Part shown: positions 1 to 55,195 of the stretch, piece by piece | How positions within the stretch are numbered: position 1 is the stretch's first letter | Layout of the letters: every line of letters starts with the position of its first letter | NCBI GenBank assembly: GCA_002788855.1 | Contig: PFSB01000016.1 | Coordinates: 1-55,195 of the forward strand | Direction of reading: 5' to 3' | Origin: Candidatus Roizmanbacteria bacterium CG_4_9_14_0_2_um_filter_38_17 | GTDB taxonomy: Bacteria; Patescibacteriota; Microgenomatia; GCA-00278855 | DNA length: 55,195 nucleotides | The notes under the pieces: generated by a model | Told to the model about the DNA's origin: nothing | The model's database searches: none | What the model saw: only the letters and a program-made list of their open reading frames with translations | Translations under genes and position numbers: made by a program

Positions 1-399
1 TATCTCAATAAACTTTATGGTGGTTTATGTTCACTTTTGTTTACAGTTAAAGATTTTCACTAAATTGCCTGCTTTCACTGTTTAGTGAAAATGCTTGTTT
101 GAGTGAAACTGGCTAAAGATTTGACAACTAGCGCCAAACGAAGTTAACATCGGCAAACCTTGTAGAACTAGTGGTGGTCAGTTGATCAACTTCTCCAATG
201 AGTTGAATGGACCAGTGAGTAGGGCAACGGTACAATAATCGCTTGCAAATTCTCCAGATTTTGTCTTCAGGCTACAACTAGCCTAACCAGGCAGCAAACG
301 CCTCGTAAACTTGGCCACGCGGGGTCAGGGCTCGTTTGTTTGAGGTGATATCCTTTTTCCGTTGTGCCATTAGAGGCTTTGTAGGATAATACCTCTTAT
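1..399. other. Leading stretch without a supported gene
   Basis: I find no convincing gene in these 399 bases. A perfect 11-bp inverted repeat (TTTTCACTAAA at 54-64 and TTTAGTGAAAA at 81-91, 16-base spacer) could form a hairpin or bind a protein. A short minus-strand reading frame beginning MAQRKKDIT (start near 370, stop near 278) has coding-like residues but no recognised family. The -10-like GATAAT at 385-390 probably serves the HNH gene that starts at 400. Confidence 0.5.
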
Positions 400-1011
400 A
401 TGGCAAATCTATTTGAATACGGAAAAAGACTACAGGAAGCAGCACTTGAGATAATCTCACTCATTGGTTCCGGTGAACACATTTCAAAACAAAAAAGCAG
501 AAAAATAATCACCCTCTTTGTCAAAATAGATGAAATAAAAAAATCCATAGTTTCAATTTTATTTCATGACAATGGGAGAGAAACCAGTGCAAGAGATAGG
601 ATTCTGGCTTATCTTAAATCCAATGTTGGTGAAAAAGTTTCTGGGAGAGAACTTTCTCAAGTAGGTGGGATTTCTGAATATGCACGTAGAATTAGAGAGC
701 TTCGTCATGAGCACGGCGGATGGCAAATCTCTACAGGCATGAATAGATCAGACTTAAGACCCGACGAATATCTATTGGAAAGCTTGAATCAACGGCCTGT
801 ATACGAAAGAATGAATGCCCAAGTCTGGGCTGAAGTTTTAGAAAGAGATAGCTTTACTTGTCAAAATTGTGGATGGAAGAAGGGTGATCCTCAAACAAAT
901 AATCGTAAATTCTTAGAGGTTCATCACAGGAATCCTGTTAAGGCTCAGGGTGAACCCACTATTGAGAACTTAATTACTTTATGCAATGTGTGCCACGATG
1001 CTATTGCTTAA
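400..1011 (+). CDS. HNH endonuclease with winged-helix-like N-terminal part
   Basis: Predicted DNA endonuclease, 203 residues. The C-terminal third shows a zinc-braced HNH site: CxxC at 154/157, the HH pair at 175-176, N190 and a second CxxCH at 195-199. Residues about 60-125 (GRETSARDRILAYLKSNVGE onward) resemble a winged helix common in HNH restriction enzymes of CPR and other bacteria, with the run ARRIRELR. The gene faces the C5-cytosine methyltransferase tail to tail with a 7-base gap, so the likely role is the restriction half of a type II restriction-modification system. That role is inferred from context; the HNH call is firm. A GATAAT box lies nine bases before the ATG, which would give a very short leader. 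Confidence 0.88.
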   Translation: MANLFEYGKRLQEAALEIISLIGSGEHISKQKSRKIITLFVKIDEIKKSIVSILFHDNGRETSARDRILAYLKSNVGEKVSGRELSQVGGISEYARRIRELRHEHGGWQISTGMNRSDLRPDEYLLESLNQRPVYERMNAQVWAEVLERDSFTCQNCGWKKGDPQTNNRKFLEVHHRNPVKAQGEPTIENLITLCNVCHDAIA

Positions 1012-1018
1012 ACCTAAG

Positions 1019-2056
1019 CTAATAGTTTGCTTCTAAGAATTCTTTTACAGTCAGTGCTATGTTGTAGGCCAGGTTGCATGGAACAGCATTTCCTATTTGT
1101 CTCCCCACAGAAGTTTGAGACCCTACAAATTCAAAGTTGTCAGGAAATGTTTGCAGTCGAGCTCCTTCTCGGAGAGTAATGGGTCGATCTTCTGTTGGGT
1201 GTAAGTACCTTCCTTTTTCGGGTTTATAGAACTCAGTTCTAACAGTTAACGATGGTTTGTCCCACCACAACCTGCCAAACACATCTGTACTGCCAGTTGG
1301 TTTGTTACGCCAACAATCTGGTAAAAGCTCATCTGGTAAATCAAATCGATTGCCCCCAGAGGGTACAGCTTTATATCTTTTTTGAGACAACTCTGTTGGC
1401 TTTCGTTCGGTGTGCCAATTTTTACCATCAGGCTTGCCAGGTAAACCTGCAAAAGCTTCTTTAACTGTGACCCAAGGTTTTTGGGTATCGGTAAAAAGAG
1501 TTTGACCTTTTGAATCAGTGTGTGTTGGGGATGGGTGTTTTAAGCCTGTTTTTTTAGCTGCTATTACAATAGCTCTTTGTCTTCTCTGTGGAACACCGTA
1601 GTTTGCCGCGTTCAAAATCTTTGTTTCTATGTGATAACCAAGTTCAGATGTGGCCTTTCTTACCTCTTCAAATTCTTGAGAAGATAATAATTCAGGTACG
1701 TTTTCCATAATCCACACTTTAGGAGAGAGGAGGCGTACTATTCGTAAGTACTCTTTCCACAATCTGTTACGAGGATCATTTTTTAGTTGTTTGCCTAATG
1801 CGCTGAATCCCTGACAAGGTGGGCCACCAATAATAATGTCAACATCTTTGCCCACAATGCTTAATATTTTTTCGTTATCTACCTTGGTAATATCCTTGCA
1901 GATAATTTCGGTGTTTGGAAAATTCTTTTTATAAGTCAAACAACTATCTTTATCGAAGTCAATTGCTAGGGTAGAGTCAAAACCAGCCATATGGAAGCCC
2001 TGCGTCATTCCGCCAGCTCCTGCAAATAAATCGATAACTTTATATTTTTTTGCCAT
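1019..2056 (-). CDS. dcm: DNA C5-cytosine methyltransferase (Dcm family)
   Basis: Transfers methyl from S-adenosylmethionine to C5 of cytosine in DNA. All main motifs are visible in 345 residues: motif I DLFAGAGG (9-16), motif IV GGPPCQGFS with catalytic Cys81, motif VI MENVP near 118, motif VIII QRRQR near 157, and motif X GRQIGNAVP near the C terminus, with a target-recognition stretch between VIII and IX. Length is typical for a solitary or type II enzyme. The start lies one base after the stop of the LexA-like gene, so both are probably on one transcript. The converging HNH gene is the probable cognate nuclease; the recognition sequence cannot be read from the protein. Confidence 0.95.
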   Translation of the reverse strand: MAKKYKVIDLFAGAGGMTQGFHMAGFDSTLAIDFDKDSCLTYKKNFPNTEIICKDITKVDNEKILSIVGKDVDIIIGGPPCQGFSALGKQLKNDPRNRLWKEYLRIVRLLSPKVWIMENVPELLSSQEFEEVRKATSELGYHIETKILNAANYGVPQRRQRAIVIAAKKTGLKHPSPTHTDSKGQTLFTDTQKPWVTVKEAFAGLPGKPDGKNWHTERKPTELSQKRYKAVPSGGNRFDLPDELLPDCWRNKPTGSTDVFGRLWWDKPSLTVRTEFYKPEKGRYLHPTEDRPITLREGARLQTFPDNFEFVGSQTSVGRQIGNAVPCNLAYNIALTVKEFLEANY

Positions 2057-2057
2057 A

Positions 2058-2657
2058 CTATTCTGTTCTAATTAATCCTACAAATACTCCGCGAATTTCA
2101 AGTTGCTCAGGAATAATTGTGTCATATCTGTGGTTTCTTGGCTCTAGAACTTTCTTTCCATTTTTCTCACCTAAAATTTTTAGAGTAGCTCCGTTTTCAG
2201 TAATGCCTACGACAACATCTCCAACATTGGCAGTCATTTGGTGTTTGATGAGGACAATATCATTGTCTAGAACTCCCATATCAATCATACTGTCACCCTT
2301 CACTTTGAGAGCGTAGTATGAATCGTTTTTGTTTAACTTGATATTTGTGGGAACCTGAATTGGTGTGGAATCTTCTATTGGTTCTATTGGTGTTCCAGCT
2401 GCTATGTATCCCAGCATAGGCACTGTTTGTTTCTGTGCGACAGAAATAATACCACGATTTTTGTAAGGATCACGTTTGAGGTGGCCTTTTTTCATGAGTT
2501 CCTGGACAAAGTACTGAGCGGTACTGAGATTCTCAGTTTTGAGAAACTGGGCGAGTTCTTTCAGAGAGGGAGAGTAACCCTTTGTGGAGATGAAGGAGTT
2601 TATGAAATCCAGGGCTTCTTTTTGTCTGTTTGTAAGAGGCTTGACGGATAAGGGCAT
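2058..2657 (-). CDS. lexA: LexA-like self-cleaving transcriptional repressor
   Basis: SOS-type repressor of 199 residues. The N-terminal winged helix (about 8-72, with TNRQKEALDFI) fits LexA. The C-terminal peptidase S24 fold carries the Ala87-Gly88 cleavage bond (IAAGTP), the nucleophile Ser123 in GDSM and the general-base Lys160 in ATLKIL. Spacing of these sites closely matches E. coli LexA (84-85, 119, 156). The gene precedes the cytosine methyltransferase by one base, an unusual placement suggesting it controls the restriction-modification genes as well as, or instead of, a general SOS regulon. Its promoter has a TTGACA box (2690-2695, minus strand), 17-base spacer and TAAAGT (2667-2672), and is overlaid with repeats. 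Confidence 0.88.
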   Translation of the reverse strand: MPLSVKPLTNRQKEALDFINSFISTKGYSPSLKELAQFLKTENLSTAQYFVQELMKKGHLKRDPYKNRGIISVAQKQTVPMLGYIAAGTPIEPIEDSTPIQVPTNIKLNKNDSYYALKVKGDSMIDMGVLDNDIVLIKHQMTANVGDVVVGITENGATLKILGEKNGKKVLEPRNHRYDTIIPEQLEIRGVFVGLIRTE

Positions 2658-2717
2658 ATTATGATAACTTTATGATAAATCTACAGTGATGTCAAGCGGG
2701 ACATCCAAAGAATAAGT
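2658..2717. promoter_or_regulatory. Divergent control region between lexA-like gene and TPR/PIN gene
   Basis: This 60-base gap separates two divergent operons. On the minus strand it holds TTGACA (2690-2695) and TAAAGT (2667-2672) with a 17-base spacer. Two direct copies of TTATGATAA (2659-2667 and 2670-2678), 11 bases apart, overlap the -10, about one helical turn. An inverted repeat GATGTC/GACATC (2688-2693 and 2700-2705) overlaps the -35. Either could be the operator of the LexA-like protein; which one is inference. No strong promoter is visible for the plus-strand gene. Confidence 0.6.
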
Positions 2718-5700
2718 ATGACTATGACAATTCTAGACAAAAACTACTTACGTTTTCAATTCAGAGACAGAATCTACAGAAGTAACGGCAGTGAGTTTCA
2801 GTCATTTTTTGAAGAGGTAATGCGAAAAGCATTTTCTGATTTCAAGAAAATAAAACCATCTGGTAAGGAAGGTGACGGGGGTAATGATGGTTATGTCCCA
2901 TCAAAGGGGATTTATTATCAAGTTTACGCTCCGATTAAACCAGAAGAAAGTGATTCCGATGCCGCCTCAAAACTCAAGAAAGACTTCGAAAAGAAGTTGA
3001 AAGAAAAATGGGAGTCTATATTAGATATCAAAAAATACTATTTTGCATTTAATGATAAGTATTTGGGCACAACTATAAAAATAAAAAAGGCTCTGAGTGA
3101 GCTAAAAGAGAAGAATAAAAATATTAAATTCAATTCGTTTACAGCGCAGGATTTGGAGGATGTCTTTTTTACTTTGAAGGAAGAACAAATTTTATCTTTG
3201 GGGTTTGACGTAGACTCCACTAAAGCTCTAAAAGTTGTCCGTGATTATTTGGAGAAACTTGAAATAGATTTGGATCGAGATAATACAACGTTCGTGATTA
3301 GAACTTTAGAGAATATTAAAGAAATTGCCGAGGCATTGTCAAACAATGATTTGAGTTTAGAGCTTGATATATTAGAGGCTCGTACTTTGCATAAAACTGA
3401 ACAAATAGCTCTGGCGAAAGAATACTACAAATCTCTTTGCAAGAGATATCCTAACGATTCCAGGCCATTCTTATATTTGGCCGAAATATATTTAAACGAA
3501 CGAGATCTCAGTAAAAATAAATCTTTATTAGATCAAGCTGAAAAGATTAGTGTAAGCTATTGGCTTTTGGAACTTGAAAAATTGATCCGCATGTACGCGA
3601 CTAATGAGAAAGTTGATCTTTCCTCAGTGAAGGAAAGCACCTTCCCAAGCGATCCTCGCGTCAAAGCAAACTTCTATAGGATTTATTCCGGATTTTATGC
3701 TGAATCAGGTGATTATACTAATGCTGATAGCTTTATAGAAAAAACCATTAAACTTAACCCTGACAAATTTAGTAGCTACGATGCCAAGCTTTCGATTTTG
3801 GAAAGAAGATATTTCGCCGAGGAAGACAAGGATAAGAGGCTTGAGTTGGTTGAAAGCTTTTTGTCTGAGGTTGAGTCAATAGAAACAAAAATACAATCTT
3901 GGGGGGAAATTGGGCCAAGAAATAAAGCTATTATTTGCTTCCGTAAATTCAATGCGTTTCGAATGCGAGAAGACTTGCCAGCCGTTGAACAATGTGCCAA
4001 GGATTGCTTCGAACTTATCTTAAAATGCCATTTCGATCACACGATTGACAACCTGCTTGTTGGTATCCTTACTTTTATTGAGTTACCAGAAAGCGACCTG
4101 AAAAAACTGTTTGACTATTTGGATAAGGCCCAAAAGCAGATATCCGATGATCTGGCTAAACGGCTGATTTTCCAATTTTCTCTTAAGGGAACATTATTTA
4201 CTGACGGGAAGGAATATTTTGCAAAGCATAAGAATAAAAAGTTTGTAGATTTTATATCTGATTTAGCAGACAAAAAATATGACGCAATATTAAGTTTTCT
4301 GGCAGATGATTCCTTATTTGCTGTGGCAATCGCCAATATTGCTAAGCATGATTCTGAGTTGAGGTTAAAAATAATTGAGAGTTTACCTAACGATGGTAGT
4401 GTTCAAAAAGATAAGCTCTTGCTACTTCTGAGCTACGATGAGGGCGACATGGATAAAGCCTTTGACCTTCTAAAAGGCTTTGATTTATCAGAAATGGGTT
4501 ACTTGGAATCTAGGCAAGTCCTGAAGATAGCTCAAAGCAAGAAGGCATGGGATTTCACAATCGTTTTACTAGAAAACCTATTGCAGCATGAAAAAGATCC
4601 AAAGTTAGTTTTGCAACTCAGACTTGATTTGTTTACTGCAAACTTCAATTTGGACAAGTTCAGAGAAGCTGCTCAGACTGGTGAGGAGATTTTGGCAGAC
4701 AAGCTGCAATTAAGTTTCCTAAGTGACAGGAATAAGGAAAGTCTTTTGGGCCAAACAATCTTGTCTAAAATCAACCGTGGAGAATTTGAGCCAGCGAAGC
4801 AACTTTTGGAAAGTTATCCTACTTTGATTACTTCACACGATTTTGTCTTGGGTGTTAAGGTTGATGTCTACCTGAAGAACAATGATGCACAAAGGGCTCT
4901 AGAGGCAATTGTTGAAGGAGTCAGGCTTATAAAAACACCTAATCCAGAACAGTATGCCCGTCTTTTTCTTTACTTTACTGAAATCGGCAATAGGATGGAT
5001 TTGCCTCTTACTTCTCTTGAGAGTGTTATAAAAAATAGTTTTGTAAAACTTAAAGATCAAGACCAGTGGTATTTTATTGGAGAAGATGAAGAATTGGATG
5101 CCACGAAAATTGTGCCTAAAGACGATCTTTACCAATTGTTTTTAGGTAAGAAAATTGGAGAATCAATCGAATTTGAAGAAAAATACAGGGCCACAAAGAG
5201 AAAACACGAGATAGAGCTAATTTTCCCTGTTGAGAGATATATTCTTTGGCAATGTAGGCATTTTGCGGAAAAGTTGACTGTCGAGAAGCGCTGGAAAGGA
5301 ATGGAAATTATAGATGTTCCGAGTACGGCTGATGGCGGAATAGATCCCAAATATCTTATTGCAAGGTTAGAGGATGATAAAAAATCTAGAGGAGACTTTT
5401 TTGATATGTACTCACAAAAACGTCTTCCTTTAGCTTTTCTTGCTGTTAACCAAGGTGGTCTTCCTGGTGCAATCGGAGCAATTCAAATGGAGCAAAAAGG
5501 TTATATTCATTTTAGTTCTGGTGATTTGGACGAAATTAATCAGCAAAAAGAAATAGCAAAGCGAATCATTTGTGGAGAAAAGTTTTATATAGACGGGACT
5601 TCAGCTTTAGTACTAAGCGAAACAGGGTTATTGGCTGATATTTATCAGCATTTATCTGGTTTAACAGTTCCTCAATCAGTAATTACTCTTTTACTTGAGA

Positions 5701-6542
5701 TTAATGATAAGTTTCGAGTTGTCCCTGGACAGGCAGGCAATATGGCATATTCACAAGGTAGACTAGTGTTTTCATCAGTCGATCCTGAGAAGAGAAGGAA
5801 AATTCGAAGTAATTTTTTGGAAGCCATAAAGCTTTTGGAATCCAAGCCAGAAAATGTAGAGGCAATTTCAAAAGCAAATAAAACTGGAGAGTTTTCCGAG
5901 AGGGGAATTGAGCCAGCTCTTAGTGATGCTTGCATTTTAGCACAAAGAGATCAGTTTCTTGTGTTAACAGAAGATTTTACATATCTCAAAGTGAACGAAT
6001 TAGAGACAAAGAAAACTGCTCCAGTTTATTGCTCAGCCTTCTCTTTAGTAAGAGTGCTTTATGAGATGGGTGAAATCGGATTTGACAAATACCTAGCATT
6101 CTTTAGTTATTTGGCTAGCTACCGATTTAGATTTCTACCAATTACAGTCGAAGACATCGAAAAGTCAGTATTTGGGGATGGAGATATCAAAGCATTTGCT
6201 CCAGAAAATATCCGATTATTTAATTTCCCATTAACGCTGTCTGAGGATTACGGAGTTCCATTTGATAGGGCATTTCCTGTTGTAGGTAGGTTTTTGGTAA
6301 AAATCTTGATGGACGACGCTTTGGTCCCAGAGATGGTGGATAAAATTTTTGTTGAAATATTGGAGACTTTCCCAACCAAGAATAAGAAAGAGTTGGGTCA
6401 AATGTTTTTAACTGTGAGTGTGAGAGTCATTAACAATATTCAAAAACGAATGGTGGTTAGTACGAAGGTGCAAGAAAAAGTTGATTCTTTGACCAGACTG
6501 ATCGAAATTTATGATGGAGAAGGAATAATTATTCCCCAATGA
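2718..6542 (+). CDS. Large REase-like/TPR/GreAB-C-like/PIN-like protein, predicted conflict effector
   Basis: A 1274-residue protein. Residues 25-75 look like a Mrr-type PD-(D/E)XK fold: GSEFQSFFEEV (24-34), GDGGNDGY (52-59, Asp57) and YYQVYAP (66-72), where Tyr70 takes the place of the usual Lys. Residues about 200-790 are helical repeats with TPR character (for example around 225-270 and 315-355). Residues about 796-850 (DLYQLFLGKKIGE onward) resemble the C-terminal domain of GreA/GreB. Residues about 955-1150 look like a PIN nuclease: YIDGTS with Asp959 and VLTEDF near 1083. I recall TPR-GreAB-C-PIN proteins from surveys of bacterial conflict systems, but cannot check that here. Two more genes follow at 3- and 13-base gaps. 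The role as a nuclease effector is inferred; ATG at 2724 is an alternative start. Confidence 0.72.
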   Translation: MTMTILDKNYLRFQFRDRIYRSNGSEFQSFFEEVMRKAFSDFKKIKPSGKEGDGGNDGYVPSKGIYYQVYAPIKPEESDSDAASKLKKDFEKKLKEKWESILDIKKYYFAFNDKYLGTTIKIKKALSELKEKNKNIKFNSFTAQDLEDVFFTLKEEQILSLGFDVDSTKALKVVRDYLEKLEIDLDRDNTTFVIRTLENIKEIAEALSNNDLSLELDILEARTLHKTEQIALAKEYYKSLCKRYPNDSRPFLYLAEIYLNERDLSKNKSLLDQAEKISVSYWLLELEKLIRMYATNEKVDLSSVKESTFPSDPRVKANFYRIYSGFYAESGDYTNADSFIEKTIKLNPDKFSSYDAKLSILERRYFAEEDKDKRLELVESFLSEVESIETKIQSWGEIGPRNKAIICFRKFNAFRMREDLPAVEQCAKDCFELILKCHFDHTIDNLLVGILTFIELPESDLKKLFDYLDKAQKQISDDLAKRLIFQFSLKGTLFTDGKEYFAKHKNKKFVDFISDLADKKYDAILSFLADDSLFAVAIANIAKHDSELRLKIIESLPNDGSVQKDKLLLLLSYDEGDMDKAFDLLKGFDLSEMGYLESRQVLKIAQSKKAWDFTIVLLENLLQHEKDPKLVLQLRLDLFTANFNLDKFREAAQTGEEILADKLQLSFLSDRNKESLLGQTILSKINRGEFEPAKQLLESYPTLITSHDFVLGVKVDVYLKNNDAQRALEAIVEGVRLIKTPNPEQYARLFLYFTEIGNRMDLPLTSLESVIKNSFVKLKDQDQWYFIGEDEELDATKIVPKDDLYQLFLGKKIGESIEFEEKYRATKRKHEIELIFPVERYILWQCRHFAEKLTVEKRWKGMEIIDVPSTADGGIDPKYLIARLEDDKKSRGDFFDMYSQKRLPLAFLAVNQGGLPGAIGAIQMEQKGYIHFSSGDLDEINQQKEIAKRIICGEKFYIDGTSALVLSETGLLADIYQHLSGLTVPQSVITLLLEINDKFRVVPGQAGNMAYSQGRLVFSSVDPEKRRKIRSNFLEAIKLLESKPENVEAISKANKTGEFSERGIEPALSDACILAQRDQFLVLTEDFTYLKVNELETKKTAPVYCSAFSLVRVLYEMGEIGFDKYLAFFSYLASYRFRFLPITVEDIEKSVFGDGDIKAFAPENIRLFNFPLTLSEDYGVPFDRAFPVVGRFLVKILMDDALVPEMVDKIFVEILETFPTKNKKELGQMFLTVSVRVINNIQKRMVVSTKVQEKVDSLTRLIEIYDGEGIIIPQ

Positions 6543-6545
6543 GCT

Positions 6546-7259
6546 ATGAAACAAATAACATCGATAATTAAATTCAGATATGGACGAATAAAAGATGTTT
6601 CTAGTCCACATAAAGACAAAAACCGAGTTGAGGTGTGTTTGAAAAAGATGGCGGACAATGCCATTGAGGTTGTTTGTTCATTTGAAGACACTGATATATC
6701 CAAAGATCAAGCAATAGACTATGCAATTAAAGCAACAGATATGATCGCTTTAATTAATTCGTTGAAAACAGAGGTTAACTCTGAATGTAGCTACAACGTT
6801 AAAATGCACTGGCAGGAAAGTGATGGAGCTTCCATTCAAGGGAGAGTTTCTTTGCAGGCTCGTGCAGCTGCTGCATCTGAGGTCAATTGTGAAATCTCAG
6901 GGTGTTTAAATATTGATGTTGAAAATATTCAAGATTCAATGAATCATCAACAATCATTTGAGTGTTTTAATAGGGCTCTGCAACACAAGGAGTCAGGTCA
7001 GCAGGATACAAGTGCTATAGCAATATGGCTTCGATTGTCTTGGGAAGCATTGCAAATGGAACTTGGTTTGTCAGAACAGCAACTAAAGAAGGAAGTTGTA
7101 AGAGACAAAATTCTTTCAGATAAAATTTTGGGTGATTTTAAATACTCTGTCGGTGAGTACTATGTCCATAAAAAAAGAAGATCTGGAGGAAATAAAAAAC
7201 CTATTTCCATAGAATCCTGTACTAATAATATGCGAAAAATCCTCCTACATTATCTATGA
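6546..7259 (+). CDS. Uncharacterised protein, second gene of the TPR/PIN operon
   Basis: I do not recognise this 237-residue protein. It begins three bases after the stop of the large TPR/PIN gene, so it is almost surely cotranscribed. The first half (about 1-125) has alternating strand-like segments and two conserved-looking cysteine sites (SECSYNV, NCEISGC). The second half is helical, with the stretch AIWLRLSWEALQMELG around 160-175 that recalls HEPN-type or Apea-like helices, although no RxxxxH motif is seen. No signal peptide or membrane segment. It may be a partner, sensor or inhibitor of the large protein; this rests only on position. Confidence 0.6.
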   Translation: MKQITSIIKFRYGRIKDVSSPHKDKNRVEVCLKKMADNAIEVVCSFEDTDISKDQAIDYAIKATDMIALINSLKTEVNSECSYNVKMHWQESDGASIQGRVSLQARAAAASEVNCEISGCLNIDVENIQDSMNHQQSFECFNRALQHKESGQQDTSAIAIWLRLSWEALQMELGLSEQQLKKEVVRDKILSDKILGDFKYSVGEYYVHKKRRSGGNKKPISIESCTNNMRKILLHYL

Positions 7260-7272
7260 CTGCAAGCTAGAT

Positions 7273-7749
7273 ATGGAACATAAAGCCAATAATCAATACC
7301 GCACGATGCTTAGAGCATATCAGGAGCTCGAAAGGATTAGTACCAATAACGGAAACAAAATCTCTTTTGCTGATCCAGATTACGAAGTAAGAAACTTCTT
7401 CATCCATTGCTATCATCTCAAGGATAGTTTGAAAAAAGATTCAACTATTACTCTCAAGGAAGATGTCGAGAAATTTATTACTAGAAGCAATTCACTTAGC
7501 CTTGCTGCGGATTATGCCAATTCTTTCAAGCATGGTGGTTTAGATAGAAAAACTAGATCAAACAAAACTCTGGGCAAAACAAACAAACATCTGCGTCTTG
7601 ATCTGACATCAACTGGTTTTGTCGGTTCTGCCCGGATGGAATTGACAATAAGTGGAGAAAAATATGATGCCTTTACTCTTGCTACTGAATGTATCGATGA
7701 ATGGAACAACTATCTTAAAAGAAATGAGATCTTATTTAAAGATGAATAG
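7273..7749 (+). CDS. Uncharacterised HEPN-like helical protein, third gene of the TPR/PIN operon
   Basis: A 158-residue soluble protein starting 13 bases after its neighbour. The run EVRNFFIHCYHLKD (38-51) contains an R-x4-H pattern (Arg40, His45), the signature spacing of HEPN ribonucleases, and is followed by SLAADYANSFKHGG near 90-100. I recall similar proteins with 'NCYHLKDWL...ADLCNGSKH' patterns in many bacteria, usually annotated hypothetical. Together this suggests a helical nuclease or nuclease-like subunit acting with the PIN protein. The motif is seen; the activity is inferred. Confidence 0.6.
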   Translation: MEHKANNQYRTMLRAYQELERISTNNGNKISFADPDYEVRNFFIHCYHLKDSLKKDSTITLKEDVEKFITRSNSLSLAADYANSFKHGGLDRKTRSNKTLGKTNKHLRLDLTSTGFVGSARMELTISGEKYDAFTLATECIDEWNNYLKRNEILFKDE

Positions 7750-7879
7750 TTAAAAATCTATTTATTTCCTTCACCGTCCACTCCGGATACTCCAATTCGC
7801 TCACCCAATCAATTCGTCCGAATTCATACCATCGTTCGAGCCCGATAAGACAAAACTTCGAATTTGTGTAATGCCTCTG
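7736..7879 (-). pseudogene. Coding relic without a start codon
   Basis: The minus strand has 47 codons open between two stops, ending at 7736 inside the 3' end of the HEPN-like gene. The translation (…GLERWYEFGRIDWVSELEY…) has strongly protein-like composition, but there is no start codon. It looks like the C-terminal remnant of a lost gene; the family was not identified. Confidence 0.35.
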
Positions 7880-7880
7880 T

Positions 7881-7886
7881 TATAAT
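7881..7886 (+). promoter_or_regulatory. -10 element giving a leaderless start
   Basis: TATAAT, then six bases, then the GTG start at 7893. The transcription start predicted from this box falls on the start codon itself. Confidence 0.65.
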
Positions 7887-7892
7887 TCAAGG

Positions 7893-8240
7893 GTGATAAT
7901 TACATCGGATAAACCATATACAAAACAGCAAATTGAGAAGCTTAAGGAGCAGTTTGATGTATATATTAAGACAGTAATTGATGTAGATAGAAAAGTTTGC
8001 TCTGCTGGATGTGATCGTCATTTTGATAGTGAACAGGTGCTGCTAAAACAAGATAGCAAGCAAGAAAGCATATGGGGTGGAGGAGTAGATTTAGAGACAA
8101 AGATGATAGATTTCAATTCATTTATCAACATTAGGCCTGGACAGGATAATCGAAGTAATGAAATTCAAAATTCTAAAGTAAGAGATAAATATGAAAAATT
8201 AACTAAATTTTTCTTTCAGAAATTATATGGAGAAAAATAA
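7893..8240 (+). CDS. DUF5674 family protein
   Basis: A 115-residue protein of unknown function that matches the pattern I know as DUF5674: an N-terminal MIITSDKPY segment, a KTVIDVDRKVCSAG strand, an acidic VLL turn, the run SKQESIWGGG and the closing FNSFINIRPGQDNRS. The family is common in CPR genomes. It starts with GTG six bases after a TATAAT box. It overlaps the next gene by 14 bases, and the two form a tight pair. Small size, pairing and the accessory setting are compatible with a toxin-antitoxin-like module, but no catalytic motif shows this. Confidence 0.7.
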   Translation: MIITSDKPYTKQQIEKLKEQFDVYIKTVIDVDRKVCSAGCDRHFDSEQVLLKQDSKQESIWGGGVDLETKMIDFNSFINIRPGQDNRSNEIQNSKVRDKYEKLTKFFFQKLYGEK

Positions 8241-8490
8241 AATTGCTATTTCATCATTAGCGCTTGATCTAAGACGCGTTGCTCAGGCGTATTACCGATC
8301 TTCTGATAGGGTTGCGGAGAGATTCATGAGCGAAGCAATTAGAAGAAAAGCAGAGGTAGATACTAGCTTAACGCCTAACTACATAAGAGAGCTTTTGTAT
8401 AAAGTACAACAACGTTCAACAGATCCAAAAAAAGATGCCGAAAAGTATCTAATGTACAGTGTTCTTTTTCAGAACTATGCAGTTACATAG
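8227..8490 (+). CDS. Small helical protein paired with DUF5674
   Basis: 87 residues, all helical in appearance (ISSLALDLRRVAQAYYRSSD at 8-27, then ERFMSEAIRRKAEVD). It has no membrane segment or known motif. The start overlaps the end of the DUF5674 gene, so translation is probably coupled. I recall similar short partners beside DUF5674 in CPR genomes. A role as antitoxin, adaptor or DNA-binding partner is guesswork. Confidence 0.6.
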   Translation: MEKNKIAISSLALDLRRVAQAYYRSSDRVAERFMSEAIRRKAEVDTSLTPNYIRELLYKVQQRSTDPKKDAEKYLMYSVLFQNYAVT

Positions 8491-8543
8491 GTTCTAACCA
8501 CGTCTCCTTCTTTCATTCCTTCAACAAGTTCAGGACTATTCAG
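8491..8543 (-). repeat. Dispersed repeat, SPELVEG type, copy 1
   Basis: About 50 bases nearly identical to 12699-12749, each abutting the stop of the gene or gene fragment before it. The shared core includes CTCCTTCTTTCATTCC and CAACAAGTTCAGGACTA. On the minus strand the core reads SPELVEGM in translation, a peptide often mis-called as protein in genomes carrying the common CTTCGACAAGCTCAGG-type repeat; this looks like an AT-rich form. Confidence 0.7.
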
Positions 8544-8657
8544 AATCTAGGATTCCTCAATATTTTCGGAACTTGCAGCATACGGGGGAGCTAGGCCGAG
8601 CGATCGGCGTAGGTTATCAACAAGGGGTGCGTCTTGAGAATCGTTCCCAACGACCAC

Positions 8658-8686
8658 TTGACAAACCCAGTTGGATTGTTTATTCT
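8658..8686 (+). promoter_or_regulatory. Promoter of the abiE pair
   Basis: TTGACA (8658-8663), 17-base spacer, TATTCT (8681-8686). The GTG at 8698 lies 11 bases further on. AbiEi proteins are known to repress their own promoter, so an operator probably lies here, but none was defined. Confidence 0.55.
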
Positions 8687-8697
8687 ATAAGTAGATA

Positions 8698-9507
8698 GTG
8701 CCTATAAAAGGGTACTTAAGCTATATGAAACAAACTATATTAAATACTAATCAAAGCACACTTCTCGAGAATCTGATCGTCAAACACGGCCAGATTGTGA
8801 CCTCTGAGCAGATTTATGACCAGGCTGAGGGTTCGTGGGATCAACAGAGGACAAAGAAGGTCATTGCTAAATTAACCCAAAATGGCTGGTTGATTAGAGT
8901 GAAAAGGGGTTTATATGCCATCTCTGACTTGAGTAATCGCGGGTTTTTGTCCCTGTCGCCTTCTGTGGTGGCTAGTCTCCTGGTTAAAGATTCCTATGTT
9001 TCTTTTGAGTCGGCTTTAGCATATTATAGTATGTTTGATCAGCTTACTAACAAAACTATCTCTATTTCGCGAGCGCAATACAAGTCAGTCCAGTTGCAAT
9101 CAGTCGAATATAGCTTTGTGAAAGTGCTAGACAAGTGGTTCTTTGGCTGGCAAGAGGTGACTATTGATAATAAGACGGTACATATGGCGACTGCTGAAAA
9201 AGCCTTAATTGACATGATTCAGTTCCATAAAAGCAAATATACCGTTGATTTAGTGGTGGAAAAGCTCTCAATGTATAAAAGCTCACTAGATTTGCAAAAA
9301 ATGATTGAATACTTGGGTAAGATGTCTTTAACTACCATTAAGACATTTGGTTTCCTGTTTGACCTTTTAAGGATTGATTCTAGTGACCTTTATAATCAAG
9401 TTAAGTTAAAAAGTACTAACTTGATGTTGTCTCACGATGCTAAATTTAATGCCAAATGGCGACTCTATTACGACGAGTATTTTGATAAATATCAGTCAGT
9501 TAAATAA
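8698..9507 (+). CDS. abiEi: AbiEi-type antitoxin (winged-helix regulator)
   Basis: Antitoxin of a type IV toxin-antitoxin system, 269 residues. The N-terminal winged helix covers about 20-80 (SEQIYDQAEGSWDQQRTKKV, LTQNGWLIRVKRGLYAI), and the antitoxin domain follows, with SPSVVASLLVKDSYVSFESAL and a TAEKALIDMI motif typical of the AbiEi/COG5340 family. The nucleotidyltransferase partner begins five bases downstream. In known systems AbiEi represses the operon and counters AbiEii toxicity without stable complex formation. The start is ambiguous: GTG at 8698 fits the promoter, ATG at 8725 (MKQTILN) is the other candidate. Confidence 0.85.
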   Translation: MPIKGYLSYMKQTILNTNQSTLLENLIVKHGQIVTSEQIYDQAEGSWDQQRTKKVIAKLTQNGWLIRVKRGLYAISDLSNRGFLSLSPSVVASLLVKDSYVSFESALAYYSMFDQLTNKTISISRAQYKSVQLQSVEYSFVKVLDKWFFGWQEVTIDNKTVHMATAEKALIDMIQFHKSKYTVDLVVEKLSMYKSSLDLQKMIEYLGKMSLTTIKTFGFLFDLLRIDSSDLYNQVKLKSTNLMLSHDAKFNAKWRLYYDEYFDKYQSVK

Positions 9508-9512
9508 TCCCT

Positions 9513-10271
9513 ATGCTTACTCGGCAACAACTTGAAATAATCAATCGGAAAAGCTTACGTTATCCGTTGCACGTCGCCGAAAAGGATTATTTCCTAGCTC
9601 TGGTAATGCAAATTATTGCAGCTTCCTCGACTGGCAAAACTCTTATTTTTAAGGGTGGTACAGCTTTACACCATTGTTATTTGGACCAGTATCGTTTTTC
9701 CGAAGACTTGGATTTTTCTTCAAATCGGATGCCATTACCCCTTGAAGAGATGCACAATATATTTGATAACATCGATTATTTGAGTATCAAGAAAGAGTAT
9801 CTCTCTAATGCCACTATTAAACTAGAAAAACTCCAATACTCCGGACCACTGCTTCAACCCAACTCGCTCAAGGTAGAAATTGATTTCCTGCAAAATGTGC
9901 TACTACCTTCTCAAACCTTGGCTTACAACAATGTCTGGGGTGTGGATTTTATGGTTGCTATTATGGATATTAAAGAAATATGTGCTGAGAAAATCCGAGC
10001 TATGAGTGATAGAGCTCGTTACCGGGACTTTTATGATATCTACTTACTTTTGGAAAAGTACAAGTTGGATCTGGATGAAATTGTCTCGTATGTCAGGCAG
10101 AAGGAAATTCGCCGACCTATCACCAAGGCTAGCATTCAAACCAACTGGAAGGTGATTGCGACCGAAAAAGAGCAGGAAATGGGCCAGATCTATTACTCCA
10201 AGCAGATAGAGGATAGTCAGATTGAGACACTAATCCAAAGTCTACCTTTTGACAGTATTGTGGCTGTATAA
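9513..10271 (+). CDS. abiEii: AbiEii-type nucleotidyltransferase toxin
   Basis: Toxin partner of AbiEi, 252 residues, DUF1814/AbiEii family of the DNA polymerase beta superfamily. The key nucleotidyltransferase motif is intact: FKGGTALHHCYLDQYRFSEDLDF at about 44-66, with the GG and the SEDLDF Asp pair. A later KICAEKIRAMSDRARYRDFYDIYLL block (about 155-180, here EICAEKIRAM) is also typical. Known relatives block growth by nucleotide transfer and give abortive phage resistance. The gene is complete and follows the antitoxin by five bases. Confidence 0.9.
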   Translation: MLTRQQLEIINRKSLRYPLHVAEKDYFLALVMQIIAASSTGKTLIFKGGTALHHCYLDQYRFSEDLDFSSNRMPLPLEEMHNIFDNIDYLSIKKEYLSNATIKLEKLQYSGPLLQPNSLKVEIDFLQNVLLPSQTLAYNNVWGVDFMVAIMDIKEICAEKIRAMSDRARYRDFYDIYLLLEKYKLDLDEIVSYVRQKEIRRPITKASIQTNWKVIATEKEQEMGQIYYSKQIEDSQIETLIQSLPFDSIVAV

Positions 10272-10342
10272 ATCTTTATGGAAGGCTGAATGAATAGCTC
10301 AGAAGCTCATGTACTTAAGGGAGCAAACGAGCTTAGCTCTTA

Positions 10343-10372
10343 TTTACAGCCCCTTATAAAGTAGGTGGGTGG
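10343..10372 (+). repeat. Intergenic repeat with AAAGTAGG core, copy 1
   Basis: The segment CCCCTTATAAAGTAGGTGGG and flanks closely match 12830-12862, and a shorter relic (AAAAGTAGTGGGTAGG) lies at 12137-12152. All copies are between genes. Origin unknown. Confidence 0.5.
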
Positions 10373-10387
10373 ATTACTCGAACTTGG

Positions 10388-10393
10388 TATAAT
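10388..10393 (+). promoter_or_regulatory. -10 element giving a leaderless start
   Basis: TATAAT followed by TCCTTC and the ATG at 10400; the six-base spacing implies a leaderless mRNA for the three-gene operon that follows. Confidence 0.65.
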
Positions 10394-10399
10394 TCCTTC

Positions 10400-10861
10400 A
10401 TGCAAGTAAAGAAAGATCAAGATTTCATGCTTCTTGCTATAGAACAGGCAAAGAAGGCTAAGGAGACCGGAGATTTACCTTTTGGGGCAGTAGTTGTATA
10501 CAAAAATAACGTTATTGGGAGTGGTAAAGCAGAAGACAAATCAACAGCAGATGTAACTGCCCATGCAGAGCTTAATGCGTTGCGTGAGGCTTGTAGAAAA
10601 CTTAAAACAGATAATCTTGAAGATTGCATAATCTACTGTACTAATGAGCCCTGTGTTATGTGTGCAGCTGGAATTTTTCAGGCTGGAATACTCAGAGTTG
10701 TGATTGGAGCTTCCAGAGCTGATCTGTCACATATATTAAGACCCAGAAAATTAAGCATAGATGATTTGGTTATAGATTCAGGTCACAAGATAGAGATTAC
10801 AAGAGGAGTTCTTAAAGATAAGGCGCTTGAGTTATTTGCAGATATAAATAATAAGTCATGA
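10400..10861 (+). CDS. Nucleoside/cytidine deaminase family protein
   Basis: Zinc-dependent deaminase, 153 residues, of the CMP/dCMP and guanine deaminase group. Zinc and proton-shuttle residues are visible in TAHAELNAL (H-A-E near 55-57) and PCVMCAAG (PCxxC near 87-91). Layout and length fit free-base or nucleoside deaminases (GuaD-like) as well as the tRNA adenosine deaminase TadA, so the substrate is uncertain. The stop overlaps the ATG of the epimerase gene by four bases (ATGA), so the genes are translationally coupled. The operon with an epimerase and a cupin hints at a modified nucleoside or sugar pathway rather than tRNA editing. Confidence 0.85.
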   Translation: MQVKKDQDFMLLAIEQAKKAKETGDLPFGAVVVYKNNVIGSGKAEDKSTADVTAHAELNALREACRKLKTDNLEDCIIYCTNEPCVMCAAGIFQAGILRVVIGASRADLSHILRPRKLSIDDLVIDSGHKIEITRGVLKDKALELFADINNKS

Positions 10862-11694
10862 AAATACTAATTATTGGTGCAAGTTCATATGTAGGAGCAA
10901 GGATATATTTTGACTTGAAAGATAAATATGACGTTGTGGGAACATATAATAGCAATCCACTTTCGAGTTCTTTTATTAAACTAGATATTACTAGTAAAGG
11001 AGATACAGATAGAATACTTAAAGAGCTAAGACCAGAAATTGTAATCCATGTAGCTAACTATCCAAGCCCACGAAGTGCAGTAGGCAATGAAGATAATTTT
11101 ATCAAGTTAAATGACATGGGAACAGTTAATGTTGTCAATAGTGCAAATGAAATAGGAGCAAAAGTAGTCTTTATTTCCTCTCAAGCAGCGAATAATGCCA
11201 ATAATATTTATGGCAAACTTAAAGCAAAGTCGGAAGAATTGGTAAAAAAGACAAAAGCAGGATATTTAATTATACGCCCATCGTTGATGATTGGGTTTAG
11301 TCCAAATACAACTAACCCAAGACCATTCAATCGCATTCTCAAATGTTTGGATGCTACAACAATAGGTGAATTTGATACTACCTGGAAATTACAACCAACT
11401 TACGTGGGACATTTATCACAAATCATTGATAAGGCGATTGGTAATTCTATATGGAATAGATCCATACCGGTATTTATAGATGAACTTGTAACTCAATATC
11501 AGATTGCACAAGATTTACTAGGAGAGTTTGGCATCAAGGTAGCTAAAGTAGATCAACACATAAATATTCCTCCTAGCAAGGATGATACAAGCTTGTTTAA
11601 GTCATTTAACTTACCTCCTTATACCTATGCAGAAATGATAAACCTTATTGTTAGAGAAATAAAAGAGCGAGGAAAGTTTAAGTTGGATATATAA
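10858..11694 (+). CDS. NAD-dependent epimerase/dehydratase or RmlD-like reductase
   Basis: Extended short-chain dehydrogenase fold, 278 residues. The Rossmann glycine motif is GASSYVG (8-14). The active-site YxxxK is YGKLK near 120-124, preceded by the Ser pair in FISSQA near 103-108. The order and length resemble RmlD/dTDP-4-dehydrorhamnose reductases, which act on nucleotide-bound sugars. It starts inside the deaminase stop and ends three bases before the cupin gene. No sugar-nucleotide genes surround it, so the substrate is open. Confidence 0.8.
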   Translation: MKILIIGASSYVGARIYFDLKDKYDVVGTYNSNPLSSSFIKLDITSKGDTDRILKELRPEIVIHVANYPSPRSAVGNEDNFIKLNDMGTVNVVNSANEIGAKVVFISSQAANNANNIYGKLKAKSEELVKKTKAGYLIIRPSLMIGFSPNTTNPRPFNRILKCLDATTIGEFDTTWKLQPTYVGHLSQIIDKAIGNSIWNRSIPVFIDELVTQYQIAQDLLGEFGIKVAKVDQHINIPPSKDDTSLFKSFNLPPYTYAEMINLIVREIKERGKFKLDI

Positions 11695-11697
11695 ATT

Positions 11698-12132
11698 ATG
11701 AATACCAGTAAAGTAATCAGAGAATTAGAACAAAAATATCCAGGAAAGAAAATTGTTAAGAATCAAGAAGAAAATCCCACCGAGATACTTTGTGAGGTTG
11801 AGCCAACAAAAGAGCATCCAGATCATAGCCTAGCTATAGCAGTTATAGATAAAAGCATTCCCCATGTACATAAGAAAACTACTGAAGTTTACAGGATTAT
11901 AAAAGGTAAATTGAAATTATATGTTGATGAAAAAGTAATAAATCTAAATGAAGAAGATAAATATGAAATTGAGGCAGGACGAGTCCATTGGGCAGAAGGA
12001 AAGGAAACTTGGTTGGAATGTTATTCAAAACCTGGCTGGACGTTTGAAGATTATATTTTGATTGATCATAATAAATTTGCAGTATCTACGTATGAAAATG
12101 GGGTCAGCCACCTTTTTCTAGTAAATAACTAA
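11698..12132 (+). CDS. Cupin-domain protein with repeat-derived C terminus
   Basis: Single-domain cupin, 144 residues. The first cupin motif is HVHKKTTEVYRIIKGK (about 61-76) and the second is the EAGRVHWAEG segment near 97-106. The His and Glu residues suggest a metal site, and small cupins of this kind are often isomerases or binding proteins. It is the third gene of the deaminase-epimerase-cupin operon. The last dozen codons, YENGVSHLFLVNN, are encoded by a dispersed intergenic repeat (see 12095-12120), so the original stop was probably lost or overwritten when the repeat arrived. Confidence 0.82.
   Translation: MNTSKVIRELEQKYPGKKIVKNQEENPTEILCEVEPTKEHPDHSLAIAVIDKSIPHVHKKTTEVYRIIKGKLKLYVDEKVINLNEEDKYEIEAGRVHWAEGKETWLECYSKPGWTFEDYILIDHNKFAVSTYENGVSHLFLVNN
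12095..12130 (+). repeat. GGGGTCAGCCACC repeat, copy 1 (inside the cupin gene end)
   Basis: AAAATGGGGTCAGCCACC followed by a T-run and an AATAACTAA tail. The same unit is at 12869-12907 and 15297-15337, and a shorter inverted one at 24218-24236. It resembles the motif borders often found with REP/IS200-like elements, which is inference. Confidence 0.7.
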
Positions 12133-12390
12133 CTCATTAAAAGTAGTGGGTAGGTGCTCAAATTATCTAGGTTTTCTTTTCTGTATTTCTTCTTGTGCGT
12201 TTTTGATTCTTTCTGAATATGGAACTCCTGCGTAAAAAAGCTTTATTCTTTTCTACTGTGTAAGGAGTTTTTTGTCCAAAAACTGAGAGAATATTATTTC
12301 TAATTGGTACCCACTGACTTGTAATCAAAATTGTTATGAATAAAATTAAGTATTCCACATTTTGATGGTATCATATTTATACTTCTTTTT

Positions 12391-12698
12391 ATGAAAGTAA
12401 TCTTATCTATGGCAATGTCTGTAAACGGTATCATCGCCGATGAAGATGGTAGTGAGGACTTTCTCTCTCATGACAACTGGATAGCATTTACTAAGTTAGC
12501 CAATAAGATCGGTTCATATATCTGGGGAAGAAAAACCTATGAAGCTGTCATAAAGTGGGAAGGTGATTATCTTGATGACCTTTAGGCAAAGGTGTTCCGC
12601 TGTTATCTCCAGTTAATGTCAACCTCCGATTGAAACTAATTAAGGTAGAAAATCTCGCACCTGACCACCTTGCTGTCCATTATGCGGTGGTTAAGTAA
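12391..12698 (+). pseudogene. Broken RibD-C/dihydrofolate-reductase-like gene
   Basis: The first 64 codons (MKVILSMAMSVNGIIADEDG… GRKTYEAV) are a clear N terminus of the RibD C-terminal/dihydrofolate reductase family, which is normally about 160-180 residues. A stop comes at 12583-12585. The matching C terminus (GKGVPLLSPVNVNLRLKLIK … HYAVVK) follows at once in another frame and ends at 12696-12698. The middle of the protein is missing. This is an internal deletion plus frameshift, so the enzyme is dead. A TATACT-like box lies upstream, and a dispersed repeat begins right after the final stop. Confidence 0.8.
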
Positions 12699-12749
12699 GT
12701 TCTAACCATGTCTCCTTCTTTCATTCCTTCAACAAGTTCAGGACTATGC
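12699..12749 (-). repeat. Dispersed repeat, SPELVEG type, copy 2
   Basis: Second copy of the unit at 8491-8543, differing at a few positions, again directly after a stop codon (that of the RibD-like relic). Confidence 0.7.
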
Positions 12750-12769
12750 AGGATCTGGGACATCCTGGG

Positions 12770-12790
12770 GAGCCACGCTCAGCGTGGCTC
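12770..12790. repeat. GC-rich palindrome
   Basis: GAGCCACGCT, one base, then AGCGTGGCTC: a perfect 10-bp inverted repeat far richer in GC than its surroundings. It sits in the composite of repeats between the RibD relic and the Nudix gene and has no T-run, so it is unlikely to be an ordinary terminator. Confidence 0.7.
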
Positions 12791-12829
12791 TATCCCGCTT
12801 AGCAGGAAGCCAACTGAGTTTAGCCTGTA

Positions 12830-12907
12830 TCTACAACCCCTTTTAAAGTAGGCGGGTAGTGGAAAATGAAAATGGGGTCAGCCACCTTTTTTCTAAGGAA
12901 TAACTAA
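12830..12907 (+). repeat. Composite of AAAGTAGG repeat and GGGGTCAGCCACC repeat, copy 2 of each
   Basis: Bases 12830-12862 match the repeat at 10343-10372, and 12869-12907 match the repeats at 12095 and 15297. With the units at 12699 and 12770, the whole 12,586-12,976 stretch holds no intact gene, only relic and repeats. Confidence 0.65.
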
Positions 12908-12976
12908 TACAGAACTCATGGGTTATATTTATAATCCCGATGCCAATTCCTGTTGTGAATAAAATTATACTGGGTT

Positions 12977-13477
12977 TTAGACTGTTTTTGCAGTCTTCGT
13001 AACCCCCGGGGTTGTATGCAATCTTTTTTGCAGTAAGGCTGACACAATCAAAAATACCTGGTTACTTCTTAAAAGTGGCATGGTGTCTTGAGAAAAGAAA
13101 CCATATTCAGACACCTCTTCACTCGGCGTAAATTCGCCACCCATAAAGACCCCGATATAACATATATCCAATCGGGAGCCTGTTCTGTCGGTACGCGTTT
13201 TGAGAGATTCGTCGACACTGACGACAAGCCCAGATTCTTCTTTTATTTCTCGTTCAATTGCCTCTGCGGGGTGTTCGCCAGCCTTCATATATCCGCCCGG
13301 AAGACTCCAGGACTGCTGTCTGTATGTATGTTTAAAAAGTAACACTTCGTTCATTTGGTTAAAAATAACTCCCGTAACACCGACTAAAAATTGATTTTGG
13401 AAGAGACGCATGAAGAAGAGCTGATTACCCTTAGGTAGATTCAATAATTTCCAAATTTTTGCTAGCAGTGATTTCAC
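12977..13477 (-). CDS. Nudix hydrolase
   Basis: Hydrolyses a nucleoside diphosphate linked to another group; substrate unknown. 166 residues. The Nudix box Gx5Ex7REUxEExGU is complete: GGYMKAGEHPAEAIEREIKEESGL at about 61-84. An N-terminal segment of about 30 residues (LPKGNQLFFMRLFQNQFLVG) precedes the fold and is basic. The start overlaps the stop of the LapA-like membrane gene by four bases, so the two share a transcript. Confidence 0.88.
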   Translation of the reverse strand: MKSLLAKIWKLLNLPKGNQLFFMRLFQNQFLVGVTGVIFNQMNEVLLFKHTYRQQSWSLPGGYMKAGEHPAEAIEREIKEESGLVVSVDESLKTRTDRTGSRLDICYIGVFMGGEFTPSEEVSEYGFFSQDTMPLLRSNQVFLIVSALLQKRLHTTPGVTKTAKTV

Positions 13478-13779
13478 AGTGCGTTTGTGTCTCGAGGTTC
13501 TTCCAATATTGAGTGGTCTTTGAGTTTCTCGTTTTCAATCTCCAGCTGGTGAACACGTTTCGTGAGGTCTGCTATTTCATTCTTCCCTTCCTTGATTTTC
13601 GTATCCTTCCCGCGCATAGAAAAGGTGATAAAAATAGTGTTTACCAGATGAATTAAGTAGGCAACTATAAGTCCGGTCAAGAGTGAACCGATAATCACAT
13701 AAAAGAGCGGAATATTTGTGACAATGGTTGGTCCAAGATGTAGTGTTACGGGTATTAGATTATTTTGTGCTACATACAC
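13474..13779 (-). CDS. Small membrane protein, LapA/DUF1049-like, with coiled coil
   Basis: 101 residues. Two hydrophobic segments lie at about 8-20 and 24-52 (PLFYVIIGSLLTGLIVAYL), and a C-terminal coiled coil of about 60-92 contains IADLTKRVHQLEIENEKL. This layout matches the LapA (DUF1049) domain, which helps envelope assembly in Gram-negatives, but here only the fold is implied. It precedes and overlaps the Nudix gene. Confidence 0.6.
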   Translation of the reverse strand: MYVAQNNLIPVTLHLGPTIVTNIPLFYVIIGSLLTGLIVAYLIHLVNTIFITFSMRGKDTKIKEGKNEIADLTKRVHQLEIENEKLKDHSILEEPRDTNAL

Positions 13780-13894
13780 AAAGACACCGCTGATAAGTAA
13801 AATGAGAATAAGGGTAATTATATTTGTAGTATAACATATAATATAAATATATGAAACTTGACAAATAGTTGTAAGTGGTGCACACTGTAGTTAT

Positions 13895-14080
13895 ATGAAA
13901 AACGATAAAAAACAAAGACTCACGGCTTTTGTAAATCCGGAGCTTGTTAAAAGGGCAAAAGTCCGGGGAGCTATTGATGGCCTTACTCTATCAGAGGTGG
14001 TTGAGCATGCTCTGGATGCCTATGCACCTATTATTGAAGAAGGTAAGGGTAAAAAAATTAACCTTGTTGTGCCCCGATAA
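13895..14080 (+). CDS. Small ribbon-helix-helix-like DNA-binding protein
   Basis: 61 residues. The N terminus has KQRLTAFVNPELVKRAKVRG, a strand followed by a helix, then LTLSEVVEHALDAY as second helix, the usual ribbon-helix-helix (CopG/Arc-type) pattern. No toxin gene is adjacent, so it is probably a stand-alone regulator. A TTGACA (13858-13863) with downstream AT-rich sequence may be its promoter. Confidence 0.6.
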   Translation: MKNDKKQRLTAFVNPELVKRAKVRGAIDGLTLSEVVEHALDAYAPIIEEGKGKKINLVVPR

Positions 14081-14123
14081 CGGAGTTATTACAGATTTAT
14101 GTGCATTGAGGATGTGAAATAAC

Positions 14124-14540
14124 ATGACAGAACAAAATACAGATGTACTGGAGGTAGCGAGAGTGATAAAGCCAGCTATTTCAACCGGGTCTTTGCAAAA
14201 GACATACAATACAAAGAAGGCTATATTCCGAAGCTATCAGATTATCTGGTATATCGTGGGAGTAGTTGAAGTTGTTCTTGCCTTCAGATTATTGTTTAAG
14301 TTATTAGGAGCAAATGCGTCTAGTGGATTTACAAGTTTTATTTATGCGATCAGCGCGCCTCTTGCAGGTCCTTTTGCAGGAATACTTGGTACAACCGCTA
14401 GTTCTAGTTCAATTATTGAATGGTCAACGCTTATTACGATGGCTGTGTATGCAGTTATTGCCTATGGAATTATTGCGCTTTTCCAATTAGTAAAGCCAAC
14501 AAATCCAGCGGAGGTATCACAAGCAGTTGATAATCAATAA
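14124..14540 (+). CDS. YggT family membrane protein
   Basis: 138 residues with at least two membrane segments: about 38-60 (IIWYIVGVVEVVLAFRLLF) and 105-128 (STLITMAVYAVIAYGIIALF). The motif RLLFKLLGANASSGFT and the SAPLAGPFAGI loop are characteristic of YggT proteins, which in other bacteria relate to cell division, osmotic tolerance or envelope integrity. A DUF3096-like gene follows 50 bases later. Confidence 0.75.
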   Translation: MTEQNTDVLEVARVIKPAISTGSLQKTYNTKKAIFRSYQIIWYIVGVVEVVLAFRLLFKLLGANASSGFTSFIYAISAPLAGPFAGILGTTASSSSIIEWSTLITMAVYAVIAYGIIALFQLVKPTNPAEVSQAVDNQ

Positions 14541-14590
14541 ACATAATGAGTGTTTATTGAAGAATGTAAAATAGTGAGGAGGTGAATTAT

Positions 14591-14734
14591 ATGAATATTT
14601 CTACAGATAATTTAAGTCCGTTAACATCACTTGTGTTTGGTGTGCTTATTCTTATGTTTCCGAAATTTCTTAACTATTTCATTGCTGCATACCTGATTAT
14701 TGTTGGAGTTATCGGACTGGGGTTAATTCGGTAA
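14591..14734 (+). CDS. Small two-helix membrane protein, DUF3096-like
   Basis: A 47-residue protein, MNISTDNLSPLTSLVFG onward, with two hydrophobic helices joined at a PKFLNYF turn, and ending GLGLIR. This matches the DUF3096 pattern. The strong Shine-Dalgarno AGGAGGTGA (14577-14585) sits six bases before the ATG, one of the clearest in the window. Function unknown. Confidence 0.75.
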   Translation: MNISTDNLSPLTSLVFGVLILMFPKFLNYFIAAYLIIVGVIGLGLIR

Positions 14735-14777
14735 TTAGCTTCACGTTTCTTTAACTGAAATTGATACAATCATATAT

Positions 14778-15254
14778 ATGTCTATAATTGGTAGTAATGT
14801 GATTTTTTCAAAAGCGAAAGTTAATAAACAGAAAAAGCAAAGTGATAATAGAGAGACACTTCAGGAATTTTCTGGAGTAAACAACCCAACGTTGCTTAAA
14901 ATTCAGACAGTATTTCCATTCATTATTTTTCCTAATATTTTGAGAATTGATCTTCAAAAAGTAAGCATAACCCATGTATTGTTTTTTTGGACACATAAAG
15001 ATCAGGTTATAGACATAAATGACATTCTTGGAGTTTCTGTTCAGTCAGGACCACTATTTGCAACACTTCTTATAACTACAAAGTTTTTTTCCCAAAATCC
15101 TTTTAAAATAGCTTATTTACTTAGGGGACAAGCAATGTTAGCAAGAAGGATTATTCAAGGATTAATGATCGTTTCGAAAAAAAAGATAAAGATTGAAGAA
15201 ACAAATAAAAATAAAATTATTGCTATGCTCGAGAAAGTTGGGAAAATTCGATGA
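14778..15254 (+). CDS. Hypothetical protein with PH-like domain character
   Basis: 158 residues, unrecognised. The N-terminal 35 residues are basic and polar. The centre has strand-rich stretches (FPFIIFPNILRIDLQKVSI, VIDINDILGVSVQSGPLF) that recall bacterial PH-like (YdbT/DUF304) domains, then an amphipathic helix ALLARRIIQGLMIV-like. No signal peptide. Bases 15072-15127 of this gene recur exactly at 19077-19132, so part of it was copied. Confidence 0.5.
   Translation: MSIIGSNVIFSKAKVNKQKKQSDNRETLQEFSGVNNPTLLKIQTVFPFIIFPNILRIDLQKVSITHVLFFWTHKDQVIDINDILGVSVQSGPLFATLLITTKFFSQNPFKIAYLLRGQAMLARRIIQGLMIVSKKKIKIEETNKNKIIAMLEKVGKIR
15072..15127 (+). repeat. 56-bp exact direct repeat, copy 1 (inside the PH-like gene)
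   Basis: Identical to 19077-19132, including a run of seven T. The copy here is in a reading frame; the other is in non-coding sequence next to a small hairpin. Confidence 0.9.
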
Positions 15255-15296
15255 TCCACTTTTTAAATCATCATTAGGATCTAGGACATCTGAGTA

Positions 15297-15337
15297 AAAT
15301 GGGGTCAGCCACCTTTTTTCTGAGGAATAGCTATAGC
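15297..15337 (+). repeat. GGGGTCAGCCACC repeat, copy 3
   Basis: Same unit as at 12095 and 12869, with GAGGAATAGCTA in its tail. It lies just downstream of the PH-like gene. Confidence 0.7.
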
Positions 15338-15458
15338 AACCTTATTGTCTGGTTAGAAAAAAAAAGGAAAGTCACATCTGTATTCTTTTTTGTTTTCCTC
15401 TTGGTTTTGACACTTCGTGTCTGGCTACCCGATGGAATTATATATGTGGACGGGCGGC

Positions 15459-17894
15459 CTATATGTGAGAGGTATGCACAATAATCCCCTCAGGAGAACG
15501 GCGATGTTCAAGCGCGTCAATTTCTTCTTTTGATAGCAGTTTCTCTTGAGCTATATTTAAACAATGTGCGGTTTTTTGCAAGATATGCGCCCAGGAAGAT
15601 CCATTTACAAAAAGCATTGAATCCGCATCAAGTGTTCCTCCGACATTTGAAAAACCCACCCAGTCAATATGCCTTAACTCATTACACTCACGAAGCGCGC
15701 CAACAATAGGTTCTGGATGAGTATGAGTAACAAACAAAAGATTTTTTACATGTTTTGGAATAATTTCTCCGATTATTTTAGCACTTACAAGATGTTTCTT
15801 TTCATCTGTGCTTCGCGGAATACGAAATCGTCCAGGTTCAATAATATAACTTATGGTATGAGGAATTTTATATTTGCAAAGCTTCTCGCTTGCTTTAAGA
15901 ATTTCCTTTAATTGGTAAGTACCTATGGCTATAAATCCGATTTGAGCTTTTTCCGGCTCGTGTTCAGCCCAAGTTAACCGAATACCCCCATTATCAGCCA
16001 ATTGTTCAGCTTCCTGCCCGGTAAAAAAGTCTGGAGTTTTGCGTTTTGCCACAACCATTGTCCATATCTGTCCATGGGTTTTATATACGCGTCTTATCAA
16101 TGCCGCGCAAGTGTTAAAATCTGCCGGAAATAGTACCCGAGAAATATCGCAAGTTTCTGCAAACAGCGCCTCAGACATTGTTGGATCCTGATGTGATAAT
16201 TCATTTTTGCCGTTTTCCCAAGTGTGCGATGTTAAAACTAATGGAACTGAAAGCCACCTCGCGGGCCGTCCGCATGCTTTCTGATTTTTAGCAAAAATTA
16301 TCTCCTGTCTGGCTTCCCCTAAAATTTTTACTCCAAAAGCCTCATACGTAACAATAATATTAATGCCCCCCTTGTTACCAAATGCCGCGCCAGCAATAGC
16401 TTCTTCATTTAAAACTGTAATAACCTTTCCAAGAACAGACTCTTCAACACTTCCTTCAGGATCAGTTACACGAAATTCTAACTTTTCCAATGTCTTTTCC
16501 ATTTTATTTGATCTCATCTCATCAGGATTTCCAACTCTTGGCCTTAAGGTTGGATTGGCAAAAACAGCAGAAATAAACCCTAAATCAACCGCAGACATAG
16601 GCGTTGAAACAGATAGGTCAGCTAATTTGTACCGTTTATTTGTATCTATAGGTACGGCATGAGCAATTGGAACAGGTTTTGATTTAATATCCCGATTTGC
16701 CAATGGATTATCTTTCTCCTTACATCTGTTACTTTTACTATGGTGTTTAAAGTAAGAAACACATTTTTCAAGCTCGTTAATTGGAACAAATAACTTGGCA
16801 GCATGCGCGTTAAAATGGGCGGCGGCGGAGTTATTTGTATAAGGATTTGTTGCAAGAGGAAGGCTGTGCGCATAGTTGGTCCCTTCGTTATAAAAACCCG
16901 CGCCTTTTTCTGCAACTGCTATTCCATAGGGTATTGGTAATGGATAATCATTATAACTATTCATCTGGTTGGCTGACAAAGTTAACCTCCGCTCACTTTC
17001 AAAGATAAACCAGGCAAATGCGGCAGGATCGCGTCCGTCAATAATAATAGGATCATAGCTATTTATTAAAAGGTGTTGTTTTAGCCAGTCAGCTCCACCT
17101 TCTTGAGACATGGTGGATCTTTGGTCTATGCGGCGACCGTTGTAGATCATAATTGGAGAAACTAATCCACAGTCTTCATTCCGCCACCAACGTGGAGTCC
17201 AATCGCCCCCGCGTTGTTCCTCAAAAGCCCCATCAGACAAAAAAGCAACTAGCCTCTCATCTAAAAGTGGCATATGAGCGTATTGGAGTTGGGCAAATCC
17301 CAAATATCCACCTTCCATAATTGCTCCTCCAGTATGTGGATTAACATGACTACCTAATAAAGACTGCTGTTTTCCATTTTTATCCAGCTTATATGAGTAA
17401 AAATCGTTTAAAAAATTATCCAATCCAATTTTTGAAAGGTTATACCGCTTATTTTGAGCATCACTCATGTTATCAAGTAAAAGATTAACACTCTCAATCG
17501 CGGCAACCGCGTGTCCTTGTTCCATTACCCAGCCACGTGTAAATCCGGTCAGGGCATTGGCGAGCATATATCCCAAATACCCGGGAGCCATATTTAATGA
17601 ACCTCCAACATGTCCTTGCGGTTTGCGTTTAAACTCTTTCTGTTCTAATGGAGAATTGTCAAAGTGAACTGTGTTTGCATAAGCTTGATGCACAATAAGC
17701 CACATTGCGGCAGAAGTAACTCTATCTGCGCTAATTAGCAGATCTAAAGGATCGATCCTGTCGCCATGGATTTTCTTTTTTTTAATTAGCCTTAACAATT
17801 GAGCAATACGTTTTACGGTAATCGGTTGATGTTTAATTACTCCGTAACCATCTTTCCAGATTTTAAATTTTTTCTGTTCCTCAATTGTACTCAT
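15459..17894 (-). CDS. Phosphoketolase-like thiamine-diphosphate enzyme, divergent subfamily
   Basis: 811 residues, the usual length of phosphoketolase. It should split xylulose-5-phosphate or fructose-6-phosphate to acetyl-phosphate, using thiamine diphosphate. The N-terminal part has QGHVGGSLNMAPGYLGYM (about 92-109) where classic enzymes have GHWGTTPG, then EQGHAVAAIE, HEGG-like IMEGGYLGFAQ and LSDGAFEEQRGGDW, the cofactor/metal region with IYNGRRID. I know this subfamily from database entries often labelled 'xylulose 5-phosphate 3-epimerase', a name I would not trust. It follows acetate kinase by six bases on one operon, which supports acetyl-phosphate as product. Confidence 0.8.
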   Translation of the reverse strand: MSTIEEQKKFKIWKDGYGVIKHQPITVKRIAQLLRLIKKKKIHGDRIDPLDLLISADRVTSAAMWLIVHQAYANTVHFDNSPLEQKEFKRKPQGHVGGSLNMAPGYLGYMLANALTGFTRGWVMEQGHAVAAIESVNLLLDNMSDAQNKRYNLSKIGLDNFLNDFYSYKLDKNGKQQSLLGSHVNPHTGGAIMEGGYLGFAQLQYAHMPLLDERLVAFLSDGAFEEQRGGDWTPRWWRNEDCGLVSPIMIYNGRRIDQRSTMSQEGGADWLKQHLLINSYDPIIIDGRDPAAFAWFIFESERRLTLSANQMNSYNDYPLPIPYGIAVAEKGAGFYNEGTNYAHSLPLATNPYTNNSAAAHFNAHAAKLFVPINELEKCVSYFKHHSKSNRCKEKDNPLANRDIKSKPVPIAHAVPIDTNKRYKLADLSVSTPMSAVDLGFISAVFANPTLRPRVGNPDEMRSNKMEKTLEKLEFRVTDPEGSVEESVLGKVITVLNEEAIAGAAFGNKGGINIIVTYEAFGVKILGEARQEIIFAKNQKACGRPARWLSVPLVLTSHTWENGKNELSHQDPTMSEALFAETCDISRVLFPADFNTCAALIRRVYKTHGQIWTMVVAKRKTPDFFTGQEAEQLADNGGIRLTWAEHEPEKAQIGFIAIGTYQLKEILKASEKLCKYKIPHTISYIIEPGRFRIPRSTDEKKHLVSAKIIGEIIPKHVKNLLFVTHTHPEPIVGALRECNELRHIDWVGFSNVGGTLDADSMLFVNGSSWAHILQKTAHCLNIAQEKLLSKEEIDALEHRRSPEGIIVHTSHI

Positions 17895-17900
17895 GTGTTG

Positions 17901-18995
17901 CTATTTTATTTCCAAAACTTGTTTTGTATATTTGTGTATTATACAGGATTCATCAACTGGAATTACATACACTTTAACATTTGATCCATGTGCGCTAATC
18001 TCTCCCTCTTTGTTTACAACATCACTATTCTTGTCAACGTCAATAGTTATATTAAGTGGCGACAAACCAGATAATATCCTGGTGCGCGTTATGGGTGAAT
18101 GCTCACCAATTCCACCCCCAAACACAACTGCTTCTGTAGTATTTAATGCGGCCATATACGCTCCAATCTGTTTTTTTACCGTATAAGCGAAAAGGTTAAA
18201 AGCGATTTTTGCATTTGGGTCATTTTTCTTATAATCGGATTGGATCTGGCGCATATCGCCATTGGTACCTGTTAAGCCGGCAAGTCCTGAGTCGGTATTT
18301 AGCAGTTGAATAACTTTAGATACAGTAATATTTTCCTTTCTGGTTATATATTCTATTATCGCCGGGTCAATGCTTCCTGATCTGGTCCTCATTACAAGAC
18401 CTTCAAGTGGTGTAAACCCCATTGTTGTGTCCACCGAGCGGCCCTGTTTAATCGCGCATGCCGAACAACCGCTCCCTAGTTGGAGTGTAATAATTGTTGC
18501 CAAGCTTTGCCCGGTTAATTTACAATACCGTTGGTGCATATATTCATGCGCTAGCCCATGGAAACCATATCGCTTGATTGGGTACTTTTCCAGCCACTTT
18601 TTTGGCAATGCATATTTTGTTACATAATTTGGCAATGTCTGGTGAAACATAGTATCAAATACAGCGACTACCGGAGTTTTTTTGCCAAAAAGTTTTTGCG
18701 CAGAGGCAATTGTGGTAATTGCCGGAGGATTGTGCAAAGGCGCAAGTTCGTTAAGTTTTTCAAGCTCGAGTATGGTAGTTTCATTAACTATAGCCGGTTT
18801 AGAAAAACTTCCTCCATGAACAACTCTACAACCAACTGCATCTATCTTGAAATCTGCTAATTGTTCACATATCTTTTTTACTCCGACAGAAAAATCTGAT
18901 ACATGATCTAATTTTTTTTGAGCGGTTTTTTTACCATTAACATATAAAGCCATTTTTAATGTGGAGCTACCGGGATTTAAAGTTACAATATGCAC
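17901..18995 (-). CDS. ackA: Acetate kinase
   Basis: Converts acetyl-phosphate and ADP to acetate and ATP. 364 residues, slightly short for the family (about 400). Motifs are intact: LNPGSSTLK (6-14), CRVVHGG near 56, the FDTMFH stretch near 113, RYGFHGLAHEY near 142 and VFGGGIGEHSP near 289. The GTG start lies six bases after a TACAAT box on the minus strand (19002-19007), a leaderless layout. With the downstream phosphoketolase-like gene it forms a short acetate and ATP route from pentose phosphates, a typical energy pathway in fermenting CPR bacteria. Confidence 0.93.
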   Translation of the reverse strand: MHIVTLNPGSSTLKMALYVNGKKTAQKKLDHVSDFSVGVKKICEQLADFKIDAVGCRVVHGGSFSKPAIVNETTILELEKLNELAPLHNPPAITTIASAQKLFGKKTPVVAVFDTMFHQTLPNYVTKYALPKKWLEKYPIKRYGFHGLAHEYMHQRYCKLTGQSLATIITLQLGSGCSACAIKQGRSVDTTMGFTPLEGLVMRTRSGSIDPAIIEYITRKENITVSKVIQLLNTDSGLAGLTGTNGDMRQIQSDYKKNDPNAKIAFNLFAYTVKKQIGAYMAALNTTEAVVFGGGIGEHSPITRTRILSGLSPLNITIDVDKNSDVVNKEGEISAHGSNVKVYVIPVDESCIIHKYTKQVLEIK

Positions 18996-19076
18996 CTTTT
19001 AATTGTATCACTGAGGGGATAAAACTTCTTCATCGCAATCGCAATCAATCAGTACTTCCATTTATCATTATTTATC

Positions 19077-19132
19077 ATAACTACAAAGTTTTTTTCCCAA
19101 AATCCTTTTAAAATAGCTTATTTACTTAGGGG
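19077..19132 (+). repeat. 56-bp exact direct repeat, copy 2
   Basis: Exact copy of 15072-15127, 4 kb away, outside any gene. The ack-phosphoketolase operon lies between the two copies, so recombination between them would delete it. Confidence 0.9.
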
Positions 19133-19502
19133 GGAGCCACTAGAGAGTGGTCTATTTCTTTGGGGGAAGGGGTATGAGTAAACTATTTCTTTTTTTGTAT
19201 GCTTGGTAATTTTGAGAGGAAGAATGAGCCGTTTATTCCTAAGTTGATTAAAAGGGCAAATAAGTATACGTTTATCACAGTGGCTTCTTACTTAAAGTTT
19301 AAGTAGGTGATAGAAAGTTGCAAATGTTCCCCATAATAAATATGGAATTTGGACATAAGCGAGAGTTCTTGAATATGGATACAACAGCATAATGCCCCAA
19401 ATTAAGGTAATATTTACCATTACTACAGCTTATTTGGAGATGAAAGCCGGCTTTAAGATAAGTGAATTAATGGTTCAGACATCTGGTGTTGCTGCAACTT
19501 GA

Positions 19503-19531
19503 TTGACATATGAATAAAAAGTATGTAAAAT
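19503..19531 (+). promoter_or_regulatory. Promoter of nhaD
   Basis: TTGACA (19503-19508), exact 17-base spacer, TAAAAT (19526-19531): one of the best consensus promoters in the window. The predicted leader to ATG 19560 is about 20 bases. Confidence 0.8.
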
Positions 19532-19559
19532 CTAGTTGTTTTGGCCTCTAAATAGTTTT

Positions 19560-20831
19560 ATGAATTTTATATCGATAGTCGCTATTATTGTTTTTATATT
19601 AGGTTATATTTTCATAACACTTGAGAACGAGATTAAGGTGAGCAAATCCGCAATAGCCCTTACAATGGGAGGACTACTTTGGTTTCTTATTGGTTTTTTT
19701 GACGGATCTTTTCATGAATCTATGGCAGAGGCAGGGACTGATATTTTTTCCATAGTTATATTTCTTCTTACTGCCATGTCCTTGGTTGAAATACTTGTTC
19801 ACTATCGCTTTTTTGATTTACTTCGCGCGCGCATTTTTTCTTTGGGTCTTTCTGAAAAGCAGCAGTTTCTCGTAATTGCATTAGTGACATTCTTCCTTTC
19901 CGGAATTATTGATAATTTAACAACTACTATAGTATCAGTTCAAATTTCAAGAAAATTTTTCAAGGGAGAAAATCTTCTTCGAATGGTGTCTCTTATTGTA
20001 ATTGCGGCAAATGCTGGAGGTGCTTTTTCACCAATAGGTGATGTTACTACTATTATGCTTTGGCTTGCAGGGAAGATTGAGGCAATAGACATTATCTATA
20101 AAGGATTTTTGCCATCTATGTTGTTATTTATAACTTCCACTGTATTAATATTTCGATCGATTAAGGATAGCTCTTTTAATATCAAAAATGAGTTGGTAAA
20201 TAAACTTTCAAGATCAGAGAAGGTTATAGTTTCTCTTGTCTTTTTTTCATTCGGGATGCCTCTTGTAGTCGGAATGGTTGGTTTGCCTCCTTATGTTGGT
20301 TTGCTAACAGGTCTGGGCATAGTCTGGATAGCTGTTGATTTACTAAAAAGATTTCGTCCATCACAGACACATCTTGATGCCTCTATTGAAAGGTTTATTC
20401 GAAAAACAGATATTCCATCTCTTAAATTTTTTATTGGTATTCTTCTTACTGTATCGGCGCTTGATCATTTGCATGTTCTTGAAAAATTATCGAACTTTAT
20501 TTTTGGAAGTGACCCAACAGTTATGCGTGTTGCTATGGGAAATGTTTCCCTTGGTTTTCTTTCAGCTGTCTTGGATAATGTGCCTCTTACCGCAATTGTA
20601 ATAAATATTCTTCATACATCTGTTGAAAGCTTATGGATTCTTTTGGCGATTACTGTGGGATCTGGGGGTTCTTTATTGTTGATTGGTTCAGCTTCGGGAG
20701 TTATAGCTATGGGTATGGTTCCTGAACTTACATTTAATAAGTACTTCTCAATTGCCTTTATTCCTGCAATTGCTGGTTATTTAGTTGCTGTCCTGGTGTG
20801 GACAGCTCAATATGTTCTTTTGGGATGGTAA
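19560..20831 (+). CDS. nhaD: NhaD-type Na+/H+ antiporter
   Basis: Integral membrane antiporter that exchanges sodium for protons, ion transporter superfamily. About 423 residues from ATG 19560 with about a dozen hydrophobic segments. Signature stretches include SGIIDNLTTTIVS near 120 and GGAFSPIGDVTTIMLW near 155, with ALDHLHVLE and VLDNVPLTAIV in the second half. These are the paired D/N-containing loops of NhaD. I chose 19560 over an upstream TTG at 19536 because the promoter predicts a start of transcription at about 19538. It stands alone. Confidence 0.9.
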   Translation: MNFISIVAIIVFILGYIFITLENEIKVSKSAIALTMGGLLWFLIGFFDGSFHESMAEAGTDIFSIVIFLLTAMSLVEILVHYRFFDLLRARIFSLGLSEKQQFLVIALVTFFLSGIIDNLTTTIVSVQISRKFFKGENLLRMVSLIVIAANAGGAFSPIGDVTTIMLWLAGKIEAIDIIYKGFLPSMLLFITSTVLIFRSIKDSSFNIKNELVNKLSRSEKVIVSLVFFSFGMPLVVGMVGLPPYVGLLTGLGIVWIAVDLLKRFRPSQTHLDASIERFIRKTDIPSLKFFIGILLTVSALDHLHVLEKLSNFIFGSDPTVMRVAMGNVSLGFLSAVLDNVPLTAIVINILHTSVESLWILLAITVGSGGSLLLIGSASGVIAMGMVPELTFNKYFSIAFIPAIAGYLVAVLVWTAQYVLLGW

Positions 20832-20855
20832 AAAGATCTCAACAAGACCTATAGC

Positions 20856-20963
20856 TTGTTAAGTTATGCGTTTTGTGCTACAATATTCAGTTAATGTAGT
20901 CGTGAACACTTCTCGAGTTTTTATAAACTCCCTGGTTACAGATTTATTGCTACAACTAGTCAT
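20856..20963 (+). promoter_or_regulatory. Promoter and 70-base leader of typA
   Basis: TTGTTA (20856-20861), 17-base spacer and TACAAT (20879-20884). The leader contains a perfect hairpin, GAGTTT-TTAT-AAACTC (20915-20930). A second weak box, TACAAC (20951-20956), lies seven bases before the ATG and could give a nearly leaderless alternative. The hairpin could affect stability or translation in the cold. Confidence 0.5.
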
Positions 20964-22793
20964 ATGAAACAAAAACTTGATAGTAAAAAAATACGAAACG
21001 TTGCTATTATTGCCCATGTTGATCACGGCAAAACAACATTAGTTGATGGCTTGTTAAAACAAGCAAAGGTTTTTGCGGAATATGAAGCTGAAATGACCCA
21101 AGAGACAATTCTAGACAGTAATGACCTCGAGAGAGAGCGTGGACTTACAATTTTATCTAAGAATACGGCAGTTTACTGGAACAATCATAAAATAAACATA
21201 TTAGATACTCCAGGGCATGCGGATTTTGCAGGAGAGGTTGAGAGAGTTCTCTCCATGGTCGACGGATGCGTTCTTTTGGTGGATGCGGCAGAAGGTGTTC
21301 TTTCGCAAACGAAATATGTATTATCTCTGGCATTCAAGCAAGGATTGAAAGTTATTGTTCTTATTAATAAGGTTGATAAAAAAGATCAAAGAGCGTTTGA
21401 AGTATTAAGTCAGATAGAAACACTCTTTTTAGAACTAGCAATACGAGATGATCAAATAGATTTTCCTGTTATCTATGCAGTTGGTAGAGAAGGTATTGCT
21501 GGGTTGGAAACAAAGGAAAACCCAGATAACTCATTAACTATTGCTGATAGTAAGAATTTAGCCCCACTATTTGAGAAAATTATTGATTTTGTTCCTCACC
21601 CCAAGGGAGAGGCGGATGGAGGGTTTCAGATGCAGATAACAACTTTAGACAGTGATTTACATAAAGGTATTTACGCAATTGGAAGGGTACAAAGAGGAGT
21701 TCTAAAACAAAATCAACCGATTGTTCTCATGAGGAATGGAAAAGTTGTTGATACAAAAAGGGCTGAATATATATTTACATTTAACGGACTTAAAAAAGAA
21801 CTAATCGAAGAAACATCAGTTGGTGATATAGTTGCGATTGCGGGGTTCTCGGATGTGAAAATAGGTGATACTGTTGTATCACCAGATGCACTTGATGCTT
21901 TACCAGACTTGGACATTGCTGAGCCAACCATACAGATTGACTTTTTAGTATCAAATTCACCTTTTGTGGGACGCGATGGTAAGTTTGTAACATCACAACA
22001 GATAAAAACCCGTTTGGAAAAAGAGCTTAGGACCAATGTTGGTTTGAGATTGAATGCTTCGGGAGGAGACAGTTTTACTGTGTCTGGAAGAGGTGAACTG
22101 CATTTGACTATACTGATAGAGATTATGCGACGCGAGGGTTATGAGTTTTCAGTTTCCCGTCCACAGGTGATATATAAAACTATAGATGGAGTTTTATGTG
22201 AGCCGTGGGAGTTGGCAACAATTGAGGTGCCAGAAGAGTATTCTGGAGTTATTATTACTGAGATGGCAGCAAGAAAGGCTGAGATGGTAGACATGAAGAA
22301 TTCTAGAAATGGAATAGAGTTTACTTATAAAGTTTCTACGCGTCACTGGATAGGTGCCAGATCAGAGCTATTGCAAAAGACATCTGGTATGAGCGTGGTA
22401 CATACGCAGTTTATTGGATATGAAAAAAAGAGCGCTGATGCATTAAATAAGCGAAGTGGCGCTGTTATTACAACTCATGGAGGACAAGCAATTGCCTATG
22501 GACTTGAGAAGATTCAGAAACGAGCTGACACATTTGTTGGCCCAGGTGAAGAGGTTTATGTTGGAATGATTGTTGGACTAAATTCCCGCTATGAAGATCT
22601 TAATATGAATGTAACTAGAGGTAAGAAGCTTACAAATATGCGTGCGTCTTCAAGTGACGATATTACTAAACTTGCTCCACCTGTCAAAATGTCACTTGAG
22701 CAATGCTTAATATTTCTGAAACAAGATGAGCTATTGGAAGTTACGCCAAAAAATCTTCGTCTGAGAAAAAGAAGTCTAGTAGTAAAACAGTAA
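20964..22793 (+). CDS. typA: GTP-binding protein TypA/BipA
   Basis: Translational GTPase that binds the ribosome and aids assembly and stress or cold growth. 609 residues, standard length. G1 is AHVDHGKTT (near 17-25), the switch region has RERGLTI, G3 is DTPGHADF, G4 is NKVD, followed by EF-Tu-like domain II, two EF-G-like domains and the BipA C-terminal domain (HGGQAIAYGLEKIQKRA near 506). Monocistronic by spacing. Confidence 0.97.
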   Translation: MKQKLDSKKIRNVAIIAHVDHGKTTLVDGLLKQAKVFAEYEAEMTQETILDSNDLERERGLTILSKNTAVYWNNHKINILDTPGHADFAGEVERVLSMVDGCVLLVDAAEGVLSQTKYVLSLAFKQGLKVIVLINKVDKKDQRAFEVLSQIETLFLELAIRDDQIDFPVIYAVGREGIAGLETKENPDNSLTIADSKNLAPLFEKIIDFVPHPKGEADGGFQMQITTLDSDLHKGIYAIGRVQRGVLKQNQPIVLMRNGKVVDTKRAEYIFTFNGLKKELIEETSVGDIVAIAGFSDVKIGDTVVSPDALDALPDLDIAEPTIQIDFLVSNSPFVGRDGKFVTSQQIKTRLEKELRTNVGLRLNASGGDSFTVSGRGELHLTILIEIMRREGYEFSVSRPQVIYKTIDGVLCEPWELATIEVPEEYSGVIITEMAARKAEMVDMKNSRNGIEFTYKVSTRHWIGARSELLQKTSGMSVVHTQFIGYEKKSADALNKRSGAVITTHGGQAIAYGLEKIQKRADTFVGPGEEVYVGMIVGLNSRYEDLNMNVTRGKKLTNMRASSSDDITKLAPPVKMSLEQCLIFLKQDELLEVTPKNLRLRKRSLVVKQ

Positions 22794-22863
22794 ACTATCC
22801 CATAGTTTGACTTATGCCATGAGGCATGCTATATTTCTTTTGTTGGTTTGATATTGGTCAGTA

Positions 22864-22951
22864 TATAATACTGATTAGAGTCGGTTAAATTAGTTAGACC
22901 CCGTGGTCCTCTTCTTTAAAATCGTCTCCCTTTAAGAGCCAGTTATATATT
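22864..22951 (+). promoter_or_regulatory. -10 box and structured leader of the DEAD-box helicase gene
   Basis: TATAAT at 22864-22869 with only a weak -35. The roughly 75-base leader holds GACCCCGTGGTC (GACC/GGTC stem) and CTCTT…AAGAG pairing around 22911-22938. Long structured leaders that serve autoregulation are known for cold-induced DEAD-box helicases; that role here is inferred. Confidence 0.45.
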
Positions 22952-24163
22952 ATGAGAAATTATAGTAGCAGCCGTTCTCGTGGTTTTCACGGGAGTAATA
23001 GAAAATCGTTCGGTCAATCCAGACCGAATAGGTTTGGTGGAAAAAATAAATACAGTAATAAGGGTAGTTATATCAATCCATTAATGTTCGTTAAGAGAGC
23101 TCTTGACGAAGCTGATGTGCCATATGTACCTGAGAATACTTTTGCAGATTTTCCATTGGATAAGGCTTTATTAAATAATATACAGTCTCATGGCTTTAAT
23201 AAGCCTACAGCGATTCAAGACCAAGCACTTCTTCCAGTATTGGAAGGAAAAGATCTAGTTGGTATTGCAAATACAGGCACAGGGAAAACTGCAGTTTTCT
23301 TACTCCCCTTGCTTACAAAAGTAGCTAAAGACCGTAGCCAAAGAGTTTTAATTGTAACGCCTACTCGTGAACTAGCTGCGCAGATTCAGGATGAGTTTAA
23401 CCTGTTTAGTAAAAGTATGGAAATTTACTCAACTCTTTGTATTGGAGGAGCTTCATTAAGTACGCAAGCGCGCCAACTATCCCGTCAGCCTAGTTTTGTA
23501 ATAGGTACTCCTGGAAGAATTATGGATTTACAGAAACGCCGAAAGTTAAACTTAACCCAGTACACTAATGTTGTTCTTGATGAAGTTGATCGAATGCTTG
23601 ATATGGGATTTATTAACGATATTAAACACATAATTTCCTTTTTACCAAAAGAACGCCAATCGTTATTTTTCTCAGCAACACTACCAGAAGCAACTAAAGT
23701 AGTGATGCAGGCTTTTTTGAGAGATCCAGTTATAGTATCGGTAAAAACTGGTTCAACTGCTAAAAATGTTGACCAAGATATTATTAAAACTCGTGGCAAG
23801 GATAAACTTGAAATTCTTCATGATCTTCTGAATAAAGAAGAATTCCGCAGAGTTCTAGTTTTTGGTAGAACTAAATGGGGAGTGAATAAGCTTGAAACCA
23901 ATCTTATTAAGAGAGGTTTTAAGGCTATAGCAATTCATGGTAATAAGAGTCAGTCCCAGAGACTGCGCGCTATCAATAAGCTTAAGAATAATGAAGTGCA
24001 GGTCTTGCTAGCAACGGACGTAGCGTCTCGAGGCATAGATATAGATGATATAACTCATGTTATTAATTATGATGTACCAGGAACTTATGATGACTACGTG
24101 CATCGTATAGGTCGCACAGGCCGAGCTGGTAAAAAAGGCATAGCCTTAACCTTTATTGATTAA
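22952..24163 (+). CDS. DEAD-box ATP-dependent RNA helicase
   Basis: Unwinds or remodels RNA using ATP. 403 residues. The first 45 residues are rich in Arg, Gly, Ser and Asn (an RG-like RNA-binding tail at the N terminus, not the usual C terminus). Core motifs: Q motif PTAIQDQAL, I ANTGTGKTA, Ia PTRELAAQ, Ib TPGR, II DEVD in place of DEAD, III SAT, V ATDVASRGID and VI HRIGRTGRAGK, where the protein ends almost at once. The family member (CsdA, RhlE or other) is not decidable. Confidence 0.93.
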   Translation: MRNYSSSRSRGFHGSNRKSFGQSRPNRFGGKNKYSNKGSYINPLMFVKRALDEADVPYVPENTFADFPLDKALLNNIQSHGFNKPTAIQDQALLPVLEGKDLVGIANTGTGKTAVFLLPLLTKVAKDRSQRVLIVTPTRELAAQIQDEFNLFSKSMEIYSTLCIGGASLSTQARQLSRQPSFVIGTPGRIMDLQKRRKLNLTQYTNVVLDEVDRMLDMGFINDIKHIISFLPKERQSLFFSATLPEATKVVMQAFLRDPVIVSVKTGSTAKNVDQDIIKTRGKDKLEILHDLLNKEEFRRVLVFGRTKWGVNKLETNLIKRGFKAIAIHGNKSQSQRLRAINKLKNNEVQVLLATDVASRGIDIDDITHVINYDVPGTYDDYVHRIGRTGRAGKKGIALTFID

Positions 24164-24217
24164 TCACAAAGTAACTATAGAAAAGATCCATACGCTTTCC
24201 TGATTGCACAGATATAA

Positions 24218-24236
24218 ATGGTGGCTGACCCCATTA
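24218..24236 (-). repeat. GGGGTCAGCCACC repeat, partial inverted copy 4
   Basis: AATGGTGGCTGACCCCATT is the reverse complement of the core shared by 12095, 12869 and 15297. It lies between the converging helicase and Nudix genes. Confidence 0.65.
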
Positions 24237-24239
24237 ATT

Positions 24240-24725
24240 CTAGTAGTTGTATATAGGAAGAGGAAAAGGTTTTTTGAGGTATTCCAGATAGAGCTGAATA
24301 TTTTTATAGTGATCAAAAGCAAAATCTTTTTCAGAAAGTAGATTATCTAGAGGAAACCATTTTGCTTCTTGTACTTCTTCATCCGGTTCTCCTATTTTTT
24401 TAACAGCATCGGCTAGATAGATAAAATCTACATTTTGTCGATCTTCGGCAGGTCTATTTGGGTTGTCATTAATGCGAAATAATTTGAGATTTTTGATTGT
24501 CCAGCCACTTTCTTCCAATACCTCTCGAGTTGCAGCTTGTACGATTGTTTCGTTGCGTTCCAAAAATCCACCAGGAGGCCCCCATTTCCCATACTCATAA
24601 ATGGGCTTTCCATTATATTTACCTCTTTTTCCTAATAGAATCTGATTATTTTTGATTACTATTGTAGTTAAGACTACATGGCGTAGCGACGTATCTCCTC
24701 CGTCTTCAAAAGTGCAGGTTATCAC
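24240..24725 (-). CDS. Nudix hydrolase
   Basis: 161 residues with a full Nudix box, GGFLERNETIVQAATREVLEESGW (about 53-76), and a second part QNVDFIYLADA typical of ADP-sugar or MutT-like members. Substrate unknown. The start is GTG; on the minus strand TATATT at 24732-24737 is six bases upstream, a leaderless layout. It faces away from the glycosylase gene, so the two promoters are back to back in 43 bases. Confidence 0.88.
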   Translation of the reverse strand: MITCTFEDGGDTSLRHVVLTTIVIKNNQILLGKRGKYNGKPIYEYGKWGPPGGFLERNETIVQAATREVLEESGWTIKNLKLFRINDNPNRPAEDRQNVDFIYLADAVKKIGEPDEEVQEAKWFPLDNLLSEKDFAFDHYKNIQLYLEYLKKPFPLPIYNY

Positions 24726-24756
24726 GGAGTAAATATATCATAGTTTGTATTTAGTA

Positions 24757-24762
24757 TATAAT
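24757..24762 (+). promoter_or_regulatory. -10 element giving a leaderless start
   Basis: TATAAT, six bases, then ATG 24769; this decides the start of the glycosylase gene over the upstream in-frame ATG at 24745. Confidence 0.65.
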
Positions 24763-24768
24763 TGCAAA

Positions 24769-25371
24769 ATGCAAATGGTTATACAGCATTTTAAAGCCAC
24801 TGACGCTGTAATCTATTCTATAATTGAGAGGAGTAGAAAATTGGAAAAACTTAAGCCAATAGATAAGAAAGACTATTTCTTGAAATTGGTACGAGAGATT
24901 GTATATCAGCAGTTATCTGGTAAGGCTGGAGATACTATTTATTCTAGATTTGAGCTACTTTTCCCAAATGAGAAAATTACTCCAAATAATGTTTTGAAAG
25001 TAAGTCCACAAGAAATTCGTAAAGCTGGGGTTTCAAATGCAAAAACACAATATATTCATAATCTAGCGGAGGCAGTAAAAAATAAAAATTTATTGTTTCA
25101 AAATTATAAAGATATGAGCAATGAGAATATAGTAAAAAATTTGATCCAAGTAAAAGGAATTGGGTTGTGGACTGCTGAAATGTTTTTGATGTTTAGTATG
25201 GGTCGTGAAGATGTGTTTTCATATGATGATGTAGGTTTGCGAAATGGCTTAATGAAGTTATATGGATTTAAAGATAAGCCTAGTAATGAAGAAATTGAGA
25301 AAATAGTTAGTAAATGGACACCATACAAAACCTACGGTTCTATGCTTCTTTGGAAGAGTCTGGAATTATAG
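24769..25371 (+). CDS. AlkA/Mag-type DNA-3-methyladenine glycosylase
   Basis: Removes alkylated bases from DNA in base-excision repair. About 200 residues of the HhH-GPD superfamily. REIVYQQLSGKAGDTIY (near 40-56) is the N-terminal helix typical of AlkA/Mag. The helix-hairpin-helix is LIQVKGIGLWTAEMFL, followed by VFSYDDVGLRNGL, which carries the catalytic Asp. It lacks the large N-terminal domain of E. coli AlkA, so it is closer to the compact Mag1-type enzymes. Start chosen from the promoter at 24757. Confidence 0.88.
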   Translation: MQMVIQHFKATDAVIYSIIERSRKLEKLKPIDKKDYFLKLVREIVYQQLSGKAGDTIYSRFELLFPNEKITPNNVLKVSPQEIRKAGVSNAKTQYIHNLAEAVKNKNLLFQNYKDMSNENIVKNLIQVKGIGLWTAEMFLMFSMGREDVFSYDDVGLRNGLMKLYGFKDKPSNEEIEKIVSKWTPYKTYGSMLLWKSLEL

Positions 25372-25500
25372 GTAATCATTCAGGATTTAACAAACTGAGC
25401 GAAACAAGGCAAGGCCTTTCATGAAATGAATGGCCTTGCCTTAAGCGAGCGATTATATCCGATTCTAAAGCCAAGCTATCCATTTCATGTAAAGCTCGGT
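25372..25500 (-). repeat. AAGGCAAGGCC repeat with perfect hairpin, copy 1
   Basis: AAGGCAAGGCC (25406-25416) and GGCCTTGCCTT (25432-25442) form a perfect 11-bp stem with a 15-base loop. On the minus strand the copy also carries TATAATCGCTCGCTTAAGG and an AGCTTGGCTTTAGAAT flank. Related copies lie at 31945-32011 and 50430-50545, on the opposite strand. It sits directly after the glycosylase gene. Confidence 0.75.
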
Positions 25501-25505
25501 TTTGA

Positions 25506-25664
25506 ATCCTTTGTAAACTCGTGAATGGTTACCATATTAATGCACTTCAAGGAGTTGCAGATATTGCAGTGGTTGGGAGCGCAACTTTGGAAATTATTAG
25601 TAAGTATGGAAAACAAGACTATTTGCCACGTGTTGTGAAATTTATCAAAGACTTGAGAGAATAA
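25506..25664 (+). pseudogene. trpA: trpA C-terminal remnant
   Basis: About 52 codons, open from a stop at 25503 to TAA at 25662-25664, read KLVNGYHINALQGVADIAVVGS and end FIKDLRE. GVADIAVVGSATLEIISKYG is the phosphate-binding end of tryptophan synthase alpha. No start codon and no upstream body remain, and no other trp gene is near. Tryptophan synthesis is a common loss in CPR, so this looks like a decayed gene. Confidence 0.75.
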
Positions 25665-25720
25665 ATCATTGAATGCAGATACCTGTTTTTGTGGCGGAGC
25701 CTGGAGCTTTAATTAATTGT

Positions 25721-25726
25721 TATAAT
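25721..25726 (+). promoter_or_regulatory. -10 element of eno
   Basis: TATAAT eight bases before the ATG at 25735, giving at most a two-base leader. Confidence 0.55.
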
Positions 25727-25734
25727 ACCTTGTA

Positions 25735-27015
25735 ATGAAGATTAAGAATATACTAGCCGCGGAGATACTGGACTCGAGGGGAAACCCAACCGTTGAGGCT
25801 GTGGTAGAACTTGAATCTGGCGCAAAAGGGTGGGCAGCCGTTCCTTCTGGGGCATCTACAGGAACCTACGAAGCATTAGAGTTGCGTGATGGGGATATGA
25901 CTAGATATGGAGGAAAAGGAGTATTGCGGGCGGTTGAAAATGTGCAAGGATCTATTGCTAAATCTCTACAAGGCAAAGATGTTACAGACCAAAGATATAT
26001 TGACAAGGTTTTACTTGATCTAGACGGGACAGAGAATAAATCTAACTTAGGTGCTAATGCGATCTTAGCTGCATCTTTAGCTTGCGCAAGAGCTGGAGCA
26101 GTGTTTCAAGATAAGCCGTTGTATAGATATTTGCGAGAGACCTATTGGGGAAATAAGCAAGACTGGATATTACCAATCCCGATGCTTAATGTTTTAAATG
26201 GGGGAAAACATGCGTTTGGCTCTGTAGATATGCAAGAATTTATGATATTTCCAATAGGTGCAGAGAGTTTTTCGGAGGGTTTACGTTGGGGGGCGGAGGT
26301 GTTTCATGTATTAAAGAAAATTCTTCAAGATAAAGGTCTATCTGTAGGTGTAGGAGACGAAGGAGGCTTTATGCCTAAATTAAGATCTAACAAGACAGCT
26401 CTGGAATTTTTAATAAACGCAATAGAAGTTGCTGGATATAAGCCAGGAAAACAGGTATCTTTAGCAATAGATCCAGCTGCTTCTGAATTTTATAGAGACA
26501 ACAAGTATATTTTAAGTGTCGAGGACCAGGTCCTCGATACGAAAGAAATGGTCGAGTTGTATACAAATTGGAGTAGAGAGTATCCCATAATATCGATGGA
26601 GGATATATTTGCGGAAGATGATTGGGAAGGATTTTCTGCTATAACAGCAAAGATTGGAGATAAAGTTCAGATTGTAGGAGACGATTTGTTTGTAACTAAT
26701 GTTAAACGTCTTAAAGAAGGAATTGAGAAAAAAGCAGCTAATTCAATCTTAATTAAGGTTAACCAGATTGGCACATTATCAGAAACTGTTGATGCTATTA
26801 ATATGGCAGTGGAAAATGGAATGTCAGCAATAATATCTCATCGTTCAGGTGAAACTGAAGACTCATTTATTGCAGATTTAGTTGTAGCAGCTAATACTGG
26901 ACAGATAAAAACTGGTGCACCCAATCGTAGTGAGCGAGTTGTTAAATATAATAGACTTTTACAAATTGAAAGAGAATTAGCTGGAAAATCTAGGTTGGCC
27001 AAATTTCCGTATTAG
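25735..27015 (+). CDS. eno: Enolase
   Basis: Converts 2-phosphoglycerate to phosphoenolpyruvate in glycolysis. 426 residues, full length. Visible landmarks are [11 protein letters not shown] (11-21), [18 protein letters not shown] (37-54), [12 protein letters not shown]-like [12 protein letters not shown] near 98, the metal ligands Asp in AIDPAAS and E/D in [11 protein letters not shown] and VGDDLFVTN, the catalytic Lys in LIKVNQIGT and the SHRSGETED loop near 375. Monocistronic. Confidence 0.98.
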
Positions 27016-27020
27016 TAGTT

Positions 27021-27374
27021 TTAGTTAAATAATTTGTTTTCAACCATTGTCACAATTGAATCGAGGGATGTATCCATTTTTGTTATATAGTCTCGTATTT
27101 CATAAAGCTCTGCAGCTTCAGCAAAGTTTGTCATCACGATGGTAGGCGTGTTGCTAAAGTCTGTATTGCTCAGTTTTATTAGAAATTCACCGCCATCCAT
27201 AATCGGCATTATTATATCTACAATAATTAGATCAATCATTGTAGTTGGTAGTAACTCAAGAGCATCTTTTCCGTTTCCTGCAACAGAAACGAGGTAGCCA
27301 CTGTGTCTTAGTTTTTCGGCTAATACAATTTGCCCTAGGTTTCCATCGTCTACAATAAGTATGTGTTTTTGCAT
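27021..27374 (-). CDS. Stand-alone receiver-domain response regulator
   Basis: A 117-residue CheY-like receiver domain without output domain. Acidic pair DD at 9-10, phospho-acceptor Asp in LIIVDIIMP near 52-55, Thr in IVMTN near 80 and Lys in YITKMDTS near 98. No histidine kinase is in the window. It converges with enolase (5-base gap) and its start faces the WxL locus. It may act by protein-protein contact. Confidence 0.88.
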   Translation of the reverse strand: MQKHILIVDDGNLGQIVLAEKLRHSGYLVSVAGNGKDALELLPTTMIDLIIVDIIMPIMDGGEFLIKLSNTDFSNTPTIVMTNFAEAAELYEIRDYITKMDTSLDSIVTMVENKLFN

Positions 27375-27423
27375 TATGCAGATTAGTATTACATATCTTA
27401 TATGTATTAGTCAATAGTGGCTG

Positions 27424-27452
27424 TTGACATGGATGTAAGAATTATGTATATT
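27424..27452 (+). promoter_or_regulatory. Promoter of the WxL-like locus
   Basis: TTGACA (27424-27429), 17-base spacer, TATATT (27447-27452), then six bases and an in-frame GTG at 27459. It lies inside the longest open frame, so the earlier ATG starts are not used if it is active. Confidence 0.65.
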
Positions 27453-27458
27453 TTAGAT

Positions 27459-27998
27459 GTGTATTATTGTGTTTTACAAAAACTCGTGGGAATAGGGTTT
27501 GCAGTATATTTTGCAGTAGTTCTTGTAACTTTTGGCTATGCTGCGGAGACGAAGCTTAAAGTTAGCGTAGAGTCTGGATCGCTGTCTTTAACATCACCAG
27601 ATGAGGCTAGCTTGTCAGGAGTTTCTCTGGAGAGTGAGACTAAAGTTGTACAAGGATTATTGGGGGCAATTAAAATAATAGACAATAGAGGTTCGGGTGT
27701 TGGGTGGAGTGTTACAGCGTCAGTTTCAGATTTTTCATGCTGTGATGGGAAGTATACGATTCCTGTATCATATCTTACTATTAAACCAGGAAAATTTACA
27801 ACGGGAGGCAATAGCGAAGGTGTTAAGTCTGGTGCTACCAAAATTGTAGGAGATTCTAGTGAAGTTATAACACTTATGTCTGCAAATAATGGATCAGGTA
27901 TGGGGGCTTATGAAATTAATCCAACAATTGAGCTAAAAATTCCCTCGGATGCTTTGGCTGGGAACTATACGGCTGTAATAAGTATTACAGTTATATAA
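27459..27998 (+). CDS. Secreted WxL-like surface protein
   Basis: About 180 residues from GTG 27459. A signal peptide (VGIGFAVYFAVVLVTFGYA-A) precedes a domain with GVGWSVTASVSDF near 85 and a closing YEINPTIELKIPSDALAGNYTAVISITVI stretch. That is the pattern of WxL domains, which bind peptidoglycan in Gram-positives. The next gene is DUF916-like, the usual partner. Cys pair (SCCDG) in the middle is unusual. Start chosen from the promoter. Confidence 0.72.
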   Translation: MYYCVLQKLVGIGFAVYFAVVLVTFGYAAETKLKVSVESGSLSLTSPDEASLSGVSLESETKVVQGLLGAIKIIDNRGSGVGWSVTASVSDFSCCDGKYTIPVSYLTIKPGKFTTGGNSEGVKSGATKIVGDSSEVITLMSANNGSGMGAYEINPTIELKIPSDALAGNYTAVISITVI

Positions 27999-28002
27999 TT
28001 TT

Positions 28003-28899
28003 ATGAAAAGATATCTATATCTAGCTTTTTCTGTGGTTTTTGTTTTTTTGTCGCTTGGTAATTCTAAAACTGCTTATTCTGCTGAGACGAGTGTTGTTGG
28101 TATTTATCCTGCGGCGTTTCGAGATGATGAACCTACAAGTCGTGCATGGTTTCAGCTTGATCTAAAACCAGGAGAAACTTATCGTTCAAGTGTAGTTGTT
28201 TGGAATAAAGGTCAAAAGAAGACCTCTTTTGCCCTATACAGTGTTGATGCAACTACGTCTACAGATGGTGCATTTGGAGTCTCAAAGAAGGGCATGATTG
28301 ATGATTTAGGTGGTTGGATTGATCTGGATAGTTCAAGTATCACACTGCTACCAAGTGAAAAACGTGAAATAGGATTTAGTGTAGGCGTTCCGGAAAATGC
28401 AGCCCCTGGAAGTCATGCTGCAGGATTAATGGTTGAATCTGACGAAGATACTTCAAATAACAGTGGTATACATTTTGTTTCACGGGTTGGGGTTAGAGTA
28501 TATGTGGTGGTTGAAGGAGAAATAATTGAAAAAATCGAGTTAGGAAAACCTGTATTTGACAATATATTTCACTCAAGAGAAATAGTATTTCCAATTATAA
28601 ATTCTGGAAATATCGAACAATATTTTAATATTGAGGGAAATGTTGTTGGTTTTAATAAAGTTGGTAAGTTAGCATTTTCTCAAGAAAAAGTTGTATTGGC
28701 TGGTAAAAATTCAAGTTTAGATTTACCTGTGGACATTGTTCTTCCAATCTTTGCAAACCTTAACATAAGGTATGGTGTTGATGTCAATAATCTTTCTCAT
28801 GACTCTACAAAGTATGTTTATGGATTTGGTTTGATACCTTTTGTTCTGGTGTTGTCTTTATTTATGATATTTCTAACTCGAATGCTTAATAGGACTTGA
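28003..28899 (+). CDS. DUF916-like WxL-interacting protein, membrane anchored
   Basis: 298 residues: signal peptide (YLAFSVVFVFLSLGNSKTAYSA), a DUF916-type domain with VGIYPAAF, FQLDLKPGETYRSSVVVWNKG, GWIDLDSSSITLLPSEKREIGFSV and PENAAPGSHAAGLMVE, then a C-terminal membrane helix (FGLIPFVLVLSLFMIFL). In Firmicutes such proteins hold WxL proteins at the wall. It sits four bases after the WxL-like gene and overlaps the next gene by four bases. Confidence 0.75.
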   Translation: MKRYLYLAFSVVFVFLSLGNSKTAYSAETSVVGIYPAAFRDDEPTSRAWFQLDLKPGETYRSSVVVWNKGQKKTSFALYSVDATTSTDGAFGVSKKGMIDDLGGWIDLDSSSITLLPSEKREIGFSVGVPENAAPGSHAAGLMVESDEDTSNNSGIHFVSRVGVRVYVVVEGEIIEKIELGKPVFDNIFHSREIVFPIINSGNIEQYFNIEGNVVGFNKVGKLAFSQEKVVLAGKNSSLDLPVDIVLPIFANLNIRYGVDVNNLSHDSTKYVYGFGLIPFVLVLSLFMIFLTRMLNRT

Positions 28900-29606
28900 T
28901 GGGACGGAACATCATAACTAAATTACCTTTCTTTGTGGTTGTTGTCATAATCTTAACTTTTGTTACAATTCCATATTTAAAAGATTCAGACGCGTATATT
29001 GGCGAGGTTAAAGGTCTGGCTGCAAGTTTAATTAAGGATATTCCTATAAAGCAACTTCAGTCGCTCGATCTTGGTATTGTTTATGATGGTGCTAAAAATG
29101 TTACTTCAGATTTACCAACCAATATACAAGACTTAAGAAAAGCTTATAGTCAGGTAAAAAAAATTACTGATGATATTGAGCAAGCTGTTGGTAATTCTAA
29201 ATCGGAGGAGCTGCGTCTTATATCCCCTCGTCAAATTGAACTTGAAGGATTTATAGTTGGATCAGGCGTGACGAAGTCTAATATAAATACTCAAGAATTT
29301 GAGGTTGTTGATACAAGAAGCAACCCGGAAGGATGGAGTCTTGTTTTAACAGTGCTTGAACTGATTGGTAATAAGACTGTGATTTCAACTCAAAGCGCAA
29401 AGCTTATTCTAGTAAATTTATCAAAGGAAAACCAGGCCAAACTAGACGTAAAACCAGGCAATCCATTGGTTGTCACGTATCTACAACAAAAAGAAAATTA
29501 TGATAAAAGATTTACAATATCTCTTGAACTAATACTTGATTTGCCTAGTCAGATGTATTATGGGGAGTATAATGGTATTATTCAATCTGATCTAAAATCT
29601 TTGTAA
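28896..29606 (+). CDS. Second WxL-like protein with N-terminal membrane anchor
   Basis: 236 residues. An N-terminal helix (FFVVVVIILTFVTIPYL) anchors it. The C-terminal half has EGWSLVLTVLEL near 148 and ends with LELILDLPSQMYYGEYNGIIQSDL, mirroring the WxL-like pattern of the first gene. The middle (about 45-100) is helical, possibly coiled. It overlaps the DUF916-like gene by four bases, completing a three-gene surface locus. The WxL call is weaker than for the first gene. Confidence 0.55.
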   Translation: MMGRNIITKLPFFVVVVIILTFVTIPYLKDSDAYIGEVKGLAASLIKDIPIKQLQSLDLGIVYDGAKNVTSDLPTNIQDLRKAYSQVKKITDDIEQAVGNSKSEELRLISPRQIELEGFIVGSGVTKSNINTQEFEVVDTRSNPEGWSLVLTVLELIGNKTVISTQSAKLILVNLSKENQAKLDVKPGNPLVVTYLQQKENYDKRFTISLELILDLPSQMYYGEYNGIIQSDLKSL

Positions 29607-29713
29607 GCTGAAACTTGATGATATCATATGTTGAACGTATAATGTTTTATAGTCTTATAGATTTGGAGAATCTCTCAATTGTTTATGGTGAGTAGGAATT
29701 GTGGTTTTAGACG

Positions 29714-30109
29714 ATGATGAGCAAATATATACAAGGTAAGAATGTTAATTATATGATTTCTGAGATTTGTAAAATGGTGTGTAAAAAGGTTGAAGGTAAA
29801 CTTACGGTTGTTGGAATTAAAACTGGAGGTGAATATATATCAAAGATATTTGCAGACATGGTTCAAGATCAAGGTAGGCTTCAATCGCATTTTAATATTG
29901 AACTAGATAAGCAGTCTGAATTGATTATAGAAGGAGCGGATCTTCTTGTGAACGATAAATCTACTTATATCATTTTGGATGATGCTATTTGGTCTGAGAG
30001 AACAAAGAGAATAGTGGAAAGTGAACTTAAATTAAGACATATTAAAAAAGTTAAATACGCTGTTATACTAGATCCGTATAAAAAAGCAGACTTTTCTTTA
30101 TATTCTTGA
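29714..30109 (+). CDS. Phosphoribosyltransferase-like protein
   Basis: 131 residues. VVGIKTGGEYISKIFADMV (about 32-50) and the PRPP-loop-like YIILDDAIWSERT (about 86-98) fit type I phosphoribosyltransferases of the PyrR/hypoxanthine group, although the loop has SERT rather than SGRT. It may use PRPP with a base, or be a regulator. The converging gene two bases away is deoxyribosyltransferase-like, which makes a nucleoside-salvage or signalling link tempting but unproven. Confidence 0.65.
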   Translation: MMSKYIQGKNVNYMISEICKMVCKKVEGKLTVVGIKTGGEYISKIFADMVQDQGRLQSHFNIELDKQSELIIEGADLLVNDKSTYIILDDAIWSERTKRIVESELKLRHIKKVKYAVILDPYKKADFSLYS

Positions 30110-30111
30110 GG

Positions 30112-30678
30112 TTAATGTGTTTTTTTATGCTCCCGAAGTAGGTTACGGATAAATGTCGATTTTGTTGTTCCTTGTTCTTTTGATACTTTGTTTAAGTAAT
30201 TTAGTAGATTAGGGTCAATAAAAAAGTTGAATCTCTTATCTGATTTTCTTTTTACTTCTGATGTGGCTTTTTTGATTACTTCGTTTATATTATTATTCTT
30301 GTAATTGAAAACTATCATTTTTTCTACCTGTGTATTGATTAAAAAATGTGGCGTATTCGTTTCAAAGTAGAGGATAACTGTTGGTTTATTCAGGTCGATT
30401 GACAGTTGAATCATATACCCTATTGATAAACTAGGCAGTGAACACTCGAATACTGTAAAATCTGCTTTTCTGATTAGTGAAACGTTGCTTGCGTAATAGT
30501 CGTTATATCCTTTAATACCCTTTTTTTCTAGTTCTATATAAAAATCTTTGGATTTTATTTTAAGAAATGAGGTTTCCAGGTGCTTATGTCCTTGTTTTTC
30601 AATAACATCATATATTTTCTCATACTGCTGCTGAAAATATTTTTTTCCTCTTTGGGAGGCGGTGAAGAAGACTTTCAT
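30112..30678 (-). CDS. Deoxyribosyltransferase-like domain fused to ribbon-helix-helix
   Basis: 188 residues in two parts. The first 130 resemble nucleoside 2-deoxyribosyltransferase folds: MKVFFTASQRGKKYFQQQYE at the N terminus, YYASNVSLIRKADFTVFECS and SIGYMIQLSIDLNKPTVILY. The last 45 (RFNFFIDPNLLNYLNKVSKE…TTKSTFIRNLLREH) form a ribbon-helix-helix. A nucleotide-binding sensor joined to a DNA-binding domain is the plain reading. Promoter TTGACC-17-TATACT lies upstream. It converges with the phosphoribosyltransferase-like gene. Confidence 0.6.
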   Translation of the reverse strand: MKVFFTASQRGKKYFQQQYEKIYDVIEKQGHKHLETSFLKIKSKDFYIELEKKGIKGYNDYYASNVSLIRKADFTVFECSLPSLSIGYMIQLSIDLNKPTVILYFETNTPHFLINTQVEKMIVFNYKNNNINEVIKKATSEVKRKSDKRFNFFIDPNLLNYLNKVSKEQGTTKSTFIRNLLREHKKTH

Positions 30679-30708
30679 ACTATGATGCTAAGTATATCTA
30701 AAAACTAT

Positions 30709-31923
30709 CTATAGGTCAATGAGGGAAAGAACAAAGTTAATTATTCTACTAAAGAGAGATTCAAGATTATGATCGGCTTGCTGAATGAAGTTTATGGCTT
30801 GTTTAGGGGCTTCTAATGCTTTGATAATGCCAGTTTGAATTTCTTTTCTAGGTATTAAATCGTGAGTTAGTATCTCTATCTCTAATAGACCTGAATCTGG
30901 TGTGGCTAGACAGCGATACTTAGTACTTGAGGTACTACATTTATTTGACTGCTTGTAACTTCCGCCACTAGTTGTTGTGACAGTGGCGACGAGGTGGTAT
31001 GTGGATTTTGCATCCAGATCTGCAAACAAAAATGGCATAAAGAAGCCAGATACTCTTTCCTGTTGAGCCAAAGGTGTTTTACTACCTGATTTATATATTT
31101 CAACCTTAATATTTTCAATCTCTGCATTGTTCTGGTTTACTACGATAACTTGACCGTATGCTTGAAAGGCAGATTGTTGGGGAAAAATGTCAGGTGTTGA
31201 GTCTGGTAGTTGAGGAGTATTGGTTGGAGTATTTGTTGGGCGAAAGACAAATTGACGTAATGAGTATTTTTTTGTAGGAACTGGTGGTGCGGGAGTGTTG
31301 GTAGGAGCTGGAGATAGTCTGGGAGGTATAGTGGGCCGAATGGAGGGAGGTGGGTTGTCTGCATGGCGAGTCGGTGTTGGTGTTGATCCGGCTGGGGTTG
31401 TAGGAGTCGGACCCGTTGGCCTGTTTGTTGGAGTGGCAGTTGGTTGAGGAGCTGTTCCAAGACGAGTTTCTATAGCGACAGGTTGAACATTACCGCAATA
31501 TTCATTAAAGGCATGACCACATTGGCAACTATCTCCACATTCAGCGTCTGATGCTCCTCGGGATATAGCTGTATTGCATTGACTGGGTGCGCACCAAAGT
31601 CTTTCCCAATAACCAATACATTTAGTAAACTGTCCAGTACGGGCAACTTCATAACAACAAGCTGGGACATATCCTGCGCAGCCTTTATCTGCTCGCCCTC
31701 CTGGTCCATCTCCCATACATGATTGTGGATTGGGTGCTTTGCTATCTATGTTTAACTCATCGTATCCATAACCACCGCAATAAGGAGCGCGACTGCATAT
31801 TTGCTCTCCAGGTATTTCATAGTATCCATTTTTACAATAAGGTTCGAGGTTTGTTTCTGCGGATACGAAGGTAGTTATGAAAAGAAAGCTGGTGGATAAG
31901 ATTATTAGCAATATTTTTCGCAT
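30709..31923 (-). CDS. Secreted Cys-rich and Pro/Thr-rich protein
   Basis: 404 residues. Signal peptide ILLIILSTSFLFITTFVSA. Residues about 28-155 hold some 20 cysteines, so disulfides are likely. A Pro/Thr-rich linker covers about 160-245 (PTNTPTNTP-type repeats). A carboxypeptidase-regulatory or Cna-B-like beta domain follows (AYGQVIVVNQNNAEIENIKV, VSGFFMPFLFADLDA). The C terminus is amphipathic. On the minus strand TATACT lies six bases before the ATG. Surface role inferred; no sortase motif seen. Confidence 0.6.
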   Translation of the reverse strand: MRKILLIILSTSFLFITTFVSAETNLEPYCKNGYYEIPGEQICSRAPYCGGYGYDELNIDSKAPNPQSCMGDGPGGRADKGCAGYVPACCYEVARTGQFTKCIGYWERLWCAPSQCNTAISRGASDAECGDSCQCGHAFNEYCGNVQPVAIETRLGTAPQPTATPTNRPTGPTPTTPAGSTPTPTRHADNPPPSIRPTIPPRLSPAPTNTPAPPVPTKKYSLRQFVFRPTNTPTNTPQLPDSTPDIFPQQSAFQAYGQVIVVNQNNAEIENIKVEIYKSGSKTPLAQQERVSGFFMPFLFADLDAKSTYHLVATVTTTSGGSYKQSNKCSTSSTKYRCLATPDSGLLEIEILTHDLIPRKEIQTGIIKALEAPKQAINFIQQADHNLESLFSRIINFVLSLIDL

Positions 31924-31944
31924 GGTTTAAGTATAGGCATAATA

Positions 31945-32011
31945 CTCGCTTAAGGCAAGGCCATTCATTGCATGAAAGGCCTCGCTTTGTCTTGTTCGCT
32001 TCGTGTATAAT
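31945..32011 (+). repeat. AAGGCAAGGCC repeat, copy 2
   Basis: CTCGCTTAAGGCAAGGCC, a CATTGCATGAAAGGCC loop part and TTCGCTTCG match the minus-strand copy at 25372-25500. Directly at its edge is TATAAT (32006-32011), six bases before ATG 32018, so the repeat may have brought the promoter. Confidence 0.65.
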
Positions 32012-32017
32012 AAATTT

Positions 32018-32176
32018 ATGTGGTTCTTTATAAAGAAGGGTATAGTTGTTTCTGGGGTGGCGGGGATCTGCCTTGGCTTTGCATATTTGGTTGAAAGTTA
32101 CTATGTACAAAGTGAAACAAAGTTAGTTGATTTTATATTGATTCCTCTAGATTTTGTTAATAAAATATCTGCTTGA
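32018..32176 (+). CDS. Small single-pass membrane protein
   Basis: 52 residues, MWFFIKKGIVVSGVAGI and on, with one N-terminal membrane helix and a hydrophobic tail (LVDFILIPLDFV). The ATG follows TATAAT by six bases. Its stop overlaps the next ATG by one base (TGATG), so the gene is likely the first of the permease operon. Unknown function. Confidence 0.6.
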   Translation: MWFFIKKGIVVSGVAGICLGFAYLVESYYVQSETKLVDFILIPLDFVNKISA

Positions 32177-32478
32177 TGTTATTTAAATTACAAAAATATG
32201 TTTTTGATGAAAAAGATGCTTTTTTGGTTCTTTTTGGTTCATTTTTATTAGGGAGTAATCTATTTACTATTTCAACTGCTCCGTTTAGATTTGACTCATT
32301 AGTTACACTGTTTTTGTTTTTATTGGTGAGCAGGATAACAAGTGCACATTTACAGTCATTTACGTTTTATGCAGTGATACTTATAGGACTGTATGCATCA
32401 ATATTACTATCTCCTGCCACTTTGGCTCTCTTTTATCTAATATTCTTATTAGCACTTCGTAAATTATTTCTAATGTGA
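32176..32478 (+). CDS. Small hydrophobic protein
   Basis: 100 residues with three hydrophobic segments (about 18-35, 44-60, 70-97). Starts at the ATG that overlaps the previous stop. Its own stop overlaps the permease GTG by four bases. Possibly an accessory subunit; not recognised. Confidence 0.5.
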   Translation: MLFKLQKYVFDEKDAFLVLFGSFLLGSNLFTISTAPFRFDSLVTLFLFLLVSRITSAHLQSFTFYAVILIGLYASILLSPATLALFYLIFLLALRKLFLM

Positions 32479-33587
32479 ATAATACTTCTATTCGCGCAAT
32501 AGCCATATTAGCGGGAACCACAATTGGAGCGGGTATCTTTGCAGTGCCTTACGCAATAGCTCAAATTGGCTTTATTCCAGGACTCCTGTATTTATTAGTA
32601 ATTGGAGGCTTGATGATTTTGCTAAATTTGATGTATGGAGAGATTGTTTTGCGGACCAAAGGTGATCATCAACTCACGGGCTATAGTCAGATATATTTTG
32701 GTAAAAAAGGCAAGATGATCGCTACATTGGTAATGTTGGTAGGCCTGTATGGAGCACTGCTGGCATACTTAATTCAGATTGGAGTGTTTGCCTACGGGTT
32801 GCTTGGAGTTGGTTCACCACTGATCTGGAGCATGGTCTTTTTTAGTATGATAAGTCTCGCGGTGTTAAAGGGAGTGCGTTTTGTAGCTAAGCTCGAAACT
32901 CTACTTCTTGGAGGCTTGTTATTGCTGCTTTTAATGTTGCTAGGTGGTTCATTAGTGAGACTTAATCTGGACAATTTTACAGGGTTTAACCCTGTAAACA
33001 TCTTTTTACCATTTGGTGTTTTATTATTTGCTTTGACAGGTGCAACTGTAATTCCAGAAGTTGAGGAGTTAATGCGTCGACAGCATTCAAGATTAAAACA
33101 AGTCATCTTTATTGGAAGTTTTATTCCATTGGTGGTGTATTTTTTGTTTGCATTTGCTGTAGTTGGGGTAAGTGGTTTGGGAACCAGTCAAGATGCAATA
33201 ACTGGCTTAGCGGGGCTATTGCCACAGGGAATAGTTGCGGGTGGGGCACTATTGGGAATAGTAACTATGGGAGGCTCTTTTTTAACCTTGGCATATATCT
33301 TAAGAGAAGTATGGTACAGAGACTATCATTGCAATAGATTCACTTCTTGGAGTTTGGCAGTTTTTCCTCCTCTTTTATTATTTTTTGTTGGCTTTGCTTC
33401 TTTTTTTCAGGTTTTACAGATTACCGGAGCCCTTACTGGTGGAATGACGGGAATACTAATTGGCAGTTTATATCTTAAAGCTCTAAAATCTAAAGATTGG
33501 ACATCTGCATATAGTCTTAAGTTGCCTAAGGTAGTTGTCTTGGTTATTATTTTGGTCTTTGCTTTGGGAGTTTTTACTGGTTTCTAG
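32475..33587 (+). CDS. Aromatic amino acid permease-like transporter
   Basis: 370 residues, about eleven membrane segments, of the hydroxy/aromatic amino acid permease (HAAAP; Mtr, TyrP) group within APC. GTTIGAGIFAVPYAIAQIG (13-31) is the unwound first helix. ATVIPEVEELM near 192 is also typical. GTG start overlaps the previous gene. In a genome that kept only a trpA scrap, uptake of aromatic amino acids would make sense; substrate is inferred. Confidence 0.82.
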   Translation: MNNTSIRAIAILAGTTIGAGIFAVPYAIAQIGFIPGLLYLLVIGGLMILLNLMYGEIVLRTKGDHQLTGYSQIYFGKKGKMIATLVMLVGLYGALLAYLIQIGVFAYGLLGVGSPLIWSMVFFSMISLAVLKGVRFVAKLETLLLGGLLLLLLMLLGGSLVRLNLDNFTGFNPVNIFLPFGVLLFALTGATVIPEVEELMRRQHSRLKQVIFIGSFIPLVVYFLFAFAVVGVSGLGTSQDAITGLAGLLPQGIVAGGALLGIVTMGGSFLTLAYILREVWYRDYHCNRFTSWSLAVFPPLLLFFVGFASFFQVLQITGALTGGMTGILIGSLYLKALKSKDWTSAYSLKLPKVVVLVIILVFALGVFTGF

Positions 33588-33588
33588 G

Positions 33589-33801
33589 TCAGTCTAGGTC
33601 AGCAAAGTCATCTTTAATTTCTGTAATTTCATTCTCAATCGATGTTATGCGGTTTTTTAGCTCTTTTGCTAACTTAAGGCCGCGCTTAAATAAAGGAATT
33701 CCTTCTTCTAAGTTGATTTCTTCGTTCTCGAATTTTGAAGTTATCTGCTCTAGCTCGGCAAAATCTTCAGATAGTTTAGATGGCTTAGTTATTTTATTCA
33801 T
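33589..33801 (-). CDS. xseB: Exodeoxyribonuclease VII small subunit
   Basis: 70 residues with the family pattern LEQITSKFENEEINLEEGIPLFKRGLKLAKEL, a helix-turn-helix dimer. It overlaps the end of xseA by four bases. With XseA it degrades single-stranded DNA. Confidence 0.93.
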   Translation of the reverse strand: MNKITKPSKLSEDFAELEQITSKFENEEINLEEGIPLFKRGLKLAKELKNRITSIENEITEIKDDFADLD

Positions 33802-34991
33802 TCAATTTTTATGACTGTCGAGTGTATTTTACCATCTGCAACTATAGTGTACATATTTTCATTACTTTTTAACTGAGACTTGCTGCGTAATATTTTCTTA
33901 TCTTTGGTGTATGCAATACTGTAGCCCTTTGCAAGGAGATTTCGGTAGTCAAGATTTTGTAATATGCGAATAAGAGTTTCTAGCTGTTGGCTCTTTAATA
34001 CTAATTTGTGTTTAAAGTTTGCATACTGATTAGTAAAGTTTACTATGTGCTTTTGCATACGGAATAGATATTGGTCGACGTGATTCTTAAGTTGAGAGAT
34101 GGACTGGAACACTCGTCTTTTTGATTCACTAATAATGTCATTTAATCCTAATTCAATTAATCGTGCTTGACTTTGAATGTGCGTAAGTAGTTCTGATCGC
34201 TGGCGTACGATTAATTCTGCGGCATTGGAAGGAGTTGACGCACGAAGATCCGCAGCAAGATCTGACAAGCTAATATCCTCTTCGTGACCTACTGCACAAA
34301 CTACGGGGATCTTGGAAGTAAATACAGCTCGCACAACAGCTTCATCATTAAATGACACTAAATCTTCTAAGTTTCCTCCGCCACGAGTAAGCACTAATAA
34401 GTCTAAATTAAGATTGTTCTGGTTAAAATATGTAAAAGCACGAATAATACTTTGAGTGGAATCAGCTCCCTGCACGGAAACTGGATAAAAATATATCTTA
34501 AGTCCACCCATGCGCTCAAGCAGAATTTTAGCAAAATCTGAGTAAGCACGAGAACCTTTGGCTGTGATAAGTCCAATTCTTTCAGGAAATTCTGGAAGTT
34601 GGCGTTTACGATTTGGATCAAATAATCCTTCTTTCTCTAAGCGTTGTTTTAATTTTTCAAAAGCAAGAGCAAGCGCGCCAGTCCCTGAGGGACTAATCTG
34701 GTTAGCAAAAATACTAAAACGGCCTGATTTTTGATATAACCTGGGAGTACCGATAATTTGAACAACCATCCCTTCTTCAAGTTCTCGATGATTACTAATG
34801 TTATATATGGTCCCAAACACCTCGACAGTTGCTGCGTTGTCTTTAATAGTTAAAAATATCCATTTATTTTGACTAATTCTAAACTGACTAATCTCTCCCT
34901 TGACGTTAACCTCGCCCATGGTTGAGAGATAGACATTGATTAGCTCGTTAAATTCTGAGACCGAGAGCACTCCTTTGTTTTCCACCTTCAT
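33798..34991 (-). CDS. xseA: Exodeoxyribonuclease VII large subunit
   Basis: Single-strand DNA exonuclease. About 397 residues from MKVENKG. N-terminal OB fold (VKGEISQFRISQNKWIFLTIKD), then the nuclease domain with GLITAKGSRAYSDF, VLTRGGGNLEDLVSFNDE and VCAVGHEEDISLSDLAADLRASTPSNAAEL, and a C-terminal coiled coil. An upstream in-frame ATG at 35021 would add ten residues (MSIIITLCYN) and overlaps the divergent gene's start, so I prefer 34991. Confidence 0.93.
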   Translation of the reverse strand: MKVENKGVLSVSEFNELINVYLSTMGEVNVKGEISQFRISQNKWIFLTIKDNAATVEVFGTIYNISNHRELEEGMVVQIIGTPRLYQKSGRFSIFANQISPSGTGALALAFEKLKQRLEKEGLFDPNRKRQLPEFPERIGLITAKGSRAYSDFAKILLERMGGLKIYFYPVSVQGADSTQSIIRAFTYFNQNNLNLDLLVLTRGGGNLEDLVSFNDEAVVRAVFTSKIPVVCAVGHEEDISLSDLAADLRASTPSNAAELIVRQRSELLTHIQSQARLIELGLNDIISESKRRVFQSISQLKNHVDQYLFRMQKHIVNFTNQYANFKHKLVLKSQQLETLIRILQNLDYRNLLAKGYSIAYTKDKKILRSKSQLKSNENMYTIVADGKIHSTVIKIE

Positions 34992-35019
34992 ATTGTAACA
35001 AAGTGTTATGATTATGGAC

Positions 35020-35889
35020 ATGGTGAAGGATAAATACAGCGCGGTGTGGGTATCGCATTCCTCTATTGGTAATTTTTTACAGTGTCCCCGAGCTTATTAT
35101 TTGAATAATGTTTATAAAGATCCAGATACGGGTCATAAGATAGTTCTCATGAATCCCAGTCTGGCACTTGGCCAGGCAGTACATACTGTGCTTGAGGAGT
35201 TATCTGCTCTACCAGTGAAGGAGCGCTTTCGTGACTCATTGGTCGATAAATATGATATGGCTTGGAATACGGTGACTGGAGAGCTTGGAGGATTTATGGA
35301 CAAAAAAGAAGAGCAAGAATATAAGAAGAGAGGAATAGAGATGCTGAAAAGAGTTGAAAAAAACCCAGGTCCTCTTGGTAAACTAGCAGTAAAGATTAAG
35401 CGTGACTTGCCATATTATTGGTTGTCTGAGGAAGAGAATATTATTCTTTGCGGCAAAGTTGATTGGCTAGAGTATTTGCCAGAGACGAACTCAGTTCACA
35501 TCATAGATTTTAAAACAGGAAAAAATATGGAAGATGGTAAATCATTGCAGTTGCCTATTTATTTACTATTAGTACATAATTGCCAGAAGCACAAAGTTAC
35601 TAGGGCAAGTTATTGGTATCTTGCAAAATCTAATGATCTTACTTCTAAAGAGCTACCTAAACTAGAAGTGGCATACATGCAGGTATTAAAAGTGGCAAGG
35701 CAAGTAAAAAAAGCTCGGGAAAAGGCCGAATATATTTGTCCCAAAGGTGAAGGAGGGTGTTTTTTTTGTCGTCCGCTTGAGGCGATCTTAAGGAAAGAAG
35801 CTAAATTTGTAGGAATAGATAACTATCGTCAAGATGTATATATCTTGCCACGCGAGCCACAAGAATTAGAAGAAGAAATCATCCACTAA
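35020..35889 (+). CDS. RecB-like PD-(D/E)XK nuclease family protein
   Basis: About 289 residues of the PDDEXK_1 (RecB/Cas4-like) superfamily. ILQCPRAYYL-like FLQCPRAYYLNNVY at the N terminus gives the first Cys. VDWLEYLPETNSVHIIDFKTGK has the Asp and DFK core. KGEGGCFFCRP near the end supplies two more Cys; a fourth ligand for an iron-sulfur cluster is uncertain. ATG 35020 lies seven bases after TATGAT. Likely DNA repair or recombination. Confidence 0.85.
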   Translation: MVKDKYSAVWVSHSSIGNFLQCPRAYYLNNVYKDPDTGHKIVLMNPSLALGQAVHTVLEELSALPVKERFRDSLVDKYDMAWNTVTGELGGFMDKKEEQEYKKRGIEMLKRVEKNPGPLGKLAVKIKRDLPYYWLSEEENIILCGKVDWLEYLPETNSVHIIDFKTGKNMEDGKSLQLPIYLLLVHNCQKHKVTRASYWYLAKSNDLTSKELPKLEVAYMQVLKVARQVKKAREKAEYICPKGEGGCFFCRPLEAILRKEAKFVGIDNYRQDVYILPREPQELEEEIIH

Positions 35890-36635
35890 GCGAAAAAAGT
35901 TCCAACAACATAGGCAATAGTAGCAGAGAGCGCTCCTAAGAGCATGACTTCACCAAATGAGCGAATTGGTGATTCCTTGGTTACCTTTAAGCGTAGTGAA
36001 GCTAATATAACTAGCGCTACTCCAGTTGCTAGTATAGAGACAATAAAGAGACCGTTGGTGCTCTTAATTAATACATAAGGAGCAAGAGGTATAAAACCAA
36101 AAACTAGAAATGAGCTAGTAGTTATAAGCCCAGTTATTATAGGGTTTTCACCTAATGGATTTGCTATTTCTAGTTCATAGTGCATCATAAATTCAGTCCA
36201 CCACTCTTTATTCTTTTGGAAAATAGTTGTTAAGGTTTTTGCATCGCTCATGTTAAATCCTTTTTGTTGCAGGAGCTCTGTTGTTTCGGCAGCCTCCATA
36301 TCTGGATTGGTGTCTACCTCATGGCGCTCTTTGTTGCGTTCTGTTTTGTATACATCTTGAGCAGATCTCACGGAGAGAAAATTGCCAAGACCCATGGAAG
36401 TTGCATCGGCAAAAAGGTTAGCAAAGCCAAATAATAATACAGTAACGACTGAGCCAGTAATTAAGTTTTCACCTGTCTGGGCACCAGAAAATCCTGCGAC
36501 TACGGCGAAGGTGGTAACTATTCCGTCGATTCCTCCATATACAATCTCTTTTAGATATTGGGAGAAGGGAGATATTTTATGTTCCTGAGATAAATGCAAC
36601 TTGAGTTCTTTGAGTTCTTTGCTGGAATAGGTCAT
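35886..36635 (-). CDS. VIT1/CCC1-family iron/manganese transporter
   Basis: 249 residues with about five membrane segments. YGGIDGIVTTFAVVAGFSGA (29-48) and FANLFADATSMGLGNFLSVRSAQD (about 71-94) are the VIT1 signature helices; a soluble metal-binding loop (about 95-160, with ERHEVDTNPDMEAAETTELL and WWTEFMMHYELE) follows. Such proteins move Fe2+ or Mn2+. TATAAT lies six bases before the ATG on the minus strand, sharing a 26-base divergent region with the DUF368 gene. Confidence 0.87.
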   Translation of the reverse strand: MTYSSKELKELKLHLSQEHKISPFSQYLKEIVYGGIDGIVTTFAVVAGFSGAQTGENLITGSVVTVLLFGFANLFADATSMGLGNFLSVRSAQDVYKTERNKERHEVDTNPDMEAAETTELLQQKGFNMSDAKTLTTIFQKNKEWWTEFMMHYELEIANPLGENPIITGLITTSSFLVFGFIPLAPYVLIKSTNGLFIVSILATGVALVILASLRLKVTKESPIRSFGEVMLLGALSATIAYVVGTFFA

Positions 36636-36661
36636 GTTATGATTATACTGTACAATATAGG

Positions 36662-37561
36662 ATGTCGAAAAGCATTAGATTATTTTTAACAGGTTTTGGA
36701 ATGGGTACTGCAGATATTATTCCAGGAGTGTCTGGGGGAACTATGGCGTTTATTTTTGGTATCTATGAAGAGTTGTTAGATAGTATTAAAAAGGCAACGG
36801 GTGAGGCTCCCAAAATGTTATTTAAGGGCAAAGTTAAAGACGCTTATAAAACAGTTCCATGGGCATTTTTATTACCAGTTTCAGGTGGTATTTTTTCGGC
36901 TATTTTGTTACTGTCAAATTTACTGTCTTTTCTTTTGGATACACAAGCGACCTTTGTTCGTAGTTTCTTTTTTGGATTAGTTTTGGCGTCAGGATATATT
37001 GTTAGTCGAAGAGTCAAGGTGTGGACTATTTCGAATGTGATAAGTATGATTGTTCTTTTTGTGGGAGCCTTTGAGTTGGTGGGGCTTATTCCGGTTAGCA
37101 CACCCGAAATATATTTAGCTTTTTTCTTAAGTGGGGCTTTGGCAATTTGCGCAATGATCTTGCCTGGTATTTCGGGAGCTTTTATATTGGTTTTGTTGGG
37201 CAAATATGATCAAGTTTTAAATGCGGTTGTTCACCTGGATATTGTTATATTACTTTTGGTTATGGGTGGGGCAGTGTTGGGTCTTGCTATGTTTTCGAGG
37301 GTTTTGAGCTGGTTGTTTGCAAAACACCATGACTTAACAGTAGCTGGATTAACTGGTCTTATGTTAGGGTCAATTAGAAAATTGTGGCCATGGAAAGAAG
37401 TGTTGCAAACTGGAATTGACAGACATGGAGAGATTGTAATATTGCAAGACTCTAATATTTTACCAAAGACTATAGACGTATCAGTAATAGCTGTGCTTCT
37501 ATTGGTAACACTAGGAATAGTTTTGCTTATTAAATTAAGCAGCTTCAATAGAGATAAATAA
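36662..37561 (+). CDS. popT: DUF368 membrane protein (PopT-type polyprenyl-phosphate transporter)
   Basis: 299 residues, about eight to nine membrane segments. The family signature GMGTADIIPGVSGGTMAFI (13-31) and its internal echo ICAMILPGISGAFILVLLG near 160 show the inverted repeat. DUF368 proteins were shown in recent work to recycle undecaprenyl phosphate across the membrane for wall synthesis. This fits MurJ, LCP and FemAB homologues nearby. TACAAT lies five bases before ATG. Confidence 0.85.
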   Translation: MSKSIRLFLTGFGMGTADIIPGVSGGTMAFIFGIYEELLDSIKKATGEAPKMLFKGKVKDAYKTVPWAFLLPVSGGIFSAILLLSNLLSFLLDTQATFVRSFFFGLVLASGYIVSRRVKVWTISNVISMIVLFVGAFELVGLIPVSTPEIYLAFFLSGALAICAMILPGISGAFILVLLGKYDQVLNAVVHLDIVILLLVMGGAVLGLAMFSRVLSWLFAKHHDLTVAGLTGLMLGSIRKLWPWKEVLQTGIDRHGEIVILQDSNILPKTIDVSVIAVLLLVTLGIVLLIKLSSFNRDK

Positions 37562-37571
37562 ATTTTTGTCG

Positions 37572-37769
37572 CTATTTAGTTTTAGTGCTTTCTTTGGTAG
37601 CTTCTTTAATTACCTTCTTAATTTCAGCTCCTGCTTTGGTTGCTTCGACTTTAGCCTTACCAATGACCTCTTGAGCTTTAGCACGGTTTTCTTGCTTAGA
37701 GAAGAAAACTGCTGCGGCTCCAGCTGCAGCTCCTAATAACATTGCAAATAATCCTCCTTTTTTTGCCAT
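37572..37769 (-). CDS. YtxH-like small membrane protein
   Basis: 65 residues from MAKKGG: one membrane helix (FAMLLGAAAGAAAVFF) and a Lys/Ala/Glu-rich amphipathic tail. AGGGGGTG (37776-37783) is a Shine-Dalgarno six bases before this ATG and rules out the in-frame ATG upstream. Promoter TTGTCA-18-TATACT is visible on the minus strand. Confidence 0.7.
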   Translation of the reverse strand: MAKKGGLFAMLLGAAAGAAAVFFSKQENRAKAQEVIGKAKVEATKAGAEIKKVIKEATKESTKTK

Positions 37770-37815
37770 AATACTCACCCCCTATTAATATTAGTATAAC
37801 ACCGAATTAAAAAAA

Positions 37816-37972
37816 TTGACAAATTTTGACTTTGAGTATAAAATAAGTGAATCGTGACTAGAAATTTACAACTTAGTATTCTCCTTATTAACCTCGCTTA
37901 ACGCGGGAGATTAAGGTAGTTACTAAAGCTGTAATTATTTATTAATATCCCGCTGACACCAGCGGGTTTTTT
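37816..37972 (+). promoter_or_regulatory. Promoter and attenuator-like leader RNA
   Basis: TTGACA (37816-37821), 17-base spacer, TAAAAT (37839-37844). The roughly 120-base leader ends in a terminator (37949-37972) directly before the ATG at 37973. GCGGG at 37903-37907 can pair with CCCGC at 37949-37953, which would break the terminator stem. CTTAGTA and TACTAAG-like arms flank the upstream part. The layout is that of an attenuator or riboswitch-like switch, or of a short stable RNA ending at the terminator. Ligand unknown. Confidence 0.55.
37949..37972 (+). terminator. Intrinsic terminator abutting a start codon
   Basis: CCCGCT, loop GACACC, AGCGGG, then six T; the ATG of the next gene follows at once. 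Confidence 0.85.
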
Positions 37973-38182
37973 ATGGAAAAAATAGTATATACCAATGAAA
38001 TAACTTGTCCATTCGTTTCAGAATTTGTTAACTGTGATGAGTGTGGTTCTCCTAATTTCAGCATAGACAGTCAAGGGGAAAGATCATATAGCAATAAAGT
38101 GCCAGGTAGATGTGACGATTGTGGTTATATATGGGGAATTAAAGTTGATCCAACAATGGGAAGAGGTGATATTAATGATTAA
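37973..38182 (+). CDS. Small zinc-ribbon-like protein
   Basis: 69 residues. Cys pairs in VNCDECGSPNF and PGRCDDCGYIWG (CxxC twice) make a zinc ribbon. Not recognised. It follows the leader terminator, so its expression requires read-through. Its last codons overlap the next gene. Confidence 0.6.
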   Translation: MEKIVYTNEITCPFVSEFVNCDECGSPNFSIDSQGERSYSNKVPGRCDDCGYIWGIKVDPTMGRGDIND

Positions 38183-38327
38183 TTATCAAGAAGAAGCACC
38201 CGAACCAAGATGTGAAATTCCACAAACATTAGATCAAGTTCGTGCGCATCAAGGTTCATCTGTTGGATTGGAAAATGTAGTAGGAGCTATTCCAGAAGGT
38301 GACGACTTTGAAATTTTATGGGAATGA
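38175..38327 (+). CDS. Small acidic protein
   Basis: 50 residues, MINYQEEAPEPRCEIPQ onward, ending FEILWE. AGAGGTGAT (38163-38170) is a good Shine-Dalgarno before ATG 38175. The longer GTG start at 38112 in this frame would overlap the neighbour deeply and is not favoured. Unknown function, coupled with the zinc-ribbon gene. Confidence 0.5.
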   Translation: MINYQEEAPEPRCEIPQTLDQVRAHQGSSVGLENVVGAIPEGDDFEILWE

Positions 38328-38351
38328 AGCATGAATATACTATCGGAAATC

Positions 38352-38377
38352 AACACCCGGTGTTAACACCGGGTGTT
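38352..38377. terminator. Perfect 26-bp palindrome between converging genes
   Basis: AACACCCGGTGTT joined to its exact complement copy. It lies between the 50-residue gene and murJ, and may stop transcripts from both sides; there is no T-run, so an operator or mobile trace is possible. Confidence 0.55.
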
Positions 38378-38381
38378 AGTG

Positions 38382-40028
38382 TTAAGGGGTGTCTTCGCCT
38401 GATACTTCAGTACCAGTATCTATTACTAAGTCTCTTACCTTAATAACTCTTTTTAGCAGATCGTAATATGTAAGTACCTCTTTTATATTTAATATCCAAG
38501 ACATAAATGCGTAAGCTAAAAGACCTATGAGGGCAACAGTTATGGTAAATAAGAATAGTTCAAGTGTTCTAGTGGTATCAAATACAAGCTGATCAAGAAG
38601 TTTCTTTGGTATTTGGAGAAAAATAATCATGGCAAAAGTTGCAATGGCCATTTTTAATGGAGGGACGAATAGTTGGTATTTATTAAAGCTTTTAACTTTT
38701 TTGTTAAGAAGATATATAAGCAGTGTGAAATTTACTACTGCACCAATAGAAGCAGATAGTCCAAGTGACCAAATTGGTAAATGCAAAACCTGAATGAAGT
38801 AAATACTAAGACCAGAATTAATAAGCACTGCTATTGTTGAAGTTGTGACTGGTATCTTAGAGTTTTGTAAGGAAAAAAATGCTCGAATAAGAAGATGCAC
38901 GCTGGCTTGTGCAAAAAGAGAAACCGCGAAGAAAGAAAGAGTCATTCCGGTTAAAACAGTTGCATCCCAGTCGAAAAGATCGGCCCCAAAGACTAGTCTT
39001 ACGGCGGGGATACGCAAAATTACTAAAATTGCCGATACTGGTAGAACTAAAAACAACACCTGATGCCAGGAGGCAAGAAATATTTCTTTAAATTTACTGG
39101 AGTTTCTTGATTGAGAAAGTGTTGGTAGTGTAGCCTGAGCAATTGCCAATCCAAATAATCCAACGGGTACTTGTTGAAGATGCTGGGCAAAAGTAAATAC
39201 AGTAATACTTGAGGCTCCAATTAATGAAGCTAAGACTAGATCAATTGTTGAATCAATTTGGGCAATGCCTAAGCTTAAGGTGCGAGGTCCGGCTAACTTA
39301 AAAATTTTACGAACACCGAGGTTATGAAAATCGAAAGAAAAAATGTGCTTATATCCCAGTGAAGTAATCTGGGGAATCTGGATTGCTAGGAAAAATACTG
39401 CTCCTAAAACTACTCCAAGTACGACGCCAAATAATCCCAGATATGGACTAAAGAAGATTATTCCTAAAATAGTTCCTAGGTTGTAGACAATAGGAGCAAA
39501 TGCTGGGAGAAGAAAATGCTTGTACGATTGTAATATAGCGGTCATGAAGTTTCCAAACAGCAGGGGTAAGACTTGAGCGACGAGTAGTACCCTGGTGAAA
39601 AACATCATTTGTTCAACCTCTGGTTCAGAAAAACCTGGAGCTAAAGCTTGAGTTATGGGTTTTGTAAAAATTAGAAGAGGGATTAGTAAAATAAGGAGCA
39701 TTAAGGAGGCAAGATTAATAACTGAGGAGGCAATATGAAAAGCTTCTTTTTTCCTGTGTGTTGTAAGGTATTTAGAAAAAACAGGTATAAATGCTGTGGA
39801 TACTGTGCCTATCACAAGTACCTCAAAGATTAGACTTGGAACACGGAAACTAGCGAAATATACTCCTAGCTCATCTGCTGTAAAACGTCCAGATAATAGT
39901 CTGTCACGAACCAATCCTAGTGTTCGAGAGGCAAACACAGTTGCCATAATGATCGCCGCAGCAGAAAGAATATTAGTCTGTTTTCGCGAAACTAAGCTCC
40001 GGACCGTAGATACAACTTTTTGTAGCAT
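38382..40028 (-). CDS. murJ: Lipid II flippase MurJ
   Basis: Moves lipid II across the membrane for peptidoglycan synthesis. 548 residues, 14 membrane helices expected. FASRTLGLVRDRLLSGRFTADELGVYFASFRVPSLI near 33-68 is the typical MurJ/MviN N-terminal signature, and GLFGLAIAQATLPTLSQ near 283 is the central one. The acidic C-terminal tail (SGEDTP) is short. Monocistronic, divergent from rpsT. Confidence 0.95.
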   Translation of the reverse strand: MLQKVVSTVRSLVSRKQTNILSAAAIIMATVFASRTLGLVRDRLLSGRFTADELGVYFASFRVPSLIFEVLVIGTVSTAFIPVFSKYLTTHRKKEAFHIASSVINLASLMLLILLIPLLIFTKPITQALAPGFSEPEVEQMMFFTRVLLVAQVLPLLFGNFMTAILQSYKHFLLPAFAPIVYNLGTILGIIFFSPYLGLFGVVLGVVLGAVFFLAIQIPQITSLGYKHIFSFDFHNLGVRKIFKLAGPRTLSLGIAQIDSTIDLVLASLIGASSITVFTFAQHLQQVPVGLFGLAIAQATLPTLSQSRNSSKFKEIFLASWHQVLFLVLPVSAILVILRIPAVRLVFGADLFDWDATVLTGMTLSFFAVSLFAQASVHLLIRAFFSLQNSKIPVTTSTIAVLINSGLSIYFIQVLHLPIWSLGLSASIGAVVNFTLLIYLLNKKVKSFNKYQLFVPPLKMAIATFAMIIFLQIPKKLLDQLVFDTTRTLELFLFTITVALIGLLAYAFMSWILNIKEVLTYYDLLKRVIKVRDLVIDTGTEVSGEDTP

Positions 40029-40095
40029 TATTAATTTAGTATATCACCTTGACCACCAGCCTACAATTGAGGTAAAATGCAGTTATTAATTAGTC

Positions 40096-40338
40096 ATGCC
40101 AATAACGAAATCAGCTAAAAAAAAGGTGCGTGTTGATCTAACTAGAACAGAGGTCAACTATCGCGTGAGGCGTTCATATAAAACGGCAGTAAAAGAAGCT
40201 CTAGAAAAAAAAGATGCTGAAAGCTTAACCAAAGCATACTCAAAGTTAGATATGGCAGCAAAGAGAAATGTAATACATCGAAACAAGGCGGATAGATTGA
40301 AATCAAGACTAGCTAAGAAATTAGTTGTTAAAAGTTAG
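40096..40338 (+). CDS. rpsT: Ribosomal protein bS20
   Basis: 80 residues, Lys/Arg rich. MPITKSAKKKVRVDLTRTEVNYRVRRSYKTAVKEAL and the helix LDMAAKRNVIHRNKADRLKSRLAKK are diagnostic. It binds 16S rRNA. TAAAAT at 40073-40078 with TTGACC 18 bases upstream gives a leader of about ten bases. The pil-like genes follow at 21 bases, so they may share its transcript. Confidence 0.95.
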   Translation: MPITKSAKKKVRVDLTRTEVNYRVRRSYKTAVKEALEKKDAESLTKAYSKLDMAAKRNVIHRNKADRLKSRLAKKLVVKS

Positions 40339-40359
40339 TTATTAAAAGGTGTTGTTAGA

Positions 40360-40977
40360 GTGTCTGCCCAGATTAATCTTTTACCAAAAAAGGGATTTGC
40401 AAACTCCGCGTTAGGAAGCATTCTTGAATTTTTCTCAACATATGGAAGGTATATTATTGTTGGAACCCAGCTAATTGTTCTAATTGCGTTCTTTTCTAGG
40501 TTTAAACTAGATCGAGAGTTAACTGATCTTCGAGATGCAGTGGACCAAAAGAAGGCGATTATTACTGATTTGCAAATTTTTGAGTCAGAGGTTAGATTAT
40601 TGCAGCAACGTCTCAAAAATATTCGCGATCTAAAACAAGGACATGATTTTGTACGAGACACGCTATCGGTTGTTAAAACTGTGTTACCTCCAGGCACCGT
40701 CTTAGAAGATTTAAATATACAAGCTTATAGCTTTGGTGTTGATGGAATAAGTCAAGACCAACAAGCTTTTGCAGATTTAATAATAACGTTACGCAAATCT
40801 GAGGAGTTAGATAATATTTTATTTAGTAACATATCTAAATCTGCAGATTCAGAAATAATAGAATTTAGTTTTTCTGCTGACATGAAAGATTATTCCCAGC
40901 AGAATCCTGAAGGTTCCGGAGTTTCAGCAGAAGGTGGAGTGGTACCTGTATTAGAAGGAGTAAATGAAGAATTATGA
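40360..40977 (+). CDS. pilN: PilN-like type IV pilus assembly protein
   Basis: 205 residues. SAQINLLPKKGF at the N terminus is the PilN motif that binds PilM. One membrane helix (YIIVGTQLIVLIAFFSRF, about 30-47) and a periplasmic-side coiled coil with ferredoxin-like fold follow. GTG start. The stop overlaps the next ATG by four bases. No pilM gene is adjacent in the window. Confidence 0.75.
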   Translation: MSAQINLLPKKGFANSALGSILEFFSTYGRYIIVGTQLIVLIAFFSRFKLDRELTDLRDAVDQKKAIITDLQIFESEVRLLQQRLKNIRDLKQGHDFVRDTLSVVKTVLPPGTVLEDLNIQAYSFGVDGISQDQQAFADLIITLRKSEELDNILFSNISKSADSEIIEFSFSADMKDYSQQNPEGSGVSAEGGVVPVLEGVNEEL

Positions 40978-41642
40978 GCACTCTTGTTAATAAAATAGAG
41001 TTAAAAATGCCACGCATTCCTTATTATAAGTTGCGTAAGTCATTTCAATCTAAGCATAAGCATGCATATATGATGCTTATTCTGTCTTTATTTACAATGT
41101 CTTTTTTTGGTCTATTTGCACTACGTCCAACATTGGTGACGATAGCTACATTAAATCGTCAGATTAAAGATAGTAGAGAGATAGATCGACGTTTAACAGA
41201 AAAACTTAATGTTCTAGTACAAGCACAGGCAGAGTATGAAGTAATTGCCCCTTTTTTGTCTAAGATAAATCAGGCAATACCAGAGTATCCAGAGTACACA
41301 GAGCTGTTGGCAGATCTTGAGGAGATTCGCGAGGCTAGTGGAAGTGCTGTGTCTAAATTGGGAATAGGAACGGTTGAAATAAAATCTAGTATTCCAGGTC
41401 AAGTGGATTTGGCCGTAGCTTCAGAAGGGGGATATCTTTCGCTAGAAGACTTTATAAATTTGTTGTTGACTAATGAACGCTTGTTGACAATTAATTCTCT
41501 TGGTTTTAATTCTAAAGAAGAAAATGTGCTAGATTTATCAATGGATGTCAACGCGCCGTATACGCTTCTTAAAGACCAAAAGCCTCAACAACCCACCAAT
41601 GAAGATGAGACATTACCCATAGAAGGGGATATAATTAAATAA
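40974..41642 (+). CDS. pilO: PilO-like type IV pilus assembly protein
   Basis: 222 residues. A membrane helix (YMMLILSLFTMSFFGLFAL, about 23-41) is followed by coiled coil (LNRQIKDSREIDRRLTEKL) and a ferredoxin-like domain. Its position after the PilN-like gene and the size match PilO, which pairs with PilN in the inner-membrane platform. Confidence 0.7.
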   Translation: MSTLVNKIELKMPRIPYYKLRKSFQSKHKHAYMMLILSLFTMSFFGLFALRPTLVTIATLNRQIKDSREIDRRLTEKLNVLVQAQAEYEVIAPFLSKINQAIPEYPEYTELLADLEEIREASGSAVSKLGIGTVEIKSSIPGQVDLAVASEGGYLSLEDFINLLLTNERLLTINSLGFNSKEENVLDLSMDVNAPYTLLKDQKPQQPTNEDETLPIEGDIIK

Positions 41643-41644
41643 CT

Positions 41645-41830
41645 ATGTCACAACGCGAATGGTTATTATTGGCAGTGTTTACTTTCATAAGTATATCTGG
41701 TTGGATAACTTATGAGGTTTATCATTCGCTATCTACATCATCTATAGATAGTGTTGACGAATCTATTATGCAACCACTGAATCCTGAGCTGGACAAAGAT
41801 ACGGTCATTAAATTATTAGATGAAAACTAG
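41645..41830 (+). CDS. Small membrane protein of the pil-like operon
   Basis: 61 residues: one N-terminal helix (WLLLAVFTFISISGWITYEVY) and a polar tail. It lies two bases after the PilO-like gene and directly abuts the next start. It may take the place of PilP or a minor part; not recognised. Confidence 0.6.
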   Translation: MSQREWLLLAVFTFISISGWITYEVYHSLSTSSIDSVDESIMQPLNPELDKDTVIKLLDEN

Positions 41831-43120
41831 ATGCTAGAGCATAAACGGAAAGTACCAACTCTACTTGGTTTAGTTGTTTTGTTACTAGGTATAGGTGGCG
41901 GAATCTTCTTTGCTGAATATAGTCTAGATTTTTTTTCAACAGGCAAGATAAATAGTGAACCTGTAAACATTAGAGTATCAAATACTACTGATTCTTTAGC
42001 TTCCATATCTTGGTTAACGGAGGCAGCTACGGAAGGGAATGTTAAGTATGGGTTGTTTGATAAAACTATTGGTAATACCGCACATGATGATCGAGTTTCA
42101 AATACTAACTTAGATAAATACACTTTACATCACGTTACTATTCGTGGTTTAGATCCAGAATCTAGGTATCAGTTTGTAATTACTGCCGATGGTAAAGAAT
42201 ATAATGACGATGGGAAACCATATGAATTTGAAACTTTTGCTGTTGCTACTTTAAGTAAGTTAGGACCAGCTACTGGAGAGGTTAAACTTGTAAATGGCCA
42301 ACCAGCTACTGGTTCAATAGTTTTTTCACAAATTAGTGGAGCAACTTTGCTTTCAACCTTGGTAGGACTAGATGGTAGTTGGGTTCAGCCTTTAAATATT
42401 GCATATGATGTAGGAAGTAAACAACCCGTATTAGATAACGAAGCTAAAACTTTGAACTTGTATGTTTTATCGCAAGACGGTAAGGAATCGCAGGTTTTAA
42501 CAGATACAGATCATGATTTTCCTGCCCCGGCTATTGTTATTGGTCAGCGATATAATTTTCTTACTCAAAAGACTAGTGCTGTTGAGACTGCAGTTTTGGG
42601 AGATTCTACAACTGATCAGGCTTCAGGTTTTGCGATTTTGCAACCAACGGATAATCAGGCTGTTGTCTCCGTGCGCCCATTAATTAGAGGTAAGGGAAAA
42701 CCTGGTCAAAAAGTAACTGTTATTGTGGAATCAAAACCACAAGCGGCAGTGGTATCAGTGGATGAGCGAGGTGATTGGCAGTGGACACCATTTCGTGAGC
42801 TTGTAGCCGGTTTGCATACAGTTACGGTAAAAACAGTGGGCGCTGATGGTGAAAATATATCTGAGGCTAGACGTTTTATTGTATTAAAAAGTGGGTCACA
42901 GGTATTAGCTGAATCTACCCCCTCAGCCTCGCTTACCCCCTCCCCCTCCGTTGTTCCTACGGTGATATCTACTCCAACACCAATCTTTTCAAGTCCCACC
43001 CCTGCTACAACCGAAGGTACACCTATATCTGGAAATGCCACTTATACCTTAGTTCTTGTTGGCTTAGGTTTTGGATTGTTGTTAGTTGGATTTTTTCCCA
43101 AACTGTTGTTAAGAAAGTAA
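41831..43120 (+). CDS. Membrane-anchored fibronectin/Ig-like surface protein
   Basis: 429 residues. N-terminal anchor (TLLGLVVLLLGIGGGIFFAEYSL). A fibronectin-III-like or phosphatase-N-terminal domain (about 48-140: NIRVSNTTDSLASISWLTEA, GLDPESRYQFVITADG), a carboxypeptidase-regulatory-like part, then an Ig-like domain (about 275-350: FAILQPTDNQAVVSVRPLIRGKG). A Pro/Ser/Thr linker precedes a C-terminal helix and LLLRK. Surface protein of the pilus operon; no sortase signal. Confidence 0.65.
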   Translation: MLEHKRKVPTLLGLVVLLLGIGGGIFFAEYSLDFFSTGKINSEPVNIRVSNTTDSLASISWLTEAATEGNVKYGLFDKTIGNTAHDDRVSNTNLDKYTLHHVTIRGLDPESRYQFVITADGKEYNDDGKPYEFETFAVATLSKLGPATGEVKLVNGQPATGSIVFSQISGATLLSTLVGLDGSWVQPLNIAYDVGSKQPVLDNEAKTLNLYVLSQDGKESQVLTDTDHDFPAPAIVIGQRYNFLTQKTSAVETAVLGDSTTDQASGFAILQPTDNQAVVSVRPLIRGKGKPGQKVTVIVESKPQAAVVSVDERGDWQWTPFRELVAGLHTVTVKTVGADGENISEARRFIVLKSGSQVLAESTPSASLTPSPSVVPTVISTPTPIFSSPTPATTEGTPISGNATYTLVLVGLGFGLLLVGFFPKLLLRK

Positions 43121-43160
43121 TCTTAATTTCCAATACTCATCCTTTCTGGAATACGCAAAA

Positions 43161-43948
43161 TACATTCCTGGAATGTACTAGGTTGACATACCTGGTACAC
43201 ATTCATTTTTTATCCTGGATAAGGTGCTTTATTTTGTGAAGCTCACGTTGGTAGTCAACTTGGTTGAGAGTGAAATCAATAAATTCCTGTGTGGAATTAA
43301 AGTAATTTAGAAGTTTGTTTTTTTTAATAAATTTTCTGCTATCAACTCCTATGTAGTCTCTATATGAGTTCCATGTATAGTTTTTAAGTTTGTCTTTTTT
43401 ATCAAGTAGGTATGATGTAAGAGGATTTATATGTATGTATCGTGCAACATGTATAAATTGCTCATCATATTCAATCAAAGAACCTTTAAATGGAGATTGG
43501 TAAACTGAACCAGCACGTTTGGTTTTTATGTTCAGGTAATGTGCATAGCTACCTTGCAACTTTCGAATAAAATCGCTAATTCCATTGTTAACATTCTGCT
43601 TCGCAAGTATATGATAGTGATTGGGCATGACACAAAATGCATATACATTTACTAGTCTTTTACTGCTTTTGTACAATTCATCTAGGGTTTGTATTCTAAC
43701 ATTTTTTTCTAGCCTAGTATAATGTGAAAATCTAAGTCTTACATCTGAAAATGAATAGTATTCCACTAATTCAATAAATAACTTGTATTCTCTTGAATTA
43801 CGAAAAATTATCTGTCCAGCGACGCTGCGATTAAAAACATGATAAATCTGGTCTGTAATCAGTGGAGTTTTTCTTATTGGCATGTCTCTTATGCAGAGTA
43901 TAAGCAAATCTTACCAAATATGTCAACCTAGTACATTCCAGGAATGTA
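43161..43948 (-). mobile_element. RAYT element bounded by 30-bp perfect inverted repeats
   Basis: Left end 43161-43190 and right end 43919-43948 are exact reverse complements over 30 bases. Each contains the palindrome ACATTCC(T/A)GGAATGT, which is REP-like, and TTGACA directed inward. The transposase gene between them uses the right-end TTGACA as its -35 (18-base spacer to TATACT at 43897-43902). No other complete copy of these ends was noticed in the window. Confidence 0.82.
43203..43883 (-). CDS. tnpA: REP-associated tyrosine transposase (RAYT, IS200-like)
   Basis: About 226 residues from MPIRKTP. The HUH motif lies in FCVMPNHYHILAKQN, with Y in the HYHIL context; the catalytic Tyr is probably in SYAHYLN near 135. 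FRNSREYKLFIELV and RYIHINPLTSYLL are typical of this COG1943 group, which cuts single-stranded DNA at REP hairpins. Eight extra residues upstream of Met are unlikely given the promoter. Complete, so possibly active. Confidence 0.87.
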   Translation of the reverse strand: MPIRKTPLITDQIYHVFNRSVAGQIIFRNSREYKLFIELVEYYSFSDVRLRFSHYTRLEKNVRIQTLDELYKSSKRLVNVYAFCVMPNHYHILAKQNVNNGISDFIRKLQGSYAHYLNIKTKRAGSVYQSPFKGSLIEYDEQFIHVARYIHINPLTSYLLDKKDKLKNYTWNSYRDYIGVDSRKFIKKNKLLNYFNSTQEFIDFTLNQVDYQRELHKIKHLIQDKK

Positions 43949-43954
43949 CAGGAG

Positions 43955-45055
43955 TTATTTGTAATCCTCTGGATTGAGGTTGCAGGCGGGGTCGTTGAGA
44001 TGACAGTCAATTAACTCATGGATTATTTCAAAAGAGTCGGTAACGGGAGATAATACCCAGCGATCGTATCGAGAAGTAGGAGGGTTATATAGCCAACCTG
44101 TTTGTTTCTCATCTCCTTGGTTTAACTCTATTTTTCTAGCAATATCTAGATCTAGCTCTGCAGCAAGTCTAAGTAATGTGACTGTTTCTGCTAAATCTGT
44201 ATCGGACCTAAATGTGGCGCGTAGCTGTTTATATAACTCTTTAGTTTTAAAAGGGTTAATTAGTATAGATGCGTCAGATAATTTTGCACGAAAAGATTGA
44301 AGTATTATTTGTTGTCTCTGACTTCGGGCATAATCTGATCCTTCAAGTCCCTGTGCGTTGCGAGAGCGAACATAAGTTAGAGCAGTTTCTCCATTCATTT
44401 GTTGAAGGTTTTTGGTGAAAGTTACAGATTTGTAGCGGCAGTCATATTCTGGATCACCTTCACAGTTGTCGTTCTCTTTTCCTGGGATAGGAAAGCGCTT
44501 GTCAGTAAAACCTGCGGGAACATTTACTTCAATACCACCAACTATGTCTATTGCTTTTTCAAATCCAGCAAAATCTATTATAAATGCGTAGTGGATTGGC
44601 TGTCCAAGAACTTCTTCCGCGATAGATTTTGCAAGTGTATATCCACCACCAACTTTCTTTTCTTCTCCGTAATGGTAGGCGCTGTTAATTTTGTCTTGTA
44701 GGGTTGGAGACCAGATGTCTCGAGGAAGTGAGACTACAAAAGTGTCATTTGTTATTAAATCGATGCTGATAAAAATTAATGTGTCAGTTAAATCAGAGCC
44801 AGCATGTTCACCGCCTGCTGTTCCCATTAATAATAAGTTAGTGCGATTTTGGTATGACTCTAGATTTTTTCCATAATCTTTTACCATAATTGCTCGCACT
44901 GCATTTGGGGTTAAGTTTTTACTCTCTAGCCAAGCAGTCCAGCTATTAATGGAATAAATAGCTAACATTAAAATAGCTGTGCCAATCAAGTAGGCTTTAT
45001 ATGGCGAAACCACACTCTTTATAGAGCTAAATTTTCGACTAAATCTTGGAGACAT
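43955..45055 (-). CDS. LytR-CpsA-Psr family protein
   Basis: 366 residues. Membrane helix near 22-42, then the LCP domain: LLMGTAGGEHAGSDLTDTLIFISID, SLPRDIW and RSRNAQGLEGSDYARSQRQQ contain the Arg and Asp residues that bind pyrophosphate lipids. LCP proteins transfer glycopolymers from lipid carrier to peptidoglycan. A Cys pair (NCEGDPEYDC) may form a disulfide. Its start overlaps the end of tpiA by 17 bases. Confidence 0.9.
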   Translation of the reverse strand: MSPRFSRKFSSIKSVVSPYKAYLIGTAILMLAIYSINSWTAWLESKNLTPNAVRAIMVKDYGKNLESYQNRTNLLLMGTAGGEHAGSDLTDTLIFISIDLITNDTFVVSLPRDIWSPTLQDKINSAYHYGEEKKVGGGYTLAKSIAEEVLGQPIHYAFIIDFAGFEKAIDIVGGIEVNVPAGFTDKRFPIPGKENDNCEGDPEYDCRYKSVTFTKNLQQMNGETALTYVRSRNAQGLEGSDYARSQRQQIILQSFRAKLSDASILINPFKTKELYKQLRATFRSDTDLAETVTLLRLAAELDLDIARKIELNQGDEKQTGWLYNPPTSRYDRWVLSPVTDSFEIIHELIDCHLNDPACNLNPEDYK

Positions 45056-45704
45056 TCTTAATTATTTCTGCAAACAAATCTGGCTTTAAACTTGCCCCAC
45101 CAACACCTACTCCATCAATGTCTGGTTGACTAATTATCTCCATAACGTTATCTGGTTTAACACTTCCACCATAAATGCCAATCTGTACATTGCTGTGTTG
45201 TTTTTTAATTTGACTTAAAGTCTCATTGGCATGAATGGGGCTATCTGCGCGACCTGACCCAATAGCTTCGATAGGTTCATAGAGAATCATTGCTACTCCT
45301 GATGGAATAGGAGTCTTTGGTGATTGCACGCAGAAAATAGGTTCAATGTTATTAGCTTTGGCTTGTTTAACTTTTAGACTAAGCATATCGTCTGTTTCTT
45401 CAAGATTTATTCTTCGCTCTGAGTGACCTATGAAGGAAAACTTAACATATTCTGCAAGTTGAGAAGCACATACTTCGCCAGTATATGCACCATCTCCAAA
45501 TGAGCTAAGATCTTGACCTGCTAATTCTAACTGCATGCTTAACTTATGTATAACCTCGAACATTGGAGCGATTTGCAAAAAACTAGGCGCTAGTATTGCT
45601 TTAACAGTGCTTGTAGGATTATATAGAGCTGAAAAATCAGCTAGCCACAAAAGTGCATCTTTTGTTGTCTTATTAGATTTCCAGTTTCCAATTACGTATT
45701 TCAT
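45039..45704 (-). CDS. tpiA: Triose-phosphate isomerase
   Basis: Interconverts dihydroxyacetone phosphate and glyceraldehyde-3-phosphate. 221 residues, about 30 shorter than most bacterial TIMs, as seen in CPR and archaea. GNWKSNKT (with Asn and Lys), the catalytic His in FIGHSERR, Glu in YEPIEAIG (usual form YEPVWAIG) and the phosphate loop YGGSVKPDN are all present. Upstream TATACA lies seven bases before ATG. Overlaps LCP gene. Confidence 0.95.
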   Translation of the reverse strand: MKYVIGNWKSNKTTKDALLWLADFSALYNPTSTVKAILAPSFLQIAPMFEVIHKLSMQLELAGQDLSSFGDGAYTGEVCASQLAEYVKFSFIGHSERRINLEETDDMLSLKVKQAKANNIEPIFCVQSPKTPIPSGVAMILYEPIEAIGSGRADSPIHANETLSQIKKQHSNVQIGIYGGSVKPDNVMEIISQPDIDGVGVGGASLKPDLFAEIIKNVSKI

Positions 45705-45748
45705 GAGCTGGTGTATACTAGATTACCTAGTGTTAATCATTATAGCTT

Positions 45749-47575
45749 ATGAATAAGATATTAGAAAATCTAAACTCCGCGCAACAAGCAGCTGTCCGTC
45801 ATGGAAAAGGACCCATGTTGGTGTTAGCTGGAGCTGGATCTGGCAAGACAAGAGTCTTGATACAGCGCATTGCATATTTGGTAGATAAACATGGTGTTGA
45901 CCCTGGCCAAATATTAGCAGTTACATTTACAAATAAAGCGGCGGCTGAATTAAAAGAAAGAATAATAAAGTTGTTGGACTCAAAAACATCTAGTCGACCA
46001 ACGGCTTCTACTTTTCATAGTTTTTGTGCGTCGCTGCTTCGTAAAGAAGGTCGCCACGTTGATGTATCACAAGATTTTGTAATTTACGATGATGGTGATC
46101 AACAAGGGTTGATTCGTAATATCTTAAAAGAACTCGATCTGTCTCCTAAGAAGTTTCGTCCAGGCTCAATTTTAGCGAATATTTCATCATCGAAAAATGA
46201 GTTAATAACGCCTGATAAGTATAGCCAGATGGCTCATGGAGCTTGGCAAGAAGTGGTGGCGAATGTATATCCAAAATATCAAAAAATGCTTATGGAAGCG
46301 GGAGCATTAGACTTTGATGATTTATTACTAAGGGCAGTTGAACTATTTAGAGAAAATCCAGAGATTTTGGATAAGTATCAAGAAAAATTTCTTTATATCT
46401 TAGTCGATGAGTATCAAGATACAAATACAGCCCAATACGTGTTGACAAAACTTTTGGCGAAAAAATATCAAAATATCTGCGTAGTGGGAGATTGTTCTCA
46501 GAGTATATATAGCTGGAGAGGGGCAGATTACCGTAATATCTTAAACTTCCAAAAGGCATTTTCCGAAGTTGCAGTTTATGAATTAGAGCAAAATTATCGT
46601 TCTACTCAGAACATATTAGATGCTGCACATGCAGTTATTGGTCAGAATACAACCCATCCAGTCTTAAAGCTTTGGACTGATAGCGTCGATGGAGAGCATA
46701 TAAAATTATATGAGGCAATTAGTGAAAAAGATGAAGCAGAATATGTTATCCGGACCATGCTAAAGCTTCATCAGTTGGATCCAGATTTGAAAGCAAAGGA
46801 TATGGTGGTGTTGTATCGTACTAATGCTCAATCTAGAGCTTTAGAGGAGATGTTTTTACATTACGGGATTCCTTATAGCTTAGTTGGAGGAGTACGTTTT
46901 TATGAACGAAAAGAGATTAAAGATGTCTTAGCAATGTTGCGGCTAGCTGTAAATACTAATGATATTATGGCGCGATTTAGAGTGGAAAAAATTGGCAAAA
47001 GGATGGCAAAGAAACTCTTGGAGTTTCTTGGGACCTCTGGCGAGTTAAAAGAGGAACTTACAACTTTGGAAATAATGGAGGAGATTTTTCAAATAACAAG
47101 ATATCTTGAGAGATATACAGAGCATGACGAAGAAGACCAGGCGAGACTGGATAATATTCGTGAGTTAAAATCTGTGGCAGCAGAGTATCCTAATTTGGTT
47201 AACTTCTTAGAAAATGTGGCGCTGGTTGAGAGAGAGATCTCTTCTACGACCAAGAATGAAACACTAGTACGGGAAGGTCGCAAAGATGCTATAACTTTAA
47301 TGACCTTGCATCAGGCAAAAGGACTTGAGTACAGAGTAGTTTTTATTGTAGGGATGGAGGAAGGGATATTTCCTCACTCTCGGAGCATAGACGATCTTCA
47401 TGAGCTAGAAGAAGAAAGAAGATTAGCTTATGTTGGAATTACAAGGGCCAAAGAGAGACTGTACATGACATATGCGAGGCGCAGGATGTATTTTGGTCGT
47501 TATAACTCTAATCCAGTTTCGCGCTTTATTGCTGAGATCCCTGAAGAGCTTTTGGACTATGATGTTATTTTGTAG
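45749..47575 (+). CDS. pcrA: UvrD/PcrA-type DNA helicase
   Basis: 3'-5' helicase of superfamily 1A. 608 residues, shorter than the usual 720. Motifs: I GAGSGKTR (28-35), Ia TFTNKAAAEL, II VDEYQDTN, III GDCSQSIYSWRGA, IV QNYRST, V TLHQAKGLEY and VI VGITRAKERLYM. The C-terminal Tudor-like tail is missing. Likely acts in repair and replication. Ends overlap the converging gene by 11 bases. Confidence 0.93.
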   Translation: MNKILENLNSAQQAAVRHGKGPMLVLAGAGSGKTRVLIQRIAYLVDKHGVDPGQILAVTFTNKAAAELKERIIKLLDSKTSSRPTASTFHSFCASLLRKEGRHVDVSQDFVIYDDGDQQGLIRNILKELDLSPKKFRPGSILANISSSKNELITPDKYSQMAHGAWQEVVANVYPKYQKMLMEAGALDFDDLLLRAVELFRENPEILDKYQEKFLYILVDEYQDTNTAQYVLTKLLAKKYQNICVVGDCSQSIYSWRGADYRNILNFQKAFSEVAVYELEQNYRSTQNILDAAHAVIGQNTTHPVLKLWTDSVDGEHIKLYEAISEKDEAEYVIRTMLKLHQLDPDLKAKDMVVLYRTNAQSRALEEMFLHYGIPYSLVGGVRFYERKEIKDVLAMLRLAVNTNDIMARFRVEKIGKRMAKKLLEFLGTSGELKEELTTLEIMEEIFQITRYLERYTEHDEEDQARLDNIRELKSVAAEYPNLVNFLENVALVEREISSTTKNETLVREGRKDAITLMTLHQAKGLEYRVVFIVGMEEGIFPHSRSIDDLHELEEERRLAYVGITRAKERLYMTYARRRMYFGRYNSNPVSRFIAEIPEELLDYDVIL

Positions 47576-47987
47576 ACTGGCAGAGAACTATGTTAGTAGA
47601 GCTAGCGTGGTAGGTGTATATCTCATCGTCAACTTTCAGAATAATTTTGTATCCAGGGGTAATTACTTGGGCGTAAGCTGTTTTTGGCGTGGGACATCCC
47701 AAACTTGAGTCTGACCAGTTTACAGCCTCAACTGATACTGTAGAAATATCCAGGTCTTTGATACCTGATTGAAGAGCAAGGTCGCCTCGAGCTTCAGCGA
47801 CTAGATCTCCTTGAGTTTTATTAGCCGAAGGGTTAGTGAAGTCCACTTCTGGTTCAGGAGTATTATTGAGTGATGTATAAATGCTTTTTGTTTTAAATAT
47901 TCTGTAACCGAATAATCCTAATGAGATAGCTATTATAACCACTAATAAGATTGGAACAATACTGTAAATGTATTTTAATTTAAACAT
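47565..47987 (-). CDS. Membrane-anchored protein with conserved SLGCPTP domain
   Basis: 140 residues. N-terminal membrane helix (IVPILLVVIIAISLGLFGY), then a domain with VEAVNWSDSSLGCPTPKTAYAQVITPGYKIILKVDDEIYTYHAS. I recall this WxDxSLGCPxPGxxYxQVxTPGYxI pattern in secreted proteins of CPR, Chloroflexi and others, function unknown. Two Cys could form a disulfide. Divergent from the FemAB gene over a palindrome. Confidence 0.6.
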   Translation of the reverse strand: MFKLKYIYSIVPILLVVIIAISLGLFGYRIFKTKSIYTSLNNTPEPEVDFTNPSANKTQGDLVAEARGDLALQSGIKDLDISTVSVEAVNWSDSSLGCPTPKTAYAQVITPGYKIILKVDDEIYTYHASSTNIVLCQSTK

Positions 47988-48006
47988 ACTGTATAGTATA
48001 CAGTAT
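47986..48006. promoter_or_regulatory. Palindrome over the divergent start region
   Basis: ATACTGTATA, G, TATACAGTAT: a perfect 10-bp inverted repeat that overlaps the first base of the minus-strand ATG and contains minus-strand TATACT and plus-strand TATATT parts. Could be an operator for both genes. Confidence 0.55.
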
Positions 48007-48020
48007 ATTTAATAATAGTT

Positions 48021-49019
48021 ATGTTAAAAGTACTAGAGATAGGAAATAAGTATCAGCAGGAATACAATCGATTGGTCAAGCATCCTTTACAGACCTGGGA
48101 GTGGGGGGAGTTTCGAAAATCTACAGGAGTGAAAGTGGTGCGCAGAGGCATCTTTGAAAATGAAAATCTTATATCTGGTTTTCAGCTTACTATTCACAAG
48201 ATTCCATATACTCATTTTACAATTGGATATCTACCCAAAGGAGAGCTGCCAACTAAAGAAATTCTTGAAGAATTAAGAGAGATTGGCCAAGATAATAATT
48301 GTTTATTTATTAAACTAGAGCCAAATATTCTTGCTAAAAATGTAAAAATAGATTCTTCACTTACAAAATCTCCTCACCCATTATTTACTAAGTATAGCTT
48401 TTGGCTTGATCTAACAAGATCTGAAGAAGAGTTATTGTTTAAGATGAAGAGTAAAACTCGCTATAATGTGCGCTTGGCAAGGCGCAAAGGGGTGGCGATA
48501 GTGGAAGATAATTCAGAAGCGGCATTTGAAGAATACCTAAAGCTAACAATGGAGACAACCAAAAGACAGCGCTTTTTTGCTCATACCAACGATTATCACC
48601 GTAAAATGTGGTCAGCTCTGCATCCAATTGGCATGGCCCATTTGTTAAAAGCTTTTTATAAGGGAGAAACGGTTGCCTCATGGGTCTTATTTTTACACAA
48701 TGATATTTTATATTATCCATATGGTGCATCTAGTATTAAGCATAAGGATACAATGGCGTCTAATTTGTTAATGTGGGAAGTTATTCGTTGGGGTAAAGAG
48801 CATTACGCAAAACTTTTTGATATGTGGGGAGCACTGGGTCCAGATCCGGATCCCAAAGATTCTTGGTATGGATTTCATCGGTTCAAGGAAGGTTATGGAG
48901 CTACTCATGTTGAATTTGTGGGGACCTATGATCTAGTCTTAAAACCAGTCTTATATAGACTATATAATCTTGTTTTCATCCTCCGCCAGCTATATTTAAA
49001 GCTTAAAAGCTCTCTCTAG
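48021..49019 (+). CDS. FemAB-type peptidoglycan bridge amino acid ligase
   Basis: 332 residues of the FemABX family, two GNAT-like folds, which use aminoacyl-tRNA to add amino acids to lipid II. PLQTWEWGEFRKSTGVKV near 22-39, SKTRYNVRLARRKGV near 151-165, FYKGETVASWVLFLHND and DMWGALGPDPDPKDSWYGFHRFKEGYG near 276-302 are family hallmarks. It fits the MurJ/DUF368/LCP wall genes. Confidence 0.9.
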   Translation: MLKVLEIGNKYQQEYNRLVKHPLQTWEWGEFRKSTGVKVVRRGIFENENLISGFQLTIHKIPYTHFTIGYLPKGELPTKEILEELREIGQDNNCLFIKLEPNILAKNVKIDSSLTKSPHPLFTKYSFWLDLTRSEEELLFKMKSKTRYNVRLARRKGVAIVEDNSEAAFEEYLKLTMETTKRQRFFAHTNDYHRKMWSALHPIGMAHLLKAFYKGETVASWVLFLHNDILYYPYGASSIKHKDTMASNLLMWEVIRWGKEHYAKLFDMWGALGPDPDPKDSWYGFHRFKEGYGATHVEFVGTYDLVLKPVLYRLYNLVFILRQLYLKLKSSL

Positions 49020-49057
49020 ATTAGCTTGATTTAACAACCCCTTAGTAAGGTTAAGCC

Positions 49058-49471
49058 TTACATGTAGTTATTGAAGAAGTCTTTAGGAGTTAAGACTTTC
49101 TGAGGAGCTAAGAATTTTTCTACTGCAGGTGTTAGAAAATGCTTTTTATCGAGCGTGATTAAGTAGCTTGATTTTACTAGTTTTGCTTCAGCTAAGATTA
49201 CAGAATCTTTCTTGACAATTACTTTCTGAGCTTTATTTATAAGCTTTGTATCTGGATATTGTTTGACTATTTTGATTTTACTTAGTAACTTATGGAACCT
49301 TGCTAAATGGTATGAGTGTAATTTACTATTAATATTACGTTCAACCTCTGTCAAAACAACAAGTGATGTTACTAACTTTACTTTTCTTAGTGTAAAGAGT
49401 TTAGCTGAACCACCAGTGAGAGAATTTACTGCAGTGAATATTACACTTGAGTCAAGGAAAAGAGATTTCAT
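49058..49471 (-). CDS. PIN-domain ribonuclease toxin (VapC-like)
   Basis: 137 residues. FLDSSVIFTAV carries the first Asp (Asp7), LTEVERNI the Glu, DSVILAEAKLVKSSYLITLDKKHF the later acidic residues. Members cut tRNA or rRNA. The antitoxin gene precedes it with no gap. Confidence 0.85.
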   Translation of the reverse strand: MKSLFLDSSVIFTAVNSLTGGSAKLFTLRKVKLVTSLVVLTEVERNINSKLHSYHLARFHKLLSKIKIVKQYPDTKLINKAQKVIVKKDSVILAEAKLVKSSYLITLDKKHFLTPAVEKFLAPQKVLTPKDFFNNYM

Positions 49472-49735
49472 TTAGAGCTGGTCTTCTTTTAACCATTTTT
49501 CGATCTCTGTTTGGCTAAACTTACGCGTAAATGGTAGTAAATTAGGGTCAATATAGGTTTTTTGGTAGATCTTGTCAACTGTTTCTTGTAATTTAGTGAG
49601 ATAATCTATATCTACTAAGGCAATCCACGGACGACCACTTTTGGTTAAGACAAATGTATTTTCTCCATTTACTTTCTCGGCTAGCTTACCAAGTTGGTTT
49701 CGCGCCTCTGTTATTGGCATGACATTCATGTTCAT
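49472..49735 (-). CDS. Phd/YefM-type antitoxin
   Basis: 87 residues. MPITEARNQLGKLAEKV and ENTFVLTKSGRPWIALVDIDYL form the Phd/YefM DNA-binding fold; the C-terminal part (YIDPNLLPFTRKFS…) should wrap the toxin. The first Met could be two residues later (MNVMPI). Typically represses its own promoter. Confidence 0.87.
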   Translation of the reverse strand: MNMNVMPITEARNQLGKLAEKVNGENTFVLTKSGRPWIALVDIDYLTKLQETVDKIYQKTYIDPNLLPFTRKFSQTEIEKWLKEDQL

Positions 49736-49744
49736 AGTTAGATA

Positions 49745-49773
49745 ATTGTAACAAGTTTACTAAATAATGTCAA
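49745..49773 (-). promoter_or_regulatory. Promoter of the PIN/Phd pair
   Basis: On the minus strand TTGACA (49768-49773), exact 17-base spacer, TACAAT (49745-49750), nine bases before the ATG. The antitoxin operator probably overlaps. Confidence 0.75.
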
Positions 49774-49930
49774 GTATTATGTACTGAGTTATGTACATTT
49801 ATATTGGGTTGCAGTAGTTTTATTTACTCTAACCCTTGGGGTTGGATTATTTCATAGGACTTCCCACAAACATAAGTTCAAACTTATTATGTCAGAGTAT
49901 TAACGTGAAAGCGTATAACCGAAGATTAAA

Positions 49931-50272
49931 TTATTTCTTATTTATGAAAATCAAGAATACGAACGAGACAATCGGAAGAACATAAGATAGAAGAAGAATA
50001 TTACCTCCAATAGCAATTAGTATAGCGGCAATTATAAATAGGATAAGTCCAGATATTGATGCAGGAAATGCCCAGGACTTTTCTTTTAATAGACCAATTA
50101 CACCAGGAACCAATAGCGCACTACCTAAAATTGTTATTAGGGCAGAGATTGAATTATAAGGATTTGGAATAAAAGTCTCAGTTGGTTGCTGATTGGAGCC
50201 TAGTGTTCCAAATCCACTCAAAAATCCGTACAAAGCAGTTAATGACAGCAAGAAAGATGTTGTTTTCCTCAT
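49931..50272 (-). CDS. Four-helix membrane protein
   Basis: 113 residues. Hydrophobic segments near 5-22, 44-60, 68-88 and 92-110 and no polar domain. Unrecognised. TTGACA lies upstream on the minus strand with suboptimal spacing to an AT-rich -10. Confidence 0.55.
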   Translation of the reverse strand: MRKTTSFLLSLTALYGFLSGFGTLGSNQQPTETFIPNPYNSISALITILGSALLVPGVIGLLKEKSWAFPASISGLILFIIAAILIAIGGNILLLSYVLPIVSFVFLIFINKK

Positions 50273-50365
50273 TATTTACATTAAATCAAACTCATAAATA
50301 TTTGTCAAATAAAATAACTGTACCCATTCATGATTTAACAAAAGAGCTTAGTATTCAACCTCTTT

Positions 50366-50426
50366 TGTCATTCCCATGAAAATGGGAATCCAGAAAGATG
50401 GATCCCCAATTAAGTTGGGGATGACA
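50366..50426. repeat. MITE-like element with two hairpins
   Basis: TGTCATTCCC at one end and GGGGATGACA at the other form terminal inverted repeats. Inside are ATTCCCAT-GAAA-ATGGGAAT and ATCCCCAA-TTAAG-TTGGGGAT stems. Similar TGTCATTCCCG…CGGGAATGACA elements are widespread in very different bacteria; only one copy is in this window. Confidence 0.8.
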
Positions 50427-50429
50427 GAT

Positions 50430-50545
50430 AAAGTATAGAGCTTGGCTTTAGAATTGGGTATAATCGCTCACTTAAGGTAAGATTCCTCCTGTCGGCGGAT
50501 AAACTTCCATTTCGTGAAGGGCCTCGCCTTTTTCGCTCATAAGAG
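50430..50545 (+). repeat. AAGGCAAGGCC repeat, copy 3 (diverged)
   Basis: AGCTTGGCTTTAGAATTGGG, TATAATCGCTCACTTAAGG and CGTGAAGGGCCTCGCC match the minus strand of 25372-25500, with an inserted CCTCCTGTCGGCGG segment. Confidence 0.65.
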
Positions 50546-50578
50546 AGGACCACTTGATAGGGTTGATTTTGACAGGCA

Positions 50579-53497
50579 TTATGCAGGGTTGCAGTAGAGC
50601 TTGTATTCACAGTGTTTGCAGAAGAAGTGTTTTGAACAGGCATAGTTTGAATTTTCCATTTCATCCACCAATTTAATAATATTCTCTTTGCTGGTTTTAA
50701 GCTCTTCAGTGGAGCGAATGGTGGTTAATTTCTGCTGGTTTGCAAAATAGTAGAGTGACAGTTTTATATTTTGGGGCTTTTGGAGGAAAAGAGGATGATG
50801 GACTTGAGTTGCGGCTAATGCATAAATAGTTAACTGCTCGTCTTTGTCTACTTGTCTTTGTGTGGGGACTTTGTTTGATGTTTTATAGTCAATTATTTCG
50901 ATTTCTCCACTTGGTAGAACATCGATCCGATCAATTATCCCACCAATTTTTATAGTTGGAGTTAAAGGAAGAGTGAATTTTTCCTCTAGGGCTTTTGTAT
51001 AAATTGGTTGAGAATGTGCTTGATCATAAAAGCCCGATAGATATTCTTTGGCAGAGCTAAGATTTACTTGCTCTTCCTTTTTGTTTTTAAAACCAATTGT
51101 CTGCCAGTTTGATTCTAGAAACTGCAGCAACTTATCTTTACTGTGTGGATTGTTGTTGATTAGATATGTATAGTAGTCTCGCAAAGTAGTATGAATATTG
51201 GTGCCAAAGATTAGCGCAGGAGAAATGAGTGTAGGGACCTTCAGAATATACCGTAATTTGTAATGCAATGGGCATAAGCGAAATGCAGAAATTTGTGAAT
51301 AAGATAAATAGCTTACTTGATGATGGAGTTTGGCTGGCTCAACACTCTCAGGCGTTGCCTTCCATGATTCAAAAAAATCCAGTTGGTCTATAGCTGGATT
51401 CGTGGTTCTATAGCTTTCACCCAAAGCCTCTTGTACAAAACCAGATAATTTCTTCTCACGTTTATTATCTGCGTAGGATTTGCTGGCAGTAAAAAAAAGC
51501 TGGTCTTTAGCTCTGGTCATTCCAACATAAAATAAGCGGCGTTCTTCTTGAACATGAAAGTCTCCAGAAGGGAGTTTTTCTCGAATGAGCTCATCGGGAA
51601 TAGGTATTTGCTCTCGCCGACTTGTAGTGGGAAATCTTAAGTTAACAAGATTGACTAAAAATACAACTTTAAACTCGAGTCCCTTAGCAGAGTGAACTGT
51701 TAATATATTAACCCGATCTTCAATAATCCAGTCGAGATCAGAAGCAGATGGAGACTCTCCCACCTCTAGAGAGAGTTCAATCCAGTTATTTATAGCATCT
51801 ACTGATGCGTCTTCGTGAGAGGCTTCATATGATTTGAGTTTGTCAAAAAATTTGGAGATGTTTGTTAACTGAAGTTCATCTTGTAATGACTCAGGGTTTT
51901 TTGCGAGTTTGGCTAGTTGACCAGAGTCTGCGAGGAAATAGTATAAAATTTGTCCGCCCGTTTCACGTGGAACAAAGTTTAAGTGACGATGAATCATCGA
52001 TATTATTATTGCCAATTGATCTTTGGTTTTAGTGCTTAAATTTGGTAGTTGCTGCGATGTGAGAGTTCGGTCATAGTCTATTGACTGGTATTGTTTGGTA
52101 ACTTCTTCGCAGAGCTCAAAAAGCGAATGATTAGTTCGCTTTGCCCAAGTATTTAAAGCTGCCAAATCACGTCCAGGAATATTCCAAATTGGCATAGCTA
52201 ATACTCGATAAAAAGAGGCAGAATCGTCAAAGTGTGCAAGGGTTTTAATATATGCAATTAGATCCCGAATTTCCTCTGTGCGAAAAAGTTGATTGGGTCC
52301 TAAGAACTGATAGGGGATGCCGTTTCGCTTTAAAGATTTAATAAATGGCTCACCATGACTATTTGCTCGAAGGAGGATGGCAAAATCGCTCCAGCTGTAT
52401 TTCTGTTCTTTTCTTAATTTAGTTATTGTAGATATGACGCTATCTGCCTCTTGCTCTTCGCGGTCTGTAAAGAATAATTGAATGGGTTTTTGTGTTGCTT
52501 CTTTTCTGGTGGTTGTTAGGTTTTTATCGATGCCCAAACTTGCCTCAAGAGTGTCTGGGTCGTTGTGTTTGATGAGATTATATGCGTGGTCTAGAATTGT
52601 TTGAGTTGAGCGGTAGTTTTTTGTTAAGACAATCTGTTTAGAATTGGGATAATCTTTCATAAACGAGAGAATGTTTGAAATCGCGGCCCCACGAAATTTA
52701 TACACTGACTGTGAGTCGTCCCCGACAACTGTCAGCAGAGGCTTAGTACCTTTAGCAGTTAACAGCTTAATTAGTTCATATTGAGCTATGTTTGTGTCTT
52801 GAAACTCATCGACTAAGATATGTTTAAAAGTTTGTTGGTATTGTTTAAGGATATCTGGCCTTGTACGTAGTAGTTCTAAGGTATTTGAGATAAGGTCTGA
52901 AAAATCCATTACACCATTTTGAATTTTAAGTTCTTCGTAAAAACTATATGCAGATGCAAGTTCTTTCCATTTGGAATTATCTTCACTTTTGCTGTTATTA
53001 TTTACCCACTTACTGTACTGAGCCGTTGTAATGTCTTCATCTTTTAGTCTACTGATGTGACTAAGTATCCCAGAGATGAACTTGGTAGGATTGCCGCGAG
53101 GTCTGAAATATTTTAAAGACATATCCCATAGATGGTTCTGGATTAATCCAATTGCTTCAGCCTCAGCAATGAGTTTATAGCCAGGATTAAGGCCAATGTT
53201 TATAGCTTCATTTCTCAGTAGTCTATCGCAAAAAGAGTGAAAAGTCATAATCCAGGTCTGGGTATAACCATATGGAAGCGCTTGGTCAACTCGTTCTTCC
53301 ATTTCTTTAGCGGCTTTTTCTGTGAATGTAACTGCAAGTATTTCTTGGGGTTGAGCTTTCTTCTCTATGATAAGACGCTTAATGCGCTCTGATATAACTG
53401 TTGTTTTACCTGTTCCAGCTCCAGCAATTATTAGTAGAGGTGTTTTATTATGATTTACAGCTTTTTGCTGTTCAATGTTTAGGTTTGTTTCTTGCAC
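50579..53497 (-). CDS. UvrD/Rep helicase fused to RecB-like Fe-S nuclease
   Basis: 972 residues. The N-terminal helicase has GAGTGKTT (about 26-33), TFTEKAAKEM, VDEFQDTN, GDDSQSVYKFRGAA, KNYRST, TVHSAKGLEF and VGMTRAKDQL. The C-terminal nuclease has IDRIDVLPSGEIEIIDYKTSNK near 870. Cys in FRLCPLHYKL near 745 and the cluster SKHFFCKHCEYKLYC at the end supply four ligands for an AddB/AdnA-type 4Fe-4S cluster. Likely a one-chain end-resection enzyme. GTG start lies six bases after TATAAT. Confidence 0.9.
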   Translation of the reverse strand: MQETNLNIEQQKAVNHNKTPLLIIAGAGTGKTTVISERIKRLIIEKKAQPQEILAVTFTEKAAKEMEERVDQALPYGYTQTWIMTFHSFCDRLLRNEAINIGLNPGYKLIAEAEAIGLIQNHLWDMSLKYFRPRGNPTKFISGILSHISRLKDEDITTAQYSKWVNNNSKSEDNSKWKELASAYSFYEELKIQNGVMDFSDLISNTLELLRTRPDILKQYQQTFKHILVDEFQDTNIAQYELIKLLTAKGTKPLLTVVGDDSQSVYKFRGAAISNILSFMKDYPNSKQIVLTKNYRSTQTILDHAYNLIKHNDPDTLEASLGIDKNLTTTRKEATQKPIQLFFTDREEQEADSVISTITKLRKEQKYSWSDFAILLRANSHGEPFIKSLKRNGIPYQFLGPNQLFRTEEIRDLIAYIKTLAHFDDSASFYRVLAMPIWNIPGRDLAALNTWAKRTNHSLFELCEEVTKQYQSIDYDRTLTSQQLPNLSTKTKDQLAIIISMIHRHLNFVPRETGGQILYYFLADSGQLAKLAKNPESLQDELQLTNISKFFDKLKSYEASHEDASVDAINNWIELSLEVGESPSASDLDWIIEDRVNILTVHSAKGLEFKVVFLVNLVNLRFPTTSRREQIPIPDELIREKLPSGDFHVQEERRLFYVGMTRAKDQLFFTASKSYADNKREKKLSGFVQEALGESYRTTNPAIDQLDFFESWKATPESVEPAKLHHQVSYLSYSQISAFRLCPLHYKLRYILKVPTLISPALIFGTNIHTTLRDYYTYLINNNPHSKDKLLQFLESNWQTIGFKNKKEEQVNLSSAKEYLSGFYDQAHSQPIYTKALEEKFTLPLTPTIKIGGIIDRIDVLPSGEIEIIDYKTSNKVPTQRQVDKDEQLTIYALAATQVHHPLFLQKPQNIKLSLYYFANQQKLTTIRSTEELKTSKENIIKLVDEMENSNYACSKHFFCKHCEYKLYCNPA

Positions 53498-53534
53498 AAG
53501 AAGATTATATCAGCTAAGTTATATAATCAGCTGT

Positions 53535-54164
53535 ATGAAAATTATAAACCTTGCATTATTCTTATATATTGTTTCAATCTTAGTTTGTCCCAGTGTATAT
53601 GCACAACCACTGGATCCCTCGATTGAGGGCTATGACCAGGTTAAGACTCCGTTAAGACCAAGTTTAAAAATAGTTTCTCCTCAGACGGGAAGTACTGTAC
53701 TGGGAAATAGGATAACAATGGAGTATATAGTTAGTGGAGTAAAGCTAATATCTCCAGAAGATGCAACATTAAATGTTCGTGGAGAAGGACACTTGCTTAT
53801 TTCTTTTGCTAAAGCAGACATTTATGGACCTGAGGGAACGTTCCAGACATTTATACATAAATCCCCTATTATTTTTGAGAATATTCCAGAAGGTGACTAC
53901 ATATTAATTGTTGAAGTTGTAAAAAATAGAGGTGATAGTTATGAGCCAGCGGTTAAAGAAGAAGTTCAGTTTGCAGTCAGACACGTTGTTAAATTGTCGC
54001 CAACTCCACCAGCTACACCAACTCCTACTCCAGAAACAGCAACAAGTATAGTCATTAACAATAAACAAAATATATTGTTTGGTGTAGGTATTGTTTTAGT
54101 TCTGTTGCCGGCTACGTTTTTAATGTCTCGGGGGATTAGAAAAATAGGTTCGGATATGGTATAG
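53535..54164 (+). CDS. Secreted protein with C-terminal membrane anchor
   Basis: About 209 residues. Signal peptide LALFLYIVSILVCPSVYAQ, a beta-rich domain (LKIVSPQTGSTVLGNRITME; NVRGEGHLLISFAKADIYGP; FENIPEGDYILIVEVVKNRG), a PTPPATPTPTP linker, then a membrane helix and a short basic tail. TATAAT lies seven bases before ATG 53535, which excludes the longer frame from 53475. Function unknown. Confidence 0.65.
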   Translation: MKIINLALFLYIVSILVCPSVYAQPLDPSIEGYDQVKTPLRPSLKIVSPQTGSTVLGNRITMEYIVSGVKLISPEDATLNVRGEGHLLISFAKADIYGPEGTFQTFIHKSPIIFENIPEGDYILIVEVVKNRGDSYEPAVKEEVQFAVRHVVKLSPTPPATPTPTPETATSIVINNKQNILFGVGIVLVLLPATFLMSRGIRKIGSDMV

Positions 54165-54174
54165 TAGGCTCTCT

Positions 54175-55023
54175 ATGAAGAGACAAATAGTCACGTTGTT
54201 AGTTCTCGCGATAATTGTTGTGGGAGTTGCATTTGGTATTACAAAATTCATAATGGGTCTTAGAGATAATCGTCAAGCTGGTATTAAAATTGTCTCTACA
54301 CCTGTTGCTTCTGTTTTTTTTGATGATGATTTAAAAGGAAAAACCCCATTTGATCAAAAAATGTCGGCTGGAACTTATCTTATTAAGCTCACGCCTGATG
54401 GAACAGATATGACATCTTGGCAAAAGGAAATTAATTTACAAGCTGGGCTGATTACCTATATTAACCGCGAATTAGGCAAGAGTGAGCTATCTTCATCTGG
54501 AGAAGTATTAATATTAGAGAATACTGGAGAAGATAAATCTAGTATTTCAGTAATATCTACACCAGATGGTGCAACGGTAGCTTTAGATGGGCAGGAAAAA
54601 GGAACGACTCCTCTATTGTTATCAGATATTGAAGTTGGTGAACACACATTATTTGTGTTTGCTCCTGGTTTTCGGGACAGACAGGTAAAGGTAAATACAA
54701 CTTCAGGACATAAATTAATTGTAGAAATTCAGTTGGCTCTCGTGAATGATGAGAAAGAAGCTACGGATTCAGCAACTACAGATTCAGAATCAAAAGATAC
54801 TTCAGAAACATCGAGTTCTGGAGCAACTTTGAAAATCTTAGATACGCCAACTGGTTGGCTTCGCGTACGATTTGAGCCAACGCTATCTGCTTCAGAAGCA
54901 GCCAAAGTTGATCCGGGAGATGAGTTTGAACTTCTAGATGAAAAAGAAGGTTGGTATAAGATAGAATATGAAAAAGGTAAGGAAGGTTGGATCTCCTCAC
55001 GCTACGCTGATAAGGCGGAATAA
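54175..55023 (+). CDS. PEGA-SH3 domain membrane-anchored protein
   Basis: 282 residues. N-terminal helix (VTLLVLAIIVVGVAFGITKF). Two PEGA-type repeats: VSTPVASVFFDDDLKGKTPF near 41-60 and ISTPDGATVALDGQEKGTTP near 126-145. A Ser/Thr/Glu linker leads to a bacterial SH3 domain (GWLRVRFEPTLSASEAAKVD…GWYKIEYEKGKEGWISSRYA). Probably binds wall or surface polymers. Ten bases downstream of the previous gene. Confidence 0.83.
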   Translation: MKRQIVTLLVLAIIVVGVAFGITKFIMGLRDNRQAGIKIVSTPVASVFFDDDLKGKTPFDQKMSAGTYLIKLTPDGTDMTSWQKEINLQAGLITYINRELGKSELSSSGEVLILENTGEDKSSISVISTPDGATVALDGQEKGTTPLLLSDIEVGEHTLFVFAPGFRDRQVKVNTTSGHKLIVEIQLALVNDEKEATDSATTDSESKDTSETSSSGATLKILDTPTGWLRVRFEPTLSASEAAKVDPGDEFELLDEKEGWYKIEYEKGKEGWISSRYADKAE

Positions 55024-55045
55024 TCTAGTATAGAATTTACATTAA

Positions 55046-55190
55046 TATAGAGCTAGTCATGTAGGGTTAGTAGGTATTGCTGTAAAGAAAGGATTTAGAG
55101 AGGAAGGAATAGGTACCATTATGCTTAACAAGCTAAATTTATTACAAAGGGGAATATATTGATCAAATAATGATGCACAAGGAATTGTGA
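55046..55190 (+). pseudogene. GNAT acetyltransferase C-terminal remnant, frameshifted
   Basis: SHVGLVGIAVKKGFREEGIG followed by TIMLNKLN is the acetyl-CoA-binding motif A of GNAT enzymes, but no start lies upstream and a stop comes at 55160-55162. The family's usual ending continues in the other frame (EYIDQIMMHKEL, stop 55188-55190). A dead remnant. Confidence 0.75.
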
Positions 55191-55195
55191 TTTAG

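Follow-up and report, generated by a model that had tools for sequence, protein, structure and literature searches.

The LexA-methyltransferase cassette

The sequence studied, hereafter the window, is a 55,195-nt stretch of DNA (contig PFSB01000016.1) from Candidatus Roizmanbacteria bacterium CG_4_9_14_0_2_um_filter_38_17 (GCA_002788855.1), the genome of which comprises 1.09 Mb and is 98.9% complete. It carries a gene for a LexA-type repressor next to a DNA methyltransferase gene, in a cassette whose edges recur at two other loci, C19 of the same genome and L006. The features are:

1..335 (no strand): left cassette edge, common to C19 (91-95% identity) and L006
400..1011 (+): HNH endonuclease with an N-terminal wHTH (HTH_39); PF01844 8e-11, PADLOC REase_II 5e-9
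1019..2056 (-): C5-cytosine DNA methyltransferase (dcm-type), 345 aa; PF00145 1e-74, TIGR00675 dcm
2058..2657 (-): LexA-type self-cleaving repressor, 199 aa, wHTH 6-69 and S24 domain 80-192 (Pfam/NCBIfam, residues, AF2 model)
2659..2678 (-): predicted LexA operator core, TTATCATAAAGTTATCATAA, two half-sites 11 bp apart, conserved in relatives
2667..2695 (-): sigma70-type lexA-dcm promoter, TTGACA-17-TAAAGT, 10/12 match
2684..2690 (-): third, weaker half-site ACTGTAG (ATCATAA variant), another 11-bp step upstream (promoter alignment)
2718..6542 (+): divergent gene, 1274 aa, with N-terminal LmuA-like nuclease region, TPR repeats and PIN domain
6546..7259 (+): divergent operon gene 2, 237 aa, matches no family
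7273..7749 (+): divergent operon gene 3, 158 aa, matches no family
7751..7846 (no strand): right cassette edge, common to C19 (85%) and L006

The repressor is a member of the LexA family by its domains (Pfam LexA_DNA_bind, PF01726, 4e-14; Peptidase_S24, PF00717, 7e-20) and by its score against the NCBIfam lexA equivalog TIGR00498 (140 bits, cutoff 111). An earlier, sequence-only reading of this DNA had proposed an intact self-cleaving repressor, and the family's defining residues are all present exactly where that reading placed them: the scissile bond is Ala87-Gly88 and the catalytic dyad is Ser123/Lys160. The AF2 model (pLDDT 86.5) had LexA and LexA-RecA structures as its best PDB matches and is sound for each domain, with a loose superposition of the whole chain. 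The LexA proteins of E. coli and T. maritima (3k2z; LexA-RecA complexes 8gms and 8trg), at 30-31% identity, share with it the wHTH and S24 domains, the Ala-Gly bond, the Ser-Lys dyad and, as predicted for the window protein, an autoregulated promoter.

The dcm-type gene starts 1 bp past the lexA stop, and the HNH frame converges on it and ends 7 bp from the dcm end; both arrangements had been described correctly. The C5-methyltransferase motifs PPCQ, ENV, QRRQR and GNAVP, read from the translation, are intact. A C5 methylase with an adjacent, convergent HNH gene that matches REase_II fits the definition of a type II restriction-modification (R-M) locus, with cognate specificity presumed, and the HNH protein is probably the restriction enzyme belonging to the methylase. 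Since this enzyme is convergent and outside the LexA operon, what LexA would directly govern is methylation, together with the divergent gene, and not restriction. The suggestion that DNA damage could change both methylation and restriction would then apply to the methylase, which lies in the LexA operon, and not to the HNH enzyme.

The gap of 60 bp between lexA and the divergent 1274-aa gene holds the direct repeats and the lexA promoter, and the control region, as had been claimed, is bidirectional and faces the TPR/PIN operon; its direct repeats are conserved. The 1274-aa protein matches PADLOC LmuA (7e-10) over residues 13-142 and PF20698 PIN-TPR-GreABC at 4.5e-6, slightly below the cutoff, and may be a defence-type effector, possibly one with two nucleases. 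Beyond the cassette, an AbiEi-like antitoxin gene, followed by a 252-aa gene that resembles an AbiEii-type partner, occupies 8698-10271; the two may form a type IV toxin-antitoxin pair beside the R-M cassette. The window also contains short repeats of 56 bp at 100% identity (15072-15127, 19077-19132) and of 71 bp at 90% (8482-8552, 12690-12760).

The flanks of C19 (L004; 10202-11653 and 82-177) match window positions 1-335 and 7751-7846. Since the window, C19 and L006 have both flanks in common, this appears to be a site of exchange for LexA, R-M and accessory genes; the shared flanks represent either a defence hotspot or strain alleles that were binned together. C19 was for this reason rejected as a clear second paralogue of the genome: it is possibly one strain's allele of a single hotspot, and our argument does not rest on there being two copies. 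C19 and L083 have type IIG enzymes that are 98% identical, LexAs that are 74% identical and unrelated divergent genes. The contig of L006 (JAHKLX010000048.1) is filed under a Micrarchaeota MAG, yet carries a bacterial (Patescibacteria-type) LexA/R-M locus with matching flanks, and is probably misbinned.

Operator, promoter and the LexA homologues of the genome

The sequence-only reading had named two kinds of site to search for, TTATGATAA pairs and the palindrome GATGTC-N6-GACATC. In the window, TTATGATAA-CT-TTATGATAA occupies 2659-2678 with the palindrome upstream, and the repeats overlap the spacer and -10 element of the lexA-dcm promoter, the transcript of which would be nearly leaderless. 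A search of the window for a good divergent sigma70 promoter found none. Promoters of close relatives follow the common pattern CTTGAC-N3-ACnGTA-N3/4-TAYCATAAA-N-TTATMATA, in which the TTGAC block is invariant in 8 relatives and ACnGTA, at the third half-site, in 8/8.

When 39 promoters of the LexA subfamily (including one later recognised as housekeeping) were scored, direct repeats at a lag of 11 bp, lying over the -35/-10 region, gave z=16.2; this was the only strong signal, all other lags from 6 to 24 remaining at z<=2, and no inverted-repeat geometry rose above z=2.9. A held-out set of 18 fusion promoters gave z=9.9 at lag 11, and housekeeping lexA promoters gave a weaker signal of z=4.2, consistent with common descent; because the sequences are related, these z-scores overstate independence. 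The half-sites differ by clade (ATCATAA, TTTCGnTA, GTnATA) and the 11-bp step is retained.

The exact paired operator was found at just two places in the 1.09-Mb genome, both of them LexA/R-M promoters (window and C19), and sites with three mismatches were near the level of the reversed-pattern control. Among five relatives tested, sites with 0-1 mismatch occurred only at the corresponding locus; G004, which has a fusion with a variant operator, gave no 0-1-mismatch sites, and at L084, which has a variant operator, nothing closely matching the search pattern turned up. As the exact operator is restricted to the two LexA/R-M loci and the 11-bp repeats are conserved, the TTATGATAA pair is the likely operator of the window LexA. 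A global regulon for this protein was rejected, with exact operators at two loci only. The palindrome was rejected as an operator, being perfect in the window, C19 and L006 only, imperfect or absent elsewhere, and thus not conserved beyond the nearest relatives.

The genome contains three LexA homologues, so the search for a second lexA that had been proposed was productive: besides the window protein there are the C19 LexA (84% identity), which precedes a type IIG system, and a C13 copy (30%). The situation that would have spoken against the earlier reading, a sole lexA with many operators elsewhere, was not what the genome held. The C13 LexA (G000:C13:67246-67854(-), that is, L005 7238-7870(-)) adjoins uvrB, the usual housekeeping position in this group, and has GTQR in place of AGSK, all four autocleavage residues being lost; AGSK was present in every other LexA examined except L082 (TGSK). 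The C13 protein should therefore not self-cleave and is apparently non-cleavable, and only the R-M LexAs of the genome keep LexA domains together with intact cleavage sites.

A recA gene is present; its upstream region, on inspection, had no obvious operator, and a Y-family polymerase was sought in the genome and not found. Operators before recA, uvr genes and Y-family polymerase genes, which mark an SOS regulator, were not found for the window LexA. With the housekeeping LexA dead and no Y-family polymerase, the classical SOS response looks lost, and the active site of the R-M LexA is kept. The SOS-like control that had been proposed for the two operons is better taken as a local, private regulon, with induction by damage predicted.

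Linkage of LexA to methylases across genomes

Across 374 genomes of the class, LexA homologues were ranked by similarity to the window protein and their neighbourhoods were then read; the set was accordingly chosen by similarity and not by neighbours, and the fusions L109-L113 and L018, picked for their long frames, lie outside the count. The 33 most window-like LexAs comprised 3 housekeeping and 30 non-housekeeping proteins. A methylase (or Vsr plus methylase) gene came directly after the LexA gene or was fused to it in frame in 28 of the 30 non-housekeeping loci, compared with 0/27 housekeeping LexAs (Fisher p=3e-14), the methylases of L092 and L095 being assigned by likeness to the Pfam-confirmed gene of L094; the exceptions were L086 and L100. 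The partners span five methylase families (C5, N4/N6, D12, N6/Eco57I and M.Eco57I), which argues against hitch-hiking with one R-M lineage. The window LexA is thus encoded within an R-M locus and shows conserved linkage, sometimes as gene fusion, which bears out the proposal that it sits in place of an R-M control protein.

Seventeen long fused frames were found, with a methylase domain wherever scanned except in L109, whose partner is not a methylase. These fusions combine the LexA HTH, S24 and the methylase in one frame and occur also in near-complete genomes. In an independent phylum-wide sample, at least 19 of 380 genomes had LexA and a methylase in one fused frame, and this sample contributed 18 further fusions, with Pfam methylase domains confirmed in 4/4 scanned. 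Wherever the fusion partner was identified it was a methylase, and it was never an identified nuclease. Among plasmid and phage records, a search for LexA-methylase fusions gave no match spanning 80% of a query; a viral origin was rejected, viral contigs giving weak partial matches only.

The convergent gene is a restriction enzyme in many loci (MvaI/BcnI, BsaWI, Bsp6I, EndoVII/His-Me, BglII, PADLOC REase_II), suggesting that LexA is tied to the methylase rather than to the nuclease. Restriction and methylation are codirectional at type IIG loci and at some of type II (L080-L082, L085). The catalytic Ser and Lys are kept in 38/38 proteins, down to about 40% identity, and the Ala-Gly bond in 37/38, L082 having Thr-Gly. 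The divergent genes vary among loci (AAA_15/AAA_21 ATPases, SMC-type, Schlafen AlbA_2, ThsB-like TIR, TPR-PIN with LmuA-like nuclease) and look defence-like by their families. At three loci of differing R-M type (L004 4388-4867(-), L009 7451-7924(-), L081 5519-6028(-)), the divergent gene encodes a small protein weakly similar to lamin-tail domains.

A quick ML tree separated R-M-linked from housekeeping LexAs. One starred clade comprises 22 R-M LexAs, mostly stand-alone and including the window protein; a second group, with support 80, consists of fusions apart from L013, an unlinked LexA; and the housekeeping LexAs form a set starred for 27. L226 (G036:C2), from a more distant LexA lineage, also precedes an M.Eco57I-like gene, which suggests the independent recruitment of a third LexA lineage to a methylase.

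A proposed role in control of methylation

We propose, with a probability of about 0.6, that the window LexA is a dedicated, autoregulated, RecA-cleavable controller of the methylase of a type II R-M system and that its self-cutting triggers a rise in methylase. The protein would bind the 11-bp-phased direct repeats that cover the spacer and -10 element of the lexA promoter and so keep lexA and the co-transcribed methyltransferase low; probably it would also repress the divergent nuclease/TPR/PIN gene 60 bp away. DNA breaks, caused by restriction of under-methylated host DNA or by phage attack, would give rise to RecA filaments, on which the repressor would presumably depend for cutting itself at Ala87-Gly88; the promoter would then open and the methylase would rise until protection was restored. 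In the fused relatives, the equivalent cut would separate the DNA-binding domain from the S24-methylase enzyme. With the restriction enzyme lying, at most loci, outside the operon and convergent to it, the simplest purpose would be homeostatic and directed against self-restriction, namely the curing of under-methylation, with self-cutting supplying the signal. Loss or imbalance of type II R-M is known to induce SOS (PMC3874152), so such a damage signal exists.

A different purpose would be damage-induced defence, with LexA mainly restraining a costly anti-phage cassette (the divergent nuclease and the R-M genes) that is released by phage damage, self-protection being a by-product. The defence-like look of the divergent genes, varied as they are between loci, is in keeping with this, and in L080-L082 and L085, where the restriction enzyme runs in the same direction and is probably part of the operon, both enzymes would be induced and the defensive purpose fits equally well. 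We nevertheless regard it as the less likely reading, since most fusions have a convergent restriction enzyme, sometimes with its own small Xre-like gene, that would escape LexA induction, and since the identified partners in the fusions are methylases. It is less likely still that a captured LexA holds the methylase at a set level with its autocleavage unused, in the manner of a C protein or an autorepressing methylase. Operators and linkage alone would require no cleavage, and the Thr-Gly bond of L082 agrees with this; yet the retention of Ser and Lys in all, and of Ala-Gly in all but one, of the 38 proteins compared, while the housekeeping LexA of the genome has lost all four residues, points to selection on the catalytic site. 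That same loss could suggest that the window LexA, with only R-M LexAs intact, has replaced the dead protein as a working SOS repressor and also controls DNA-repair genes; the confinement of exact operators to two R-M promoters, three-mismatch sites near control level, a recA upstream region with no obvious operator and the lack of a Y-family polymerase make this very improbable.

Control of the methylase by the window LexA remains the reading we favour. Its extension is more tentative, at slightly less than even odds: across Patescibacteria, the methylase arm of R-M systems would have acquired LexA switches again and again, several times by fusion, so that any cutting of host DNA would, through RecA-induced self-cleavage, raise or free the methylase. 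How a host survives its own restriction enzyme, especially on entry into a new cell, is a long-standing question, for which C proteins, autoregulating methylases and, in type I systems, ClpXP-dependent restriction alleviation are the solutions known. A break-sensing repressor coupled to the methylase, or fused with it, would solve the problem by direct feedback, in a circuit through which an R-M system could detect its own autoimmunity, cure it and gain a foothold in a new host. LexA would then be a portable switch of local reach as well as a global SOS regulator, and Patescibacteria defence loci would have a control mechanism.

C proteins are small, autoregulated DNA-binding regulators of type II R-M loci with an Xre-type HTH and no protease domain, and they usually control the restriction enzyme. 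The window LexA resembles them in being encoded in an R-M locus and in its predicted autoregulation, and differs in being of a cleavable type and tied to the methylase; with its wHTH, S24 domain and 11-bp direct repeats instead of a small Xre HTH and C-boxes, it is not a classical C protein. At some fusion loci the convergent enzyme is accompanied by a small, separate Xre-like gene. SOS LexAs differ from the R-M LexAs in that the latter have a local, private regulon, form separate clades and in many cases are fused to a DNA methylase. BrxR/CapW (WYL) and RptR are dedicated regulators adjoining defence or R-M genes, and RptR recognises direct repeats in the promoter of an R-M system (PMC9122601, PMC9122589, PMC12255303). 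They are parallels in function, but belong to other protein families and have no self-cleaving protease domain, and methylase fusion goes unmentioned in the abstracts.

The literature searched contained no description of LexA-controlled or LexA-fused R-M; the 2017 study of the Patescibacteria SOS regulon by Sanchez-Osuna, Barbe and Erill (doi 10.1111/1462-2920.13826, cited in PMC8565304), which reportedly deals with LexA-controlled genes in the same superphylum, may overlap with the subfamily described here. Another LexA-like paralogue with an intact active site was observed near a DinB-type-polymerase-like gene in several of the class's genomes (L216, L219, L222, L225).

Follow-up and report, generated by a model that had tools for sequence, protein, structure and literature searches.

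What looks new at this locus, judged from sequence, is the defence linkage of a LexA-like repressor with DNA methyltransferases, which was not described in the accessible part of the open-licence literature searched. The locus was found in a stretch of 55,195 nucleotides (the window) from a Candidatus Roizmanbacteria genome, where the lexA-like and methyltransferase genes are divergent from three genes, ORF1 to ORF3 (Table 1). If the linkage has the role proposed below, a self-cleaving switch would, through a single promoter, couple restriction to a suicide effector kept as back-up. This would matter more than the giant ORF1 protein alone, which by itself is one more member of the predicted TPR-GreAB-C-PIN family. 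The locus allows the order in which cells deploy their defences to be tested at the bench, and the LexA clade offers a computational handle for new effector genes on the divergent side.

Table 1. Features of the locus, with positions in the window
Feature	Position	Strand	Evidence
HNH nuclease with winged-helix domain, candidate restriction enzyme	400..1011	+	Pfam HNH 7.8e-11; PADLOC REase_II 4.6e-9
C5 cytosine DNA methyltransferase, directly downstream of LexA-like gene	1019..2056	-	Pfam DNA_methylase 1.1e-74
LexA-like repressor, accessory paralogue	2058..2657	-	Pfam Peptidase_S24 7.4e-20; LexA_DNA_bind 4.3e-14; PDB LexA 1e-22
Divergent promoter/operator region, 60 bases, lexA to ORF1	2658..2717	.	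56/60 bases identical at second LexA island, same genome
Tandem TTATGATAA-CT-TTATGATAA, candidate operator/-10 region	2659..2678	+	exact pair (spacer 0-4) twice only in 1.09-Mb genome, at two LexA islands
Conserved lexA promoter element TTGAC-N3-ACTGTA-N-A-N2-TATCATAAA-N-TTA	2665..2695	-	0 mismatches at locus
Dyad GATGTC-N6-GACATC, candidate operator	2688..2705	.	exact at the two LexA islands and nowhere else in genome; no site with 1 mismatch
ORF1, REase-TPR-GreAB-C-PIN protein, 1274 aa	2718..6542	+	
ORF1 residues 1-160, REase-type effector domain, D57/Q68-V-Y70	2718..3197	+	LmuA 6.8e-10
ORF1 residues 770-823 (approx.), GreAB-C-like domain	5025..5186	+	hhalign probability 83%, E 8e-6, against 30 GreA proteins
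ORF1 residues 957-1090, PIN domain, D959, D1070, D1086	5586..5987	+	Pfam PF20698 E 4.5e-6
ORF2, 237 aa, orphan	6546..7259	+	
ORF3, 158 aa, helical	7273..7749	+	conserved HLKD and ADxxNxxKH motifs; relatives in L014, L013, L009, L008

A LexA-like repressor linked to DNA methyltransferases

The LexA-like protein has the DNA-binding and S24 domains of LexA/SOS repressors, together with the cleavage site (A87-G88) and Ser/Lys dyad (S123, K160) for self-cleavage. Because the same genome contains another LexA gene (C13) beside a UvrB-like gene, the copy at this locus is probably not the housekeeping one. An accessory set of 18 was made up of 17 relatives from other genomes, all those at least 49% identical among the matches listed, and one from the same genome (C19). 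Ser, Lys and Gly were retained in all 18 and Ala in 17. The accessory proteins formed a clade (FastTree support 1.000) separate from control LexA proteins of the same class, many of which are UvrB-linked. The 17 control loci were hand-picked from the matches listed for ordinary frame lengths and are not a random draw. Flanks of up to 7 kb a side were fetched, with some accessory and control contigs ending earlier.

A methyltransferase gene was found directly downstream of, or fused to, the accessory lexA gene at 13 of the 18 loci, and at four others a vsr gene followed by a C5 methyltransferase gene was found downstream. The single locus with neither adjoining (L077) has a C5 methyltransferase gene 6 kb away. 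Relatives of the methyltransferase or Vsr adjoined or were fused to LexA at 17/18 accessory loci but were found in the flanks of 0/17 control genes (nominal Fisher p 4e-9, the controls being hand-picked). When eight LexA proteins chosen for their long frames were scanned, out of 15 with at least 380 aa among the matches listed, besides L075, all eight proved to be LexA-methyltransferase fusions. In the window the HNH gene is convergent with the methyltransferase gene, and the same convergent pair was seen at L079 (39 and 56% identity, respectively).

Controller proteins are a familiar feature of type II systems. The LexA-like protein may be such a restriction-modification controller, timing expression on entry of the cassette into a new cell so that the methyltransferase is made first and dangerous nucleases later, with DNA damage irrelevant. 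Both the tight linkage of methyltransferase or Vsr at 17 loci and the direct fusions are consistent with this, but a pure timer would not need the self-cleavage residues that have been kept across the clade, and we regard it as unlikely.

In CapH-CapP control of CBASS, a DNA-damage-type release of a repressor likewise takes place beside a defence effector, but repressor and protease are two proteins, whereas the accessory LexA is predicted to be one self-cleaving protein. The accessory LexA also resembles the WYL regulators BrxR and CapW, which in the available text of PMC9122601 are repressors found beside diverse defence systems, but it has a LexA fold with self-cleavage rather than a WYL ligand domain. 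Only S24 and LexA_DNA_bind, and no WYL domain, were found in it by Pfam.

The ORF1 protein and its relatives

ORF1 is predicted to encode a conflict protein of the TPR-GreAB-C-PIN type, with an N-terminal REase effector, the domain order proposed in the sequence-only reading of positions 2718-7749. Residues 13-142 match Lamassu LmuA (PADLOC, E 6.8e-10). The N terminus is 30-38% identical to plasmid proteins, and D57 and Q68 are invariant among ORF1 and the three that were opened, two of which are annotated as ABC-three-component (ABC-3C) proteins; the QxY core is taken to be the pattern of its REase family and not decay. The TPR array was matched by TIGR02917 at residues 194-382 (E 1.5e-8, far under the cut-off of the model) and by weak TPR models (TPR_14, 3.6e-4, under its cut-off). 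Slices of ORF1 not overlapping residues 770-823 gave hhalign probabilities for GreA of at most 2.2%, and the single-sequence HMM score for the GreAB-C domain was weak (5.0 bits). The PIN domain scored 27.4 bits against a PF20698 cut-off of 27.8 in a protein scan and 30.3 bits, above the cut-off, in a six-frame search. Among the candidate PIN acids, D1086 is kept in both a Fluoribacter plasmid relative and L015, while D959 is Glu in the former and D1070 is Glu in the latter. PDB sequence searches with ORF1 alone and with the REase alignment returned nothing significant, as did one with the GreAB-C pair, which found no GreA. An AlphaFold2 prediction for residues 695-1274 with one relative was rejected on its mean pLDDT of 39.9.

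A TPR-GreAB-C-PIN core (PF20698) in the same order as in ORF1, combined with 13 interchangeable effectors at the N terminus, REase and HNH among them, was described by Kaur et al. (eLife 2021, PMC8195603), in the available text of which the family is predicted to target phage-hijacked RNA polymerase and the genes are mostly standalone. The conflict family named in the sequence-only reading was the right one, and the defence setting is supported, but a publication of 2021 already contained this architecture with its REase N terminus, so the suggestion of an undescribed defence system does not hold. The ORF1 locus differs from the described systems in the divergent LexA-methyltransferase operon before ORF1 and the two non-conserved small genes after it. 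A regulator of the LexA-methyltransferase type is not mentioned in the available text of the family's description (PMC8195603, section 7), and no experimental test of the family was found in the accessible part of the literature searched.

The Fluoribacter relative matches ORF1 residues 428-1211 and has its own weakly HNH_2-like N terminus (E 0.0051), consistent with exchange of the N-terminal effector, REase in ORF1 and possibly HNH_2-like here. A scan of genome contigs identified one locus only, in Legionella bozemanae, which by eye is nearly the same element as that in the Fluoribacter plasmid. Two further PF20698 proteins, L015 and L019, are 42% identical to each other and by eye have REase-like N termini; TPR was found in L015, and GreAB-C was detectable in neither. 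Two other matches were set aside, as G256 is a lone PIN protein of 174 aa below the PF20698 cut-off, taken as not of the family, and G078 spans 90 residues with stops.

The REase domain is homologous to those of ABC-3C REase effectors and Lamassu LmuA, but in ORF1 it is fused to TPR-GreAB-C-PIN and the locus has no ABC/SMC ATPase or middle component; Pfam and PADLOC scans found no SMC/ABC ATPase in the ten genes between 400 and 10271. DS-3 and DS-5 (DefensePredictor, PMC13092281) also have a PIN nuclease, with catalytic residues needed for phage defence, but in the available text no TPR or GreAB-C core is named for them, a distinction drawn from description and not from sequence.

The shared control region and a proposed cassette

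The divergent LexA and methyltransferase genes 60 bases upstream of ORF1 were missing from the listing in the sequence-only reading. At the two LexA islands of this genome, the match over the opening 20 codons of lexA (58/60 bases) is as close as that over the intergenic region and far weaker in the rest of the gene (403/537), so gene conversion could explain why the two gaps are nearly identical. The TTATGATAA tandem was the first reading of the operator, but conservation across genomes favours the wider lexA promoter element. This element has at most 2 mismatches in 24 at all eight inner-clade loci and at least 9 at the remaining 10 accessory loci and the 17 controls; since the consensus was derived from the same sequences, these counts measure conservation and provide no independent test. 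The GATGTC dyad was not seen at the 17 loci of other genomes. A consensus promoter scan of 2000-8700 gave 12 sites against a shuffle mean of 19, and supports nothing.

The genes divergent from the accessory LexA vary, and include CBASS cyclases, OLD/PARIS-type ATPases and AbiEii. PADLOC scans, covering one or two genes per locus that were not always the nearest, gave matches of 1e-20 or better at 10 of the 18 loci, for example CBASS cyclase (1.9e-95 and 4.9e-83), OLD (3.2e-65) and AbiEii (5.9e-25, in a 96-aa frame). Weak matches only were seen at four (L076, L081, L083, L087), and the scanned genes of the other four (L071, L073, L074, L027) had none. No ORF1 relatives were found beside other accessory LexA genes. 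As PADLOC matches at 1e-4 also occur among 58 proteins from around the control lexA genes (10 with PbeA/DinG helicase models, four with mad3, best 5.3e-98, and four with an AriA model, best 2.5e-7), the divergent-side evidence is no formal enrichment. Divergence by itself says little, since 12 of the 17 controls have a divergent neighbour; nine have a neighbour of 650-700 aa.

The control region that LexA and the methyltransferase have in common with ORF1 suggests a defence turned on once the first line fails. We give an even chance to a LexA-gated, layered defence cassette in which ORF1 is the changeable effector arm. The LexA-like repressor, co-operonic with the methyltransferase and with the HNH candidate restriction enzyme adjoining, would bind the 60-base gap and repress the operons on either side, that of the methyltransferase and the divergent one of ORF1-3. 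Once phage replication or broken DNA had given rise to RecA-coated single strands, LexA would cleave itself and ORF1 would be made. Its GreAB-C domain would dock on RNA polymerase, and its PIN domain would cut RNA and/or its REase domain DNA, as a second line after restriction that is probably cell-sacrificing.

Alternatively, ORF1 may be an ordinary standalone TPR-GreAB-C-PIN gene in a defence island, with LexA controlling its own restriction-modification operon only and the proximity of ORF1 meaningless. The family is mostly standalone in the available text of PMC8195603, and the LexA layout was not seen at L003, where no LexA is annotated beside the PF20698 gene and umuD and an SOS-type peptidase are over 4 kb away on its downstream side, or at L015, where an in-line S24 protein has a weak LexA DNA-binding match only; L019 is uninformative because only 125 bases of its contig precede the gene. 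What makes this alternative rather improbable is that the start codons of lexA and ORF1 are just 60 bases apart, so that their promoters should overlap, and that other genomes show the same layout of LexA-methyltransferase and divergent gene, with different effectors.

More tentatively, and with the balance leaning against it, the LexA-gated cassette may be general: a LexA clade in a small-genome lineage, outside the SOS regulon, would serve immune cassettes with two arms as their common switch. A methyltransferase/restriction unit, sometimes fused to LexA, would form one arm; the second, released by DNA damage upon restriction breach, would be an abortive-infection effector that can be exchanged (CBASS, OLD/PARIS-type, AbiE or REase-TPR-GreAB-C-PIN).

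The two small genes downstream of ORF1

ORF1, ORF2 and ORF3 are real genes on the same strand, tightly spaced as the sequence-only reading had described, with gaps of 3 and 13 bases, but its proposal of two partners found no support. Relatives of ORF2 and ORF3 were absent from the DNA fetched around three other multidomain PF20698 loci (L003, L015, L019), and relatives of ORF3 were found only without ORF1 or ORF2 alongside. ORF2 had no clear relative in Pfam, PADLOC, 378 other genomes, viral contigs or the PDB, and NCBIfam matches were at chance level only; it matched PHROG 32782, of unknown function, with E 0.0015.

The R40-x4-H45 string, read earlier as a HEPN motif, is present in ORF3 itself, but both residues are absent in all three relatives covering the site. 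H48 is kept in relatives, with an R-x6-H pattern to H48, read by eye, in L014 alone. The AlphaFold2 model of ORF3 (mean pLDDT 72) is a helical bundle with no Foldseek match at E 0.001 or better and a VIA Z of about 8 to HEPN toxins, similar to that for unrelated bundles; as modelled, the matches single out no family and exclude none. The ORF3 alignment had no significant match in a PDB sequence search. A distinct system of three obligatory components, with ORF2 and a HEPN RNase (ORF3) required by ORF1, would suit the single strand, the short gaps and the HEPN toxins among the structural neighbours, but is very unlikely given the missing partners, the unaccompanied ORF3 relatives, the non-conserved R40/H45 and structural matches no better than those to other helical bundles.

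Viral contigs contained no relative of ORF1, its C-terminal alignment, ORF2, ORF3 or the ORF3 alignment. In a phage collection, matches were to the N-terminal domain of ORF1 only, in seven Klebsiella phage records.

ORF1 and the TPR-GreAB-C-PIN family

The set of three genes, ORF1 to ORF3, on which the sequence-only reading had centred was borne out as claimed. In PADLOC, residues 13–142 at the N terminus of ORF1 matched Lamassu LmuA (E 6.8e-10). In a four-sequence alignment of this region D57, G58, Q68 and V69 were invariant and Y70 was Y or F, so the QxY core is a family pattern. A plasmid search returned 104 records matching ORF1; among the 40 matches listed, 39 were to the N-terminal part and one (H1) was to the C-terminal part only. 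Two of the three plasmid N-terminal relatives inspected (L020 and L021) were in annotated ABC-three-component loci, and the third (L022) was annotated as hypothetical.

The PIN domain matched Pfam PF20698, the family named for the TPR-GreAB-C-PIN system. A Fluoribacter dumoffii plasmid protein could be aligned to residues 428–1211 of ORF1 (26% identity); the N terminus of this protein is instead HNH_2-like (a sub-threshold match, E 0.0051). Of the candidate PIN acids, D1086 is shared with both this relative and the PF20698 protein of locus L015; Glu stands in place of D959 in the Fluoribacter protein and of D1070 in the L015 protein. The GreAB-C assignment was examined using a profile of 30 GreA proteins from the same class, compared by hhalign with sliding 110-column slices of the ORF1/Fluoribacter alignment. 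The probability was 82–83% in the three slices containing ORF1 residues 770–823 whole, 42–47% and 22% in slices partly overlapping them, and at most 2.2% in other slices; a slice with its end at 794 scored 0.9%. A single-sequence GreA HMM matched ORF1 weakly at the same place (5.0 bits; −3.8 bits at the matching site in the Fluoribacter protein).

Excerpts from Kaur et al. 2021 (PMC8195603) describe TPR, GreA/B-C and PIN as the constant core of mostly standalone proteins with 13 exchangeable N-terminal domains, REase and HNH among them. In the model proposed there, GreA/B-C attaches to RNA polymerase and PIN cuts the extruded transcript. ORF1 fits the core described in those excerpts, with an REase effector; it is a further member of a family already predicted in the literature. 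Extracts from PMC8195603, PMC7159879, PMC13092281 and PMC9122601 contain no experimental test of this family; for other PIN proteins, DS-3 and DS-5, the extract from PMC13092281 reports that catalytic residues are required for defence. ORF1-type genes are rare and sporadic among the genomes surveyed: three of 379 from the phylum had a PF20698 match (including the source genome, and a lone PIN in one), as had two of 356 from the class (source genome included). At L015, the PF20698 gene is preceded in line, at a distance of 38 bases, by an S24 peptidase gene that weakly matches the LexA DNA-binding domain.

Coordinates of features in the window and at loci (L numbers) from other genomes or plasmids
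Feature	Location	Positions (strand)	Remarks
HNH gene	window	400–1011 (+)	
C5 methyltransferase gene	window	1019–2056 (−)	
LexA-like repressor gene	window	2058–2657 (−)	gap to ORF1, 2658–2717
ORF1	window	2718–6542 (+)	1274 aa
ORF2	window	6546–7259 (+)	237 aa
ORF3	window	7273–7749 (+)	158 aa
AbiEi/AbiEii type IV toxin-antitoxin pair	window	8698–10271	1 kb downstream of ORF3; Pfam, PADLOC
HNH/C5 methyltransferase pair	L079	8046–9680	
S24 peptidase gene	L015	1449–2078	
ORF3 relative and adjoining transposase-like gene	L013 (genome G224)	34–1488	
Eco57I-type enzyme and second methyltransferase after LexA	L074	2683–7297	
Eco57I-type enzyme and second methyltransferase after LexA	L027	5520–10137	
Single-chain LexA-DNA methyltransferase fusions	L075	5812–7629	N6/N4, Eco57I-type or C5 domains (all fusions)
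	L058, L059, L060, L062, L064, L065, L066, L069		

Distribution of ORF2 and ORF3

Neither ORF2 nor ORF3 gave more than a chance-level match to any Pfam, PADLOC or NCBIfam family. ORF2 matched a PHROG of unknown function (E 0.0015); among 379 genomes it was found in the source genome alone, and plasmids and viral contigs gave no relative. Relatives of ORF3 were found in 3 of 379 genomes (the source genome, G152 and G224) and in two plasmid records. Gene lists place those in G152 (L014), Streptomyces pSV2 (L009) and Paraburkholderia pOLGA1 (L008) without ORF1 or ORF2; the one in G224 (61% identity) is, by eye, a cut-short fragment adjoining a transposase-like gene. No relative of either gene was present in the DNA fetched round the PF20698 loci L003, L015 and L019, the L019 contig ending 125 bases upstream of the gene. 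The proposal that the two genes are novel, obligatory partners of ORF1 is thus unsupported, and R40-x4-H45 of ORF3, which had been read as a HEPN-type pattern, is not among the motifs conserved in its relatives, namely HLKD and ADxxNxxKH.

LexA-like repressors linked to DNA methyltransferases

The part worth following is the LexA-methyltransferase context, rather than ORF1 itself; searches of open-licence papers gave no description of this context. Outward from ORF1 lie a divergent LexA-like repressor gene, a C5 methyltransferase gene directly behind it and then a convergent gene for an HNH protein. Because the convergent HNH/C5 methyltransferase pair recurs beside another LexA gene of the same type (L079), it is probably a restriction-modification pair. 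Ten further proteins scanned, a minority of those beyond this region, at 12.9–27.0 kb and 50.6–53.5 kb, were assigned to metabolism, translation, transport or helicase/repair or had no match, so the defence island is taken to extend over roughly the contig's first 10 kb.

A search of 373 genomes from the class detected LexA-like proteins in 346. The accessory (window-type) set comprised all 17 listed matches from other genomes with at least 49% identity plus C19, a second copy in the source genome (n=18), and formed one clade relative to 17 control LexA genes of the class, many of them UvrB-linked (FastTree support 1.000). Directly behind the accessory LexA was a methyltransferase at 13 of 18 loci (fused in one, L075) and Vsr at four, each then followed by a C5 methyltransferase, with neither at L077. 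Methyltransferase or Vsr relatives were found at 0 of 17 control loci in the flanks fetched (nominal p 4e-9, which is overstated as the loci are related by descent). All eight further long-frame LexA proteins scanned, with 41–48% identity, were LexA-methyltransferase fusions. L074 and L027 share the same Eco57I-type enzyme and second methyltransferase, and their divergent genes look different. Serine recombinase-like proteins, recognized by eye in the flanks of accessory LexA at L072, L077, L078, L079 and L081, suggest that the cassettes are mobile.

The nearest upstream gene was divergent at 17 of the 18 accessory loci and 12 of the 17 control loci; the control neighbour at L095 was UvrB by PDB search, and five more were 58–61% identical to it. 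When 20 divergent-side proteins from the 18 accessory loci were scanned, PADLOC matches of 1e-20 or better were found at 10 loci (L072, L075, L077, L078, L079, L080, L082, L084, L085 and L086) and weaker ones at L076, L081, L083 and L087, with no match for the proteins scanned at L071, L073, L074 and L027. Since the 58 control-locus proteins scanned also match PADLOC helicase and ABC-type models, it is the specific matches (two CBASS cyclases, OLD, AbiEii and PDC-S39) that carry weight.

LexA copies in the source genome and predicted regulation

The source genome assembly (1.09 Mb, 28 contigs, 98.85% complete) held four S24 matches, the window LexA and one each at C19, C13 and C9. The C19 LexA is 84% identical to that of the window and is flanked by an Eco57I-type enzyme downstream and, on the other side, by a divergent operon that includes a large helicase. 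Between the two islands, 56 of the 60 bases in the gap agree, and three of the four differences are at the ORF1 end. In lexA, 58 of 60 bases are the same over the first 20 codons and 403 of 537 over the remainder; across the whole gene, 76 codon differences are silent and 33 change the amino acid. Either gene conversion or selection for a common operator could account for the near-identical gap and lexA start. In a scan of the source genome, the exact tandem and exact dyad of the gap were found only at these two islands.

A conserved promoter element ends 6–7 bases before the lexA start codon in all nine inner-clade sequences, the window included. Because the lexA and ORF1 start codons are just 60 bases apart, an occupied lexA operator should cover the ORF1 promoter too. 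LexA in general is released by RecA-coated single strands, and retention of the self-cleavage residues in accessory LexA argues for such release of the window LexA. Restriction would then act first, and the effector on the divergent side would be made as damage signals appear. For ORF1 the outcome may be cell killing or mere silencing of phage transcripts. The C13 LexA, which is closer to the control LexA genes (34% versus 28% for the window LexA) and adjoins a UvrB-like gene, is likely the housekeeping copy.
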